From: Arenimonas caeni
GTDB taxonomy: Bacteria; Pseudomonadota; Gammaproteobacteria; Xanthomonadales; Xanthomonadaceae
Length of the DNA stretch: 64,000 bases
NCBI RefSeq assembly: GCF_003024235.1
Contig: NZ_KZ679088.1
Span: 1 to 64,000, forward strand
Direction: 5' to 3'
Made by a program: the position numbers and the translations under genes. Shown here one piece after another: positions 1-64,000 of this stretch. The notes under the pieces are model-generated. The model was not told where the DNA came from. It did not search any database and saw only the letters and a program-made list of their open reading frames with translations. Position 1 is the stretch's first letter. Each line of letters opens with the position of its first letter.

Positions 1-28
1 TTCCCCGGACTTGGGTGAAGAACCAAAA

Positions 29-84
29 AGAAACGGGGTCAGGTTCACTTCCGACTTGCCGGAAGTGAACCTGACCCCGTTTCT
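29..84. repeat. GGGGTC hairpin repeat, family 1, copy 1
   Basis: Perfect inverted repeat with 25-base arms at 29-53 and 60-84 and a 6-base loop. The core GGGGTCAGGTTCACTT recurs at 939-995 and, decayed, at 62311-62379. It lies about 40 bases upstream of the EAL gene, so here it is not a 3' terminator for that gene. It resembles REP-type palindromes; no transposase gene is present in the window. Confidence 0.85.
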
Positions 85-123
85 GCTTGCGGTAGCCTAG
101 AATCCGGGCGACGGGACCGGGGG

Positions 124-936
124 ATGCGTGCGATGTACCTGAAGAAATTCTTCGGCGAAGTGGCCAGCCCGCATCCCTGTGCCAACTGCCGGGGCGACGA
201 GACGCTCGGCTTCGGCGTGCGCATGGCCTTCCAGCCCATCGTTGACGTGGCCACGCGCAGCATCTTCGGCTACGAGGCCCTGGTGCGCGGAGAAGGCGGC
301 GAAAGCGCCGGCGAGGTCATCGCCCGGGTGCCGCCGGAACTGCTCTACCGCTTCGACCAGACCTGCCGGGTGGCGGCCATCGACACCGCCGCGCGCCTGG
401 GCATGACGACGCGCCTGTCGATCAATTTCGCGCCCAACGCCGTGTACGAGCCCGCCACCTGCATCCGGCTGACCCTGGCGGCCGCCGAGCGCTGCGGTTT
501 CGACCCGCGCCGGCTGATCTTCGAGGTCACCGAGTCGGAGAAGATCCGCGACGTGCCGCACGTGGTGCGCATCATCAAGGACTACCAGGGCCGCGGCTTC
601 CTCACCGCCATCGACGATTTCGGCGCGGGCTACGCCGGCCTGAACCTGCTGGCCGAGTTCCAGCCCGACGTGGTCAAGCTCGACATGGCCCTGATCCGCG
701 GCCTCGATGCCGACCGCGTGCGCCGCTCGATCACCAGCGGCATCGTCGCCACCTGCCGCTCGCTCGGCTGCGAGGTGTTGGCCGAGGGCGTGGAAACCCT
801 GGGCGAGTTCCGCGAACTGCGCGACATGGGCATCCGCCGCTTCCAGGGCTTCCTGTTCGCCAAACCCGCGCTCGAGGCCCTGCCCGAAATCGACCCCGCG
901 CTCTGGGACCACCTCGACGCCGCCGGCGAGGCCTGA
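124..936 (+). CDS. Stand-alone EAL-domain cyclic-di-GMP phosphodiesterase
   Basis: This 270-residue protein should hydrolyse cyclic-di-GMP to pGpG in the cytoplasm. The EAL domain fills nearly the whole chain. The catalytic set looks intact: EAL at residues 51-53, the Asn in SINF, the Glu in FEVTES, DDFGAGY, the Lys in VVKLD, the Glu of AEGVET and the Gln of FQGFLF. The first 30 residues carry a short HPCANC cysteine pair and no recognisable sensor domain. ATG 124 follows a GGGGG stretch; ATG 133 is an alternative. The gene sits between two copies of the same hairpin (29-84 and 939-995), which is unusual. The family is firm; its signal input is unknown. Confidence 0.9.
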   Translation: MRAMYLKKFFGEVASPHPCANCRGDETLGFGVRMAFQPIVDVATRSIFGYEALVRGEGGESAGEVIARVPPELLYRFDQTCRVAAIDTAARLGMTTRLSINFAPNAVYEPATCIRLTLAAAERCGFDPRRLIFEVTESEKIRDVPHVVRIIKDYQGRGFLTAIDDFGAGYAGLNLLAEFQPDVVKLDMALIRGLDADRVRRSITSGIVATCRSLGCEVLAEGVETLGEFRELRDMGIRRFQGFLFAKPALEALPEIDPALWDHLDAAGEA

Positions 937-938
937 AA

Positions 939-995
939 GAAACGGGGTCAGGTTCACTTCCAGCCATGCGCTGGAAGTGAACCTGACCCCGTTTC
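939..995. repeat. GGGGTC hairpin repeat, family 1, copy 2
   Basis: Perfect 25-base arms at 939-963 and 971-995 with a 7-base loop. The outer stem matches copy 1, while the innermost pairs differ but still pair. It starts two bases after the EAL stop codon and lies between two convergent genes, so it could also stop transcription from both sides, although there is no T-run. Confidence 0.85.
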
Positions 996-1025
996 CGTTC
1001 CGGGCCCGGAGGCCCTGCCCCAGGA

Positions 1026-4000
1026 TCAGGCGGCGGTGCGCGCCGCCTCGGGGTTGTTCCAGCGCGCCAGCAGCTCCGCCTCGCGCGCCTTGGCCTTGGC
1101 CAGGTGCGCTTCCTTGACGTGGCCGTAGCCGCGGATGTGTTCCGGCACCGAGGCGATCTCGGTGGCCAGGCCCACGTTGTCGCCGTCGAGGCGCTCGAGC
1201 AGCGAATCGACCTGCTTCGCGTAGTCGGCGATCAGCTGGCGCTCCATGCGGCGCTCTTCGGTCTTGCCGAAGATGTCGAAGGCGGTGCCACGCAGGCCCT
1301 TCATCTTCGCCAGCAGCTTGAACGCCGTGAAGATCCAGGGGCCGTATTCCTTCTTCACCAGGTGGCCGTCGGCGTCGCGCTTGGCCAGCAGCGGCGGGGC
1401 GAGGTTGAAGTGGATCTTGTAGTCGCCCTCGAACTGCTGCTCGATGCGGCGCCTGAACTCGCCCGAGGTGTAAAGGCGCGCCACTTCGTACTCGTCCTTG
1501 TAGGCCATGAGCTTGAAGTAGTAGCGGGCCACGGCCTCGGTGAGCTTGGTGGAGCCGGGCGCCTTGCGGGCCTCGGCCTGGCGCACCTTGTCCACCAGGG
1601 CCACGTAGCGGCCGGCGTAGGCCTTGTCCTGGTAGTCGGTGAGGAACTTCACGCGGCGCTCGATCATCTCGTCGAGGTTCACGCTCAGGCGCTCGTCGTC
1701 GAGCGGCAGGGCGATGACGTCGGTGGCCGGCGCCTCGGCCAGGCCCGCCGCCTCGAGCACGGCCTGCGGGTTGATCGCCGCCAGGCGGCCCCAGGCGAAG
1801 GCGGTGCGGTTCATCTCCACGGCCGCGCCGTTGAGCTCGACCGCGCGCATCAGCGCGTCGTACGACACCGGCACCAGGCCGCGTTGCCAGGCCACGCCCA
1901 GCATGAACAGGTTGGTGGCGATGGCGTCGCCCATCAGCGCCGTGGCGATCTCGGTGGCCGCCACCTGCAGCGGCTCGCGGCCGCCGAGCGCGGTGCGGAT
2001 GGCATCGACGATGCCGGCCGCCGGGAACTGCATGTCCGGCATGCGGGTGAACGGCCCCGGCATGGCCTGGTAGTCGTTGATGACGACCTCGGTGCGGTCG
2101 GCGCGGATCTTCGACAGCGCCCAGTAGTCGTTCACCACCACCATGTCGCAGCCCAGCACCAGGTCGGCCTCGCCCGCGGCGATGCGCACGGCGTGGATGT
2201 CGGCCGGGTTCCGGGCGATGCGCACGTGCGTGGTGACGGCGCCGCCCTTCTGGGCCAGGCCGGTCTGGTCGAGCACGCTGGCGCCCTTGTGCTCGAGGTG
2301 CGCGGCCATGCCCAGCAGGGCACCGATGGTCACCACGCCGGTGCCGCCGACGCCGGTGATCAGGATGTTCCAGGGCTGGTCGAGCTCGCTGCGGAACTGC
2401 GGCGCCGGCAGGTTCTCCAGCAGCTCCTTGTTGCCGGTGCCCTTGCGCTTGCGCAGCCCGCCGCCCTTGATGGTGACGAAGCTCGGGCAGAAGCCCTTCA
2501 CGCAGCTGAAGTCCTTGTTGCAGTTGGACTGGTCGATCTCGCGCTTGCGGCCGTACTCGGTTTCCTTGGGCAGCACCGACACGCAGTTCGACTTCACGCC
2601 GCAGTCGCCGCAGCCCTCGCACACCAGCGAGTTGATGGCGGTGCGCTTGGCCGGGTCCGGCATCTTGCCGCGCTTGCGGCGGCGGCGCTTCTCTGCCGCG
2701 CAGGTCTGGTCATAGATGATGACCGTGGTGCCCGGCACTTCGCGCAGGCGCTTTTGCTGCGCGTCGAGCTCGCTGCGGTCGAAGAACTCGACGCCCGACG
2801 GGAAGATCGACCGGTCCGACCACTTCTCGATGTCGTCGCTGAGCACAACGATGGTCTGCACGCCCTCGCTGCGCACCTGGTGGGCGATGTCCGGCACGCT
2901 GAGCGTGCCGTCCACCGGCTGGCCGCCGGTCATGGCGACCGCGTCGTTGTAGAGGATCTTGTAGGTGATGTTCACCTTGGCGGCGATCGACTGGCGGATG
3001 GCCAGCGAGCCGGAATGGAAGTAGGTGCCGTCGCCCAGGTTCTGGAAGACGTGCTTTTCCTCGGTGAAGGGCGCCTGGCCACTCCAGGTGACGCCTTCGC
3101 CGCCCATGTGGGTGAAGGTGTCGGTCTTGCGGTCCATCCAGGTCACCATGTAGTGGCAACCGATGCCGCCGAGCGCGCGCGAGCCTTCCGGCACCACCGT
3201 CGAGGTGTTGTGCGGGCAGCCCGAGCAGTAGTGCGGCACGCGCGGGAAGTTGGCGCGCGGCGCGGCCAGCTCCTTTTCCTTGGCGGCGATCCACTTGAGG
3301 CGGTTGTCCATCGCCTCGGACTGGAAGAAGCGCTGCACGCGGGCGGCGATCACCCGGGCGATGCGCGCCGGGGTCAGCTCGTTGGTGCTCGGCAGCACCC
3401 AGTTCTCGTCCTCGTCGTACTTGCCGACGATGGACGGGCGCTGGCCGTGCTCCCAGTTGTACATGTACTCCTTCATCTGCCGCTCGACGAAGCTGCGCTT
3501 CTCCTCGACGACGATGATGTCCTCCAGGCCGCGCGCGAACTCGCGGATGCCCAGCGGCTCCAGCGGCCAGGTCATGCCGACCTTGTAGACGCGGATGCCG
3601 ATGTCCTCGGCCACCTTGCGGTCGATGCCCAGGTATTCCAGCGCCTGCAGCACGTCCAGGTAGCTCTTGCCGGTGGTGACGATGCCCAGGCGGGCGCGCG
3701 GCGAATCCACCACCACCTTGTCGATGTGGTTGGCGCGGGCGAAGGCCTGCGCGGCCTTCACCGCGTACTGGTGCAGGCGCATTTCCTGGTCCAGCGGCGG
3801 GTCCGGCCAGCGGATGTTGAGGCCGCCCGGCGGCAGTTCGAAATCACCCGGCAGCACGATGTCGAGCTGGTGCGGGTTTACGTTCACCGAGGCGGAGGAC
3901 TCGACCGTTTCGGCGATGGTCTTGAAGCCGATCCAGCGGCCCGTGTAGCGGCTCATGGCCCAGCCCAGCAGGCCCATGTCGAGGATGTCCTGCACGCCGG

Positions 4001-4547
4001 CCGGGTTGAGCACCGGCATCATCGCGCTCTCGAACTCACCCTCGGAGCCGTGCGGCAGGGTCGACGAGCGGCAGGCGTGGTCGTCGGCGGCCAGCGCCAG
4101 CACGCCGCCCATGGCCGAGGTGCCGGCGGCATTGCCGTGCTTGAACACGTCGCCGCAGCGGTCCACGCCCGGGCCCTTGCCGTACCACATGGCGAACACG
4201 CCGTCGTACTTCGCGCCCTTGAACAGGTTGGTCTGCTGCGAACCCCAGACCATCGTCGCGCCCAGGTCCTCGTTCAGGCCCGGGGTGAACTCGATGGCAC
4301 TGGCCTTGAGGTGCTTGCGCGCGCGCCACAGCTCGAGGTCGAAGCCGCCCAGCGGCGAGCCGCGGTAGCCCGAGATGAAGCCGGCCGTGTTGACGCCGGC
4401 GGCGCGGTCGCGCATCTGCTGCATCAGCGGCAGGCGCACCAGCGCCTGCACGCCGGAGAGGTAGATCCGGCCTTCCTCGCGGGTGTACTTGGACTCGAGG
4501 TCGTACTCGCGGTCGAGCGCGACGGGCGGGGTGGGGATGGCGGACAT
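1026..4547 (-). CDS. Fused indolepyruvate ferredoxin oxidoreductase-family enzyme
   Basis: A 1173-residue single-chain 2-oxoacid oxidoreductase of the IorA-IorB fusion type, about the normal length for this family in aerobic proteobacteria. It should oxidatively decarboxylate aryl or branched-chain 2-oxoacids to acyl-CoA. The N-terminal part holds the pyrimidine-binding domain (GYRGSPLGG near residue 60). A thiamine-diphosphate region with HYCSGCPHN lies near 440. A cysteine-rich iron-sulfur segment (VCEGCGDCGVKSNC, then CNKDFSCVKGFC) lies around 640-690. The gamma-like domain with GVGGTGVV starts near 730, and an extra C-terminal domain follows. It is transcribed alone, with an extended -10 just upstream. 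The exact substrate is not visible. Confidence 0.9.
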   Translation of the reverse strand: MSAIPTPPVALDREYDLESKYTREEGRIYLSGVQALVRLPLMQQMRDRAAGVNTAGFISGYRGSPLGGFDLELWRARKHLKASAIEFTPGLNEDLGATMVWGSQQTNLFKGAKYDGVFAMWYGKGPGVDRCGDVFKHGNAAGTSAMGGVLALAADDHACRSSTLPHGSEGEFESAMMPVLNPAGVQDILDMGLLGWAMSRYTGRWIGFKTIAETVESSASVNVNPHQLDIVLPGDFELPPGGLNIRWPDPPLDQEMRLHQYAVKAAQAFARANHIDKVVVDSPRARLGIVTTGKSYLDVLQALEYLGIDRKVAEDIGIRVYKVGMTWPLEPLGIREFARGLEDIIVVEEKRSFVERQMKEYMYNWEHGQRPSIVGKYDEDENWVLPSTNELTPARIARVIAARVQRFFQSEAMDNRLKWIAAKEKELAAPRANFPRVPHYCSGCPHNTSTVVPEGSRALGGIGCHYMVTWMDRKTDTFTHMGGEGVTWSGQAPFTEEKHVFQNLGDGTYFHSGSLAIRQSIAAKVNITYKILYNDAVAMTGGQPVDGTLSVPDIAHQVRSEGVQTIVVLSDDIEKWSDRSIFPSGVEFFDRSELDAQQKRLREVPGTTVIIYDQTCAAEKRRRRKRGKMPDPAKRTAINSLVCEGCGDCGVKSNCVSVLPKETEYGRKREIDQSNCNKDFSCVKGFCPSFVTIKGGGLRKRKGTGNKELLENLPAPQFRSELDQPWNILITGVGGTGVVTIGALLGMAAHLEHKGASVLDQTGLAQKGGAVTTHVRIARNPADIHAVRIAAGEADLVLGCDMVVVNDYWALSKIRADRTEVVINDYQAMPGPFTRMPDMQFPAAGIVDAIRTALGGREPLQVAATEIATALMGDAIATNLFMLGVAWQRGLVPVSYDALMRAVELNGAAVEMNRTAFAWGRLAAINPQAVLEAAGLAEAPATDVIALPLDDERLSVNLDEMIERRVKFLTDYQDKAYAGRYVALVDKVRQAEARKAPGSTKLTEAVARYYFKLMAYKDEYEVARLYTSGEFRRRIEQQFEGDYKIHFNLAPPLLAKRDADGHLVKKEYGPWIFTAFKLLAKMKGLRGTAFDIFGKTEERRMERQLIADYAKQVDSLLERLDGDNVGLATEIASVPEHIRGYGHVKEAHLAKAKAREAELLARWNNPEAARTAA

Positions 4548-4582
4548 GGGGGGTCGTTCCGGAAGCTGAGCAAAGACTCGGA

Positions 4583-4591
4583 ATTATAGCA
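4583..4591 (-). promoter_or_regulatory. Extended -10 promoter for the 2-oxoacid oxidoreductase
   Basis: Read on the minus strand this is TGCTATAAT, a perfect extended -10 box. It would start transcription near 4576, about 30 bases before the ATG at 4547. No good -35 hexamer is visible, as is usual for extended -10 promoters. Confidence 0.6.
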
Positions 4592-4633
4592 GCCGGGGGT
4601 GTCCCGACCCGTTGGCCGCCCCGCCCGCGCCCG

Positions 4634-7090
4634 TCAGCCCACCAACAGCCGCCACCCCAGCCAGGCGGGGATGCCGAGGAAATAAAGCGCCCGCGCCAGC
4701 GTGAAGGTGCGCGAACGCAGGCCGGCGGCGCGGCCGGGGGCCAGGCGCAGGGCCAGCGCGGTGGCGGCCTCGACCAGCACGCGCAGGGCCGCAGCCACCA
4801 GGGCCAGACCCAGCATCCACGACAGCCACCAGATGCCCAGACCCAGCCACCAGGCGCCCCAGCCGTGCACCTGGGCCTCGCCGAAAGCGCCGCCGAAGGT
4901 GATCACCTGGTGCAGGCGGAAGGCGATGGCCGCCGGCAGCAGCGGGAACAGGCCGAACTTCAGCCAGGGCCGGTCGAGCCAGGGCGCGGGGCCGCTGGCG
5001 CGGATCTGGTCGCGGCGCGCGTCGGCGCCCGACCTCGGGCCGTCCAGCCGCGCCGGCGAGCCGGCCGCCGCCAATGCCGCCAGCAGGGCCACCGGGTCGG
5101 CCAGCTGCAGCTGCTGTCGCCAGTCCTGGCCCGACGCGAGCCGGAGCGCCACGCCGCTTCCGGGCCAGGGCAGGCGCCAGGGCCGCAGGCCGACGATCGA
5201 GGCCAGCGGGATCGATACCTGTTCGCGCCGGCCCGTCAGCAGCAGGGACTCGCCCTGGACCTGCCAGCGCGCGCCGAACCAGGCGCGCAGCGCCCAGGCC
5301 AGGCTCGCCGGCAGCAGCACCGCCAGCGTGAACACCTGCAGCTGGCCGAGCGTGGCCACCTGCCAGCCCACCCGCAGCGCCATGTCCAGCGCCAGCCAGG
5401 CCAGGCCGAGGCCGGCGAGGGCCTGCAGCGCGCCGAGCGCCACGCGCGCCGCCGGCGCCAGCAGCAGCACGCGATCATCGGTGCGGCGCAGCGGCTGCCG
5501 CCGCGACCAGGCCTGCAGGCCGCGGGCCAGCGCCCACAGCGCCAGCGCCAGCGCGGCCACGCGGCCCACCCAGTCGCCCCAGAGCACGGCCAGGGTGGGC
5601 GGCGGCGCCAGCACGGGAAGGGGCACGGTCAGCACGGCCTGGTCATTGGCCGGCGTCACGGCCAGCACTTCGCCCGAGGTGTCGACGAACGCGCTCAGGC
5701 CGGTGGTGGTGACGCGCAGCTGCGGCAGCCGCGTCTCGATGCTGCGGAAGGCCGCCACCGCCAGGTGCAGCCGGGCGCCGCGGCCACCGCGACTGAACCA
5801 GGCGTCGTTCGACAGCCCGACCAGGGCCTGTGCGCCGAGGCGGGCACCGTCGATGGCGAGCGCGGGGCGCACGTCGTCCAGGCAGATCAGCGGCGCCACC
5901 TCCACCTGGCGGCCATCGCCGGTGCGCAGTGGCAGCACGCGCGCGCCGTCGCCGCGCTGCCAGCTGCCGGCCCAGGGCAGCCAGCGCCGCAGCACCGGGC
6001 CGTCGAGCCAGGCCGGCACGTACTCGGTGAGGGGGAAGGGATGGGTTTTGCGATAGGTGGCCAGGCGGCCCCGGCCCGGCTCGAGGAACACCGCCGCGTT
6101 GTATTCGCCGGCCTCGTCGAGGTCGTAGGTGCCGAACACCAGCGGCAGGCCGATCGCATTCACGAAGGACTGGATCTCGGCGTCGAGCGCCGCGCCGTCC
6201 TCGCTGCGCGGGCTGCCGAAGGTCGTCGGGTACACCGTCTCGGGCCACAGCAGCACATCGGCCCCGTGCTCGCGCCTGGCCGACCAGGACAGCGCGTAGT
6301 GCGTGTCGAGCACGTGCCGTACCGCGCCGTAGGTGCCGTGCTCCGTCCGCAGCGCGGCGTAATCGCCGAGGTTGGCCTGCACCAGGGCCACGCGCAGCAC
6401 CGGCGCGTCCTCGGGCAGCCCTGGCAGCGTGGCCAGCCGCCAGGCGCCGTAGCCCGACCAGAAGGCCAGCAGCACGGCCACCGGCGCCAGTGCGCCGATG
6501 AAGGCGCGTGCGCCCTGGCGGCGCCGGCCGATCGCCAGCGCGATGCCCTGGTTGACCAGCAGCAGCAGGAAAGTCAGCAGCGCCGCGCCGCCGAGATCGG
6601 CGGCCTGGCGCAGCCAGGTGGCCGGCAGCAGGCCATGGCCCAGGGTGTCGCCCAGCAGCTTGGGCCACAGCGCCTCGCAGGCCACCCAGGCGGCCGCCGC
6701 GGCCAGCGCGCGCACGGCGTCGCCGTGGCGGCGGCCGGCGAAATGGTGCACCAGCGCGAAGGCGATCCACTGCGGCTGCAGCAGCGGCGCGGCCAGCACC
6801 AGGGCGGTGAAGCCGGCCATCGGGCCGAGCCCGGTGTAACTGCCAATGGCGGCACCGAACCAGCCCAGCACGAAGGCGGTGAAGGCCACCGACACCGCCC
6901 AGCCCGCCAGCAGCGCGCCGCGCCAGCCGCGGGTCCCTTCCAGCGCCAGCAGCCAGGGCACCAGGGCCACCAGGCCCAGCCACCAGCCGGCCCCGCCGCC
7001 CGAGTAGATCCACAGCAGTGCCGGCGTGGCCAGCAGGGCCAGCGGCAGGCGCGCGCGAAGAAGGACAGACCGGTCCATGGCCACGGGCAT
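4634..7090 (-). CDS. lnt: Apolipoprotein N-acyltransferase-like protein with long C-terminal extension
   Basis: The first 520 or so residues look like Lnt, which transfers the third acyl chain to lipoproteins in the inner membrane. Several N-terminal membrane segments are followed by a periplasmic nitrilase fold with the catalytic Glu in WPETVYP (about residue 284), Lys in YRKTHPF (about 347) and Cys in LICLDD (about 402). The total of 818 residues is some 300 longer than E. coli Lnt. The extension contains further hydrophobic segments around a soluble patch (about 590-680) that reads like a small beta domain. AAGGAG stands three bases before the ATG. The acyltransferase call is good; the extension has no assigned role. 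Confidence 0.82.
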   Translation of the reverse strand: MPVAMDRSVLLRARLPLALLATPALLWIYSGGGAGWWLGLVALVPWLLALEGTRGWRGALLAGWAVSVAFTAFVLGWFGAAIGSYTGLGPMAGFTALVLAAPLLQPQWIAFALVHHFAGRRHGDAVRALAAAAAWVACEALWPKLLGDTLGHGLLPATWLRQAADLGGAALLTFLLLLVNQGIALAIGRRRQGARAFIGALAPVAVLLAFWSGYGAWRLATLPGLPEDAPVLRVALVQANLGDYAALRTEHGTYGAVRHVLDTHYALSWSARREHGADVLLWPETVYPTTFGSPRSEDGAALDAEIQSFVNAIGLPLVFGTYDLDEAGEYNAAVFLEPGRGRLATYRKTHPFPLTEYVPAWLDGPVLRRWLPWAGSWQRGDGARVLPLRTGDGRQVEVAPLICLDDVRPALAIDGARLGAQALVGLSNDAWFSRGGRGARLHLAVAAFRSIETRLPQLRVTTTGLSAFVDTSGEVLAVTPANDQAVLTVPLPVLAPPPTLAVLWGDWVGRVAALALALWALARGLQAWSRRQPLRRTDDRVLLLAPAARVALGALQALAGLGLAWLALDMALRVGWQVATLGQLQVFTLAVLLPASLAWALRAWFGARWQVQGESLLLTGRREQVSIPLASIVGLRPWRLPWPGSGVALRLASGQDWRQQLQLADPVALLAALAAAGSPARLDGPRSGADARRDQIRASGPAPWLDRPWLKFGLFPLLPAAIAFRLHQVITFGGAFGEAQVHGWGAWWLGLGIWWLSWMLGLALVAAALRVLVEAATALALRLAPGRAAGLRSRTFTLARALYFLGIPAWLGWRLLVG

Positions 7091-7108
7091 CGACTCCTTG
7101 GGAAACCG

Positions 7109-7735
7109 TCAGGGTTGGTCCGGACGCACCCAGCGCAGGGGCAGGTCCTTGGGCGCGAGTTCGGGCGGCACCACGCCGTTGGCCGGCAGGGCGACCAGGT
7201 TGCCCTGGGCATCGCGGAACTCGGCGCCGGGCGCGAACATGAGGATCGCCTCGATCGGCCGCCCGTCGTCGTGGAACTGGTGGTGGCGCAGGTAGCCCTC
7301 GGGCAGTTCGTAGTCCTCGGGCACGGCCAGGCCTTCGAGCGGCGGGCTGGTGCCCGGCGGGTTGAAGGCGCCCAGGCCGGTGTGGATGCCGGCTTCCTGC
7401 AGCGCGGTGATCAGCTCGGCGCCGGTCGGTTCCGGGTCGCCGGGACGGAAATGCACGGCGAGGTCGTCCGGGTCGACGCTGGGCAGCTCAACGGGAATCT
7501 CGGGCGGCGGCATCGGGCGCGACGGGCGTTTGGCCGCCGGGGCGGGTGCCTCCGGCGCGGGCATCGCCACCGCGGGCGGCGAGGGTTCCGGCCAGAGCCA
7601 CCAGGCCAGGCCCGCGCCCACGCCCAGCAGCAGCACCAGCGCGACGCCCGGCGAGAGCCGGGCGCCGCGTTGCCGCGGCGTCACCGTCACGCCGTCCCGG
7701 TCGGGCGGCGTGCGCGGTGTCTGCGGGCTGGCCAT
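7109..7735 (-). CDS. Hypothetical single-pass membrane protein, proline-rich
   Basis: I do not recognise this 208-residue protein. It has a short charged N-terminus, one membrane helix at about residues 28-46, a proline/alanine-rich linker to about 85 and a soluble domain that should face the periplasm, with no cysteines or catalytic motif I can name. It lies 18 bases after the secreted hydrolase gene and 18 bases before lnt on the same strand, so the three are probably co-transcribed. Confidence 0.7.
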   Translation of the reverse strand: MASPQTPRTPPDRDGVTVTPRQRGARLSPGVALVLLLGVGAGLAWWLWPEPSPPAVAMPAPEAPAPAAKRPSRPMPPPEIPVELPSVDPDDLAVHFRPGDPEPTGAELITALQEAGIHTGLGAFNPPGTSPPLEGLAVPEDYELPEGYLRHHQFHDDGRPIEAILMFAPGAEFRDAQGNLVALPANGVVPPELAPKDLPLRWVRPDQP

Positions 7736-7753
7736 GGCCGGCGGCCCCCGTCC

Positions 7754-8842
7754 TCAGGGGCTGGCCGGGTTGTAGACCGACAGGGCCCAGCCCATGCGCT
7801 CGTGGCCGGCGGTGTTCCAGACGGGGCTCTTGCCGCCGCTGAAGCTGGTGTAGCGCGGCGCCACGGTGCCCGAGCTGCCGCCCCACAGGCCGGCGCTGAC
7901 GGTGCGGCCCAGGTAGGTCGGGTGCACGTCGTCGGACTGGATGTAGTCGTAGCTGCTCGAGGACGAGACGAGCTTGAAGTTGGCGTCGCGCAGGGTCGGC
8001 CTGAGGCTGCCGGTGATGCGGCCCACGTAGCTGGCCTCGGACTCGCCGGCCACGTAGCGCAGCGCGTCGGCATCGACCACGCCATCGCCGTTGCTGTCGT
8101 AGTCCGCGCCCATGTACTGGGCGAAGCTGTCGGCGCACTTGAAGCCCTTCTGGCGCGCGTACTCGCACATCCAGTAGTTCATCTTCACGATCGCCGGCAG
8201 GAAGCGGTCGCGCATGTTCACCGTCTGCCCGGTGGTCGCGTCGCGGCAGCTGCTCTGCACGTTGTCGGCGTTGAAGCCCGGGTAATAAAGGTTGGACACC
8301 ACCTTGAGCCGGGTGTTGGGGTGGGCGTTGGCGTTGATGTAGTCCATCGCCGCGGCCACGTTGGTCTTGCAGGCGTTCACGGCGGCGTCGAGCCCGGCGT
8401 AGTTGCAGGTGCCGGTCTGCTTCTTGAAGGCGGTGCGGGCCTGCAGGCCGTCGTTGCCGCACATCTCGAAGGTCACCACGCGGGTGCTGGCGGCCTGCAT
8501 GTAGGAGCGTTCGGCGACGATCTTGTTGCGGTAGACGTCGTTGGCGACGGCGCCCGACTTGGCGCGGCGCACGCTTTCGATGTCGGCGTTCCACAGCGCC
8601 GAGAGGTACTCGGCATCGACCGTCGGCGCCGCGTACAGGCCGGCGTTGCTGATCGAGCCGTTGTAGCCGGCGTAGATCGAGTCGCCGTAGGCGACGACCC
8701 GGTACTTGGCCGTCGTGCCGGAGCGGTCGATCGTCCAGGACACGTTCTGGTTGAGCGTATTGGCCATCGTGGCGCCGCTGAAGGCGAGCAGCACGAGGGC
8801 AGGCAGGTACCGGCTGGCGGCACCGCGGAGCGACGTCTTCAT
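7754..8842 (-). CDS. Secreted SGNH/GDSL-family hydrolase
   Basis: A 362-residue exported esterase or lipase-like enzyme. A signal peptide ends near residue 27 (ATMA then NTL). Block I is VVAYGDSIYAGY with nucleophile Ser55, block III is the GND of FEMCGND, and the catalytic Asp/His pair lies in SDDVHP close to the C-terminus. A DYDSNGDGVVDAD loop in the middle looks like an EF-hand or dockerin-type calcium site. Six or so cysteines suggest disulfides. The start is supported by AAGGGGAT upstream. It heads a minus-strand group with the small membrane protein and lnt. The substrate is unknown. Confidence 0.85.
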   Translation of the reverse strand: MKTSLRGAASRYLPALVLLAFSGATMANTLNQNVSWTIDRSGTTAKYRVVAYGDSIYAGYNGSISNAGLYAAPTVDAEYLSALWNADIESVRRAKSGAVANDVYRNKIVAERSYMQAASTRVVTFEMCGNDGLQARTAFKKQTGTCNYAGLDAAVNACKTNVAAAMDYINANAHPNTRLKVVSNLYYPGFNADNVQSSCRDATTGQTVNMRDRFLPAIVKMNYWMCEYARQKGFKCADSFAQYMGADYDSNGDGVVDADALRYVAGESEASYVGRITGSLRPTLRDANFKLVSSSSSYDYIQSDDVHPTYLGRTVSAGLWGGSSGTVAPRYTSFSGGKSPVWNTAGHERMGWALSVYNPASP

Positions 8843-9094
8843 TCCCTATCCCCTTTCCAAGAAGTGGTACGCAATGGACGCAGGCCGCGCCCGGTATTTG
8901 CACTCAATCCACTTGCCGCGATGCCGCCCCCGGGTCCCCGGGACGTCCCCTCATCGCCGCCCGGACGCTAGCGTATGGCCGACCCCCCTGCAATGTGCGC
9001 TGCAGCACAGAATCGCCCCCTGCCGGCCCCGGGCTTCCTGAACGGCAGGGAGCGCGGTTACAGTGGCCCTGGCGCATCTCAGGGGTGGGCACCA

Positions 9095-10291
9095 ATGGGT
9101 TTGGCTGGCCTGACGGTAATGCTGGTCGAGGACCACGGCTTCCAGCGCCGGCTGGGCCTGCGCCTGCTCGCCGACCTGGGTCTGGACCGCGTGCACGAGG
9201 CCGCCGACGGCTACCAGGCCCTGGACCTGCTGCGCGGCCTGCCCGAGCCGCCCGACGTGGTGCTGGTGGACCTGGACATGCCTGGCATGGACGGCGTCGA
9301 GTTCATCGGCATCGTCGCCCAGGAAAACCTCGCCCATTCGATCGCCGTGGTCAGCGCCATGGAGCCGGCCCTGCTGCACACCGTGCAGGTGATGGCCAAG
9401 GCCTCGGGGCTGCGGGTGCTCGGCTGCATCGAGAAGCCGCTGACCCCGGGCAAGCTCACCACGGTGCTGTCGCTGTTCGAGTCGGGCCCGGGTCCGGCGC
9501 CGGTCGCCGCCGAGGTGGAGGTGACGCTCGATCAGGTGCGCATGGCGCTTTCGCGCGGCGAGATCACGGCGTATTTCCAGCCCCAGGCCGAGTTCGGCAA
9601 CGGCAAGATCGTCGGCGTCGAGGCGCTGGCGCGCTGGCGCCTGCCCGACGGCCGGATGGTGCCGCCGGTGGTGTTCGTGCCGCTGATGGAAGCCGGTGGC
9701 CTGGTCGACGAGCTCACCACGCTCATGCTGGTCCAGTCCTGCGCCTGGTCCAAGCGCTGGCAGGCGCGTGGGCTGGACCTGAGGGTCTCGGTGAACGTGT
9801 CGGCGCAGAACCTCACCGGCCCGGAAGTGGCCGATCGCTACGAGGCGGTGCTGCGCGAGCACGGCGTCAACGCCGACCGGATCGTGCTGGAGATCACCGA
9901 GAGTTTGGTGATGAGCGACACCGCCCGCGGGCTGGGCATGCTGGCCCGGCTGCGATTGAAGGGCTTCGGCCTGAGCGTGGACGACTTCGGCACCGGCTAT
10001 TCCTCGCTTTCCCAGCTTTCGCAGACCCCCTTCACGGAACTCAAGATCGACCGCGGCTTCGTTTCCGGCGCGCCGAGCCAGCCGCGCAAGCGGGCGATGA
10101 TCGAAACCAGCCTCGACCTGGCCCGGAAACTCGACCTGGCGGTGGTGGCCGAAGGCGTCGAGACGATCGAGGAGTGGCAACTGCTGGCCCAGCTTGGCTG
10201 CGACTTCGCGCAGGGCTACCTGATCTCGCCGCCGGTACCGGGCGAACAGCTGCCCGACGCCATCCAGCGCTGGCGGCAGACCCAGCACTGA
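9095..10291 (+). CDS. Response regulator with REC and EAL domains (RocR-like)
   Basis: A phosphorylation-controlled cyclic-di-GMP phosphodiesterase. The receiver begins at MLVEDHG, with the phospho-acceptor Asp in VLVDLDMPGMDG and the conserved Lys in CIEKP. The EAL domain has EAL in VEALARW, the Asn in VNVSAQN, LEITES, DDFGTGYSS, the Lys in ELKID and EGVET, so it should be active. I prefer ATG 9095 (398 residues) because AGGGGTGG precedes it; an in-frame ATG at 8975 would add a low-complexity tail. It abuts the hybrid kinase gene, the natural phosphodonor. The arrangement resembles the RocS1-RocR and VieS-VieA systems. Confidence 0.9.
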   Translation: MGLAGLTVMLVEDHGFQRRLGLRLLADLGLDRVHEAADGYQALDLLRGLPEPPDVVLVDLDMPGMDGVEFIGIVAQENLAHSIAVVSAMEPALLHTVQVMAKASGLRVLGCIEKPLTPGKLTTVLSLFESGPGPAPVAAEVEVTLDQVRMALSRGEITAYFQPQAEFGNGKIVGVEALARWRLPDGRMVPPVVFVPLMEAGGLVDELTTLMLVQSCAWSKRWQARGLDLRVSVNVSAQNLTGPEVADRYEAVLREHGVNADRIVLEITESLVMSDTARGLGMLARLRLKGFGLSVDDFGTGYSSLSQLSQTPFTELKIDRGFVSGAPSQPRKRAMIETSLDLARKLDLAVVAEGVETIEEWQLLAQLGCDFAQGYLISPPVPGEQLPDAIQRWRQTQH

Positions 10292-10297
10292 GTGGCG

Positions 10298-13141
<2,844 letters not shown>

Positions 13142-13145
13142 GCGA

Positions 13146-13186
13146 GGGGTCGGAGGTAATTTCCTGCGGAAATTACCCCCGACCCC
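13146..13186. repeat. GGGGTC hairpin repeat, family 2, copy 1
   Basis: Arms 13146-13164 and 13168-13186 carry the core GGGGTCGGAGGTAATT, with one mismatch and a 3-base loop. It starts four bases after the hybrid-kinase stop codon. Sister copies lie at 26264-26305 and 43396-43440. Confidence 0.85.
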
Positions 13187-13239
13187 CGGCCTTTCTGGCG
13201 AAGATACGACCTGCCCACCCCCTTTGAGCTCGCGCCTGC

Positions 13240-14163
13240 ATGGCCTTTGATGCCTTCGCCCTGATCCTGACCATGCTCGCCCTGGGCCTGCTGCTGCAGC
13301 GCCTGAAGGCCTTCCCCGAAAGCGCGCCGGAAGTGCTCAACAAGGTCGTGCTCCATGTCTGCCTGCCAGCCGCGGTGCTGCTGTACGCGCCGCGGCTGGT
13401 GCTCGACGCCGGCGTGCTGGCCGTGGCGGCGGTGCCCTGGGCCCTGGTCGGCGTGACCGTGCTCGTGGTGGGCCTGCTGGCGCGCCTGATGGGCCTGCGC
13501 CGCGACGAGAAGGCGGTGCTGCTGCTGTGCGTGGCGCTGGGCAACACCAGCTTCCTGGGTTATCCGCTGGTGCGCGCGCTGCTGGGCGAAGCGGCGCTTC
13601 CGTACGCCGTCATCTACGACCAGTTCGGCGCCTTCCTCATCCTCTCCACCTTCGGCCTGTACGTGCTGGCGCGCTACGGCGGCGACGCCGAGCCGACCCC
13701 GCGCGACATGCTGCGCCGCGTCGCCAGTTTCCCGCCCTTCCTGGCGATGGTGTTCGGGCTCACGCTGATGCCGGCCGAGCCGCCGGCCTGGATCGCCGCC
13801 GGCCTGCAGCGCCTGGCCGACGCGCTGCTGCCGCTGGTGGTGCTGGCGATCGGCCTTGGATTGAAGCTGAAGCTGCCGCGCGGCGAGCTCAGGCCGCTGG
13901 CCGCCGGCCTGCTGCTCAAGCTCGGCGTGATGCCGCTGGTGGCGCTGGCGATCGTCTCGCTGCTGCCGCTGGGCCTCGGCCCGGTGGCGCGCGACACCAT
14001 CGTGCTCGAAGCGGCCATGCCGCCGATGATCACCGCCGCCGCCCTGGCGATATCGCACCGACTGGCGCCCAGCCTGGCCTCGGCCATGGTGGGCTATGGC
14101 ATCCTGCTTTCACTCGCCACCCTGCCCGCCTGGGCCTGGCTGCTCAGGCAGCTGGCCCTCTAG
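13240..14163 (+). CDS. AEC-family membrane transporter
   Basis: A 307-residue, very hydrophobic protein with about ten membrane helices, matching the auxin-efflux-carrier (AEC) family in length and in its two inverted five-helix halves joined by a short cytosolic loop (RYGGDAEPTPRD). The family exports or imports small organic acids in bacteria. LGNTSFLGYPL is the conserved discontinuous-helix motif of the first half and LEAAMPPMITAAALA that of the second half. It stands alone between the signalling pair and an exported protein, so the substrate cannot be inferred. Confidence 0.85.
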   Translation: MAFDAFALILTMLALGLLLQRLKAFPESAPEVLNKVVLHVCLPAAVLLYAPRLVLDAGVLAVAAVPWALVGVTVLVVGLLARLMGLRRDEKAVLLLCVALGNTSFLGYPLVRALLGEAALPYAVIYDQFGAFLILSTFGLYVLARYGGDAEPTPRDMLRRVASFPPFLAMVFGLTLMPAEPPAWIAAGLQRLADALLPLVVLAIGLGLKLKLPRGELRPLAAGLLLKLGVMPLVALAIVSLLPLGLGPVARDTIVLEAAMPPMITAAALAISHRLAPSLASAMVGYGILLSLATLPAWAWLLRQLAL

Positions 14164-14209
14164 GCCGCCCTTGCACGAGGGCCTCCAGAAAGACAGGAGC
14201 CACGACCGC

Positions 14210-15217
14210 ATGACGCCCTGCAAAGCCCTCGTCCTCGCCACCCTGCTAAGTGCCGGCGCAGCCGCCGCCGAAGCCAGCTCTGCGCCTGCGCCGGTTGATC
14301 CCGATCACGGCCGCGAAGCCACGCTGCGCTATTTCCTGGCCGCCGCAGAAGCCGAGGGCGACCTGGTTTCCGATGCCACCCTGCTCAAGGCCCTGGAACT
14401 GCATCAGGAGGCCGGGGGTGCGCTCGATCCCGCCCTGCGCGCGCGCGTGGAGGTGGTGCGCGCCGAACTGGCCGCCCGCGTCGATGCCGCGCGCGACAAG
14501 GACCCGGTGCTGCTGGCGACCCGTCTGCGCTGCCTGCCGGCCGAGCGTGCGCAGGCAGGCTGCGAACAGGACCTGGCGCGGCTGGCGGAACTGGCGGGCG
14601 ACAACGGCTACCACCACCTGCTGGTGATGATGCATGCCTGGGCCCGCGCCGACGCCGACGCCTTCCTGCGCCACGCGCGCCTGGCGGCCGAAGCGCCCGA
14701 CTTCCGGCATGACATCGAAGTGGTCTTTGGCTCGGTGCATGAGCGCCTGCAGCAGGCGCCCGACGACCTGATGCCGCGCACGCAGGAGACCGAAGCCATT
14801 CCGGCGGCCGGGCTGTGGGCCATGGGCGTGGCGGCGGCCGTCGCGCTGCCGCCTATCCAGTACTACTCGCAGCCCTGCCGGGAGTCGGAGGGCGAGCTGC
14901 GCGAACACTGCCTGGCCATCGCCGACCAACTGCTCGAACACGGCTGGACCGGCATCGACATCCGCATCGCGCATGATATCTACCAGGCCCTGGGCGATCC
15001 GGAGCGCGAGGCCCGGGCGCAGGCCCGGATCGACCAGCTCGCCTGGCAGCAGCAGTTCCTGGGCGAGATGGAGGCGCGCATGGATCGCCACCAGTGGCAG
15101 GCCTACTTCGACGCCTATGCCGAAGGTGGCGAGACGGCAGCGTTCGCCGAGGCCGCCGAAGGTCTCGGCTACCCGCTCGAGCCGCCGCCCGGCTGGTCGC
15201 CGCCCGGCCGCCGCTAG
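14210..15217 (+). CDS. Hypothetical exported protein
   Basis: I do not recognise this protein (335 residues from ATG 14210). The start is chosen because GACAGGAG precedes it and a clear signal peptide follows (MTPCKALVLATLLSAGAAAA); an upstream in-frame ATG would overlap the transporter gene. The mature part is acidic, alpha-helical and has a few cysteines, and it reads like a loose helical-repeat protein without a catalytic motif. It ends seven bases from the convergent AAA ATPase gene. Confidence 0.75.
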   Translation: MTPCKALVLATLLSAGAAAAEASSAPAPVDPDHGREATLRYFLAAAEAEGDLVSDATLLKALELHQEAGGALDPALRARVEVVRAELAARVDAARDKDPVLLATRLRCLPAERAQAGCEQDLARLAELAGDNGYHHLLVMMHAWARADADAFLRHARLAAEAPDFRHDIEVVFGSVHERLQQAPDDLMPRTQETEAIPAAGLWAMGVAAAVALPPIQYYSQPCRESEGELREHCLAIADQLLEHGWTGIDIRIAHDIYQALGDPEREARAQARIDQLAWQQQFLGEMEARMDRHQWQAYFDAYAEGGETAAFAEAAEGLGYPLEPPPGWSPPGRR

Positions 15218-15224
15218 GGGTGGC

Positions 15225-16712
15225 TCAGTCGGCCGGCACGGTGCGGCCGCGCGCCCAGTCGCGCAGCGCGTTGACCTGTTCGGCCATCAGCACGCTCAGC
15301 GGGCGCGTGGCCCGCACTTCGGCCAGTACGCGCGCCTCGTCCACCGGCACGCCGTCGCCGTGGGCGGAATAGAGCGCGCTGACCACGGACTGTTCGATCT
15401 CCGCGCCGGAAAAGCCATCGGCGGCCTGGGCGAGGGCGTCGAGCGAAAAACCCTCCCACGCCACCTCGCGCCTGGCCAGGTGCAGCCGGAAGATCTCGGC
15501 GCGCGCACCGTGGTCGGGCAGGTCGACGAAGAAGATCTCGTCGAAGCGGCCCTTGCGCAGCAGTTCGGGCGGCAGGTCGCGCACCGCGTTGGCGGTGGCC
15601 ACCATGAACACCTTCGACTTGCGCTCGGCCATCCAGGTGAGGAAATAGCCCAGCACGCGCCGGGAGACGCCGCCGTCCTCGCTGCTGCCGCTGGCGGCCA
15701 GGCCCTTCTCGAGCTCGTCGATCCACAGCACGCAGGGCGCCAGCTGCTCGGCCGAGGCCAGCGCCTCGCGCAGGTTCTTCTCGGTCTCGCCGTGGTACTT
15801 GTTGTAGAGCGTGCCGAAATCCAGCCGCACCAGCGGCACGCCGAAGCCACCGGCCACGGCCTTGGCGGCCAGTGACTTGCCGCAGCCCTGCACGCCCAGC
15901 AGCAGCATGCCCTTGGGCGGGTCCAGGCCCGGCGGCAGATTGTCGGCGCTGAAGGCGGCGCGGCGCTGGCCCACCCAGGCCTTCAGCCGCGTGAGACCGG
16001 CGACGTCGGCGAACTGCGTGGTGTCGTATTCGAAGTGCAGGTGGCCGGACTTGTTGAGCAGCTCGAACTTGAGCTTGGCCAGTTCCGGCAGGTCGCCCTG
16101 GTGCAGGGCGCCGTCGCTGAAGATCAGGTGCCGGGCCAGCCGGCGCGCATCCATCAGCGACAGGCCGCGCAGGTTGCGAACGATGGCCTTGAGCGCGTCC
16201 TGGTCGACCTCGACGCGCTTGCCGCCGTGCTCGCGCATGTAGATGGCGGCCTCGCCCTGCACCACCTTCAGCAGCGCCTTTTCGTCGGGCAGGCGCAGCG
16301 AGAAGCGCACGGCGAAGTGCTCGAGGTCGGGCGGCAGCTCGATCTTCGCGCCCACCAGCACCAGGGTGTGGTCCTTGCTGCCGCGGCGCTCGATGGTCTC
16401 GCGCAGCAGGCGCTGGGTGGTGGCGTAACCCAGGTAGGGGTGGAAATCGAGCAGCAGGCAGACGCTGCGCTGGTCGAGGCCGCGGATGGCGCGGATCGTG
16501 GTGGTGGCGTCGGGCGGCGCGACCGGCGGGTCCTCGCCGTCGAGGTCGACGCGGCGCAGGCCCTCGGTGATCGACCAGCGGTACAGCGGCCGCCAGACGT
16601 TCATCAGCAGGTGCCGGAACAGGTCCACCACCCGGCCCTCGTCCGGCGTCTCGATCACCACCAGCGCGGTGTTGGCCCGCACCAGCGCGGTCAGGTCCTG
16701 CAGCTCACTCAT
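15225..16712 (-). CDS. Ycf46-like AAA ATPase
   Basis: A 495-residue ATPase. An N-terminal domain (about 1-230) of the type seen in Ycf46 precedes one AAA module. Walker A is GVQGCGKS, Walker B is VLWIDELEKG and the arginine-finger region is LRKGRFDE. Ycf46-type proteins occur in chloroplast and cyanobacterial genomes and in some proteobacteria, and are poorly understood. The start at 16712 (MSELQDL) is chosen over an upstream in-frame ATG because that extension would run through the divergent ParA gene. The gene shares a 126-base promoter region with that ATPase, which contains CGCCAA and TTGGCG half-sites at 16733-16738 and 16758-16763. Confidence 0.85.
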   Translation of the reverse strand: MSELQDLTALVRANTALVVIETPDEGRVVDLFRHLLMNVWRPLYRWSITEGLRRVDLDGEDPPVAPPDATTTIRAIRGLDQRSVCLLLDFHPYLGYATTQRLLRETIERRGSKDHTLVLVGAKIELPPDLEHFAVRFSLRLPDEKALLKVVQGEAAIYMREHGGKRVEVDQDALKAIVRNLRGLSLMDARRLARHLIFSDGALHQGDLPELAKLKFELLNKSGHLHFEYDTTQFADVAGLTRLKAWVGQRRAAFSADNLPPGLDPPKGMLLLGVQGCGKSLAAKAVAGGFGVPLVRLDFGTLYNKYHGETEKNLREALASAEQLAPCVLWIDELEKGLAASGSSEDGGVSRRVLGYFLTWMAERKSKVFMVATANAVRDLPPELLRKGRFDEIFFVDLPDHGARAEIFRLHLARREVAWEGFSLDALAQAADGFSGAEIEQSVVSALYSAHGDGVPVDEARVLAEVRATRPLSVLMAEQVNALRDWARGRTVPAD

Positions 16713-16838
16713 TGGTCGTCCCTGGGCAAGAGCGCCAAGGTTATCGAATTCGCCCCGTTGGCGTTCCTGCGCGGCCGGCTTCCCCGGCCGCCGCCGGGCG
16801 GGGTAGAGTGGCCCAACGTCCCGCTGCGGAGGTCCGGC

Positions 16839-17471
16839 ATGCGCACGATCCTGGTCGCAAGTTCGAAGGGAGGCGCCGGCAAGTCCACGGTCGCCACCAA
16901 CCTGGCGGCGCACTTCGCGCTCGAAGGCAAGGCAACCGCCATCCTCGATGCCGACCGGCAAAAATCCTCCACCCACTGGTGCGAGAAGCGCGCGCAGCTG
17001 CCCTCCGCCGTGCTGCCGCTCGACGGCTGCCGGCGAAACTGGAACAAGCACCTGCCCGACGGCATCGACCGCCTGGTGGTGGATGCCGCCGCCGGCGCCA
17101 TGGGCGACGACCTCGCCGACGTGCTCGACATGGCCGACGCCGTGGTGGTGCCGGTGCTGCCCTCGGCCATCGACATCGAGGCCACCGTGCCCTTCCTCGA
17201 CAGCCTGGTGAAGCACCCGCGGGTGAAGAAGGGCAAGCTGCCGGTGGCCCTGGTCGGCAACCGCCTCAAGCCCTGGACCACCGCCTCGCAGCAGGCCATG
17301 GAGCAGCTGCAGGCCTGGCCCTACCCGCTGGTGGCGCAGCTGCGCGACACCCAGGCCTACGTGCTGCTGGCCGGACTGGGCAAGTCGGTATTCGACTACC
17401 ACTCCGAACAGCTGCGCAGCCACCAGGACGACTGGGCGCCGCTGCTGCGCTGGCTGAAGAAATCGCTCTGA
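16839..17471 (+). CDS. Orphan ParA/MinD-family ATPase
   Basis: A 210-residue deviant-Walker ATPase. The deviant P-loop is SSKGGAGKSTVATN, the switch region is LDADRQKSS and the Walker B segment is RLVVDAAAGAM. Such proteins position plasmids, chromosomes or large complexes on the nucleoid or membrane. There is no parB or parS-like sequence nearby, so it is not a plasmid partition pair. GCGGAGGT gives a good ribosome site for ATG 16839. It is divergent from the AAA ATPase and 16 bases ahead of sixA. Its cargo is unknown. Confidence 0.85.
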   Translation: MRTILVASSKGGAGKSTVATNLAAHFALEGKATAILDADRQKSSTHWCEKRAQLPSAVLPLDGCRRNWNKHLPDGIDRLVVDAAAGAMGDDLADVLDMADAVVVPVLPSAIDIEATVPFLDSLVKHPRVKKGKLPVALVGNRLKPWTTASQQAMEQLQAWPYPLVAQLRDTQAYVLLAGLGKSVFDYHSEQLRSHQDDWAPLLRWLKKSL

Positions 17472-17487
17472 ACCGACAAGGACCGTC

Positions 17488-17964
17488 ATGCGCGAACTGA
17501 TCCTGCTGCGCCACGCCCACGCCGAGCCGGCCGCGCCCGGCCAGGACGACCTCGACCGCCCGCTGTCGCTGCAGGGCCAGGCCGAGGCCGAGGCCGCGGG
17601 CCGCTGGCTGCTCGAGCACGGCTACCTGCCCGACCGCGTGCTGGTGTCGCCGGCACGGCGCACCCGCGAAACCTGCGAGACGGTGATGGCCGCGCTCGGC
17701 TACGTCGAATGCCGGCAGGAAGCGCGCATCTACGACGCCACCCCGGGCCGGCTGATCCAGATCGCCGACGACAACCGCGACCAGGGCCGCCTGCTGATGG
17801 TCGGCCACAACCCGGGCCTCGAACAGCTCGCCGCCCTGCTGGCCTCGGGCCAGTCGGGCGATTTCCGCGGCATGCCGGCCGGCGCCGTGGCGGTGCTGGC
17901 CTTGCCCGACGAGGCCACGCTCGAGCCGGGCATCGCCCGGCTCACGGCCTTCTGGTGGCCCTGA
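17488..17964 (+). CDS. sixA: SixA-type phosphohistidine phosphatase
   Basis: A 158-residue member of the histidine phosphatase superfamily, close to E. coli SixA in length. The catalytic motif is LLRHAHAE at the N-terminus, with the second His in MVGHNPG and the supporting Arg in SPARRTRET. SixA removes phosphate from histidine-phosphorylated proteins such as Hpt domains and PtsN-system components; a hybrid kinase with an Hpt domain is encoded 4 kb upstream. It lies between the ParA gene and the yceI gene with small gaps, so it is probably in their operon. Confidence 0.88.
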   Translation: MRELILLRHAHAEPAAPGQDDLDRPLSLQGQAEAEAAGRWLLEHGYLPDRVLVSPARRTRETCETVMAALGYVECRQEARIYDATPGRLIQIADDNRDQGRLLMVGHNPGLEQLAALLASGQSGDFRGMPAGAVAVLALPDEATLEPGIARLTAFWWP

Positions 17965-17968
17965 GCGG

Positions 17969-18550
17969 ATGAAGTGGGCCGGGCCGCTGGGCGGGCTGGC
18001 CCTGGCGGCGGGCGCGCTCGTGTCCCCGGTCGCCCTGGCGGCGACCTCCGTCCCTGAGCTGGACTCCGGCCTCTCCCGGGCCGGCATCGAGGTCGACCTG
18101 CGGGTCGGTGGCCGCGTGCAGGGCACCTTCGGCCGGATCGAAGGCCGGTTCGAGCGGCTCGAGGACGGCCGCCTGCAGGTCATCGTGCGGCTCGACGCCC
18201 AGGGCCTGGTGCTCGACGGCCCCGGCTGGATGGCCCGCTCGATGCGCTCGCACCGCTTCCTCGACGTCGAGGCCCACCCCTGGATCCACTTCCGGTCCGC
18301 GCCCTTCGACCCGGCCCTGGTCGAGTCCGGCGGGGAAATGGCCGGCGAACTGGTGCTGCGCGAGGTGGCGCGGCCGGTGGCCTTCCAGATCGACCCGGAG
18401 GCCTGCGCGGCGCCCGGCTACGACTGCGACATCCACGTCTCCGGGGCGGTCAGCCGACGACAATTCGGAATGGATGCTTACCGGATATGGCTCAAGGACG
18501 AAGTAGGCTTCGACTTCCGGGTCCGGCTACGGCAACCTGAAGCGCCATGA
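17969..18550 (+). CDS. YceI-family periplasmic protein
   Basis: A 193-residue exported lipocalin-like protein with a signal peptide (cleavage near ALAATS, residue 25). The YceI fold is indicated by SRAGIEVDLRVGG, the FGRIEGRFE strand and the SMRSHRFLDVEAHPWIHF segment typical of the family, which binds isoprenoid or other amphiphilic ligands. It starts four bases after sixA and overlaps the next gene by four bases (ATGA at 18547-18550). Confidence 0.82.
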   Translation: MKWAGPLGGLALAAGALVSPVALAATSVPELDSGLSRAGIEVDLRVGGRVQGTFGRIEGRFERLEDGRLQVIVRLDAQGLVLDGPGWMARSMRSHRFLDVEAHPWIHFRSAPFDPALVESGGEMAGELVLREVARPVAFQIDPEACAAPGYDCDIHVSGAVSRRQFGMDAYRIWLKDEVGFDFRVRLRQPEAP

Positions 18551-20388
18551 CCCCCCGCCTGCTCCTGCTGCTCGGCCTGCTGCTGCTCGGTTCGGGCTGC
18601 GCCACGCTCAGCCCGGAGACGCGCCGCGCCGCGGCCGACGCGGTCGGGGCCAGCCATGCCGAAGCCAGTTCCTGCACCGACCCGGCCGATGCCGCCTGCG
18701 CGCCGGTCGCCTCGCCGCTGCTGGCGCTGGGCGGGCAGGCGATGGCTGCGTCCACGGCGGACGCCCCGCGCCACCACGTCACCCTGCTCGATCGCGGCCA
18801 GGACGCCCTCATCGCGCGGCTGCACCTGATCCGCGCCGCGCGCGAGCGCATCGAGCTGCAGAGCTTCATCTACGACACCGACGACAGCGGCCTGCTGGTG
18901 CTCGAGGAGCTGCTGGCCGCGGCGCGGCGCGGAGTCAGGGTGCGGGTGCTGCTCGACCAGCTCTACGGCCTGCCCAACCCCGGGCTGCAGGCGAGCCTGG
19001 CCGGGGCGCATCCGAACTTCGAGCTGCGCCTGTACAACCCGACCTTCAACGAGGCCAGGACCGAGTCGCTGCAGTACGCGGCCGGCATCCTGTGCTGCTT
19101 CAGCGACTTCAACCGGCGCATGCACACCAAGTTGCTGCTGGTCGACGGCCAGGTCGGCCTCACCGGCGGGCGCAACATCCAGGACCGCTACTTCGACTGG
19201 GCGGAAGGCTACAACTACCGCGACCGCGACATCCTGGTCGCCGGCCCGGCGGCCGTGGCGATGGCGGACAACTTCGAGGCTTTCTGGTCCTTCGAGCGCA
19301 GCCGCGAGGCGTACGCCCTGCGCGACGTCGCCGAGCGCCTGGCCGCGGAGGGCCGCGCCCGGCCCCACCACCTGCTCGACCCGGGCCGCGGGAAGTCGCC
19401 GAGGGTGCTCGCGATGCAGGCCCTGGCCGCCGACGGCGCGGCCGTCTGGGAGCGCCTGGCGCCGCTCACGCTGGCGGTGGGTGAAGTGGATTTCCACGCC
19501 GACCTGCCCGACAAGCACGTGGGGGAGCAGAAGGCGCACGAGGACGCTTCGATCGCCATGCGCGACCTGGTCGATTCAACCCGCTCCGAACTCGTGCTGC
19601 AGACCCCCTACCTCGTGCTCTCGCGCGAGGCACGCCAGCTGTTCCGGCGCATGCACCGGCGCGAGCAGGCGCCCGTGGTCTGGGTGTCGACCAACTCGCT
19701 GGCGGCCACCGATGCCTTCCCGGTGTACGCCATGAGCCACAAGTACAAGCGCCTGTACCTGCGCGAACTGGGCTTCCGCATCCGCGAGTACAAGCCCTAC
19801 CCGTCCGATGCGCCGATCGACGTCGCGGCCACCGGCGCGCTCGGCGAGCGCGCGGCCAGCCTGCCCATCTTCGGCTCCGGTTCGGCCGGCTCGGCCTCGG
19901 GCCCGGTGCCGCTCAAGCGTGCCGGCGTGCGGGTGGGCCTGCATGCCAAGTCCATGGTCATCGACGACCGCATCGGCGTGGTCGGCAGCCACAACTTCGA
20001 CCCGCGTTCGGACAACCTCAACACCGAGTCGATGGTGGTCGTGCACGATCGCGAGTTCGCCACCGCCCTGCGCGCCAGCATCGAGCTCGACATGCAGCCG
20101 CGCAACGCCTGGGCCATCGCCCGGCGCGAGAAGCCGCCGGTGTTCTCGGGGCTCAGCTACACCCTGGGCCGGCTCTCGGAGAAGCTGCCCATCTTCGACA
20201 TCTGGCCCTTCCCCTTCGCCAGCAGCTTCGAGCTGCGCGAGGGCTGCAACCCGGTGCCGCCCGAGGATCCGACCTTCTACGAGTGCCACGAGGACGTCGG
20301 CGCCTTCCCGGAGGTCGACCTGCCGCTCAAGACGGTCTACACGCGCATCCTCACGGCCTTCGGCGCCGGCCTGGTGCCGATCCTCTAG
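18547..20388 (+). CDS. Phospholipase D-family lipoprotein, cardiolipin synthase C-like
   Basis: A 613-residue lipoprotein with lipobox LLGSGC near residue 18. Two HxK(x)4D catalytic motifs are present: HTKLLLVDG near residue 193 and HAKSMVIDD near 466, each followed by the expected Gly/Asn-rich strand. The layout matches ClsC/YmdC, which makes cardiolipin from phosphatidylglycerol and phosphatidylethanolamine, but the protein is longer than E. coli ClsC. There is no ymdB partner beside it. Membrane anchoring suggests action at the periplasmic face. Confidence 0.85.
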   Translation: MTPRLLLLLGLLLLGSGCATLSPETRRAAADAVGASHAEASSCTDPADAACAPVASPLLALGGQAMAASTADAPRHHVTLLDRGQDALIARLHLIRAARERIELQSFIYDTDDSGLLVLEELLAAARRGVRVRVLLDQLYGLPNPGLQASLAGAHPNFELRLYNPTFNEARTESLQYAAGILCCFSDFNRRMHTKLLLVDGQVGLTGGRNIQDRYFDWAEGYNYRDRDILVAGPAAVAMADNFEAFWSFERSREAYALRDVAERLAAEGRARPHHLLDPGRGKSPRVLAMQALAADGAAVWERLAPLTLAVGEVDFHADLPDKHVGEQKAHEDASIAMRDLVDSTRSELVLQTPYLVLSREARQLFRRMHRREQAPVVWVSTNSLAATDAFPVYAMSHKYKRLYLRELGFRIREYKPYPSDAPIDVAATGALGERAASLPIFGSGSAGSASGPVPLKRAGVRVGLHAKSMVIDDRIGVVGSHNFDPRSDNLNTESMVVVHDREFATALRASIELDMQPRNAWAIARREKPPVFSGLSYTLGRLSEKLPIFDIWPFPFASSFELREGCNPVPPEDPTFYECHEDVGAFPEVDLPLKTVYTRILTAFGAGLVPIL

Positions 20389-20499
20389 GTCCGCGCCGCC
20401 GGCTGGCCGGCTGCGCCGGGGATTGCGTTCGATTGACGCTGCCGGCGGCCCGGCCTAGGCTGGCCTTCCCCGTCCACCGAAACCGCCGGACCCGCCCGC

Positions 20500-21108
20500 A
20501 TGCCCCTGCAGATCAGCTTCGAACTCTCCGACCGCGACCTCGCCCACTTCACCCAGGCCCTCGACGCTGCGCGCGCGGCCGCCGGCAACAAGTCCGCCGA
20601 CGAGATCATCGCCGCCTCGGCCAGGCTGCTCGAGGAAGCCGGCAAGGTCGAAGTGCCCGACTTCATCGCCGAGCGCCTGGACCGCCTCGACGCCCTGATC
20701 GCGATGCTGCGCGACGACGGCTGGCACCTGCCGGAGGAAGACAAGCAGCGCGTGCTCTCGGCCCTGGTCTACTTCGCCGACCCGAAGGACGTGATCCCGG
20801 ACAACGTGCCGGTGCTGGGCTATTTCGACGACGCCATCGCCATCGAAATGTGCGTCAAGGACCTCAAGCATGAGCTCGACGCCTACGACGAGTTCTGCGA
20901 GTTCCGCCAGGGCGAGGCCGAGCGCCGCGGCCTCGACCCGGCCAAGGTCGGCCGCGCCGACTGGCTCGAGGCCCGTCGCGACGAGCTGGTCGACCGCATG
21001 CACCGCCGCCGCAACCGCCAGACCGGCAGCGGCTACGGCGACAGCTCCGGCTACCAGCGCCGCGGCTACGCCACGCCCTACCGCCCGGGCATGATCCGCG
21101 TCCGCTGA
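20500..21108 (+). CDS. YkvA-family (DUF1232) protein
   Basis: A 202-residue cytoplasmic protein with the DUF1232 signature in the middle: ALVYFADPKDVIPDNVPVLG followed by FDDAIAIEMCVKDL. The family has no established biochemical role. The C-terminal 40 residues are basic and rich in Gly, Ser, Tyr and Arg, probably disordered and possibly nucleic-acid-binding. It lies 14 bases ahead of the thioesterase gene. Confidence 0.82.
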   Translation: MPLQISFELSDRDLAHFTQALDAARAAAGNKSADEIIAASARLLEEAGKVEVPDFIAERLDRLDALIAMLRDDGWHLPEEDKQRVLSALVYFADPKDVIPDNVPVLGYFDDAIAIEMCVKDLKHELDAYDEFCEFRQGEAERRGLDPAKVGRADWLEARRDELVDRMHRRRNRQTGSGYGDSSGYQRRGYATPYRPGMIRVR

Positions 21109-21121
21109 GGCAGGCCCGGCA

Positions 21122-21550
21122 ATGGACGACCCGTTCCGCCAGCGGCCGGGCGTCGAGGCCCTCAATGCCCTGTTGCCCGGCACCGCGCCGGGCAACCTGG
21201 GCATCGTGCTGACCGAGCACGGCCCGGATTTCCTGCGCGGCACCATGCCGGTGGACGCGCGCACCAAACAGCCCTTCGGCCTGCTGCACGGCGGGTCCTC
21301 GGTGCTGCTGGCCGAAACCCTGGCCAGCCTCGGCGGCTACCTGTGCCTGGATCCGGCCGCCGGCCAGCAGCTGGCCGGCCTGGAGATCAACGCCAACCAC
21401 CTGCGCGCCGTCACCGAAGGCACGGTGACCGGCACCGCGCGGCCGATCCACGTCGGCCGCGCCACTCAGGTCTGGGAGATCCGCATCGAGGACGGGCGCG
21501 GCCGGCTGGCCTGCATCGCCCGCATGACCGGCGCCGTCATCCGCGCCTGA
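21122..21550 (+). CDS. Hotdog-fold thioesterase, PaaI/YdiI type
   Basis: A 142-residue acyl-CoA thioesterase. The hotdog helix carries HGGSSVLLAETLAS, whose His-Gly-Gly and Glu form the active site in the YdiI/EntH group. The length is typical. It is near lipid genes (acyltransferase next, YheT hydrolase after), so a role in trimming acyl-CoA is plausible, but the substrate cannot be read from the sequence. Confidence 0.85.
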   Translation: MDDPFRQRPGVEALNALLPGTAPGNLGIVLTEHGPDFLRGTMPVDARTKQPFGLLHGGSSVLLAETLASLGGYLCLDPAAGQQLAGLEINANHLRAVTEGTVTGTARPIHVGRATQVWEIRIEDGRGRLACIARMTGAVIRA

Positions 21551-21608
21551 AACCTGCGTACCGCGGCGTCGGGTGTTTCCCGTCGCGCGCTGTTGCACAA
21601 TGCGCGCA

Positions 21609-22400
21609 ATGTCCACACTCACCGAAGCGGCCCGCCCGTCCCGCGACTGGCGTCGTCCGCTGCGCTACCTCTGGCGTCTTCCGCTGCTGCTGCTGCACCT
21701 GCTGGTGTCGCTGCCGGTCACGCTGTTGCTGATCAACCCGCTCAGCGCGCGCATCGCGCCGGGCGGCGAGCGGCTCGACCACCGGGCCATCCGGCTCTGG
21801 TCGGCCGGGCTGATGCGCATCTTCGGCTTCCGCCTGCGTCGCTACGGCACGCCGCTGCCGGGCGCGGTGATGTTCGTGGCCAACCACGTCAGCTGGATCG
21901 ACATCGAACTGATGCACAGCCAGCGCATGATGGGCTTCGTGGCCAAGGCCGAGATCGCGCGCTGGCCGCTGGTGGGCTGGCTGGCCAGCCGCGGCGGCAC
22001 CATCTACCACCACCGCGGCAGCAACGACTCGCTGCACGGCGTGATGCACCAGATGGTGCAGCGCCTGGAGTCGGGCCAGGCCGTGGGCGTGTTCCCCGAG
22101 GGCCGCACCACCCGCGGCGACGCCATCGGCGTCTTCCACGCGCGCATCTTCCAGCCGGCCGTGCTGGCCGGCGTGCCGGCGCAGCCGGTGGCGCTCAAGT
22201 ACGGCCAGCGCGGCAACGCCCAGACCATCGTCGCCTTCGGCGAGCGCGAGAGCTTCTTCGCCAACTTCGTGCGCCTGCTCGGCGAGCCCGGCCGGGTGGC
22301 CGAAGTGCACTTCCTCGAGCCGGTGGCGGCCAGCGAGGACGGTCGCCGGCGCATGGCCGAGACCTGCCGCGAGCGCATCGCCGCGGCGATGGCGGGCTGA
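21609..22400 (+). CDS. 1-acyl-sn-glycerol-3-phosphate acyltransferase-like protein
   Basis: A 263-residue PlsC-domain enzyme that acylates lysophosphatidate or a related lysolipid at the inner membrane. One or two membrane helices lie near residues 24-44. The catalytic motif is NHVSWID, and the phosphate-binding motif is FPEGRTTRG. ATG 21609 (MSTLTEA) is preferred; ATG 21600 is in frame. It is followed six bases on by the YheT gene, so the two are co-transcribed. Confidence 0.87.
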   Translation: MSTLTEAARPSRDWRRPLRYLWRLPLLLLHLLVSLPVTLLLINPLSARIAPGGERLDHRAIRLWSAGLMRIFGFRLRRYGTPLPGAVMFVANHVSWIDIELMHSQRMMGFVAKAEIARWPLVGWLASRGGTIYHHRGSNDSLHGVMHQMVQRLESGQAVGVFPEGRTTRGDAIGVFHARIFQPAVLAGVPAQPVALKYGQRGNAQTIVAFGERESFFANFVRLLGEPGRVAEVHFLEPVAASEDGRRRMAETCRERIAAAMAG

Positions 22401-22406
22401 GCGACG

Positions 22407-23435
22407 GTGGTGCACCGGGCCGACTTCCGCCCGCCGCGCTGGCTGCGCAACCCGCACCTGCAGTCGGTGCTCAGCTCGCTGCCGCCGCGTCGCGCCGCCG
22501 GCGAACGGGCGCTGCGACGGCTCGGCGCGGTCACCACCGAACACGTGGTGGAGGTCGACGGCGGCGTGCGCCTGCAGGGCTTCCACAGCGTCGTGCCCGG
22601 CACCGAGCCGCGCGGCCTGGTGCTGCTGCTGCACGGCTGGGAGGGCAGCACCGAGTCGGGCTACATGCGCCACAGCGCCGCCACCCTGCTGGCGCGCGGC
22701 TTCGAAGTGTTCCGGCTCAACTTCCGCGACCACGGCGACACCCACCACCTCAACGAAGGGCTGTTCCACTCCTGCCGGCTGGCCGAGGTGGTGGAGGCGG
22801 CGCTGGAAGTGTCGCGGCGTTTCCCGTCCCGGCCGATGCTGGCCGCGGGCTTCTCGCTGGGCGGCAACTTCGCCCTGCGCCTGGCGCTGGCGGCGCCGGC
22901 GGCGGGGCTGCCGCTGGTGCATGCGGCGGCGGTGTGCCCGGCGGTTGATCCGGCCGCCGTGCTCGAGGCGCTCGAGTCCGGGCCGCGCTTCTACCACTGG
23001 TACTTCATGCGCAAGTGGCGGCGCTCGCTGCTGCGCAAGCGCGAGCTGTTCCCCGGACTGCACGACTTCGGCGACGAAGTGATGGCGTTCGACATGCGCG
23101 GCCTGACCGACTGGATGGTGCGCCGGTACACCCGCCTGGCCGGCATCCAGGACTATTTCGACGGTTATTCCGTGTCCGGCGGCCGCCTGGCGGCGCTGCA
23201 GGTGCCGGTGAGCGTGCTGGCCGCGGCCGACGACCCGGTGATCCCGGTGGCGGGCTTCCCGGGGCTGGGGCTGCCGGCGCATTCACGCCTGGAGATTGCC
23301 GAATTCGGCGGCCACTGCGGGTTCCTCGAGGGCCTGCACCTGGGCGGTTTCGGCGAGCGCTGGGTGGCCGAGCGGCTGGAAACGGCGGCCGGGGCGGGCG
23401 CGCGCGCTACAATCCCGAATTCCCAGACTGCCTGA
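22407..23435 (+). CDS. YheT-family alpha/beta hydrolase
   Basis: A 342-residue hydrolase with the N-terminal signature of YheT (PPRWLRNPHLQSVLSSLPPR). The oxyanion-hole segment is LLLHGWEGS, the nucleophile Ser lies in AAGFSLGGNFA, and the catalytic His in EFGGHCGF. The predicted start is GTG 22407, with GTG 22410 adjacent. The substrate in bacteria is not settled; esterase activity is expected. The pairing with a lysophospholipid acyltransferase suggests lipid metabolism. Confidence 0.82.
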   Translation: MVHRADFRPPRWLRNPHLQSVLSSLPPRRAAGERALRRLGAVTTEHVVEVDGGVRLQGFHSVVPGTEPRGLVLLLHGWEGSTESGYMRHSAATLLARGFEVFRLNFRDHGDTHHLNEGLFHSCRLAEVVEAALEVSRRFPSRPMLAAGFSLGGNFALRLALAAPAAGLPLVHAAAVCPAVDPAAVLEALESGPRFYHWYFMRKWRRSLLRKRELFPGLHDFGDEVMAFDMRGLTDWMVRRYTRLAGIQDYFDGYSVSGGRLAALQVPVSVLAAADDPVIPVAGFPGLGLPAHSRLEIAEFGGHCGFLEGLHLGGFGERWVAERLETAAGAGARATIPNSQTA

Positions 23436-23444
23436 AGCTTGCCG

Positions 23445-25367
23445 ATGTCCATCGAAACCACCGAGGCCCTCAAGAGCGGCGACGTCGCCGCCGCCCTGGC
23501 CGCCGCCCGCCGCGCCGTCGCCAAACAGCCCGAAGACGCGCAGGCGCATTACCTGCTGGGCGTGAGCCTGCAGCGCAGCGGCGACCTGCGTGGCGCCGAG
23601 GAGGCGTTTGAGCAGGCCATCGCGCTGGCCCCGGAGAACGCCGAATATCCCTTCGCCCTGGCCACCCTGGCCCTGGCCCGCGGCGCGATGGACAAGGCCG
23701 AGACCAACGCCCGGCTCGCCACCGCCATCGATCCCAACCACCTGCCGGCCTACGTGCTGGCCGGCCAGGCCGCGCTGGCGCGGCGCGACCGCGACGAAGC
23801 CGAGGCCCGGCTCAGGCTGGCCCGGCGGGTCAACGAAGGCCATCCGCTGGTGATCCTGCTCGAGGGTTACCTGGCCCGGTTCGACAAGAACGAAGACCAG
23901 GCCATGCGCCTGTTCGCGGCCGCCGTGAAGGCTGCCCCGGACCTGCCGGCCGCCCAGGCCGCGCTCGGCCTGGGCTTCCTGTCCAGGGGCCAGTGGCCGT
24001 TCGCCGAGCAGGCGCTGGCCAATGCCCACCGCCTGTCGCCGGGCAATCTGTCGGTCAGCCGCGCGCTGCTCGATGCCCTGCGCCGCCAGGGCAAGCTGGC
24101 CGAAAGCCTGGCTCTGGTCGAGGAACTGCAGGGCCGGCTGCCGGGTGATGCCGGCCTGCGCCTGGCCCGTGCCGAACTGCTGGTGGCCCTCGGCCGCGGC
24201 AACGAGGCCCTGGAAGACATGGAGGCGATGGTCGCGGAGCACCCGACCGATCCGCAGGTGCTGGGCATCACGCTCGAACTGATGCGCCTGGCCGGGCGCG
24301 CCGCCGAGGGCCTGGCGCTGGTGGAAGCCGCGCTGGCCAGCGCCCCCACCGACGATCGCCTCTGGGCCCTGCGCGGCCGCATCGGCGGCACCATGGGCGA
24401 AGACCCCAAGCTGGTGCTCGACCGCTGGATCGAGGCCATTCCGGGCAGCCCCGCCGCCTGGGAGCAGCTGACCCAGTTCCATGACACTGCCGGGCAGGCC
24501 GAGGCCGCGCTCGATGCCGCCCGCCGCGGCCTGGCCATCGTGCCCGGCCTGCCCGTGGCCAGCGTGGTGGTGGCCCGTTCGCTCATCGACACCGACCCGG
24601 CGGCCGCCCTGGCCCAGCTCGAGGCGGTGCGCGTGCAGCCGGTCAGCGTGCACGCCACCCGCAGCGTGCTCGGCTGGCGTGCGCTGGCCCTCGACCGCCT
24701 GGGTCGCCACGACGAGGCCGCGCAGGTGCTGCGCGGCATCAGCCGCTACCCGGTGCCCGAGCACCAGCCGCTGCCGCAGCCGATCCCGGCCTCCGGTGAG
24801 CCGGGCCCGGCCGCGGGCACGGTGCTGTGGTCGCTGCCGGGCGTGCGGGTCGAGCCGATGCTGGTCGCCATCCGCGAATCGCTCGGCGAGCGCGTGCGCC
24901 CCGGCGCCGAGGCGCTGGCCACGGGCGACGCCACCGCCGTTGCCTTCCAGTCCTTCGTCGATGGCCAGGTCGTGCACCAGCTCGACGGCGCCACCTGGCT
25001 GGCGGTCGTCTGCGACCCGCGCGACGCCCTGCTCAACTGGCAGATGTTCGGCAGCACCCAGAACCTGCGCGCCGCGCCCGACCTGCGCAATTCCGCGCAG
25101 TGGCTGGTGGAGACGACCCAGGCCCTGCTCGACCTGGCCGCGCGTGAGCCGGCCCGGGTGCAGTTCCTGCGCCAGGACGGCGACACCGGTGCCGAGGCGG
25201 CCCGCGCCTCGCAGGTGCTGGGCGTGGACGTGGCGGCGACGGCCATCGCGGCGCCGGGCCAGACGCTGTTCCCGGCCGGCCACTGGCGCCACTACCGCCA
25301 GGCCCTGGCCGAGGAGTTCGCGATCCTCGCGCCGCTGGTCCAGGCCCTGGGCTACCCGGCGGACTGA
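23445..25367 (+). CDS. TPR protein with a C-terminal sulfotransferase-like domain
   Basis: A 640-residue protein. The first 400 or so residues are tandem tetratricopeptide repeats (for example HYLLGVSLQRSGDLRGAEEA). The C-terminal 200 residues resemble the TPR-sulfotransferase family: WLAVVCDPRDALLNWQMF reads like the 3'-phosphate-binding strand, and FPAGHWRHYRQAL like the usual GRWRRY motif. The family's N-terminal P-loop for the PAPS cofactor is not evident where expected, so the domain may be inactive or a protein-binding relic. ATG 23445 is preferred to TTG 23439. It ends 21 bases from the convergent uppP gene. Confidence 0.72.
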   Translation: MSIETTEALKSGDVAAALAAARRAVAKQPEDAQAHYLLGVSLQRSGDLRGAEEAFEQAIALAPENAEYPFALATLALARGAMDKAETNARLATAIDPNHLPAYVLAGQAALARRDRDEAEARLRLARRVNEGHPLVILLEGYLARFDKNEDQAMRLFAAAVKAAPDLPAAQAALGLGFLSRGQWPFAEQALANAHRLSPGNLSVSRALLDALRRQGKLAESLALVEELQGRLPGDAGLRLARAELLVALGRGNEALEDMEAMVAEHPTDPQVLGITLELMRLAGRAAEGLALVEAALASAPTDDRLWALRGRIGGTMGEDPKLVLDRWIEAIPGSPAAWEQLTQFHDTAGQAEAALDAARRGLAIVPGLPVASVVVARSLIDTDPAAALAQLEAVRVQPVSVHATRSVLGWRALALDRLGRHDEAAQVLRGISRYPVPEHQPLPQPIPASGEPGPAAGTVLWSLPGVRVEPMLVAIRESLGERVRPGAEALATGDATAVAFQSFVDGQVVHQLDGATWLAVVCDPRDALLNWQMFGSTQNLRAAPDLRNSAQWLVETTQALLDLAAREPARVQFLRQDGDTGAEAARASQVLGVDVAATAIAAPGQTLFPAGHWRHYRQALAEEFAILAPLVQALGYPAD

Positions 25368-25388
25368 GCCGCCGCGCCGGCCGCGGCC

Positions 25389-26183
25389 TCAGCCGCCGGC
25401 CGGCATACCCAGCAGCAGCGCCGCGCCCAGGCCGATGCGGTACCAGGCGAAGGGCGTGAAGCGGTGGCTGGCGATGTAGCCCAGCAGCCAGCGCACGGTG
25501 GCGAAACCCGTCACCGTCGCGGCCGCGAAGGCCACCGCCAGGCCGGCCCAATCCTCGTCGCCGGCCCCGCCCTCGAGCACGGTCTCGAGCAGGGCATAGC
25601 CGCTGGCCGCGAACATGGTGGGGATGCCCACCAGGAACACGAACTCGGCCGCCTTGGGCTTGCGGTTCAGGCCCAGCAGCATGGCCATGAAGATGGCCGC
25701 GGCCGAGCGCGAGGTGCCGGGGAAGACCCCGGCCAGCACCTGGGCCAGGCCCACGGCGATGGCGATCTTCCAGGTGACGGACTCGCTGGGCGGGCCGCGT
25801 TCGCCCAGGCGTTCGGCCACCAGCATCCAGGCGCCGCCGATCACCAGGGCCCAGGCCACCGGCGTCACGGTCTCGGGCAGTTCCCAGCCCAGCAGGCGCA
25901 CCGGCAGGCCGACCACGGCGGTCACCAGGAAGGCGACGGCGATCTTGAGCAGGTAGTCGCGTTCGGCGGCCGCGCCCCAGCCGGTGGCCAGCTGCCACAG
26001 GCGCTCGCGGTAGACCAGGGTGATGGCGAGGATGGCGCCGGCCTGGATGCTGATGTTGAACAGGTCCGAGCGCTGGCCGAGCCAGTGCTGGGCGATCAGC
26101 AGGTGGCCGGTGCTGGAGATCGGCAGGAACTCGGTCAGGCCCTCGATGATGCCGAGCAGCAGGGCGGTGAACAGGTCGGTCAC
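25389..26183 (-). CDS. uppP: Undecaprenyl-diphosphatase UppP (BacA)
   Basis: Integral inner-membrane enzyme that recycles undecaprenyl diphosphate to the monophosphate for peptidoglycan and O-antigen synthesis and confers bacitracin resistance. The family motifs are complete: [18 protein letters not shown] at the N-terminus and FPGTSRSA in the second repeat. I place the start at GTG 26183 because family members begin just before this motif; an ATG at 26216 would add eleven residues. The length (264 or 275 residues) is normal. Confidence 0.92.
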
Positions 26184-26263
26184 GGCGGTCCGTCGCGGGG
26201 AGTGGTCGGGAAGCATAGCCGGGCCGGCGCCGGGCCTGCTTGGGTGGGCTTGCGGGAGGGCCC

Positions 26264-26305
26264 GGGGTCGGAGGTAATTTGCCCAGGCAAATTACCTCCG
26301 ACCCC
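26264..26305. repeat. GGGGTC hairpin repeat, family 2, copy 2
   Basis: Perfect 20-base arms at 26264-26283 and 26286-26305. The core is the same GGGGTCGGAGGTAATT as at 13146-13186 and 43396-43440, but the inner stem is TTTGCC/GGCAAA. It stands between divergent uppP and glnA, 14 bases before the first NtrC site. The rest of this gap of nearly 300 bases holds the glnA control region. Confidence 0.87.
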
Positions 26306-26318
26306 AATCGGAGAAGTC

Positions 26319-26333
26319 ACACCTTGTTGGTGC
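26319..26333. promoter_or_regulatory. NtrC binding site, distal
   Basis: The sequence ACACCTTGTTGGTGC fits the NtrC enhancer consensus GCAC-N7-GTGC with one base off. Its centre is about 128 bases upstream of the predicted sigma-54 start and 31 bases, three helical turns, from the proximal site. E. coli glnA has two strong NtrC sites with nearly the same spacing. Confidence 0.78.
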
Positions 26334-26349
26334 GAAACGGATATACAGC

Positions 26350-26364
26350 GCACCAAGTTAGTGC
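26350..26364. promoter_or_regulatory. NtrC binding site, proximal
   Basis: GCACCAAGTTAGTGC has perfect GCAC and GTGC half-sites separated by seven bases, as in the NtrC consensus. It is centred about 97 bases upstream of the predicted glnA transcription start. Together with the distal site it forms the paired enhancer on which NtrC oligomerises. Confidence 0.82.
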
Positions 26365-26426
26365 GAAGCAGCTGGCCCCGGCGCCCCGCCAGTCAATGGA
26401 ATCAAACACTTGCGCAACACCGGGCC

Positions 26427-26443
26427 TTGGCACGCCGCTTGCA
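26427..26443 (+). promoter_or_regulatory. Sigma-54 promoter of glnA
   Basis: TTGGCACGCCGCTTGCA matches the sigma-54 consensus TGGCAC-N5-TTGCA exactly, with GG at -24 and GC at -12 ten bases apart. Transcription should begin near 26454, about 27 bases before the glnA ATG. The paired NtrC sites upstream make nitrogen-controlled expression very likely. Confidence 0.9.
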
Positions 26444-26480
26444 ACCATCCAGACAGCCCAAACCCGCCGGAGCCCCCGCC

Positions 26481-27890
26481 ATGCCCTACAGCCACATCGA
26501 AAAACTCATCAAGGACCACGCCATCGAGTTCGTGGACCTGCGCTTCGCCGACATCCGCGGCGTGCATCACCACGTCACCTACCCGGTGTCGATCATGGAG
26601 CCGGCGCTGTTCGAGGACGGCAAGATGTTCGACGGCAGCTCGATCGCCGGCTGGAAGGGCATCAACGAGTCCGACATGGTGCTGCTGCCCGACCCGGACA
26701 CCGCGGTGATCGATCCGTTCACCGCCGACCCCACCCTGATCCTGGTCTGCGACGTGCTCGACCCGGCCACCATGCAGGGCTACGCGCGCTGCCCGCGCGG
26801 CATCGCCAGGCGCGCCGAGGCGTTCCTCAAGGCCAGCGGCATCGCCGACCAGGCCTTCTTCGGCCCCGAGCCCGAGTTCTTCATCTTCGACTCCGTGCGC
26901 TGGGCCAACGAGCAGGGCAACACCTTCTTCGAGATCGAATCCGAGGAAGCGCACTGGAACACCAAGAAGAAGTACGAAGGCGGCAACTCCGGCTATCGCC
27001 CGGGCCTGAAGGGCGGCTATTTCCCGGTGGCCCCGACCGACCAGCTGCACGACATCCGCGCCGAGATGTGCAAGCTGCTCGATGCCGCCGGCATCGAGGT
27101 CGAGGTGCACCACCACGAGGTGGCCAACGCCGGCCAGTGCGAGATCGGCGCCAAGTTCAACACGCTGGTGAAGAAGGCCGACGAGCTGTTCACGCTCAAG
27201 TACATCGTCAAGAACGTCGCCCACCGCAACGGCAAGACCGCCACCTTCATGCCCAAGCCGCTGGTCGGCGACAACGGCAGCGGCATGCACGTGCACCAGT
27301 CGCTGGCCAAGGGCGGCGTCAACCTGTTCAGCGGCGACGGCTACGGCGGCCTGAGCCAGGTGGCGCTGTGGTACATCGGCGGCATCTTCAAGCATGCGCG
27401 CGCCATCAACGCCTTCTCCAACGCGGGCACCAACAGCTACAAGCGCCTGGTGCCGGGCTTCGAAGCGCCGGTGATGCTGGCCTACTCGGCCTCCAACCGC
27501 TCGGCGAGCTGCCGCATCCCCTACGTGTCGAACCCGAAGGCGCGCCGCATCGAAATGCGCTTCCCGGACCCGATCCAGTCGGGCTACCTGACCTTCACCG
27601 CGCTGATGATGGCCGGCCTGGACGGCATCCGGAACAAGATCGACCCGGGTGCGCCGAGCGACAAGGACCTCTACGACCTGCCGCCGGAGGAAGAGAAGAA
27701 CATCCCGACCGTCTGCCACTCGCTCGACCAGGCCCTCGAGGCGCTGGACAAGGACCGCGAGTTCCTCAAGGCCGGCGGCGTGATGAGCGACGACTTCATC
27801 GACGCCTACATCGCCCTGAAGATGCAGGAAGTGACCAAGTTCCGCGCGGCCACGCACCCACTCGAGTACCAGATGTACTACCAGGTCTGA
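26481..27890 (+). CDS. glnA: Type I glutamine synthetase
   Basis: A 469-residue dodecameric enzyme that makes glutamine from glutamate, ammonia and ATP. The beta-grasp loop FDGSSIAGW is near residue 55, the metal-binding motif EPEFF near 132, and [16 protein letters not shown] carries the ATP/glutamate site. The adenylylation Tyr is present at about 398 in LYDLPPEE, so it is of the GlnE-regulated I-beta class. ATG 26481 has GGAG eight bases ahead and [10 protein letters not shown] fits the family N-terminus. Nitrogen control by NtrC and sigma-54 is read from the upstream region. A strong terminator follows. Confidence 0.97.
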
Positions 27891-27918
27891 GCACCCGATC
27901 GCGTCGCGCGGCAAGCCA

Positions 27919-27950
27919 GCGGCCCGGGGAAACCCGGGCCGCTTTCTTTT
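27919..27950 (+). terminator. Rho-independent terminator of glnA
   Basis: A perfect 10-base GC stem (27919-27928 with 27933-27942) around a GAAA tetraloop is followed by TTTCTTTT. It begins 28 bases after the glnA stop codon. Confidence 0.93.
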
Positions 27951-28025
27951 CGCGGCTGACCCGATCCGGAACCGATTGCGTTTTACCGGTTAATGTCGCC
28001 CCGACACTCCGGACGGAAATCCTCG

Positions 28026-29369
28026 ATGGCCAAGCGGTTCCGCAAGTCCCTGTTCGCCGTGCTGGCGCTGCTCGTCGCCTACGTGCTCACCGTGCAGGTG
28101 CTGCGCGCGATCGCCTTCGGCGATCAGGAGCGCGCGGCGCTCGCGCTGATGGAGCCGGTGCCGCCGCCGCCGCCGGGCAGCAGCGGTTTCAAGTACCTTG
28201 GCCTGCACCAGTTCGAGATACCGGTCGACGAGCTCGACGCCGCGCTGGCGCGCGACCTCGCGGCCTACCGCGAATGGCATGCCGGCGCCGCCGACCGGAT
28301 GGCCCTGTCCGGCGAATCCACCGCCACCTGGCGTTCGCCGCTGCTCGACGAGTACCCGGCCCGCGCGCCGGTGGACCTGCCCGACGCCAGCTGCGGCCTG
28401 CGCGAACCCGACTGCATGGCGAAGCTGCGCGGCCACGAGCCTGCCGTGCGCGAGTGGCTGCAGTCCGAAGCCGTGCGCCTCGACTTCGCCCGGCGCGCAC
28501 TCGCCTCCGACCATCTCGCCAATCCCTACCCGCTGGCCGCCGATACGCCGCTGGCGGGCTTCCAGGCCCTGCGCCTGCCGCTCAACGCCGTCGCGCTGCA
28601 GGCGCTCGACGGCGACCTGCCGGGCGCGCTCGACGGCGCCTGCGGCCTGCTCGCCGATCTTCGCCGCCACTTCGCGCACGACAGCATGCTGATCGACAAG
28701 ATGGTGTTGGGTGCATTAACCGACGGTGCCGCCGGGCTCGTGCTGGCGATCCGCCGCGCCGATCCGGCCGCGCCGATGCCGGCGTCCTGCGCGCAGGCCC
28801 TGGCGCCGGTCGTGGCCGAACAGTACCTGGCCTGCGGCGCCTTCAGGCATGAGTTCGGCATGGTGGCCGAACTCTCGCGCCAGCTCGACGGCCGCGGCCG
28901 CGAGGGCATCCATCCCAAGCAGCTGGTGCTGCGCTGGACCCTGAGCAGCGAGCGCCTGTTGCGCGCCTGGAGCGCCAGCCACTTCGCGCCGATGTGCAGC
29001 GACGAGGGCAAGGCCGCCATCCTCGCCGGCGAGGTGCCCAAATCCGTTGGGCCGAGGCCGGACTACGTCTCGGTCGACTTCTGGGCCGCGCCCATCAGCC
29101 GCATCCTCGCCGACATCGCCGCGCCGGCCTACGACCAGTACCAGGAACGCCTGCTCGACCATGCCGCCACGCTGCGCCTGCACCAGGCCGCGATCGCCGC
29201 GCTTGCGGGCGAACTGGCCGTGGACGCGGTGCCGCAGGCCGCCGCCTCGCCCGGCTACGACATCCGGATCGAGGACGGCCACTGGGTGATGCCGCTGCGC
29301 CGCCAGCCCGGCACGGCCAGCCCCGACATCCGCATCGCCATCCCCGGGGAAGCCGCCCCGGCGCCCTGA
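28026..29369 (+). CDS. Hypothetical protein with N-terminal membrane anchor
   Basis: I do not recognise this 447-residue protein. One membrane helix at about residues 8-28 is followed by a short polyproline stretch (PVPPPPPG) and a long, mostly helical periplasmic domain with a few cysteines (DASCGLREPDC). No catalytic motif is evident. ATG 28026 is preferred because the helix then begins normally; ATG 27993 would add eleven residues. It stands alone after the glnA terminator. Confidence 0.72.
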   Translation: MAKRFRKSLFAVLALLVAYVLTVQVLRAIAFGDQERAALALMEPVPPPPPGSSGFKYLGLHQFEIPVDELDAALARDLAAYREWHAGAADRMALSGESTATWRSPLLDEYPARAPVDLPDASCGLREPDCMAKLRGHEPAVREWLQSEAVRLDFARRALASDHLANPYPLAADTPLAGFQALRLPLNAVALQALDGDLPGALDGACGLLADLRRHFAHDSMLIDKMVLGALTDGAAGLVLAIRRADPAAPMPASCAQALAPVVAEQYLACGAFRHEFGMVAELSRQLDGRGREGIHPKQLVLRWTLSSERLLRAWSASHFAPMCSDEGKAAILAGEVPKSVGPRPDYVSVDFWAAPISRILADIAAPAYDQYQERLLDHAATLRLHQAAIAALAGELAVDAVPQAAASPGYDIRIEDGHWVMPLRRQPGTASPDIRIAIPGEAAPAP

Positions 29370-29378
29370 GCCCGGGCT

Positions 29379-29700
29379 TCAGCCGCCCGGCGCCAGGCCC
29401 AGGTAGGCGCGGAACATCCGGGCCTGCTCGTCGACGAAGCGCTCGAGGCCGAGCGCCGGCGGCACGCGGCCCAGCATCACCGCGGTCTGGATCGTCTGCA
29501 GCGTGGTGAACAGGCCCAGCGACAGTGCCAGGCGCGGGTCGGGGTGCCGGATCTCGTCGGCGCGTTCCGACAGCCACTCGTGCATGGCGCCCATCACCTC
29601 GGCGGCGCGCGCCTCCTGCGGGCCGGGGTCGGGCGTCGGCCAGGAACCCGCGAAGTTTTTCCAGCTGCTGCGCATGCACGCGCTCGAGCACCAGCGGCAG
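29379..29700 (-). pseudogene. Remnant of a TetR-family regulator
   Basis: The last 85 or so codons (from EARAAEVMGAMHEW to FRAYLGLAPGG) look like the C-terminal ligand-binding helices of a TetR regulator. Upstream, the natural-looking continuation LPLVLERVHAQQLEKLRGFL is in another frame, so a single-base frameshift lies near 29625-29640. The DNA-binding N-terminal half is absent: the sequence beyond about 29700 belongs to the CPBP gene on the other strand. A sequencing error could explain the frameshift but not the missing half. The family call is by pattern and is tentative. Confidence 0.55.
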
Positions 29701-30339
29701 TTGATCGTCGCCACCGTCTTCCTGCTTGCCTGGCTGGGCCTGCCCCGGCTGGGCCTGTCCCTGGCCGGCCCGGTGGCCGTGGCCCTGGCGGCCGTGGCCG
29801 CCGTGGTCTGCGTCCGCCGCGGCGGCGAAGGCTGGGCCGCGCTGGGCCTGGCCGCGCCGGCACGCCCGCTGCGCCTGCTCTGGGTCGGCCCGGCCTACGC
29901 CGTGATCGGCTACCTCGCCGCCATCGCCGCCACCCTGCTGGCCACCCAGCTGCTGGGCTGGGCGCCAATGCAGTCGGGCAAGGTGGGCGCGGTGCAGGGC
30001 AACCTGCCGGCCCTGCTGGGCATGCTGGCCATCGCCTGGACCACGGCGGCGCTCGGCGAGGAGCTGTTGTTCCGCGGCTTCCTGCAGGGCCGCCTGCAGG
30101 CGCTGCTGGCCGGCCGCCGCGGCGCCGGCCTGCTGGCCGCGCTGGCGCAGGGCCTGGTGTTCGGCCTGGCGCACGCCTACCAGGGCGCCACCGGCATCCT
30201 GGTCACCGGCGTGCTCGGCCTGGTGTTCGGCCTGCTCTACCTGCGCTCGAAGTCGCTCTGGCCGCTGGTGATCGCCCATGGCCTGATCGACACGCTGAGC
30301 CTGGTGGCCCTGTACGCGGGCAAGCTGCCGGCGCAGTAA
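29674..30339 (+). CDS. CPBP-family intramembrane metalloprotease
   Basis: A 221-residue membrane protein of the CAAX-protease and bacteriocin-processing (CPBP, Abi) family. Motif 1 is GEELLFRGFL (EExxxR), motif 2 is FGLAHAY, and the final motif HGLIDTL supplies another His. About seven membrane helices are seen. ATG 29674 is the only good start, and its first nine or so codons overlap the antisense TetR remnant, which suggests that the 5' end was formed or truncated by rearrangement. Such proteins prenyl-process or degrade membrane substrates; this one's substrate is unknown. Confidence 0.83.
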   Translation: MHALEHQRQLIVATVFLLAWLGLPRLGLSLAGPVAVALAAVAAVVCVRRGGEGWAALGLAAPARPLRLLWVGPAYAVIGYLAAIAATLLATQLLGWAPMQSGKVGAVQGNLPALLGMLAIAWTTAALGEELLFRGFLQGRLQALLAGRRGAGLLAALAQGLVFGLAHAYQGATGILVTGVLGLVFGLLYLRSKSLWPLVIAHGLIDTLSLVALYAGKLPAQ

Positions 30340-30380
30340 GCAGCCGACCCAAGGGCGGGGCTTTGGCCGATACTGGGGCC

Positions 30381-30752
30381 ATGAAAACGCCCCAGGTCGT
30401 CCGTCTGCCCCTGGCCGTCGCGCCGGAAGAATCGCCCATCGCCCCCGAGCGCGTGCTTTCGGGCGCGCCCGTGCAGAGCACCTGGCTCGAGTACGCCGAC
30501 GAAGCCAGCGGTTTCTACGTCGGCCGCTGGCGCTGCACGCCGGGCAAGTGGCGCATCGCCTACACCGAGCAGGAGTACTGCCTGCTGCTTTCGGGCGTGA
30601 GCGTGCTCACCGCCGAGGACGGCAGCGCCACCACGGTGCGCGCCGGCGACGCCTTCGTCATCCCGGCGGGGTTCCGCGGCACCTGGGAGGTGCTGGAAAC
30701 CACCACCAAGCGTTTCGTCATCCACGAGCCGCCGGCACCGGGCCATGCCTGA
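30381..30752 (+). CDS. Cupin-domain protein (DUF861-like)
   Basis: A 123-residue single cupin. The small barrel contains GFYVGRWRCTPGKWRI, EQEYCLLLSG, GDAFVIPAGFRGTWEV and a closing strand, in the order seen in the DUF861/ureidoglycine-aminohydrolase-like group. The usual HxH metal ligands of the first cupin motif are not present, so metal binding is uncertain. It overlaps the ntrB start by eight bases and is likely co-transcribed with it. Confidence 0.8.
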   Translation: MKTPQVVRLPLAVAPEESPIAPERVLSGAPVQSTWLEYADEASGFYVGRWRCTPGKWRIAYTEQEYCLLLSGVSVLTAEDGSATTVRAGDAFVIPAGFRGTWEVLETTTKRFVIHEPPAPGHA

Positions 30753-31806
30753 GGCGCCGCCGCCGCTGGACCAGCTCGCCACGCCCGTCGCCTGGCTCGA
30801 TGCCGACGGTCGCGTGCTTGGCTGCAACCCGGCCTTCGCGAGCTGGCTGGGCATCAGCGCGCGCCGGCTGCAGGGCCTGGCGCTGGCCGAGCTCGACGCC
30901 GAGGGCGAGCGTCTGGCCGAACTGCTGCCGCGGCTGCGCGGCCCCGGCGAGGCGCTGCACGTGCGGCGCGGCCGGCTGGCCTTCCCGGGCGGCGCCGAAC
31001 ACTTCGCCGAGCTCTGGCTGGCCCGCACCGACGACGGCGGCGTGTGCCTGGAGGCGCATCCGGCCGACGAATTCCCCGGCGAAGACCCGGCCACCGCGCT
31101 GCCGGCCGCACTGTCGGCCGCGCTCAAGGGCCTGGCGCACGAGATCCGCAATCCGCTGGCCGGCATGAAGGGCGCAGCCCAGCTGCTGGCGCGTCGCGTC
31201 GAGGGCGACGATTCGCGCGAACTGGTCGCGCTGATCGGCAGCGAGGTCGATCGCCTCGCCGCCCTGGTCGATCGCCTGATGAACCCCGCGCCGCCGCGCG
31301 CCTTCGAACCGACCAACATCCACGTAGTGCTCGAACGCGTGCGCCAGCTGGCCGAGGCCGAAGCCGGCTGGTCGGTGAAACTGGTGCGAGACTTCGATCC
31401 GTCGCTGCCCGAATTCCCGGGCGACGCCGACCGCCTGGTGCAGGCGCTGTGGAACCTGGTGCGCAACGCGCTCGAGTCCGGCGCCACCACCGTGGCCCTG
31501 CGCACCCGCGCCGAACACCATGTGCTGATCGGCGACACGCCGCACCGCCTGGTGCTGCGCGTCGAAATCGCCGACGACGGCCGCGGCGTGCCCGAGGACC
31601 TGGCCGAGCGCATCTTCCTGCCCCTGGTGTCCGGCCGCGCCGAGGGCAGCGGCCTGGGCCTGTCGCTGGCCCAGCAGGTGGCGCGCGAGCACCGTGGCTC
31701 GCTGGGCTACCGCTCGCGCCCGGGGCATACGGTGTTCACCCTGCTGCTGCCGGTGCCCGAGGGCGAGGGCGACGGCCCGGACCAGCCCCCGGCGTCCGGC
31801 ACCTGA
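30745..31806 (+). CDS. ntrB: Nitrogen sensor histidine kinase NtrB (GlnL)
   Basis: A 353-residue cytoplasmic kinase. A PAS domain covers about residues 8-110. The phospho-His is at about 132 in LAHEIRNPLAGMKGAAQLL, which is the characteristic NtrB box. The ATPase domain has NLVRNALES, ADDGRGVP and GSGLGLSLAQQ. NtrB phosphorylates NtrC when PII is uridylylated in nitrogen limitation. Its partner ntrC lies 3.4 kb downstream instead of adjacent, with three unrelated genes between. ATG 30745 overlaps the cupin stop. Confidence 0.92.
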   Translation: MPEAPPPLDQLATPVAWLDADGRVLGCNPAFASWLGISARRLQGLALAELDAEGERLAELLPRLRGPGEALHVRRGRLAFPGGAEHFAELWLARTDDGGVCLEAHPADEFPGEDPATALPAALSAALKGLAHEIRNPLAGMKGAAQLLARRVEGDDSRELVALIGSEVDRLAALVDRLMNPAPPRAFEPTNIHVVLERVRQLAEAEAGWSVKLVRDFDPSLPEFPGDADRLVQALWNLVRNALESGATTVALRTRAEHHVLIGDTPHRLVLRVEIADDGRGVPEDLAERIFLPLVSGRAEGSGLGLSLAQQVAREHRGSLGYRSRPGHTVFTLLLPVPEGEGDGPDQPPASGT

Positions 31807-31874
31807 GTCGGCCGGGGTTGCCGCCCGGCCCCGGTACTTGCGGCACGGTTGCAGGCTGGGGGATGGCGATAGAC

Positions 31875-31895
31875 TAGTAGCGTTGAATACTACTA
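31875..31895. promoter_or_regulatory. Candidate operator of the TrmB-like regulator
   Basis: TAGTAG and CTACTA form an inverted repeat with a 9-base spacer, in an AT-rich island eight bases before the ATG of the regulator. The half-site pattern resembles TrmB-family operators, which contain TACT and AGTA. Autoregulation is an inference from position. Confidence 0.45.
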
Positions 31896-31903
31896 AGTCC
31901 TCC

Positions 31904-32740
31904 ATGGCCTCCGAACCCAGCCCCGAACAGACCCTCGCCGCCCTCGGATTCACCGAGCTCGAGACCCGGATCTACGTCGCCCTGCTCAGGCGTTCCCCGC
32001 AGACCGGTTATGGCCTGTCCAAGACCCTGGGCAAGGCGCCGGCCAACATCTACCAGGCCCTGGCCGCGCTCTCCCTGAAGGGCGCCGTCCTGCTGGAGGA
32101 AGCGGGCGGTAGCCGCAGCGCCAGCGCGGTGGCCCCGGACGAGCTGCTCGCCCGGCTTGGACGGCGCTTCGAGGCCTCCAGGGACGCCGCTGCGGATGCG
32201 CTCGCCGGGGTCCACGTGCCCACGTCGCAGAACCGCCTCTTCCAGATCCAGGACCTCGACCAGTTCTACGCCCGCGCCGAGGCGCTGATCGGGCAGGCCA
32301 GTGAAACCCTGCTCTTCGATCTGTTCCCCGGGCCGCTGCACCGGCTGCGTGCTTCGCTGGAACGGGCGCACCGGCGTGGCGTGCGCATCGCGGGGCTGGT
32401 CTACGAGCCCACGGACGCCGCGTTCCTGACCAGCCTGGCGGCCCGCGCCGCTTTCGCGCTCGAACGCTGGCCGGGCCAGCAGGCGACGATCGTCGCCGAC
32501 GCCAGCGAGTACGTGCTCGGCCTGGTGGCGCACGACGGCACGCAGCTGCTGCACGGCCTGTGGAGCGACAGCCCCTACCTGTCGTGCATGCAGCACAGCG
32601 GCCTCTCGGCCGAGATCGAACTCGGCGCGCTGGCCGCGCGCGGCACAGGCGACGGCTACGCCGGGCCCGGCCTGCTGGCCACGATGCCGCCTGGGCTGCG
32701 CCGCCTGACGGGCATCGCGACCGAAGGAGACAACCCATGA
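31904..32740 (+). CDS. TrmB-like transcriptional regulator
   Basis: A 278-residue regulator. The first 75 residues are a winged helix (LAALGFTELETRIYVALLR, then TGYGLSKTLGKAPANIYQAL), which is the TrmB HTH signature. The remainder resembles the PLD-like effector domain of TrmB proteins, which binds sugars or other small ligands. TrmB members are commoner in archaea and thermophiles than in this group, but they do occur. It overlaps the Gfo/Idh gene by ATGA at 32737-32740 and is the natural controller of that gene and the protease. Confidence 0.78.
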   Translation: MASEPSPEQTLAALGFTELETRIYVALLRRSPQTGYGLSKTLGKAPANIYQALAALSLKGAVLLEEAGGSRSASAVAPDELLARLGRRFEASRDAAADALAGVHVPTSQNRLFQIQDLDQFYARAEALIGQASETLLFDLFPGPLHRLRASLERAHRRGVRIAGLVYEPTDAAFLTSLAARAAFALERWPGQQATIVADASEYVLGLVAHDGTQLLHGLWSDSPYLSCMQHSGLSAEIELGALAARGTGDGYAGPGLLATMPPGLRRLTGIATEGDNP

Positions 32741-33861
32741 ACGACACGAACGCTGGCAGGCGCCGATTGCTGGGCGGACTGGCCGCCGCCACCGCATTGC
32801 CGTTCGCCGGGATCCCGGCGGCGTCGACGGGGTCGGCAGCCGCGGGCAAGGAGCGCACCCTGTCGAAGGACGCGCGCGTCGGCATTGCCATCGTCGGCCT
32901 CGGCGGCTACGGCGCGCTGGCGCTCGAGCGGCTGTCCCAGTCGAAGATCGCGCGCCCGGCGGCCATCGTCAGCCGGTCGCGTGAGAAGGCCCTGCAGGCG
33001 GCGGACCGGTACGGGATCCCGGCCGACGCCGTCCATGGCTACGACGACTACGCGCGCATCGCCGGCGACCAGCGCATCGATGCGGTGCACATCTGCCTGC
33101 CGGTGGGCCTGCACGCCGAACATGGCCTGCGCGCACTCGCGGCGGGCAAGCACGTGCTGTGCGAGAAGCCGCTGGCGGCCACGGTCGGGGAGGCCGAAAA
33201 ACTGGCGACGGCCGCCGAACGCGCGGGACGGGTGCTGATGCCCGCCTACCGGGCCTGGTTCTCCGATCCCGTCCAGGATGCGATCGGTCGCATCCGCCAG
33301 GGAACGCACGGCCGCCTGGTGTCCATTGATGCCCACAAGGGTTTCCCGATGGCGCTGCCGGCCGGCAACTGGCGCTTCGACCCCGCGCTGGCGGGCGGTG
33401 GCTGCCTGCTCGACATCGGCCTCTACAGCCTTCAGCTGCAGCGCTGGTTCGCCGGCGGCCTGCCGCTGGCCGTGCGCGCCGTCGCCCGCCGCGGCGACGA
33501 CCCGCGGTACGCGCACGTGGAATCGCACATCGCCTGGGTGGCAGAGTTCGCCGGCGGGGTACTGGCCACGGGCTCGGCGAGCTGGCATTACCGCAACCAG
33601 AACCGGGTGCGGATCGGCCTGGAGTCCGCCTGGCTGGACATCGACCCTGCCACGCCTGCGATGGGCGAACGCGTGCGCATCGGACTGGATGCGCCGCCCC
33701 GGATCGAGGAGCCGCAGTTCCCGCTGCGCGACCAGATCCCGCGCATGTACGACGCCTTCGCCGAGGCCTGCCTGGGCCGCAGCGAGGTTCCGGTGCCCGC
33801 GAGCGAAGGCATCGCCGACCTGCGCATGGCCGAGATGGTTTATCGCGCGGCGTTCGGCTGA
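32737..33861 (+). CDS. Gfo/Idh/MocA oxidoreductase with twin-arginine leader
   Basis: A 374-residue NAD(P)-dependent sugar oxidoreductase. Residues 8-25 (GRRRLLGGLAAATALPFA) look like a twin-arginine export signal, so the cofactor-loaded enzyme may be periplasmic, like glucose-fructose oxidoreductase of Zymomonas. The Rossmann motif is GLGGYG near residue 55, and the catalytic CEKPLA lies near 145. The Gfo C-terminal sheet domain follows. AAGGAGA provides the ribosome site. The sugar substrate is not visible. Confidence 0.85.
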   Translation: MNDTNAGRRRLLGGLAAATALPFAGIPAASTGSAAAGKERTLSKDARVGIAIVGLGGYGALALERLSQSKIARPAAIVSRSREKALQAADRYGIPADAVHGYDDYARIAGDQRIDAVHICLPVGLHAEHGLRALAAGKHVLCEKPLAATVGEAEKLATAAERAGRVLMPAYRAWFSDPVQDAIGRIRQGTHGRLVSIDAHKGFPMALPAGNWRFDPALAGGGCLLDIGLYSLQLQRWFAGGLPLAVRAVARRGDDPRYAHVESHIAWVAEFAGGVLATGSASWHYRNQNRVRIGLESAWLDIDPATPAMGERVRIGLDAPPRIEEPQFPLRDQIPRMYDAFAEACLGRSEVPVPASEGIADLRMAEMVYRAAFG

Positions 33862-33901
33862 GCCGCCGCCGCACGGCCCCCCTGCATCGAGGAGCGCACC
33901 C

Positions 33902-35134
33902 ATGCCGTACGCACCCAAAGCCCTGCTTTCCTGGCTCATCGTCTGCCTGCTGCCCTGCGCGCCCGCCGCCGCCGCGCCTGCGTCTGCGCCTGCGACGGAA
34001 GCGCCAGGGGCCGACGCGCCGGCGGTGGTGCACTTTGTCGACGGCGCACGCGACTCGGGTTGGCTCGGGTTCGAGTTCTTCCGCGACCAGCGCATCTTCC
34101 TGCCGGCGCGCGTCAACGGCCGCGACACCGTGCTGCTGCTCGACAGCGGCGCCGAGATGAGCGTGCTCGACAGCGCCTTCGCCGCCTCCCTCGGCCTGGC
34201 CGGCACGCGCGACGTGGTGGCCAAGGGCACCGGCGGCACGCAGGAGGCCAGCTTCCTGCCCGCGGTGGACGTCGAACTGGGAAGCCTGCGCCTGCAGGGC
34301 ATCGCCGCCGCCGCGATCGACCTTTCGGACGTCTCCGCCGCGATCGGGCACCCGCTGCCGCTGGTGCTTGGCAACGAAGTCTTCAGGCAAACGACCATCG
34401 AGATCGACTTCCAGGGCCGCCGGATCCGCTTCCTCGATGCCGACGGCTTCCAGGCGCCCGAAGGCTTCCGGAGCCTGGCCGTGTTGGACGGGCCCTCCGG
34501 AATCCGGCGGGTGGAAGCCCACCTCGAGGGCGAGGGGCCTTTGCCGTTCGACTTCGACCTCGGCAATGGCAGCCCGCTGCTGCTTTCGGCGGGTCACTGG
34601 CAGCAGGACGGTTGGCTGCGCGGGCGGCGTGTCGCGGGCGCCTTCGGTGGCGCCATCGGCGGCATGCGCGAGCAGCAGGTCACGCGCGTGCGGAGCCTGG
34701 AGCTCGCCGGATTCGAGCTCAGGGACCTGCCCGCGACCCTGGTGCCGCCGGAGGTCTCCGCGCTTGAGCCCGAACCCGCCGCCGGCAATCTCGGCCTGCC
34801 GGTTTTCACGCGCTTCCGCCTGGTCGTCGACTACCCCCGCGACCGGCTGCTGCTGGCGCCGGCCGAGGGCATGCGGGCGCCGTTCGCGCATGACCGCAGC
34901 GGCCTGTTCACGCGTCGCGAGGGGGGTGTGCTGGAGGTGGTCTACGTCGTGCCGGGCTCCCCGGCGGCCCAGGCCGGCTGGCGCGCGGGTGAGCGCATCG
35001 TGGCGATCGACGGAACGCCCGTGGCCGAGCTGGCCGATGCGGGCGCCTGGCGCCTGGGCGAACCCGGCCGCACGGTCAGCCTGGCTACCGACGACGGGCG
35101 CCTGCGACAGCTGGTGCTGGCCGACTACTTCTGA
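33902..35134 (+). CDS. Exported aspartic protease with PDZ domain
   Basis: A 410-residue protein with a signal peptide (cleavage near AAAAPA, about residue 25). The first retropepsin-like lobe has LLLDSGAEMSVL with the catalytic Asp-Ser-Gly. The second lobe has FDFDLGNGSPLLL, in which the DSG is replaced by DLGN, so it may act as a single-Asp dimer or be weak. A PDZ domain occupies about 310-400 (GSPAAQAGWRAGERIVAID). It ends 77 bases before ntrC. It belongs with the TrmB/Gfo block by orientation. Confidence 0.82.
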   Translation: MPYAPKALLSWLIVCLLPCAPAAAAPASAPATEAPGADAPAVVHFVDGARDSGWLGFEFFRDQRIFLPARVNGRDTVLLLDSGAEMSVLDSAFAASLGLAGTRDVVAKGTGGTQEASFLPAVDVELGSLRLQGIAAAAIDLSDVSAAIGHPLPLVLGNEVFRQTTIEIDFQGRRIRFLDADGFQAPEGFRSLAVLDGPSGIRRVEAHLEGEGPLPFDFDLGNGSPLLLSAGHWQQDGWLRGRRVAGAFGGAIGGMREQQVTRVRSLELAGFELRDLPATLVPPEVSALEPEPAAGNLGLPVFTRFRLVVDYPRDRLLLAPAEGMRAPFAHDRSGLFTRREGGVLEVVYVVPGSPAAQAGWRAGERIVAIDGTPVAELADAGAWRLGEPGRTVSLATDDGRLRQLVLADYF

Positions 35135-35211
35135 CGCGGCGCGCGCACGCCTTCCCGGCGTGCGCCGCGATCGTTTGCACTATGATGGTGCAAGCCTCCG
35201 AGGTCCGCCGC

Positions 35212-36639
<1,428 letters not shown>

Positions 36640-36701
36640 CCACGACTTAAGGCCGGCAGCGATAGGCTGCACGGCCACGCATCCCCTCCCAAGGACATCG
36701 A

Positions 36702-37352
36702 ATGAACCTCAAGCCGACCCTGATCGCCGCCGCCCTCGCCCTTGCGCTCACCGCCTGCAGCCCGGCCAATGACGCCGCCGCTCCGGCGGCCAACGAATAC
36801 GGCGACGGCGCCGCGCCCGCCGCCGAACCCGCCGCGGCCGAGGCCGCCGGCGGCATCGCGCTCGCGGCCCAGGCCCGCGTGGTGCTGCAGGAAGTGCAGG
36901 GCAGCGGCGTGAGCGGCGAGCTGGTGTTCAACCCCGACGGTGACGCGCTGCGCCTGACCGGCGAAGTGCGCGGCCTGCCGGCGGGCTCCACGCACGGCTT
37001 CCACGTGCACGAAACCGGCGACTGCAGCGCGCCCGACGCCACCAGCGCCGGCGGCCACTTCAACCCGATGGGCGCGCCGCACGGCGACAGCCAGGCCGAA
37101 GTGCCGCACCACGCCGGCGACATGCCCAACCTCGTGGCGGGCGACGATGGCGTGGCCCAGGCCGACAAGCGCCTGCCGGGCCTGCGCATCGGCGACGGCA
37201 GCGAGCTGGACGTGGTGGGCCGCGCGCTGATCGTGCACGCCCAGGCCGACGACTACGCCACCCAGCCCACCGGCAACGCCGGCGCGCGCATCGCCTGCGG
37301 CGTGATCGAGCTGGCCACGCCGGCGCCGGAAGCCGAAGGCCCGGCGCAGTGA
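36702..37352 (+). CDS. sodC: Cu/Zn superoxide dismutase lipoprotein
   Basis: A 216-residue SodC that dismutates superoxide in the periplasm. A lipobox (LALTAC) ends near residue 18, and an Ala/Pro-rich linker runs to about residue 48. Metal ligands are in GFHVHETGDC, GGHFNP and HGDSQAEVPHHAGD, and in LIVHAQADDY near the C-terminus. The Cys of the intrasubunit disulfide is in GDC with a partner in ARIACGV. It overlaps the GNAT gene by GTGA. Confidence 0.93.
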   Translation: MNLKPTLIAAALALALTACSPANDAAAPAANEYGDGAAPAAEPAAAEAAGGIALAAQARVVLQEVQGSGVSGELVFNPDGDALRLTGEVRGLPAGSTHGFHVHETGDCSAPDATSAGGHFNPMGAPHGDSQAEVPHHAGDMPNLVAGDDGVAQADKRLPGLRIGDGSELDVVGRALIVHAQADDYATQPTGNAGARIACGVIELATPAPEAEGPAQ

Positions 37353-37816
37353 CCGAAGCCTGGCGCATCCGCCCCGCGGGCGCGGCCGACGTGCCGCGCC
37401 TGCGCGACTGGGCGGTGGCGATGGCCCTGGAGACCGAGCACAAGCGGCTCGACCCGGCCACGGTCGAGGCCGGCATCCGCGCCGTGCTCGACGAGCCGCG
37501 GCGCGGCGCCTACTTCATCGCCGAACGCGGCGGCGAACCCGCCGGCACCCTGATGCTCACCTACGAGTGGAGCGACTGGCGCAACGGCGACTGGTGGTGG
37601 ATCCAGAGCGTCTACGTGGCCCCGGCCAGCCGCCGCCAGGGCTGCTACGCGGCGCTGTACCGGCACGTGCACGAAGCGGCGAAGGCGACGCCGCGGGTCT
37701 GCGGCCTGCGCCTGTACGTCGAGCACAACAACGCCGGCGCCCAGCGCACCTACGAGTCGCTGGGCATGGTGGACGCGGGCTACCGCATGTACGAGGCGGC
37801 GATCCCGCGCGACTGA
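37349..37816 (+). CDS. GNAT-family N-acetyltransferase
   Basis: A 155-residue acetyltransferase that starts with GTG inside the sodC stop (GTGA at 37349-37352). The acetyl-CoA-binding motif A is SVYVAPASRRQGCYAALY, and the motif B region is LYVEHNNAGAQRTYESLGM. The length is normal. The acceptor is unknown. Confidence 0.85.
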   Translation: MTEAWRIRPAGAADVPRLRDWAVAMALETEHKRLDPATVEAGIRAVLDEPRRGAYFIAERGGEPAGTLMLTYEWSDWRNGDWWWIQSVYVAPASRRQGCYAALYRHVHEAAKATPRVCGLRLYVEHNNAGAQRTYESLGMVDAGYRMYEAAIPRD

Positions 37817-37820
37817 GGCC

Positions 37821-38846
37821 TCAGGCCGGGCCCCAGTAGCCGATGCGCCGGCGGATCTTGAGCTTGCGCCACAGGTTCATCGGCTTGGGCCGGCGGTTGC
37901 GCGCGCCGGCGGCGATGAAGGCGTCGATCGCGTCGAGCACGCGCTCGCTGCTGCGGCCGTCGTAGTAGGGGTGGATGGCGTCGGCGTAGTCGCGGATCGC
38001 CTTCAGCAGTTCAGGCGGCCGCGCCAGCGCGCGCTCGATCGCCGGCTCGAACTGCCCGACCTGGTCGATGTCGATCAGCTGCGGGCCCGGCCGGCGGTTC
38101 TTGAAGGTCACCACCGGCTTGCCGGTGAGCAGGAATTCGTTGAGCGCCGACGAGGTGTCCGAGCACATCATGTCGGCCTGCGGGAACAGGTCGAGGATGT
38201 TGTCGTCGTCGGCGAAGCGCAGGTGCTCGTTCTCGAGCGCGCGGAACTTCGCCACCGTCTCCGGGTTCATCTTCGGGTGGAAGGTGACGATCCACTTCCA
38301 GCGGCCGTCGCGCGAGAGCCGGCGCACTTCCTCGTACAGCGTCTCGGCGGCGCTCCACGACGGCGAGAAGGTCGAGTGGTAGAGGATCACCGGCGTTTCG
38401 CGCACCGGCGGCAGCGGGCCGGCGATCGAGCGCAGGAAGGGGTCGAGCTTGGGCCAGCCGGTTTCGGCCACGCTGAAGTGCCCGAGCTTGTCCGACAGCG
38501 CCCGGAACTGCGCCGTGTCGCGCGGGCCGGTGGTGCAGTACAGGTCGAAGAAGCCGCGGATGTAGATGTGGCGCGGCTTGCCGGCGTCGAAGCCGTGGAA
38601 GGTCTCGACCTTCACGCCGGGGAAGAAATGCGGCACCGCGTTCGAGGAGGTGACCACCGCCTTGGGCTGCCAGGCGCGCACCTCGGCCACGGACAGCAGG
38701 CGCTCGCCCTCGACCAGGTCCTCGGCGCCGGGGCCGTCGAAGAACCAGGCCGCCTCGCCGCCACGGGCGCGGATGGCTTCCTGCAGCGGCCGCAGGATGG
38801 CCAGGGCGTAACGTTCCGATCCGTAGAGAAGGTACTTGCCGCTCAT
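37821..38846 (-). CDS. CDP-glycerol glycerophosphotransferase-family protein
   Basis: A 341-residue glycosyltransferase-like enzyme of the TagB/TarF group, which moves a glycerophosphate or related group onto a carrier. Conserved stretches include VETFHGFDAGK, YCTTGPRD, LYHSTFSPSW, HPKMNP and DMMCSDTSSALNEFLLTGKP, the last being the family donor-site motif. No membrane segment is present. In Gram-negative bacteria such enzymes decorate surface polysaccharides, so a lipopolysaccharide role is possible. The C-terminus is basic. It converges on the GNAT gene with four bases between. Confidence 0.82.
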   Translation of the reverse strand: MSGKYLLYGSERYALAILRPLQEAIRARGGEAAWFFDGPGAEDLVEGERLLSVAEVRAWQPKAVVTSSNAVPHFFPGVKVETFHGFDAGKPRHIYIRGFFDLYCTTGPRDTAQFRALSDKLGHFSVAETGWPKLDPFLRSIAGPLPPVRETPVILYHSTFSPSWSAAETLYEEVRRLSRDGRWKWIVTFHPKMNPETVAKFRALENEHLRFADDDNILDLFPQADMMCSDTSSALNEFLLTGKPVVTFKNRRPGPQLIDIDQVGQFEPAIERALARPPELLKAIRDYADAIHPYYDGRSSERVLDAIDAFIAAGARNRRPKPMNLWRKLKIRRRIGYWGPA

Positions 38847-38895
38847 TCGCGTCCTTGGGGTTGTCCGGCGTGGCGCCGAAAGAATAACAGCCGGC

Positions 38896-41112
38896 TCAGC
38901 GCGGCCGGCCCAGCTCGAGCAGGAAGATGCCCTCGCCGCCCTCGCGCAGGCCGTAGCCGAGCTGCAGCGGGCCGAGCCAGGAGTCGAAGCCGAAATACAG
39001 GCTGCCGTGCAGCTCGCCCTCGCCGTCGTCGATGTCCTGGCCGCGGCCCCAGGTGCGCCCGTACTCGAGCGTGCCGCCCAGCAGGGCCGGCCGGCCCAGC
39101 ACCCGCCCGAGCTCCCAGGTGTAGCCGCCGTAGGCCAGGGCGTAGTTCTCCGCCAGCCGTTCGTTGGGCCGGTAGCCGGCGAAGCGGGTCAGGCCGCCGA
39201 GCCGGAACAGGCCGGGCAGGCCGACCGGATCGTCGCTGCTGGCGTGGTAGCGCAGGCCGCCGAAGCCGGAGTGCCGGCCGATCGCGCCGGCACCGACCAG
39301 GTCGAAGTTGAACTGCTCGTAGTCGGTGTCGGCCCCGAAGCCGCGGCGCGAGGCCACCACCGACGCCGTCGCCTGCAGGCCCTTGCGGGGCAGGTAGCTC
39401 GAGTCGATGCGGTCGTAGGTGAAGGCCAGCTCGACCTCGCCCTGGTCCCAGCCCAGTCCGTCGAAGGCCGGGTCGCCCACGTCCAGGCGGATCTCGCCGC
39501 TGTGCCGGCGCAGGCCGAGGGTGGCGGCGCCGAAATTGCCGTACTCGCGCCCAAGCAACAGCTCGAGGCCGTAGTTGGGCACCCGGTAGTTCGCCAGGCG
39601 TTCGCCGCCCGCGTCGAACAGGCTGAAGCGCGGGCTTTCGTGGCTGCCCTGGGCGCTCAGGAACCACTCGCCCTTGCGCCCGAGCGGCTGGTAGTAGTCC
39701 AGCAGCAGGCTCGGTTCGTCGCCCAGCTGCAGGAGGCCGCGCAGTTCGCCGCCGAGCGGGTTCACCGGCGCGCGCAACACGCCGGCGCGCAGGTTGACGA
39801 AGAAGTCGCCCTGGAAATCCGAATACAGGCTCAGTCCGGTTTCCAGGTAGTTCGGGCCGTGCCGGTGCGGCAGCACCGTCACCAGCACGCCCTTGCGGCC
39901 CTGGTCTTCGATCAGCTCGTAGGTGACCTGCTCGAGCGTGGCCAGCCCGTGGATTGCCCGCAGGTTGCGCTCGAGCCGGTCGGCGTCGAACGGCTGGCCG
40001 GGCGCGATGTCGATGCGGCTGAGCAGGAAGGTGTCGTCGTAGCGGCTGCGGTTGTCCAGGCGGACGAAGTGCACCACCGGCGGGTCGGGCGAGGGCGCGG
40101 TGCGCGCCGCCAGGTGCGCCTGGTGCGTCGCGGCGTCCAGCCCGAGCGCCGCCAGCCGCGGCCGCACCGGATCCAGGCCGGACTCGCCGATGCGCAGCGC
40201 CTGCTCGAACTTGTCGAAATCGGCCGTGCCCACGTCGGCGCCCAGCGCCGGCCGCACCAGCACGTCGGCCGGCCCGAGCGTGCGCACCTGCGCCTCGGTG
40301 CCGCCGACGGTCATGAAGCCGCTGATCTGGTCGATGATCTGCAGCAGCCCGGCCGATTCGTCGAGCTTCGCCAGCGGCGTGCCCACGTCCACGGCGATCA
40401 CGATGTCGGCGCCCATCGCGCGCACCACGTCCACCGGCAGCTGGTTGGCCAGGCCGCCGTCCACCAGCACGCGCTCGCCCACCACCACCGGCTTGAACAC
40501 GCCGGGGATCGACAGGCTGGCGCGCATGGCCTGGGCCAGGTTGCCCTCGCCGATCACCACCGCCTGGCCGGTGTTGAGGTCGGTGGCGACGGCGCGGTAG
40601 GGAATGGGCAAGCGGTCGAAGTCGGTTTCGAAGCCCACCGGTTGGGTGAGGCGCTCGAGCAGCAGCATGACGCGCTGGCCCGAGAGCACGCCGGCCGGCA
40701 GCTTGATGCCGGTGTTGCCGATGCCGGGCTTGGCCGACAGCAGCGCCAGGTCGTCGTCACGCTTGCGGCGGAAGCTGCGCTCGGGGCGGTCGGTGCGGTC
40801 GCGGAAGACCGCCGACCAGTCCAGCGTGCGCATCTCGCGCTCGATCGTGTCCGCATCCATGCCCGAGGCGTACAGGCCGCCGACGATCGCGCCCATCGAC
40901 GTGCCTGCGATGCAGTCCACCGGCACGCGCAGGCGCTCGAGTTCGCGCAGCACCGCCACGTGGGCGAAACCGCGGGCGCCGCCGCCGCCCAGCACCAGGC
41001 CGATGCGCGGACGCTCGGGATCGCCGCCGGCGGCGCGGCAGGCCGGCACGTCTTCGGCGGCCACCGGCATGGCCAGGGCCAACACGAGCAGGGTTGAAAC
41101 GAACAGGCGCAT
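38896..41112 (-). CDS. PlpD-like patatin phospholipase with type Vd barrel
   Basis: A 738-residue autotransporter. A signal peptide ends at about residue 19. The patatin domain has the oxyanion-hole motif GGGGARGFAH, the nucleophile elbow GTSMG near residue 70, and the catalytic Asp in VDGGLANQLPVD. A POTRA-like segment links to a C-terminal BamA/Omp85-type barrel that ends in FLLELGRPR. Order and length match PlpD of Pseudomonas aeruginosa, which releases its phospholipase to the surface. It stands alone on the minus strand. Confidence 0.88.
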   Translation of the reverse strand: MRLFVSTLLVLALAMPVAAEDVPACRAAGGDPERPRIGLVLGGGGARGFAHVAVLRELERLRVPVDCIAGTSMGAIVGGLYASGMDADTIEREMRTLDWSAVFRDRTDRPERSFRRKRDDDLALLSAKPGIGNTGIKLPAGVLSGQRVMLLLERLTQPVGFETDFDRLPIPYRAVATDLNTGQAVVIGEGNLAQAMRASLSIPGVFKPVVVGERVLVDGGLANQLPVDVVRAMGADIVIAVDVGTPLAKLDESAGLLQIIDQISGFMTVGGTEAQVRTLGPADVLVRPALGADVGTADFDKFEQALRIGESGLDPVRPRLAALGLDAATHQAHLAARTAPSPDPPVVHFVRLDNRSRYDDTFLLSRIDIAPGQPFDADRLERNLRAIHGLATLEQVTYELIEDQGRKGVLVTVLPHRHGPNYLETGLSLYSDFQGDFFVNLRAGVLRAPVNPLGGELRGLLQLGDEPSLLLDYYQPLGRKGEWFLSAQGSHESPRFSLFDAGGERLANYRVPNYGLELLLGREYGNFGAATLGLRRHSGEIRLDVGDPAFDGLGWDQGEVELAFTYDRIDSSYLPRKGLQATASVVASRRGFGADTDYEQFNFDLVGAGAIGRHSGFGGLRYHASSDDPVGLPGLFRLGGLTRFAGYRPNERLAENYALAYGGYTWELGRVLGRPALLGGTLEYGRTWGRGQDIDDGEGELHGSLYFGFDSWLGPLQLGYGLREGGEGIFLLELGRPR

Positions 41113-41174
41113 CCGGACAAGCCTCGTCGCCGGCGTCGGGCCGGCCCTGGCCGGAGTCTATCGGTGCGCGGCGT

Positions 41175-42050
41175 TCATTCGGCGAGAACCGAGCGCGGGT
41201 CGCGTCCGGCCGGGCAGTGGTCGAAGGTGACCGGCACGCCGTGGGCTTCGAGCACGGCGGCCAGCTGGCGCTGGCGCATCTGGAAACGCTCGAAGGCGCG
41301 CGCAAGGCGCCCGGCGTCGGTGTCGGCGGGGGCGAAGCCACCCTCGGCCCAGGCGTCGATGTCGAGCAGGGCCATGCGCACACCGCCGTTCTCGTACACC
41401 GCCAGCGGCTCGGGCGGCGCGTCGAGCCACTGCACCGCGCCGGGCGCGAGCAGCGCGGCTTCGAGCAGCGGCCACATCGGCGCCAGGCCCACGTGCTCGT
41501 ACTGCATGGCCATCATCGCGGCCAGGTCGTTGAGGGTGAGCAGGCGTGCGTGCTCCACCGGCACGGCGAAGCCCGACTGTGCCAGCAGCGCGGTGTCGGC
41601 GCCGGCCATGCCGGTATCGAGCAGCACCTGTTCGAGCCGCTCGCCCACCGGCGCGACGCTGGCGGGGTCGCCGCGCAGCAGCAGCGGCAGCAGCTTGAGC
41701 GGGCCGCCGGCGAACTCGGCCGAGGGGCGCATCGATTCCGGCAGGCCGGCGTCGTCGGCGCCGAAACCGACCACGCGGCCGCCGGCGGCGCCGGGGGCGC
41801 GCGCAACCAGCCGCTCGAGTTCGGCATGCACCGGCCAGCCCGGGCGCAGCAGTTCCACCGGGTCGAACAGGCCCGCCACCAGGCCCAGGTCCAGGTCGGC
41901 CGCCTCGGGCACCAGCTTCGCCAGGTCGCGCGCCACCAGGCCCGCCAGTTCGCCCGCGGTGGCCACGTCCAGCGCGGATTTGCCCGGCGTCGCGCCGGGT
42001 GCGAGTTCGAGCGCCAGGGCGGCAAGGACGCTCAGTTCGGGCTTGGACAT
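41175..42050 (-). CDS. Hypothetical cytoplasmic protein
   Basis: I do not recognise this 291-residue protein. It has no signal peptide or membrane helix and is acidic, Leu/Ala-rich and mostly helical. Stretches such as HVGLAPMWPLLEAALL and VTFDHCPAGRDPRSVLAE look conserved, but no catalytic motif is apparent. Its start is 60 bases from the divergent fadI start, and a perfect palindrome sits between, so the two are probably regulated together. This hints at a role near fatty-acid oxidation. Confidence 0.7.
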   Translation of the reverse strand: MSKPELSVLAALALELAPGATPGKSALDVATAGELAGLVARDLAKLVPEAADLDLGLVAGLFDPVELLRPGWPVHAELERLVARAPGAAGGRVVGFGADDAGLPESMRPSAEFAGGPLKLLPLLLRGDPASVAPVGERLEQVLLDTGMAGADTALLAQSGFAVPVEHARLLTLNDLAAMMAMQYEHVGLAPMWPLLEAALLAPGAVQWLDAPPEPLAVYENGGVRMALLDIDAWAEGGFAPADTDAGRLARAFERFQMRQRQLAAVLEAHGVPVTFDHCPAGRDPRSVLAE

Positions 42051-42070
42051 ACGGTGGCGTTCGGTGTCGG

Positions 42071-42091
42071 GGTATGATCGCCAATCATACC
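42071..42091. promoter_or_regulatory. Palindromic operator overlapping divergent promoters
   Basis: GGTATGAT, CGCCA, ATCATACC: a perfect 8-base inverted repeat with a 5-base spacer. Each arm contains TATGAT, a good -10 hexamer, reading outward on each strand toward fadI and toward the divergent unknown gene. It fits a repressor site that controls both genes. No convincing -35 boxes are seen. Confidence 0.65.
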
Positions 42092-42110
42092 TGCCACGCC
42101 GGAGCGCCCG

Positions 42111-43388
42111 ATGTCGCCTTCCCGTCGCGTCGCCATCCTCGGCGGCGTCCGCATCCCCTTCGTACGCAACAACACCGCCTACCACGACGTGGGCAACCTG
42201 GGCATGTCGATCAAGGCCCTGGGCGCCCTGGTCGAGAAGTTCGGCCTGCACGGCGAGCAGCTCGGCGAAGTGGCCATGGGCGCGGTGCTCAAGCACAGCA
42301 GCGACTGGAACATCGGCCGCGAGGCCACGCTCAGCTCCGGCCTGTCGCCGGCCACGCCGGGCATCACGATGCAGCGCGCCTGCGGCACCTCGCTCGACAC
42401 CGTGGTCACCGTGGCCAACAAGATCGCGCTCGGCCAGATCGAGGCCGGCATCGGTGGCGGCTCCGACACCACCTCGGACGTGCCGATCGCGGTGAACAAG
42501 CGCCTGCGCCGCCGCCTGCTCGACGCCAACATGGCGCGCAGCTTCGGCGCCCGGCTCAAGGCCTTCAAGGGCTTCCGCTTCAAGGAGCTGACGCCCGAAT
42601 TCCCCGGCGTCGGCGAGCCGCGCACCGGCAAGTCGATGGGCGAGCACTGCGAGATGATGGCCAAGGAATGGGGCATCACCCGCGAGGCCCAGGACCAGCT
42701 GGCCTACGAGTCGCACACCAAGGCCGCCATGGCCTACGAGCGCGGGTTCTTCAAGGACCTGGTGGTGCCGTTCCGGGGCGTCGAGCGCGACAACATCCTG
42801 CGTCCCGACACCACCATCGAAAAGCTCGCCACGCTCAAGCCCGCCTTCGACAAGACCTCGGGCAAGGGCACGCTGACCGCCGGCAACTCCACCCCGCTCA
42901 CCGACGGCGCCTCGGCGGCGCTGCTGGCCAGCGAGGAATGGGCCGCGGCGCATGGCCTGGAAGTGCAGGCCTATCTGGTCGATGCCCAGGTGGCGGCGGT
43001 CGATTTCGTGCACGGCGAGGGCCTGCTGATGGCGCCGGCCTGGGCCGTGGCGCAGCTGCTCGCGCGCAACAAGCTCAGGCTGCAGGACTTCGACTTCTAC
43101 GAGATCCACGAAGCCTTCGCCGCGCAGGTGCTGTGCACGCTCAAGGCCTGGGAAGACCCGGTCTTCTGCAAGGAAAAGCTCGGCCTCGACGCGCCGCTGG
43201 GCGCGATCGACCGCGAGAAGCTCAACGTCGTCGGCAGTTCGCTGGCCGTCGGCCACCCGTTCGCGGCCACCGGCGCGCGCATCGTCGCCACCGCCGCCAA
43301 GCTGCTAAGGGAAAAGGGCTCGGGCCGCGCGCTGATCTCGATCTGCACCGCCGGCGGCATGGGCGTCGCCGCCATCGTCGAGCGCTGA
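42111..43388 (+). CDS. fadI: Acetyl-CoA C-acyltransferase (3-ketoacyl-CoA thiolase), FadI-like
   Basis: A 425-residue thiolase that cleaves 3-ketoacyl-CoA in beta-oxidation. The acyl-carrying Cys91 lies in MQRACGTSLD, the catalytic His in EIHEAFAAQV and GHPFAATGAR, and the second Cys in ICTAGGMG. The length and the N-terminal RVAILGGVRIPF fit the FadI group. There is no fadJ-like gene in the window, so it is a solitary thiolase. A family-2 hairpin follows immediately. Confidence 0.9.
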   Translation: MSPSRRVAILGGVRIPFVRNNTAYHDVGNLGMSIKALGALVEKFGLHGEQLGEVAMGAVLKHSSDWNIGREATLSSGLSPATPGITMQRACGTSLDTVVTVANKIALGQIEAGIGGGSDTTSDVPIAVNKRLRRRLLDANMARSFGARLKAFKGFRFKELTPEFPGVGEPRTGKSMGEHCEMMAKEWGITREAQDQLAYESHTKAAMAYERGFFKDLVVPFRGVERDNILRPDTTIEKLATLKPAFDKTSGKGTLTAGNSTPLTDGASAALLASEEWAAAHGLEVQAYLVDAQVAAVDFVHGEGLLMAPAWAVAQLLARNKLRLQDFDFYEIHEAFAAQVLCTLKAWEDPVFCKEKLGLDAPLGAIDREKLNVVGSSLAVGHPFAATGARIVATAAKLLREKGSGRALISICTAGGMGVAAIVER

Positions 43389-43395
43389 CGAAGGC

Positions 43396-43440
43396 AGGGG
43401 TCGGAGGTAATCAGGCTGCGCCTGATTACCTCCGATCCCT
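43396..43440. repeat. GGGGTC hairpin repeat, family 2, copy 3
   Basis: Arms 43396-43415 and 43421-43440 have one G-T wobble. The inner stem is TCAGG/CCTGA where other copies have TTTCC/GGAAA or TTTGCC/GGCAAA, so pairing is kept though bases differ. It lies between convergent fadI and hemY, eight bases after the fadI stop. Confidence 0.85.
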
Positions 43441-43446
43441 CGCATT

Positions 43447-44694
43447 TCAGGGCGGGAGCAGCGGGATGCCGTGCGCGTTGCGCACTTCCGCCACCGCCTG
43501 GTCGGCGATCTGCTCGCGCAGGCTGCGGCCGCCCAGCGCCAGCGGCGGCTCGCCGCGGCCAAGCCGCAGCGCATTGGCGTAGGCGATCTGCGCCTTGCCG
43601 GCATCGCCCTGGGCGGTGAACACGTGGCCCAGGCTTTCCCAGGCGTCGGCACCGGCGCCCTGCGCCAGCGCGCGATGCAGGAAATCCTCGGCCTTGCCCC
43701 ACAGCGCCTGTTCGCGGCACAGGCAGCCCAGCGCGGTCAGCAGCCCCGGGCTGGAGGGATGCTGGGCCAGCCAGCCTTCGGCGCGGCCCAGGCGCTTGCC
43801 GTCGCGGCCCGGCGGCAGCCGGCCGTAGAGCGCGGCCAGTGATTCGTCCCAGTTCGCTTCCAGCGCATCGGCGACGGCGTGCGCCCCGGTGTCCTCCAGC
43901 CCCAGCGCCGAGGCGCGCAGCGCGAAGGCGCTGGCCACCGGTGCCGAGGTCTTGAGCCGCTCCGCCAGCGCATGCCAGCGCTGCTGGAGTTCGTCGGCGC
44001 CCGCGGCCTGCGTCAGCGTGGCTGCGGCGATGCGCACTTCCAGCGCCGCCAGGGCCTCGGCTTCCAGCGCCTGGTCGCGGCGCAGGGTGTTGAGCAGGGA
44101 CTGGGCCTCGAGCGCACGATCGGTGGCCACCAGGGCCTCGGCGCGCAGCACGCCGGCGCGCGGCGAATTGGCGCCCGGCTGGCTCGCCAGGGCCTCAATC
44201 GCTTCGGCGGCCTTGCCCTGGGCGAGCAGGCGTTCGGCCTGGTCGAGCGCGGCGGCGCCGGCGTCGTGCGCCAGCAGCGCGGCGTGGTGGCGAGCCACGG
44301 CCTCGGCGTCGCCGCGCGTCGCGGCGGCACGGCGCGCGCCCAGCAGGGCCGGGGTGCGCAGCGCCGGATCGGCGGCGGCCTTGGCCAGCAGCTGTTCGGC
44401 ACGCTGCCAGCGACCCTGGTGCAGGGCCTCGAGGCCACTGACCAGGCGGTTGCGCGCCAGCCGGTGCGCGTGCCGGCGCCAGGCCCGGAACGGCAGCCGC
44501 AGCAGCCACCACAGCGCCCACAGCGCGAACCACAGCAGGCCCCAGGCGAGCACGAAGTAGGCCAGCGTGGTGGTGTAGGTCAGGCCGCGGAAGCGCACCA
44601 CCACGTCGCCCAGGTCCTGCGAGAACCAGTGCCAGGCCAGCGCGCCGAGCACCGCCAGCGCCAGCCACCACAGCAGGCTGCGGTAGAGGTTCAT
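43447..44694 (-). CDS. hemY: HemY-type TPR membrane protein
   Basis: A 415-residue protein of the proteobacterial HemY family (not the Gram-positive protoporphyrinogen oxidase). Two N-terminal membrane helices (about 7-22 and 40-66) precede a chain of tetratricopeptide repeats in the periplasm or cytoplasm. Its start overlaps the hemX stop by ATGA (44691-44694), and hemD is upstream, the order seen in E. coli hemCDXY. Its role in haem synthesis is unsettled. Confidence 0.87.
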   Translation of the reverse strand: MNLYRSLLWWLALAVLGALAWHWFSQDLGDVVVRFRGLTYTTTLAYFVLAWGLLWFALWALWWLLRLPFRAWRRHAHRLARNRLVSGLEALHQGRWQRAEQLLAKAAADPALRTPALLGARRAAATRGDAEAVARHHAALLAHDAGAAALDQAERLLAQGKAAEAIEALASQPGANSPRAGVLRAEALVATDRALEAQSLLNTLRRDQALEAEALAALEVRIAAATLTQAAGADELQQRWHALAERLKTSAPVASAFALRASALGLEDTGAHAVADALEANWDESLAALYGRLPPGRDGKRLGRAEGWLAQHPSSPGLLTALGCLCREQALWGKAEDFLHRALAQGAGADAWESLGHVFTAQGDAGKAQIAYANALRLGRGEPPLALGGRSLREQIADQAVAEVRNAHGIPLLPP

Positions 44695-45704
44695 GGCGCG
44701 GCGCGCCCGCGGCGCAGGTCGCGCAGTTGTTGCAGGGCGGCGCCCTGGTCGGGCAGCGGCGGCGCGAGCGAACGGCCGGCCAGCGCCGACAGCCGCTCGC
44801 GGCGCTCGCGCAGCAGGGCGTCGTCGGCGTACAGGCGCTGCAGCCACTGGTCGATGCGCACCAGGCTGGCCTGGAAGGCGCCGTCGTCGCGACGCTCGAG
44901 CGCGGTGCGGGCCAGGGCCAGCTCCAGCGCCAGGGTGGCTTCGCCGGTGGCGCGGTCGGCCGGGGAAATCAGGTCCTGGCTCGAGCTCGGACGCACCTGC
45001 ACGACCGCGTCGAGCACCCGCTGCCAGCCGCTGCCGCTTTCGCCGGCGGCCGGGGGCGCGCCGGGGGCGCGGCTGGCCAGGCGCGGCAGGGTGGTTTCGA
45101 GCGCGTCGAGCTCGCCGGCGGCCAGGTTGCGCGGGTCCTCGGGCAGGGCGCGCAGTGCCGCCAGCTCCTGGCCGATGGTCTGGCGCAGGCTGATGAACTG
45201 CGGGTCGGTCAGCGGCGCCAGCGCCTGCTGGGCCAGTGCGGTGGCGCGGATCGCGCCGGCAGTGTCGCCATCGGCGGCCAGCCGCGCCTGGGCCAGGCCC
45301 AGCAGCAGCTCCACTTCGTCCAGGCGCAGGGCTTGGGCGCCTTCCGCGGCCTGGGTCGACAGTTCGCGCAGGTTGTCCTCGAGGATGGCCGCACGCTGGC
45401 CCACGCCGAGCACCTCTTCGCGCAGCAGGCTGGTGCGGGCCTGGGTGTCGCCCAGGCGCTGCTCGATGCCCTGCTGGTTGCGGCGCAGCGAGGCGATGGC
45501 CTGCTCGGCCTCGAGCAGGCGCGCGTCCAGCGCCTCCGGGCTCAGGTCCGGGCCGGCCTCGGCGGGCGCGCCGCGCTGGTTCCACCACCAGGCGCCGCCG
45601 GCGGCAAGCGCCACCAGCACCAGCAGGGCCAGCAGCCAGGCCAGGACGCCGGGGCCGCGGCGGGTCTTGCGGGGATCAGGGGTGTCGTCGTGCTCGGTGT
45701 CCAC
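44691..45704 (-). CDS. hemX: HemX-like membrane protein
   Basis: A 337-residue protein of the HemX family, long described as a uroporphyrinogen-III methylase but probably a scaffold. One membrane helix at about residues 20-40 is followed by a coiled-coil (roughly 55-130, LLEAEQAIASLRRNQQGIEQ) and a helical domain with FISLRQTIGQELAAL and FQASLVRIDQWL. The order hemD-hemX-hemY and the overlap with hemY support the call. Confidence 0.85.
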   Translation of the reverse strand: MDTEHDDTPDPRKTRRGPGVLAWLLALLVLVALAAGGAWWWNQRGAPAEAGPDLSPEALDARLLEAEQAIASLRRNQQGIEQRLGDTQARTSLLREEVLGVGQRAAILEDNLRELSTQAAEGAQALRLDEVELLLGLAQARLAADGDTAGAIRATALAQQALAPLTDPQFISLRQTIGQELAALRALPEDPRNLAAGELDALETTLPRLASRAPGAPPAAGESGSGWQRVLDAVVQVRPSSSQDLISPADRATGEATLALELALARTALERRDDGAFQASLVRIDQWLQRLYADDALLRERRERLSALAGRSLAPPLPDQGAALQQLRDLRRGRAAP

Positions 45705-45737
45705 GGGGGGGCATCAACGCGGGAATCGCCGCCAATC

Positions 45738-46514
45738 CTACCGGAAGCGCCCTCGGGCAACATCGGCGGCCAGTGCGTCGAGCAGGCTGTCGGGCGCCGC
45801 GCCCGGGGCGAGCACGATCATCCTGAAACCCAGCTCGGCCAGGTGCGCCGCCAGGCGCGGGCTGCTGGCCACGGCCGCCCGCCCGCGCAGCGCCTCGCGA
45901 CCGGTCTCGTCCAGCCGCTGCCACAGGCCGTCGAAGGCTTCGGTGCTGGAAACGAGCAGGGCGCTTTCCCGGGGCAGGGTGCGCAGCCGGCGCAGGCGCG
46001 CGGCACTCGGATGCACGGCGATGCGCCGGTAGACGTTGGCGCGGTGGATCTGCGCGCCCCGCTGGGCCAGGGTTTCGGCGATCAGGCCGCGCCCGCCCGG
46101 CGCCGTCACCAGGCCCACCGCCGACGGCGGCGGCTTGAGTTCGGGCAGGGCCAGCAGCGCTTCGGAATCGGTGCCTTCGGCCGGGAAGATCGCGCCGGGC
46201 ACGCCCACCCGCTCGAGTGCGGCGGCCGTGCCGGCGCCCAGCGCCAGCCAGCGCTGCCCCGGTGCGGCCGAAAGTGGCAGTTGCCGGCGCGCGAACTGCA
46301 CCGCCGCCGGGCTGGTGACCACCACCAGCGGACAGGCCAGCGCCACCTGCAGGGCCGGCAGCGAAGGCTGCGGCCGCAGCGCCAGGGTGGAGATCGAAAG
46401 CACGCGGGCGCCGCGGCCCGAGGCCGCCCGGCGCACCGGCGCGTGGCTGCCCGAGGGCCGCAGCGAGATGACGTACCATCCGGCCAGCGCTGGCGTGGAC
46501 GAGCTCTTGTCCAT
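45738..46514 (-). CDS. hemD: Uroporphyrinogen-III synthase
   Basis: A 258-residue HemD, which cyclises hydroxymethylbilane to uroporphyrinogen III in haem synthesis. The two-lobed fold is suggested by VVTSPAAVQFARRQL, LALGAGTAAALERVGVP, LLVSSTEAFDGLW and VASSPRLAAHLAELGF; HemD is naturally variable. ATG 46514 (MDKSSS) is used; ATG 46538 would add eight residues. hemC is not adjacent. hemX starts 33 bases downstream. Confidence 0.85.
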   Translation of the reverse strand: MDKSSSTPALAGWYVISLRPSGSHAPVRRAASGRGARVLSISTLALRPQPSLPALQVALACPLVVVTSPAAVQFARRQLPLSAAPGQRWLALGAGTAAALERVGVPGAIFPAEGTDSEALLALPELKPPPSAVGLVTAPGGRGLIAETLAQRGAQIHRANVYRRIAVHPSAARLRRLRTLPRESALLVSSTEAFDGLWQRLDETGREALRGRAAVASSPRLAAHLAELGFRMIVLAPGAAPDSLLDALAADVARGRFR

Positions 46515-46552
46515 GGCGACAGCTTGGCACAGCCACACGGAAACGGCATCGC

Positions 46553-47002
46553 ATGGACCTGCTCGACCAGCTCAACGCCCACTTCGACGCGATGCCGCCG
46601 GTGGCGGCGATGCAGGTGCGCGCCGTGCATTTCGACGGCGAGCGCCTGCGCCTGCGCGCGCCGCTGGCCAGCAACGTCAACGACAAGGCCTGCGCCTTCG
46701 GCGGCAGCCTCACCAGCCTGATGACCCTGGCCGGCTGGGGCCTGCTGACCCTGAAGCTGCAGCAGGCCGGCATCCGCGCCGACGTCTACGTGGCCGACAG
46801 CCAGGTGCGCTACCTGGCGCCGGTGTACGGCGACCTGGAGGCGGAAGCCTGGCTGGCGCCCGAGGTGGACTGGCCGGCGGTGCTGTCGGCCTGGGCCAGC
46901 CGCGGCCGCGCCCGCGCCACGGTGCTGGCGCGCGTGCCCGGCGCCGGCGAGGCCAGCGCGGCCGAGCTCAGCGGCCGATTCGCGGCCCTGCGGCCCGGGT
47001 GA
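46553..47002 (+). CDS. YiiD C-terminal-type hotdog protein, putative thioesterase
   Basis: A 149-residue protein like the C-terminal domain of E. coli YiiD (hotdog fold). The helix is FGGSLTSLMTLAGWGLL, and the strands are DVYVADSQVRYLAPVYGDL. Such proteins are presumed acyl-thioesterases without firm substrates. It is divergent from hemD across 38 bases. Confidence 0.82.
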   Translation: MDLLDQLNAHFDAMPPVAAMQVRAVHFDGERLRLRAPLASNVNDKACAFGGSLTSLMTLAGWGLLTLKLQQAGIRADVYVADSQVRYLAPVYGDLEAEAWLAPEVDWPAVLSAWASRGRARATVLARVPGAGEASAAELSGRFAALRPG

Positions 47003-47034
47003 GCATCCGGGCGCGGGATGGGCATAATGCGGGC

Positions 47035-47454
47035 ATGAACCGGATCCTGCGCACGCTCGTCCTGTCCTGCCTGGTGCTCGTGCTCGCGGCCTGCGCCGCC
47101 GCCGGCGGCCAGCGCAGCCCCCGCGACCAGACGCTCTACCACTACGTCAGCGCGGTGCGCTGGAGCGACTTCGACGCCGCCTACGAGTTCCTCGAGCCTC
47201 AGCGCCGCTCCGGCAATCCCCTGACCGACGCCGAGCGCGAGCGCTACCGGCAGTTCCAGGTCTCCGGCTACGAGGTCAAGTCGGCCAGGGAGCCGGCCGA
47301 CGGCGAGTACGAGCAGGTCGTGGAGATCCGGGTGGTCAACCGCAACACCCAGGTCGAGAAGCTGATCACCGACCGCCAGCGCTGGCGCTGGGACGCCGAC
47401 GCCAAGCGCTGGTGGCTGGCCAGCGGCCTGCCCGACCTCGACGCGGCGCGCTGA
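47035..47454 (+). CDS. Small hypothetical lipoprotein
   Basis: A 139-residue exported lipoprotein: lipobox LVLAAC at about residue 19, then a globular domain with one recognisable feature, a repeated aromatic/charged pattern (YHYVSAVRWSDFDAAYEFL, RWRWDADAKRWWLASG) like proteins of the NTF2-like fold. ATG 47035 is the first in-frame start before the signal sequence. I do not know its function; it precedes the rhodanese gene. Confidence 0.75.
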   Translation: MNRILRTLVLSCLVLVLAACAAAGGQRSPRDQTLYHYVSAVRWSDFDAAYEFLEPQRRSGNPLTDAERERYRQFQVSGYEVKSAREPADGEYEQVVEIRVVNRNTQVEKLITDRQRWRWDADAKRWWLASGLPDLDAAR

Positions 47455-47520
47455 CCGGTTTGGCCGGCGGCCCCGCCGGCCCCATAATGGCCGGCCCCCA
47501 GCCGTGCCGAACCGTCGCCC

Positions 47521-47952
47521 ATGGATCGCCTGATCGAATTCTTCCAAGCCAACCTGGTGCTGTCGCTGGTGTTCGCCGGCCTCACCGTGGCCCTGGTGTT
47601 CACCGAAGTCGCCCGCCTGTTCCGCGGCTTCAAGGGCATCTCGCCCGCGCAGCTCACCGACCTGATCAACCGCGAAAGCGCGCTGGTGATCGACATCCGC
47701 GGCCAGGGCGAGTTCGACAAGGGCCACATCATCGGCTCCAGGCACCTGCTGCCGAGCCAGGTCGACCCCGAGGGCAAGCTGCTGGCCAAGGCCAAGGAGT
47801 CGCCGGTGGTCGTGGTCTGCGCCGCCGGCATCACCGCTTCGGGCGTGGCCGGCAGGCTGGTCAAGGCCGGCTTCAAGCGCGTGAGCATCCTCGACGGCGG
47901 CATCGGCGCCTGGCAGCAGGCCGGCCTGCCGCTGGCCAAGGGCAAGGCCTGA
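47521..47952 (+). CDS. Membrane-anchored rhodanese (YibN-like)
   Basis: A 143-residue single-pass protein. A membrane helix at about residues 10-30 precedes a rhodanese domain with [15 protein letters not shown], the active-site Cys at 100 in [11 protein letters not shown], and LDGGIGAW at the end. It transfers sulfane sulfur. It lies before secB and gpsA, as yibN does in E. coli (yibN-grxC-secB-gpsA), but grxC is missing here. Confidence 0.9.
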
Positions 47953-48043
47953 GGCCACCCGTCCGGCGCTTTCGCCCGGCTCCGGCCGGCATGCGATAAT
48001 CGCCGGTCTTTCCACGATTTCACTCATTTCCCGGAGTTCCACC

Positions 48044-48544
48044 ATGGCCGAGCAGAACAACGGCGCCGTCGCCGCGAACGAGCAGCAGGCGCAGTTCACC
48101 ATCCAGAAGATCTACGTCAAGGACATCTCCTTCGAGGTGCCGAACGCGCCGCAGGTCTTCAACGAGCCCGGCCAGCCGCAGCTCGAGCTCAACCTCAACC
48201 AGAAGGTCGGCCGCGTCGCCGAGAGCCTGTTCGAGGTGGTGCTGGAAGTGACCGTCACCTGCAAGCTGGCCGACAAGACCATCTACCTGGCCGAAGTGCA
48301 GCAGGCCGGCCTGTTCCAGCTGGCCGGCTTCGACGAGCGCACCCTGGACATGATGCTCGGCACCTACTGCCCGAACGTGCTGTTCCCGTACGTGCGCCAG
48401 ACCGTGGGCGACCTGGTCGCTTCCGGTGGCTTCCCGCCGTTCTACCTGCAGCCGATCAATTTCGAGGCCCTGTACGCCGAAGGCCTGCGCCGCCGCGCCG
48501 AGCAGGTCCAGGCCAACCAGGCCCCCGGGGCCGGCAACGCCTGA
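48044..48544 (+). CDS. secB: Protein-export chaperone SecB
   Basis: A 166-residue cytoplasmic tetrameric chaperone that delivers unfolded precursors to SecA. Diagnostic stretches are [39 protein letters not shown]-like [14 protein letters not shown] and [17 protein letters not shown]. It is at the usual place upstream of gpsA. Length is normal with a short N-terminal extension. Confidence 0.97.
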
Positions 48545-48560
48545 TCCGGACCGGCCGCCG

Positions 48561-49583
48561 ATGAACCCGGCCAAGCCGTCGGTCGCCGTGCTCGGGAGTG
48601 GTTCCTGGGGCACGGCGCTGGCCAGCCTGGTGGCGCGCAACGGCCACCCGACCACGATCTGGGGGCGCGACGCCGCCCAGATCGCGGCGATCGCCGGCCA
48701 GCACGAGAATCCGCGCTACCTGCCGGGCATCCCGCTGCCGGAATCGCTGCGGGCCAGCACCGACATCGCCGCCACCGTGGCCGATGCCGACCTGGTGCTG
48801 GTGGTCACGCCCAGCCACGCCTTCACCGAAACCCTGCACGCGCTGGCGTCGCACCGGCGCAAGGGCGCGGGCGTGTCCTGGGCGACCAAGGGCTTCGAAC
48901 CGGGCTCCGGCCGCTTCCTGCACGAGGTCGCCGGCGAGGCCCTGGGCCCGGACGTGCCGCTGGCCGTGGTCACCGGCCCGTCCTTCGCCAAGGAAGTGGC
49001 GATGGGCCTGCCGACCGCCGTCACCGTGCACTCCGATGACGAGGCTTTCGCGCAGGCGGTGGCCGGGTCGCTGCACGGCCCGACCTTCCGCGCCTACACC
49101 GGCAACGACATGCTCGGCGCCGAACTCGGCGGCGCGATGAAGAACGTGCTGGCGGTGGCCACCGGCGTCGCCGACGGCATGCAGCTGGGCCTCAACGCGC
49201 GCGCCGGCCTGATCACCCGCGGCCTGAACGAAATGCTGCGCCTGAACCTGGCGCTCGGCGGCAAGGCCGAGACCCTGATGGGCCTGGCCGGCCTCGGCGA
49301 CCTGGTGCTGACCTGCACGGGCGACCTCTCCCGCAACCGCCGCCTGGGCCTCGCGCTCGGACGCGGCCAGTCGATCGCCGAAGCCGTGGCCGCCATCGGC
49401 CAGGTGGTCGAGTCGGTGCAGACGGCCGACGAAGTGATGCGCCTGGCCGAACGCCATGGCATCGAACTGCCGATCTCGGCCCTGGTGCGCGAAGTGCTGC
49501 ACGGCACGATCACGCCGGTCGAAGGCCTGAAGATGCTGCTGGCCCGCGAGCAGAAGCCCGAGTTCCCCGAAGGCCTGTTCTGA
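48561..49583 (+). CDS. gpsA: NAD(P)-dependent glycerol-3-phosphate dehydrogenase
   Basis: A 340-residue enzyme that reduces dihydroxyacetone phosphate to glycerol-3-phosphate for phospholipids. The dinucleotide motif is [10 protein letters not shown] at about residue 12. [20 protein letters not shown], the catalytic Lys of [11 protein letters not shown] and [20 protein letters not shown] follow. It starts 17 bases after secB. A bidirectional terminator follows. Confidence 0.95.
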
Positions 49584-49615
49584 GGCGCGGCGCGCCTCCC
49601 CATCCCGGCAACCGC

Positions 49616-49645
49616 AAAAAGAAAGCCCGGCCGAAGCCGGGCTTT
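49616..49645. terminator. Bidirectional terminator between gpsA and the Ax21-family gene
   Basis: A 10-base stem AAAGCCCGGC/GCCGGGCTTT with a CGAA loop (49622-49645) has five A residues in front, which gives a T-run after the stem when read on the minus strand and TTT at the end of the stem when read on the plus strand. It serves both convergent genes. Confidence 0.85.
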
Positions 49646-49668
49646 CCACGCTTGCCGATCGTGGGGGA

Positions 49669-50217
49669 TCAGAAGCTGGCGCGGACGCCGAACAGGTAGG
49701 ACTCGCCGCCGTCGGCGAACTCGACCTCGCCCACCAGGCCCCAGGTCTGGTTGAACTTGTACTGGGCGCCGATGGTGCCGCTGAAGTCGCCGTCGAACTC
49801 GTCGCCGTCGACGTAGTTGGCCTTGACCAGGCCCTCGAAGTTCTCGGAGAACGAACCACGCAGGCCGACCGAGGCGCGGTAGCCGTCGGCGTCGCCGAGG
49901 CCGTCGACGTCCGAGTTCAGGTAGGCGAGCTCGGCGATCAGGTCGGCGTTGTCCGAGATGCCGTGGGCGTAACCGATACCCAGGTCGTAGGAGTCGACGT
50001 CGATGCTGGTGTTGTCGATCTCGACGGTGTTGTAGCCGCCGAAGCCGTAGAAGCCGGACTGGCCGAACTCGAACGAGCCGCGCACGCCGAAGCCGTCGGC
50101 ATCGCCGTCGACGTTGATGTAGTCGGCTTCGACGTAGGTGTAGCTCAGCTTGTCGTCGGCCTGGGCCGACAGCGGCAGCAGGGCGGCCAGGGAGAGGGCA
50201 ATGAGGGAACGCTTCAT
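49669..50217 (-). CDS. Ax21-family outer-membrane beta-barrel protein
   Basis: A 182-residue exported protein. A signal peptide runs to about residue 20 (LPLSAQA then DD). The rest is alternating strands with Tyr/Phe/Gly-rich, DGDADGFGVRGSFEF-like hairpins and a C-terminal Phe, as in small outer-membrane barrels. It resembles the Xanthomonas Ax21 family. ATG 50217 is used; an ATG at 50256 would add a non-signal leader. A short hairpin (50248-50264) sits in the presumed leader. The function is unknown. Confidence 0.82.
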   Translation of the reverse strand: MKRSLIALSLAALLPLSAQADDKLSYTYVEADYINVDGDADGFGVRGSFEFGQSGFYGFGGYNTVEIDNTSIDVDSYDLGIGYAHGISDNADLIAELAYLNSDVDGLGDADGYRASVGLRGSFSENFEGLVKANYVDGDEFDGDFSGTIGAQYKFNQTWGLVGEVEFADGGESYLFGVRASF

Positions 50218-50247
50218 ATTCTTGTACTTCCGATATTGGGGGAGGTC

Positions 50248-50264
50248 GCCCCGCAAGACGGGGC
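50248..50264. promoter_or_regulatory. Small leader stem-loop upstream of the Ax21-family gene
   Basis: GCCCCG and CGGGGC pair around a 5-base loop, 31 bases before the start codon on the minus strand. It could stabilise or attenuate the leader. No evidence beyond the pairing. Confidence 0.3.
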
Positions 50265-50333
50265 TGCTCGCAGTATCCGAATCGAAGCGTAACGAATGAT
50301 TAACCCGATGCTGATCGAACCTTAACCATGTCT

Positions 50334-50807
50334 TCAGTCATGGGTGCGCGCGCCGGTGTAACCGAGCTGGCGCCAGGCTTCGAAAACGGCCACGGCGACC
50401 GCGTTCGACAGGTTCAGGCTGCGCTGCCCGGGCCGCATGGGCAGCGTGAGCCGCTGCGACTCGGGTACGCCCGCCAGCGCGTCGTCGGGCAGCCCGCGCG
50501 TCTCGGGGCCGAACAGCAACGCATCGTTCCGGCGGTAGTCCACCTGGTCGAAGCGCCGGCTCGCGCGCGCGCTGAACGCGAACAGCCGCGGCTGGCCAAG
50601 CGCGGCAAGACAGGCATCAAGGCTGGCATGGCAGCGCAGGCTGGCGAACTCGTGGTAGTCCAGGCCGGCGCGGCGCAGGCGCGCATCGTCGAGCGTGAAG
50701 CCGAGCGGCTCGACCAGGTGCAGGTGGGCGCCGGTGTTGGCGCACAGCCGGATCACGTTGCCGGTGTTGGGCGGGATCTCTGGCTGGAACAGGATGACGT
50801 TGAGCAT
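50334..50807 (-). CDS. trmL: tRNA (cytidine(34)-2'-O)-methyltransferase TrmL
   Basis: A 157-residue SPOUT-class methyltransferase that 2'-O-methylates the wobble base of tRNA-Leu isoacceptors. The trefoil-knot motifs are complete: [13 protein letters not shown] (motif 1), [11 protein letters not shown] (motif 2) and [13 protein letters not shown] (motif 3). The length matches E. coli TrmL. Confidence 0.93.
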
Positions 50808-50852
50808 CGCGGCATTATCGCGGCATCGACGCCGCGCGCCGCGCCGGGATGC

Positions 50853-51080
50853 TCAGCCCGAGCAGTGCAGGCGGCGCGCCAGCAGGCCGAGGTCGCCCGG
50901 CATGCGGGCCAGGCCGCGCGGGCCGGCCTGGCCCGGGCCGGCGCTGCAGGCCAGGCCGGTCGAGACGACGTCCTCGAGCACCTGCGGCAGGCTGGGCGGT
51001 TCGTGCAGGGTGGCCACCAGCCCCAGGGCGAGCAGGGGCAAGGCGGCGAGGCTTCGATGCAGGTGCGTGCGGGGGTTCAT
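50853..51080 (-). CDS. Small hypothetical exported protein
   Basis: A 75-residue open frame with a hydrophobic segment near residues 12-24 (SLAALPLLALGLVATLH) that could be a signal or anchor and two cysteines near the end. I do not recognise it, and overprinting in such GC-rich DNA is possible. It fills the gap between trmL and the next exported gene. Confidence 0.42.
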   Translation of the reverse strand: MNPRTHLHRSLAALPLLALGLVATLHEPPSLPQVLEDVVSTGLACSAGPGQAGPRGLARMPGDLGLLARRLHCSG

Positions 51081-51182
51081 GGCGGGTTCCGGGCGGGACG
51101 GGGACACCCTTCATGCAGCAGGAAGCGTGCCAAGCCCAGGGGCCTTGCCAATCAATGACTTGCGGTTGGAGGTGGCGTCCGG

Positions 51183-51980
51183 TCAGCCGGGCCGGACACG
51201 ACAGGCGGACAGCGGCTCCCCCTCCAGCGCCCGCCACTGGCCGGCCGCGGCCGGCGCGGCCGGCGCCGGGAAGTCGATGCGCGCCAGCAGCGGTTCCCCG
51301 TCCTGCTCGTCGCGCAGGTTGCTCAGGCCCTCGAAGCGCAGCAGCCGCCGGCTCTCGCGGCCGTAGGCGACGTCGATGTGCGGCGCCAGCCAGCCCAGCA
51401 GGCCGCCCAGGCGCAGCCGGAAGAATTCGGCCGGCTCCCCGGCCACCTCGCCGGAGCCGCGCCGGCGCACGGTGAAGTCGTAGGCATCGAGCCGCGACGG
51501 CACGGCGAACTGCAGCGGCACCGGCTTGCCGGCCACCAGGGGCTGCCAGCGGCGGCGGATGAACTCGTCGAAGCCGGCGTCGGCCACCAGCGCCTCGCCG
51601 CCCGCCACCGGCGCGCGGCGTTCCTCGCCGTCGGCGTGCCGGCGCACCCAGAGCTCGCCGCCCTGCCCGTCCCGGCGCAGTCCCTCGCGGTAGCCCAGGC
51701 GGGCATCGACGAAATCGAAGGACGGCGCCAGCGCCGAATCGCCGTAGTCCACCTGCTTGCGCGCGAAGGCGGTGCCGTCGGCGCAGCGGTACACCACCAG
51801 CCGACGCCGCAACCCGTCCTCGTCGTGTTCGAGCAGGTGCTGCTCACGGTAGAGCAGCGCGCCGCTGTCGGGGTCGTGCGCCAGGCCTTCCTGTTCCTGC
51901 AGCGAGGCCGACGCCGGCAGGGCGGCCGACAGCAGGGCCGCCGACAGCGTCGCCGCCCAGCCCGGCGCCCGCGTCACCAC
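51183..51980 (-). CDS. Hypothetical exported protein
   Basis: A 265-residue protein with a signal peptide (ALLSAALPASAS, cleavage near residue 26). The mature domain is beta-rich with many charged residues, and I find no known motif. One cysteine is in VYRCADGTAF and one near the end. Its start overlaps the stop of the upstream SDR gene by seven bases, so they form one transcript. Confidence 0.75.
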   Translation of the reverse strand: MVTRAPGWAATLSAALLSAALPASASLQEQEGLAHDPDSGALLYREQHLLEHDEDGLRRRLVVYRCADGTAFARKQVDYGDSALAPSFDFVDARLGYREGLRRDGQGGELWVRRHADGEERRAPVAGGEALVADAGFDEFIRRRWQPLVAGKPVPLQFAVPSRLDAYDFTVRRRGSGEVAGEPAEFFRLRLGGLLGWLAPHIDVAYGRESRRLLRFEGLSNLRDEQDGEPLLARIDFPAPAAPAAAGQWRALEGEPLSACRVRPG

Positions 51981-52687
51981 GGCAGCGCCGCCCCGTCGCG
52001 GTCGACGAACTCGCCGGCGCCCAAGTCGCCGCGCCGCTCGAGCATTTCGAGCAGGTCGTGCACCGACTCGCTGGCCGTGACCGGCGCCTTGCTGCCGCCC
52101 ATGTCGGTGCGCACCCAGCCGGGGCTGGCCGCGAGCACGCCGATGCCCATCGGGTTGAGCGCGCGCGCCATCAGCACGGTGGCCATGTTCAGCGCCGCCT
52201 TGCTGATGTTGTAGCTCGGCGTCTGGAAGGACTGGGTGAGCGCCATCGAGCCCAGGCGCGAAGACAGGTTGAACACCCGCGGCCGCACGCCGCGCGCCAG
52301 CAGCGGCGCCAGCGACTGCGCCAGCATCAGCGGCGCGATCGTGTTCACCTGCAGCGTGTGTTCCAGCACGCGCGGGTCGAGGGCGCCGAAGCGCTCGCCC
52401 GAGGCCAGCGTGCCGGCGTTGTTGACCAGCAGGTCGATGGCCGGGTGCAGCGCCGCCACTTCGGCGGCGAAGGCCTGGCGCGAGTGTTCGTCGGCCACGT
52501 CCAGCGGCGCCACGTGCAGGTGCCCGGGATGGGCCGCGGCCAGCTGGGTGAGTTCGTCGGCATGCCCGGGCTGGCGGCAGCCGGCCACCACGCGGTCGCC
52601 GCGGGAAAGCAGCTGGCGCGTGAATTCCAGGCCAAGGCCGCGATTGGCCCCGGTGACCACGACGGTGCGCGATTGCTTCACGTCCAT
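51974..52687 (-). CDS. Short-chain dehydrogenase/reductase
   Basis: A 237-residue NAD(P)-dependent oxidoreductase. The cofactor motif is TGANRGLG, followed by DVAD, NNAG, the catalytic Ser in NLSSRLGS, and YNISKAA supplying Tyr and Lys. It reads like the C-factor-like single-domain SDR group. The substrate is unknown. It is transcribed away from the M16 protease gene. Confidence 0.88.
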   Translation of the reverse strand: MDVKQSRTVVVTGANRGLGLEFTRQLLSRGDRVVAGCRQPGHADELTQLAAAHPGHLHVAPLDVADEHSRQAFAAEVAALHPAIDLLVNNAGTLASGERFGALDPRVLEHTLQVNTIAPLMLAQSLAPLLARGVRPRVFNLSSRLGSMALTQSFQTPSYNISKAALNMATVLMARALNPMGIGVLAASPGWVRTDMGGSKAPVTASESVHDLLEMLERRGDLGAGEFVDRDGAALPW

Positions 52688-52785
52688 GCTCCGACTATGC
52701 CCTTGGGCCTAGTGTATGGCCTGTCAAGGCAAGCTAGGATGCAGGGTCCCCGGGAACGTCCCGGCGCTACGACAGGAACCCACGC

Positions 52786-55650
52786 ATGACCCAGACCCGT
52801 CTCCCGCGCGTGCGCGCGCTGGTCCTGGCCCTCGGCTTCGCCGTTGCCGCCCTCTCCCCCGTCCAGGCCCGTGATGCCGCCAACGACGCCGCCACGGCGC
52901 CGGTGCAGGCCGACATCCCGTTCGAGCAGTTCACCCTGCCCAACGGCCTGCGCGTGGTGGTGCACACCGACCGCAAGGCGCCGATCGTGGCGGTGAACGT
53001 CTGGTATCACGTGGGCGCCAAGAACGAGCTGCCGGGCCGCACCGGCTTCGCGCACCTGTTCGAGCACCTGATGTTCCAGTCCAGCGAGAACCACAAGGGC
53101 GAGTTCTTCACCCCGTTCGAGCTCGTCGGCGCCACCGACCAGAACGGCACCACCAACTCCGATCGCACCAACTACTTCCAGAACGTGCCCACCACCGCGC
53201 TCGACATGGCGCTGTGGATGGAGTCCGACCGCATGGGCCACTTCCTCGGCGCGGTCACCCAGGAAGTGCTCGACGAGCAGCGCGGCGTGGTGCAGAACGA
53301 GAAGCGCCAGGGCGAGAACCAGCCCTACGGCCAGGTCTTCCAGCGCCTGCTCAAGGCCAGCTATCCCGAGGGCCACCCGTACAGCTGGCCGGTGATCGGC
53401 TCGATGTCCGACCTCGACGCCGCCTCGCTCGAGGACGTGCAGAACTTCTTCAAGTCCTGGTATGGCCCCAACAACGCCGTGCTGGTGCTGGCCGGCGACA
53501 TCGACGTCGCGACCGCGAAGGAAAAGGTCACCCGTTTCTTCGGTGACATCCCGGCCGGCCCGACCCTGGCGCAGCCCGCGGTCGACCCGGCGGCGCGCAC
53601 CGACTCGACCCGCGACGAGTTTACCGACCGCGTGCCGCAGGCCCGCGTCTACCGCGCCTGGAACATCGCCGAATACGGCCAGGCCGACGTCGACCGCCTG
53701 CAGCTGGTGTCGCAGGTGCTGGGCGGCTCGCGCGCCTCGCGCCTGGACAAGCGCCTGGTGCACGGCGACAAGATCGCCGACCGTGTCTCCGCCGGCGCCT
53801 GGGGCAACCAGCTCGGCGGCCTGTTCTTCATCCAGGTCGACGTGAAGGCCGGCGTCGACCCGGACGTGGTCGAGAAGGCCATCGACGAGGAAGTGCGCCG
53901 CCTGATCACCGAGGGCCCGAGCGCCAGCGAACTCGAGCAGGCCCGCACCAGCTTCAAGGCCGGCTTCATCCGCGGCATCGAGCGCATCGGCGGCTTCGGC
54001 GGCAAGGCCGATGCCCTGGCCGAGTGCACGGTGTACATGGGCGACCCGGGCTGCTTCCGCGAGAGCCTGGCCACCATCGAGTCCGCCACCGCCGACGACC
54101 TGATGGCGGCCGGCCAGCGCTGGCTGTCGCGCGGCGACCACACCATCGTGGTCACCCCGGGCGAGCGCGTGCCCACCGTCGAGGACGCGAGCCTCGCGCA
54201 CCCGGACATGCCGGAAGTGCCGGCGGCCGACCCGAAGTACACCACCGTGGCGAGCGACGTCGACCGCTCCAAGGGCCCGCCGGTGACCACCGAGTTCCCG
54301 GACCTGGTGTTCCCCGAGCTCAAGCGCGCCGAGCTGTCGAACGGCACCACCCTGGTGCTGGCCGAGCGCCCGGGCCTGCCGGTGGTGCAGATGAGCCTGC
54401 AGCTGCCCGGCGGCTACGTCGCCGACGTGGGCCGCAAGCTCGGCACCGCCAGCTTCACCATGGGCATGCTCGACGAGGGCGCCGGCAAGTACGGCGCGCT
54501 CGCGTTCGGCGACGAGGCCGAGCGCCTGGGCGCCAGCCTCGGTTCCAGCGCCTCGCTCGACGGCGCCAGCGCCTACCTGTCGGCGCTCAAGGAGAACCTC
54601 GACCCGTCGGTGGCGCTGTTCGCCACCATGCTGCGCATGCCGCGCTTCGACGACGCCGAGATCGAGCGCGTGCGCCAGGGCTGGATCTCCTCGATCCGGC
54701 AGGAGAAGGCGCGCCCGAACTCGGCCGCCTCGCGCCTGCTGCCGCCGCTGCTGTACGGAAAGGGCCATCCCTACGCCATCCCGTTCAGCGGCACCGGCGA
54801 CGAGGCGTCCATCGCCTCGCTGACCCGCGACGACCTGCTGGCCTACCACCGCGACTTCGTTCGCCCCGAGGGCTCGACCCTGATCGTGGTGGGCGACACC
54901 ACGCTCGACGAGATCGTGCCGGTGCTCGAGAAGCACCTGGGCAACTGGCGGGGCCAGGGCGAGGCGCCGGCGCTGCCGTCGATCGACGCCGTGGCACTGC
55001 CGCAGTCGCCGCGCGTGTTCCTGGTCGACCAGCCGGGCGCGATCCAGGCCAACATCTTCGTCGGCCAGCTGGCGCCCTCGACGATGGACGAGAAGGCCAC
55101 CGAGTTCGAGATCGCCAATTCGGTGCTCGGCGGCGAGTTCAGCTCGCGCCTGAACATGAACCTGCGCGAGGACAAGCACTGGGCCTACGGCAGCTACAGC
55201 TTCGTGCAGGCGGCCAGGGGCCAGCGCCCGTGGATGGCCTTCGCGGCCGTGCAGATCGACAAGACCGCCGAGTCGATGGCCGAGCTGCAGCGCGAGATCA
55301 GCCAGTACGCCACCGGCGAGGCGCCGGCGAAGGCGGAGGAGGTGACCAAGATCCAGGCCACCGAGATCCGCAGCCTGCCCGGTTCGTACGAAACCGCCAA
55401 CGCCGTGCTCGGCGCCATCGGCGGCATCGTGCGCTACCAGCGCCCGGACGATTACGTCGTGCAGCGCAAGGCGAAGATCGAGGCGCTGACCCCGGAGATC
55501 GTCAACACCGCCGCCGCCACCCTCCAGCCCGGTTCGCTGACCTGGGTGGTGGTGGGCGACCTCTCGCAGATCGAGGAAGGTGTGCGCGCCCTCGGCCTGG
55601 GCGAGGTGCAGGTGATCGACGCCGACGGCAACCCGGTCGCCGGCAAGTAA
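52786..55650 (+). CDS. Exported M16-family zinc metallopeptidase, two-domain
   Basis: A 954-residue periplasmic protease. A signal peptide ends near residue 29 (LSPVQA then RD). The active half has the inverted zinc motif HLFEH (about residue 89) with the distal Glu in DEQRGVVQNE. The second half (about 500-950) resembles the first but lacks the zinc motif, as in pitrilysin-like M16 enzymes. The length is typical for the fused form. It stands alone, with a hairpin terminator after it. Confidence 0.9.
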   Translation: MTQTRLPRVRALVLALGFAVAALSPVQARDAANDAATAPVQADIPFEQFTLPNGLRVVVHTDRKAPIVAVNVWYHVGAKNELPGRTGFAHLFEHLMFQSSENHKGEFFTPFELVGATDQNGTTNSDRTNYFQNVPTTALDMALWMESDRMGHFLGAVTQEVLDEQRGVVQNEKRQGENQPYGQVFQRLLKASYPEGHPYSWPVIGSMSDLDAASLEDVQNFFKSWYGPNNAVLVLAGDIDVATAKEKVTRFFGDIPAGPTLAQPAVDPAARTDSTRDEFTDRVPQARVYRAWNIAEYGQADVDRLQLVSQVLGGSRASRLDKRLVHGDKIADRVSAGAWGNQLGGLFFIQVDVKAGVDPDVVEKAIDEEVRRLITEGPSASELEQARTSFKAGFIRGIERIGGFGGKADALAECTVYMGDPGCFRESLATIESATADDLMAAGQRWLSRGDHTIVVTPGERVPTVEDASLAHPDMPEVPAADPKYTTVASDVDRSKGPPVTTEFPDLVFPELKRAELSNGTTLVLAERPGLPVVQMSLQLPGGYVADVGRKLGTASFTMGMLDEGAGKYGALAFGDEAERLGASLGSSASLDGASAYLSALKENLDPSVALFATMLRMPRFDDAEIERVRQGWISSIRQEKARPNSAASRLLPPLLYGKGHPYAIPFSGTGDEASIASLTRDDLLAYHRDFVRPEGSTLIVVGDTTLDEIVPVLEKHLGNWRGQGEAPALPSIDAVALPQSPRVFLVDQPGAIQANIFVGQLAPSTMDEKATEFEIANSVLGGEFSSRLNMNLREDKHWAYGSYSFVQAARGQRPWMAFAAVQIDKTAESMAELQREISQYATGEAPAKAEEVTKIQATEIRSLPGSYETANAVLGAIGGIVRYQRPDDYVVQRKAKIEALTPEIVNTAAATLQPGSLTWVVVGDLSQIEEGVRALGLGEVQVIDADGNPVAGK

Positions 55651-55676
55651 ACCCCGGCGGGTACATTGCCGGTTAA

Positions 55677-55710
55677 GCACGGGCGGGGCGACAATCCCGC
55701 CCGTGCCTTT
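55677..55710 (+). terminator. Terminator after the M16 peptidase
   Basis: An 11-base stem GCACGGGCGGG/CCCGCCCGTGC (55677-55687 with 55696-55706) around an 8-base loop is followed by CTTTT. It lies 27 bases after the stop codon and just ahead of the next ribosome site. Confidence 0.75.
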
Positions 55711-55728
55711 TCCAAAGGAGACCGTTGC

Positions 55729-56112
55729 ATGCGCCTGCTGATCCTTCCCGCCGCCCTGCTGGCCACGCTCGCCGGCTGCACCTGGGTGAAGATGGCGCCG
55801 GGCGCCTCCGAAGTGCGCGTGGCCGCCTTCGGCCAGGACCTGTCGGCCTGTGAACGCCGCGGCGAGGTCTCGGTGTCGGTGCGCAACCGGCTGGGGCCCT
55901 ACGAGCGCAACGACATCCGGGTCCGCGACGAGCTCGAGACCCTGGCCCGCAACGAGGCCCCCGGCCTGGGCGCCGACACGGTGCAGCCCAAGGGCGAGCC
56001 CGACGACGGCGAGCAGCGTTTCCTGGCCTTCCGCTGCCGCGGCGCCGCCCCGGCCGCCCGTCCGGCCACGGCCGGCGAGGATGGCGCGCAGACCTATCCG
56101 ATCGAGGATTGA
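55729..56112 (+). CDS. DUF4156-type lipoprotein
   Basis: A 127-residue lipoprotein with lipobox LATLAGC near residue 17. The mature part has the DUF4156 pattern (CxxxGEVSVSV, NDIRVRDELETLARNEAPGLGADTV), seen in small envelope lipoproteins of uncertain role. AAAGGAGA precedes ATG 55729 at an ideal distance. The C-terminus is Ala/Pro-rich. Confidence 0.82.
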   Translation: MRLLILPAALLATLAGCTWVKMAPGASEVRVAAFGQDLSACERRGEVSVSVRNRLGPYERNDIRVRDELETLARNEAPGLGADTVQPKGEPDDGEQRFLAFRCRGAAPAARPATAGEDGAQTYPIED

Positions 56113-56147
56113 GGCCCGGCGGCCTTCACGCGCGGGGCCGCCGAAAG

Positions 56148-56176
56148 TTGAGCCAGGAGGGCGAAAAGAGTAACTT
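56148..56176 (+). promoter_or_regulatory. Possible sigma-70 promoter of oleA
   Basis: TTGAGC and TAACTT are 17 bases apart, upstream of oleA. Both boxes deviate from consensus, so this is only a candidate; the start would be near 56183, with the ATG at 56211. Confidence 0.3.
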
Positions 56177-56210
56177 TGACGGGTTTCCCCAACGCTGGGC
56201 ATGCCCGCTT

Positions 56211-57227
56211 ATGTTGTTCAAGCACGTTTCCATCGCCGGCCTGGCGCACATCGATGCGCCGCATCGCCTGAGCTCGGCCGACATCAACGCCCAGCTCAAG
56301 CCGACCATGGACCGGCTGGGGATCAAGACCGACGTCCTGCAGGACATCGCCGGCATCTACGCCCGACACCTCTGGGACGACGAGATGCAGGCCTCCGACG
56401 CCGCCACCCTGGCCGCCGAGAAGGCCATCGCCGACGCCGGCGTCGACCGCAGCAAGATCGGCCTGCTGGTCAACACCTCGGTCAGCCGCGACTACCTCGA
56501 GCCGTCCACCGCCTCGATCGTCTCGGGCAACCTGGGCCTGGGCGAGAACTGCCAGAACTTCGACGTCGCCAACGCCTGCCTGGCCTTCATCAACGGCATG
56601 GACATCGCCAGCCGCATGATCGAGCGCGGCGAGATCGAATACGCCCTGGTCGTCGACGGCGAAACCGCGAACCTCGCGTACAAGAAGACGCTCGAGCGCC
56701 TGAGCGGCCCGGACGTCACCGAGGAGCAGTTCCGCAACGAACTCGCCACGCTCACCCTGGGCTGCGGCGCCGCCGCCATGGTGCTCTCGCGCACCGAGCT
56801 CACCCCGGACGCGCCGCGCTACAAGGGCGGCGTCACCAAGGCCGCGACGCAGTGGAACACCCTGTGCCGCGGCAACCTCGACCGCATGGTCACCGACACC
56901 CGCATGCTGCTCATCGAGGGCCTGAAGCTGGCCACCGCCACCTTCGGCGCCGCCCGCCAGGCGCTGGGCTGGGTGGTGGACGAGCTCGACGAATTCGTCA
57001 TCCACCAGGTCTCGCAGGTGCACACCCAGGCCTTCATCAAGGCCTTCGGCATCGACCCGGCCAAGGTGATGACCATCTTCAACGAGCACGGCAACATCGG
57101 CCCGGCCTCGGTGCCGATCGTGCTGAGCAAGCTCAAGGAAATGGGCCGCCTGAAGAAGGGCCAGCGCGTCGCCCTGCTGGGCATCGGCTCGGGCCTGAAC
57201 TGCTCGATGGCCGAGGTGGAGTGGTAA
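56211..57227 (+). CDS. oleA: OleA, thiolase-superfamily acyl-CoA condensing enzyme
   Basis: A 338-residue member of the thiolase superfamily that joins two fatty acyl-CoAs head to head to a 2-alkyl-3-ketoacid, the first step of long-chain olefin synthesis. The catalytic Cys123 is in [11 protein letters not shown], and Glu97 (YLEPST) matches the OleA base (Glu117 in longer numbering). SVPIVLSKL and [13 protein letters not shown] close the chain. The sequence reads very close to the Xanthomonas enzyme. ATG 56211 is used. A terminator follows, so oleA is transcribed apart from oleB and oleC. Confidence 0.95.
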
Positions 57228-57248
57228 ACCCCGCCGCCCAGGCGAAGC

Positions 57249-57277
57249 GAAAAGGCCCACCTCGCGTGGGCCTTTTC
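57249..57277 (+). terminator. Rho-independent terminator of oleA
   Basis: A 12-base stem GAAAAGGCCCAC/GTGGGCCTTTTC around CTCGC ends in TTTTC. It lies 22 bases after the oleA stop and separates oleA from the LLM gene. Confidence 0.88.
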
Positions 57278-57300
57278 CGTTGTGGCGTAGCATTGGCGGC

Positions 57301-58284
<984 letters not shown>

Positions 58285-58290
58285 GTCCCT

Positions 58291-59061
58291 TCATCGGCCG
58301 GAGCCGTCGCGGATTGCCCTGAGCCGCTCCCGGGCCCGGTCGCTCAGCGGCCGGGCCGGCACGCCGCCCCAGGTTTCGCCGGCACCGACGCGCGACCCGG
58401 GCAACAGCACCGAGTGCGGCAGCAGCGTCGCATCCGGGCCGACGAGCACGTCGCCCATGATGGTGGCGCCCAGGCCGATGGTGGCGCGATCGCCGATCTC
58501 GACCGGCGCGATGGTCAGGTGGCCGCCGCCGCCGTAGTGCGCGAACAGGCGCACGGAGCCGCCGATCACCACGTCGTCGCCGATCCGGATCAGCCGCGGG
58601 TCGGAAATCAGTTCGGTGTTGATGAAGGCGCGCCGGCCGATCCGCATGCCAATCGCGCGCAGGAACCACGGCCCGAACGGCGTGATCGTGACAAAGGGCA
58701 GGAAGCTGTAGCGCACGACGTAGAGCAGGCCGTTGTGCAGGCACCAGGGCAGGGTGGCGAGGCTGAAGTAGCTTCCCTGGTAGGGCCCGACGCGGGTTGG
58801 CAGCACCGCGTTCATCATCGCGACCACCACCAGCAGGGCGAAGCCGCCGGCGAAGAACGCCAGGCCGTAGCCGAGCCAGGTGGCGGCCAGCGGCAGGATG
58901 CCGTCCGCGGGTCCGACCCAGGCCTGCCAGCAGGACACGAAGGCCAGGTCTGCGCCGATGGCCACGCCCAACGCCGAGGCGGCGAGCAGGTACAGCAGTC
59001 CGGTCGCCAGCCAGTGTGCGGCCGGGCCGAAGCGCCGGACAAGGCGCTCGAAGGGGTTCAT
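58291..59061 (-). CDS. Membrane-linked left-handed beta-helix acyltransferase
   Basis: A 256-residue protein. Two or three N-terminal membrane helices (about 15-40 and 55-85) precede a cytoplasmic left-handed beta-helix: hexapeptide turns such as IGRRAFINTELI, IRIGDDVVIGG, IEIGDRATIG and VLVGPDATLL. The layout resembles the C-terminal part of Pls/PosA-type synthetases. Acyl transfer to a membrane-proximal acceptor is suggested. ATG 59061 (MNPFERL) is chosen; ATG 59109 adds a non-conserved leader. It precedes, on the same strand direction, nothing in the exporter operon, being its downstream neighbour. Confidence 0.75.
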   Translation of the reverse strand: MNPFERLVRRFGPAAHWLATGLLYLLAASALGVAIGADLAFVSCWQAWVGPADGILPLAATWLGYGLAFFAGGFALLVVVAMMNAVLPTRVGPYQGSYFSLATLPWCLHNGLLYVVRYSFLPFVTITPFGPWFLRAIGMRIGRRAFINTELISDPRLIRIGDDVVIGGSVRLFAHYGGGGHLTIAPVEIGDRATIGLGATIMGDVLVGPDATLLPHSVLLPGSRVGAGETWGGVPARPLSDRARERLRAIRDGSGR

Positions 59062-59133
59062 GCGACTTCCTGGGTGACCGGGGCGGCGGCCCTGTCCCGC
59101 GCGGTCCACCCTAGGCGCTTGCGCGCCGTCGCG

Positions 59134-61039
<1,906 letters not shown>

Positions 61040-61044
61040 CGGCG

Positions 61045-62262
61045 TCAGTCCAGCGCCGCCGGCAGTTCCTTGCGGGTGGCCGGGTCGGCGGCGTCCGCCG
61101 GCGCCCCGGCCGCGCGGGCGCGCACGCGGTCGCCCGCGGCCACCGGCGCGGTGGCGTCGGCCAGCACGAGGTCGCCGGCCTGAAGACCCTCGACCACCTC
61201 GCTGGCCGCCAGCCCGCGCAGGCCCAGCCGGACCACGCGGCGCTCGACGCGGCCACCGGCCACGCGCCAGACCTCGGCGCGGTCGCCGTCAATCGCGCCG
61301 AGCGCATCGTTGGGCACCACCAGGGAGCGTTCGCGGCGGCCGGTCTCCACGTTCACCGACACGGTCATGTCCTGGCGCAGGAATTCAGGCACCGGCGACA
61401 CCGTGAGCCGGATGTCCACCGAACCGCGCTGGGCATCGACGCCCGGCGCGATGAAGGACACGCGCGCGTCGAAGGGCTGGCCGGGGAAGGCGTCGGCGAC
61501 GCAGCGTGCGGGCTGGTCCAGGGCCAGCACGCCCAGGTTGCGTTCGTCGAGCGGCACCAGCACTTCGGTGTCGCCGTCACGGGCGATCTCGAACAGCACG
61601 CGGCCGGGCTGCACCAGGTCGCCGGGCTCGACGTTGCGGGTGATTACGGTGCCGGCGGCCTCGGCGCGTATCAGGGTTTTCTCGAGCTGGGCCCGGGCGC
61701 TGGCCAGGCGGGCGCGGGCGGCCCGTTCGGTCGGCCCGCCCTCGGCCAGTTCGTGGGCGGCCAGGCGGGCGCGCTCGGCGCTGGCGCTGGCGATGACCTC
61801 GGCCTCCAGGGCCTGCTCAAGCGCTTCCCGGGCGATGAGCTGGCGATCGAACAGTTCGCGACGGCGCTCGGCTTCGCGGCTGGCCTGCGCCAGCCTGGCC
61901 CGGGCTTCCTGCAGGGCCGCCTCGGCCTGGGGACGCGCCGAGCGCAGCAGCTGGTGCAGGCCGGCCTCGGCCTCGCGCACCGCGGCGTCCAGGTCGTCGG
62001 CGCGCAGCACCGCCAGCACGTCCCCCGGCGCCACGCGATCGCCTTCGCGCACCCGGCGCTCGAGTACGACGCCGGTGATCGCGCTGCCGGCCTGGGCCCG
62101 CGACACCGACACCACGCGGCCGGTGGCCACCACGGCCTGCACCAGCGGCGCCTCGCCGATTTCGTAGGCGTCGAGCACCGGCCCGCGCAGCGAGCCCAGC
62201 GCCAGCCCGCCCGCCAGGGCCGCGATCGGCAATACGAGCAGGGCGAGGCGACGGCGGGTCAT
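61045..62262 (-). CDS. HlyD/MacA-type periplasmic adaptor
   Basis: A 405-residue membrane-fusion protein. A signal-anchor helix at about 5-24 is followed by a biotinyl-lipoyl half (VLERRVREGDRVAPGDVLA), a coiled-coil hairpin (about 80-180) and beta-barrel parts. It completes the three-gene exporter with the permease (five bases downstream) and the ATPase. No outer-membrane TolC partner is encoded nearby. ATG 62262 (MTRRRLALL) is chosen over ATG 62295. Confidence 0.87.
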   Translation of the reverse strand: MTRRRLALLVLPIAALAGGLALGSLRGPVLDAYEIGEAPLVQAVVATGRVVSVSRAQAGSAITGVVLERRVREGDRVAPGDVLAVLRADDLDAAVREAEAGLHQLLRSARPQAEAALQEARARLAQASREAERRRELFDRQLIAREALEQALEAEVIASASAERARLAAHELAEGGPTERAARARLASARAQLEKTLIRAEAAGTVITRNVEPGDLVQPGRVLFEIARDGDTEVLVPLDERNLGVLALDQPARCVADAFPGQPFDARVSFIAPGVDAQRGSVDIRLTVSPVPEFLRQDMTVSVNVETGRRERSLVVPNDALGAIDGDRAEVWRVAGGRVERRVVRLGLRGLAASEVVEGLQAGDLVLADATAPVAAGDRVRARAAGAPADAADPATRKELPAALD

Positions 62263-62310
62263 GGGGGCTCCGGGGCGGAATCTACCCGCCGACAATACTC
62301 AATCCCTTGT

Positions 62311-62379
62311 GGAAACGGGGTCAGCTTCAGTTGCCGGAAACGGGGCCGGCACCGTCGGAAAGTGGACCTGACCCTGTCC
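62311..62379. repeat. Decayed family-1 GGGGTC hairpin
   Basis: The arms GGAAACGGGGTCAGCTTCAG (62311-62330) and CGGAAAGTGGACCTGACCC (from 62356) match family 1 imperfectly. A second partial GGAAACGGGG lies between them at 62336, which suggests that a piece was inserted or duplicated. It fills much of the gap between the exporter operon and oleB, where their divergent promoters should be. Confidence 0.7.
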
Positions 62380-62406
62380 TTGGGGGCTCGCGTAGAATGC
62401 CGGCCC

Positions 62407-63336
62407 ATGGAAAACACGACTCCCAGTGCCGAACAGGCCCGCGTGCTCGCCAAGGGCCCGTTCCCCGACTACCCGTTCACCCCCAAGTCCTTCCGCCACC
62501 CCAACGGGCTGGTGCAGAGCTACCTCGACGAGGGCCAGGGCGAGACGGTGCTGATGCTGCACGGCAACCCCTCGTGGTCCTACTACTGGCGCAAGCTGGT
62601 GCTGGGCCTGCGCGACGGCTACCGCTGCATCGTGCCCGACCATGTCGGCATGGGCCTGTCGGACAAGCCCGACGACAAGGGCTACCAGTACACGCTGCGC
62701 AGCCGCATCCAGGACCTCGACCGCCTGCTCTCGCACGCGGGCGCCGGCGACGACCTGACCCTGGCCGTGCACGACTGGGGCGGCATGATCGGCTTCGGCT
62801 GGGCGCTCAAGCACGGCGCGCGCATCAGGCGCCTGGTCATCCTCAACACCGCCTCCTTCCCGCTCCCGGCTTCCAAGCCGATGCCCTGGCAGCTCAAGCT
62901 CGGCCGCGACTACAACCTCGGCGCGCTGGCCATCCGCGGCTTCAATGCCTTCGCCGCCGGCGCCACCCGCCAGGGCGTCGCGCACAAGATGCCGGCCGAC
63001 GTGCAGCGCGCCTACGAGGCGCCCTACGACAGCTGGAAGAACCGCATCTCGACCCTGCGCTTCGTGCAGGACATCCCGCTGCAGCCGGGCGACCGCGCCT
63101 GGGACCTGGTCGAGGACGCCGGCAAGCGCCTGCCCGAATACGCCGACCGCCCGGCCTTCATCGGCTGGGGCCTGCGCGACTTCGTGTTCGACCACCATTT
63201 CCTCAAGGGCTTCACCCAGGCCCTGCCCAAGGCCGAGGTGCACGCCTTCGAGGACGCCGGCCACTACGTGCTCGAGGACAAGGCCGACACCCTCGTCCCG
63301 GCCATCCGCGCGTTCCTGGAGCGCAACCCGCTTTGA
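62407..63336 (+). CDS. oleB: OleB, beta-lactone decarboxylase
   Basis: A 309-residue alpha/beta-hydrolase of the haloalkane-dehalogenase type that turns the OleC beta-lactone into a cis-olefin and carbon dioxide. HGNPSWSYYW holds the oxyanion region, the nucleophile Asp is at about 121 in AVHDWGGMIGF, and the catalytic His is in EDAGHYVLED. The order oleB then oleC with a four-base overlap, and oleA upstream, supports the assignment. Confidence 0.92.
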   Translation: MENTTPSAEQARVLAKGPFPDYPFTPKSFRHPNGLVQSYLDEGQGETVLMLHGNPSWSYYWRKLVLGLRDGYRCIVPDHVGMGLSDKPDDKGYQYTLRSRIQDLDRLLSHAGAGDDLTLAVHDWGGMIGFGWALKHGARIRRLVILNTASFPLPASKPMPWQLKLGRDYNLGALAIRGFNAFAAGATRQGVAHKMPADVQRAYEAPYDSWKNRISTLRFVQDIPLQPGDRAWDLVEDAGKRLPEYADRPAFIGWGLRDFVFDHHFLKGFTQALPKAEVHAFEDAGHYVLEDKADTLVPAIRAFLERNPL

Positions 63337-64000
63337 GCGAGGTGTGCAATATCGCGGCGGCGCTGCCGCGGCTGGCCGCGGCGGGGCCGGCGCAGGTGGC
63401 GATGCGCTGCCCGGGGCGGCGCGGGGCGAACGGGTTCGCGAAGTACGACGTCAGCCTGACCTACGGCGAGCTCGACCGGCGCTCGGACGCCATCGCGGCC
63501 GGTCTCGCCGGCCACGGCATCGTTCGCGGCAGCCGCGTGGTGGTGATGGTGCGGCCCTCGCCGGAGTTCTTCCTGCTGATGTTCGCGCTGTTCAAGGCCG
63601 GCGCCGTGCCGGTGCTGGTCGATCCGGGCATCGACAAGCGCGCCCTGCGCCAGTGCCTGGACGAAGCCGACCCGCAGGCCTTCATCGGCATTCCGCTGGC
63701 CGTGCTGGCGCGCAGGCTGCTGGGTTGGGCCCGCGGCGCGCGCGTGGTGGTCACCGCCGGCCGACGCTGGTTCTGGGGCGGGCCGACGCTGGCCGCCATC
63801 GAAGCCGCCGGCGCTGGCGCCGGCCCGCAGCTGGCCGGCACCGCGCCCGACGACGTCGCCGCCATCCTCTTCACGTCCGGCTCCACCGGCGTGCCCAAGG
63901 GCGTGGTCTACCGCCACCGCCACTTCGTCGCCCAGACCGACCTGCTGCGCAACGCCTTCGGCATCCAGGCCGGCGGCGTCGACCTGCCCACTTTCCCGCC
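63333..64000 (+). CDS. oleC: OleC, beta-lactone synthetase (5' part)
   Basis: The first 222 codons are present; the gene continues past the window. It is an AMP-ligase-like enzyme that closes the beta-hydroxyacid to a beta-lactone. The P-loop-like motif FTSGSTGVPKG is near residue 188, preceded by YDVSLTYGELDRRSDAIA and FKAGAVPVLVDPG. The start is TTG 63333, overlapping the oleB stop (TTGA), or GTG 63342; neither has been favoured by a strong ribosome site. oleD is expected further on but not visible. Confidence 0.9.
   Translation, partial: MSEVCNIAAALPRLAAAGPAQVAMRCPGRRGANGFAKYDVSLTYGELDRRSDAIAAGLAGHGIVRGSRVVVMVRPSPEFFLLMFALFKAGAVPVLVDPGIDKRALRQCLDEADPQAFIGIPLAVLARRLLGWARGARVVVTAGRRWFWGGPTLAAIEAAGAGAGPQLAGTAPDDVAAILFTSGSTGVPKGVVYRHRHFVAQTDLLRNAFGIQAGGVDLPTFP

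Follow-up and report, generated by a model that had tools for sequence, protein, structure and literature searches.

Salmonella and E. coli commonly carry bidirectional promoters, defined by start sites on opposite strands at a distance of 7-25 bp (PMC10268837, PMC12825309). Such promoters are described as ubiquitous in E. coli, with strong activation one way able to repress the other (PMC12825309, PMC10268837), although five E. coli bidirectional promoters are reported to have had too little basal transcription to compete (PMC12825309). The commonest class (PMC10268837) has starts 18 bp apart and a single shared, near-symmetric -10 element, and other arrangements occur.

The locus considered here belongs to Arenimonas caeni and was analysed within a stretch of 64,000 nucleotides, hereafter the window. 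It resembles the bidirectional promoters described by Warman, Wade and Grainger in its predicted opposite starts, which fall within 7-25 bp of each other between divergent genes, in the symmetry of the -10 region as the likely cause, and in a possible competition for RNA polymerase. Unlike the commonest class set out there, with its one shared -10 and starts 18 bp apart, this locus displays two -10 hexamers and predicted starts about 8 bp apart. Palindromic operators of the TetR type offer a second likeness, in that a perfect dyad covers both promoters proposed for two divergent genes; unlike such operators, the locus has a variable arm spacing, a symmetry that is lost in relatives, no regulator-like gene seen nearby and no regulon found. 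Several bacterial mRNAs, such as ompA, carry stem-loops at their 5' terminus. The thiolase leader of other genera resembles these in having a stem that begins roughly 6 nt from where the mRNA is predicted to start, but this stem was not seen in the window species, and Rfam searches of five relatives' loci gave no match at E<=0.1. The features of the locus, with their strand and basis, are as follows.

41175-42050, minus strand: gene of an orphan protein of 291 residues, conserved in the family (profile and structure searches)
42071-42091, no strand: perfect 8+5+8 inverted repeat GGTATGAT-CGCCA-ATCATACC (sequence and 21-mer searches)
42073-42078, plus strand: TATGAT, candidate -10 box for the thiolase, 32 nt to the start codon
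42084-42089, minus strand: TATGAT, proposed -10 box of the orphan gene, 33 nt to the start codon
42084-42091, plus strand: right arm ATCATACC, in the same place as element ATTATGCC of other genera (comparison of loci)
42084-42087, plus strand: zone in which thiolase transcription is predicted to start, placed by -10 spacing alone
42075-42078, minus strand: predicted transcription start zone of the orphan gene, placed by -10 spacing alone
42101-42104, plus strand: GGAG, probable ribosome-binding site for the thiolase (from the sequence)
42111-43388, plus strand: acetyl-CoA C-acetyltransferase, a FadI-like thiolase of 425 residues (profile searches)

The divergent gap and its two genes

The start codons of the thiolase gene (plus strand) and of the divergent orphan gene (minus strand) are separated by 60 bp (42051-42110). 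The palindrome lies at the centre of this gap, with its left arm GGTATGAT at 42071-42078, the loop CGCCA at 42079-42083 and the right arm ATCATACC at 42084-42091. A scan of positions 41950-42210 returned neither terminators nor consensus promoters. An element resembling ATACG-N4-6-GTTTGG, found at 42049-42064, recurs near the orphan-gene start in several genera (e.g. loci L078, L094 and L109); the -35 of the thiolase promoter could lie within it, or it could be an independent site.

The product of the plus-strand gene passes the NCBIfam model NF006740, 'acetyl-CoA C-acetyltransferase', with 711.9 bits for a cut-off of 539, and stays under the cut-offs of the FadI models (TIGR02446, 356.3 against 711.55; NF006516, 428.2 against 560). 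No protein of the whole genome exceeded the TIGR02446 cut-off, and the best FadI match of the genome is still this 425-residue thiolase. The name fadI, under which the gene had been introduced, is therefore a loose one: it holds for a thiolase that is the closest to FadI in this genome, and falls short of both FadI cut-offs. In some genomes from beyond the family, with the two genes at separate places, a frame that has a FadJ-like end by eye precedes the thiolase gene (L291, L293, L297, L303 and L309), hinting at a beta-oxidation operon.

Searches with the orphan protein gave few leads. None of 39 family members had a Pfam match at E<=0.01, the window's own protein having one sub-threshold match to DUF6417 (E 0.14), and there was no NCBIfam match, no PADLOC match and no PDB sequence match at E<=1. 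Its structure is predicted with confidence (pLDDT 93.6), and a structure search with this model produced no clear fold match in the PDB; its best scores (Foldseek E 0.063, Z 4.4) neither identify a fold for the model nor establish a new one. Alignment of the 39 members revealed 20 invariant residues. The next gene beyond the orphan gene, on the same strand (38896-41112, minus), appears patatin-like by eye and is possibly a lipid enzyme included in the same transcript.

Two facing -10 boxes or an operator

We consider it reasonably probable that two overlapping, face-to-face -10 boxes, one for each gene, make up the palindrome and form a compact bidirectional promoter. The original prediction had described a perfect palindrome in a 60-base divergent gap, with a TATGAT in each arm facing its own gene, and the sequence confirmed this layout. 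A -10 hexamer is present on each strand, reading TATGAT both ways, and the two are separate words (42073-42078 and 42084-42089), an arrangement distinct from one shared near-symmetric -10 element. The dyad is perfect because both boxes read TATGAT in the clade of the window. Each box would face the other at 32-33 nt from its own start codon, and the predicted start sites, about 8 bp apart, would each be located within the -10 box of the opposite gene. With the starts so placed, RNA polymerase could open the DNA in only a single direction at once, and a gene that fires strongly could hold down its neighbour. Comparison of loci shows where the hexamers lie, which way they point and that they stay -10-like in relatives when symmetry or spacing changes; that both boxes act as promoters, where transcription starts and that the two directions interfere is what we infer.

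Relatives of the same genus provide the main evidence. Twelve of the 27 genomes searched in the genus contain the core TATGAT-N2-8-ATCATA, and 11 carry it at this locus; its off-locus occurrences were limited to two places (G016 C34 and G007 C244). Four more genus genomes have one arm changed: the left arm reads TACAAT in L074 and TATCAT in L072 and L122, each opposite a right TATGAT, and the right arm reads TAGAAT in L068, opposite a left TATGAT. Both arms of these asymmetric loci are still -10-like. The base adjacent to the hexamer is asymmetric in L065-L067, L069-L071, L073 and L121, where the perfect dyad consists of the two hexamers only. Arm spacing also differs, being 5 nt in the window and L064 (support 99/97), 3 nt in L072 and L122 (support 98/88) and 4 nt in the remaining palindrome rows, on a tree of the relatives with 9 of its 22 inner branches strongly supported. 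A spacing that varies, and a symmetry that breaks while -10-like words are kept, thus argue for two face-to-face -10 boxes rather than for the operator of a rigid dimer. The claim that each arm serves as a -10-like box for its own gene is supported in the same way, by words that stay -10-like in relatives lacking the symmetry.

Evidence for -35 elements is uneven between the strands. On the plus strand of other genera, 33 of the 53 loci had TTGG.. at 17-18 nt as their best candidate, and the best -35 match averaged 3.58 of 6 positions, compared with 2.53 at random positions. The minus strand of these genera averaged 2.45 of 6, not above the random 2.53; the orphan-gene promoter is therefore predicted from its hexamer. 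The best candidates of the window match 2 of 6 on either strand, which is the weak point of the double-promoter reading, and those of other Arenimonas rows 2-4 of 6 on the plus strand and 2-3 on the minus strand. Across 221 tandem gaps of this genome, 14 chosen -10-like words upstream of genes occurred 27 times in sense and 3 times in antisense orientation.

A dimeric regulator, for instance of the TetR type, binding the dyad and shutting both promoters, was the explanation first put forward, and the comparative data have turned against it. We now regard this mechanism as unlikely, with some weight left to it by a perfect dyad that coincides exactly with the two proposed -10 boxes and by genome G016, in which another, longer-armed TATGAT-N4-ATCATA dyad stands between TetR-like and divergent hydrolase-like genes identified by eye, the classic arrangement of an operator. 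TetR regulators of fatty-acid metabolism do exist in Xanthomonas, but direct binding is reported, in the part of the source used here, at promoters other than fadI (PMC6637906). Half-site spacing is not fixed among orthologues, taking values of 3, 4 and 5 nt by clade; the dyad is not kept in L068, L072, L074 and L122 while the -10-like words stay; and no regulator-like ORF was seen by eye between the two genes in family relatives. Nor does the site recur as a shared operator might. A 21-mer search of the window allowing up to 3 mismatches gave one match (0.02 expected), and the whole genome contained no second copy at up to 2 mismatches and, at 3, one place besides the site itself. The copies anticipated near other fad or lipid genes were accordingly absent at up to 2 mismatches.

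The G016 dyad itself, TTATATGAT-AGGC-ATCATATAA (L285, 1501-1516; G016 C34:70473-70488), situated between the TetR-like gene and the divergent hydrolase-like gene, looks in its sequence like a true TetR operator. The adjacent TetR was rejected as a general regulator: at E<=1e-40 a single genome of the 27 in the genus contained it, and it therefore does not explain the dyad at this locus in the ten other genomes that carry one.

The ATTATGCC element and the leader hairpin in other genera

Beyond Arenimonas, the right arm has a counterpart in a conserved element, ATTATGCC, and this element, together with the leader hairpin of other genera, is the more unusual part of the locus. The palindrome is most likely an ordinary kind of feature, with a few conserved oddities nearby. 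A total of 171 gap regions was gathered (the window, then 60, 80 and 30 from successive sets, with some genomes represented twice). A pattern combining a -10-like left word with a near-fixed right word was positive in 127 of them, reduced to 61 non-redundant rows; the 44 negative regions included gene-inserted loci, loci outside the family and several of Arenimonas. Thirty of the 171 regions and 16 of the 61 rows had been fetched by the motif TACACT-N2-9-ATTATGCC, and L072 and L122 were among the rows dropped as near-duplicates. Since the pattern demands these words and 16 of 61 rows were fetched by the motif, the tallies of the element arise partly by construction. With that proviso, the left word was TACACT in 41 rows, TATGAT in 7, TAAACT in 7, TAGACT in 5 and TACAAT in one, and the right element was ATTATGCC in 50 rows and ATCATACC in 8, with three others found once each; the spacer between them ranged from 1 to 9 nt. 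The left word was TACACT, TAAACT or TAGACT in 53 non-redundant loci of other genera, and the minus-strand -10 word of the orphan gene was CATAAT in 51 of these 53, a count limited by the pattern.

Among 297 family genomes, 150 contained TACACT-N2-9-ATTATGCC exactly once and 147 lacked it, the window's genus among the latter. Its reversed control had no match in the 297 genomes. All 30 copies fetched were located between the thiolase and orphan genes. By comparison, 20 stretches taken from 10 genomes upstream of separated genes contained neither ATTATGCC nor ATCATACC. In the same 20 stretches, GGCATGAT had four matches upstream of the thiolase start, inside a frame that looked FadJ-like by eye.

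In many genera (e.g. L103, L109 and L113), a GC-rich stem begins at the sixth base of ATTATGCC in the thiolase leader. Leader folds had a mean z of -1.53 over 52 loci, 35 of them below -1, compared with a mean of -0.22 and 8 below -1 in a coding control (n=61). This hairpin was not seen in the palindrome clade, where eight rows ending in ACC, seven of them from Arenimonas, had a mean z of 0.03 with two below -1; the window has no such stem either (z 0.58 over 34 nt). Covariation was assessed on 33 leaders hand-chosen from 50 with ATTATGCC, an alignment biased towards the hairpin because most of the leaders chosen were those whose fold showed the stem. Within this selection, double-changed cells numbered 21, where shuffles gave 11.1 (sd 2.1), and pairing reached 87.9 percent of cells (82.2 in shuffles), with U-A, C-G and U-G occurring at the same pairs. 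Two of five measures, namely pairs with a double change and pair types, did not exceed the shuffles, and four rows with short loops look misaligned. A DNA dyad is a less probable source of the leader covariation. A covariance-model search of 60 family genomes placed both genes at 19 of the 20 best-scoring loci, some of which are model members or close to them; weaker matches were scattered, and the best match in the window's genome (E 0.0013) was not at this locus.

These observations raise a further explanation, in which the right arm alone has been kept for its function: descended from ATTATGCC, it would have become half of a dyad when the left -10 changed to TATGAT, and ATTATGCC would open the thiolase transcript and form the 5' stem of its leader. 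Such a descent agrees with a motif found once per genome in half the family set, free of control matches and confined in 30 of 30 cases to this gap, and with a covarying hairpin that begins at the GCC of ATTATGCC. We nevertheless hold it to be quite doubtful, as the palindrome clade keeps the right arm though the hairpin is not seen there, and the spacer to the left box spans 1 to 9 nt, so that the distance between ATTATGCC and the predicted start is not constant. If the right arm of other genera was retained for the leader hairpin rather than as a -10, this could count against a double promoter. Only tentatively, and as an improbable history, the right arm may be viewed as what is left of a cis-regulatory leader, so far undescribed, in the Lysobacteraceae, in which the locus-specific ATTATGCC combines the orphan-gene -10 with the start of the covarying thiolase 5' hairpin, Arenimonas having traded that hairpin for a symmetric double promoter. 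Our literature search found no paper on the Arenimonas thiolase promoter or the Lysobacteraceae thiolase leader.

Frequency of the dyad and distribution of the gene pair

The background of such symmetries was estimated from an 864-kb sample of the same genome, with genes called by a simple codon-usage finder (744 genes). Perfect 8-bp dyads with a loop of 3-8 nt were present in 9 of 90 divergent gaps of 30-400 bp, compared with a mean of 2.8 and a maximum of 5 over 30 rounds of shuffled gaps; as a class, dyads of this length are not rare in divergent gaps. TATGAT itself is rare, with 10 copies in the 864 kb, eight of them intergenic; four copies are located 10-80 nt upstream of a gene, and two of these four are the palindrome's own, a rarity that counts against the promoter reading. 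Chance symmetry in an AT-rich patch of the 60-bp gap fits the frequency of 8+8 dyads and a P of 0.011 that applies to this gap taken alone, uncorrected for the number of gaps, but it is already disfavoured, and we judge it very improbable, by the dyad core itself, which 11 of the 27 genomes in the genus share at this locus.

The gene pair was searched in 100 genomes, 60 from the family Lysobacteraceae, including that of the window, and 40 from outside, with a thiolase threshold of E<=1e-100. The thiolase was detected in 58 of the 60 family genomes, the orphan protein in 56 and both in 55; the pair was divergent in all 55, at distances of 42 to 1157 bp (all gaps read), and these pairs span 31 of the 34 family genera searched. 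The exceptions were one genome with the orphan protein alone and three with the thiolase alone, several of them incomplete. Outside the family, 22 of 40 genomes contained both genes, within about 2.2 kb of each other in 7 of the 22; six had the orphan protein without a thiolase match and eight the thiolase without the orphan protein, and the copy in G088 lies at a contig end. The association of the two genes is strong within the family and loose beyond it.

Additional ORFs were noticed by eye between the two genes of some relatives. A methyltransferase-like (SAM-dependent) ORF on the thiolase strand occurs in L063, L065, L066, L067, L074, L076 and L087, and an acyltransferase-like ORF in L075, L077, L114, L118 and L120. 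None of the intervening ORFs seen by eye in family relatives was regulator-like.

The original prediction also implicated the orphan protein in fatty-acid metabolism. Its constant position, divergent from a thiolase gene in 55 of 55 family genomes, speaks for this part of the claim; outside the family, however, the genes are mostly apart (7 of 22 close) and each is also found alone, and the tie of the orphan protein to fatty-acid metabolism is therefore weak. The orphan family could be probed for a role beside a thiolase.

The locus calls for caution before every dyad in a promoter is read as an operator, as two facing -10 boxes can produce the same symmetry, and the spacing of the arms and the broken symmetry of relatives are what separate a double promoter from an operator here. 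Over 31 genera of one family, it constitutes a natural series in which the same divergent pair is retained while the start signals slide, overlap and separate, a series that would be useful for tests of promoter interference.
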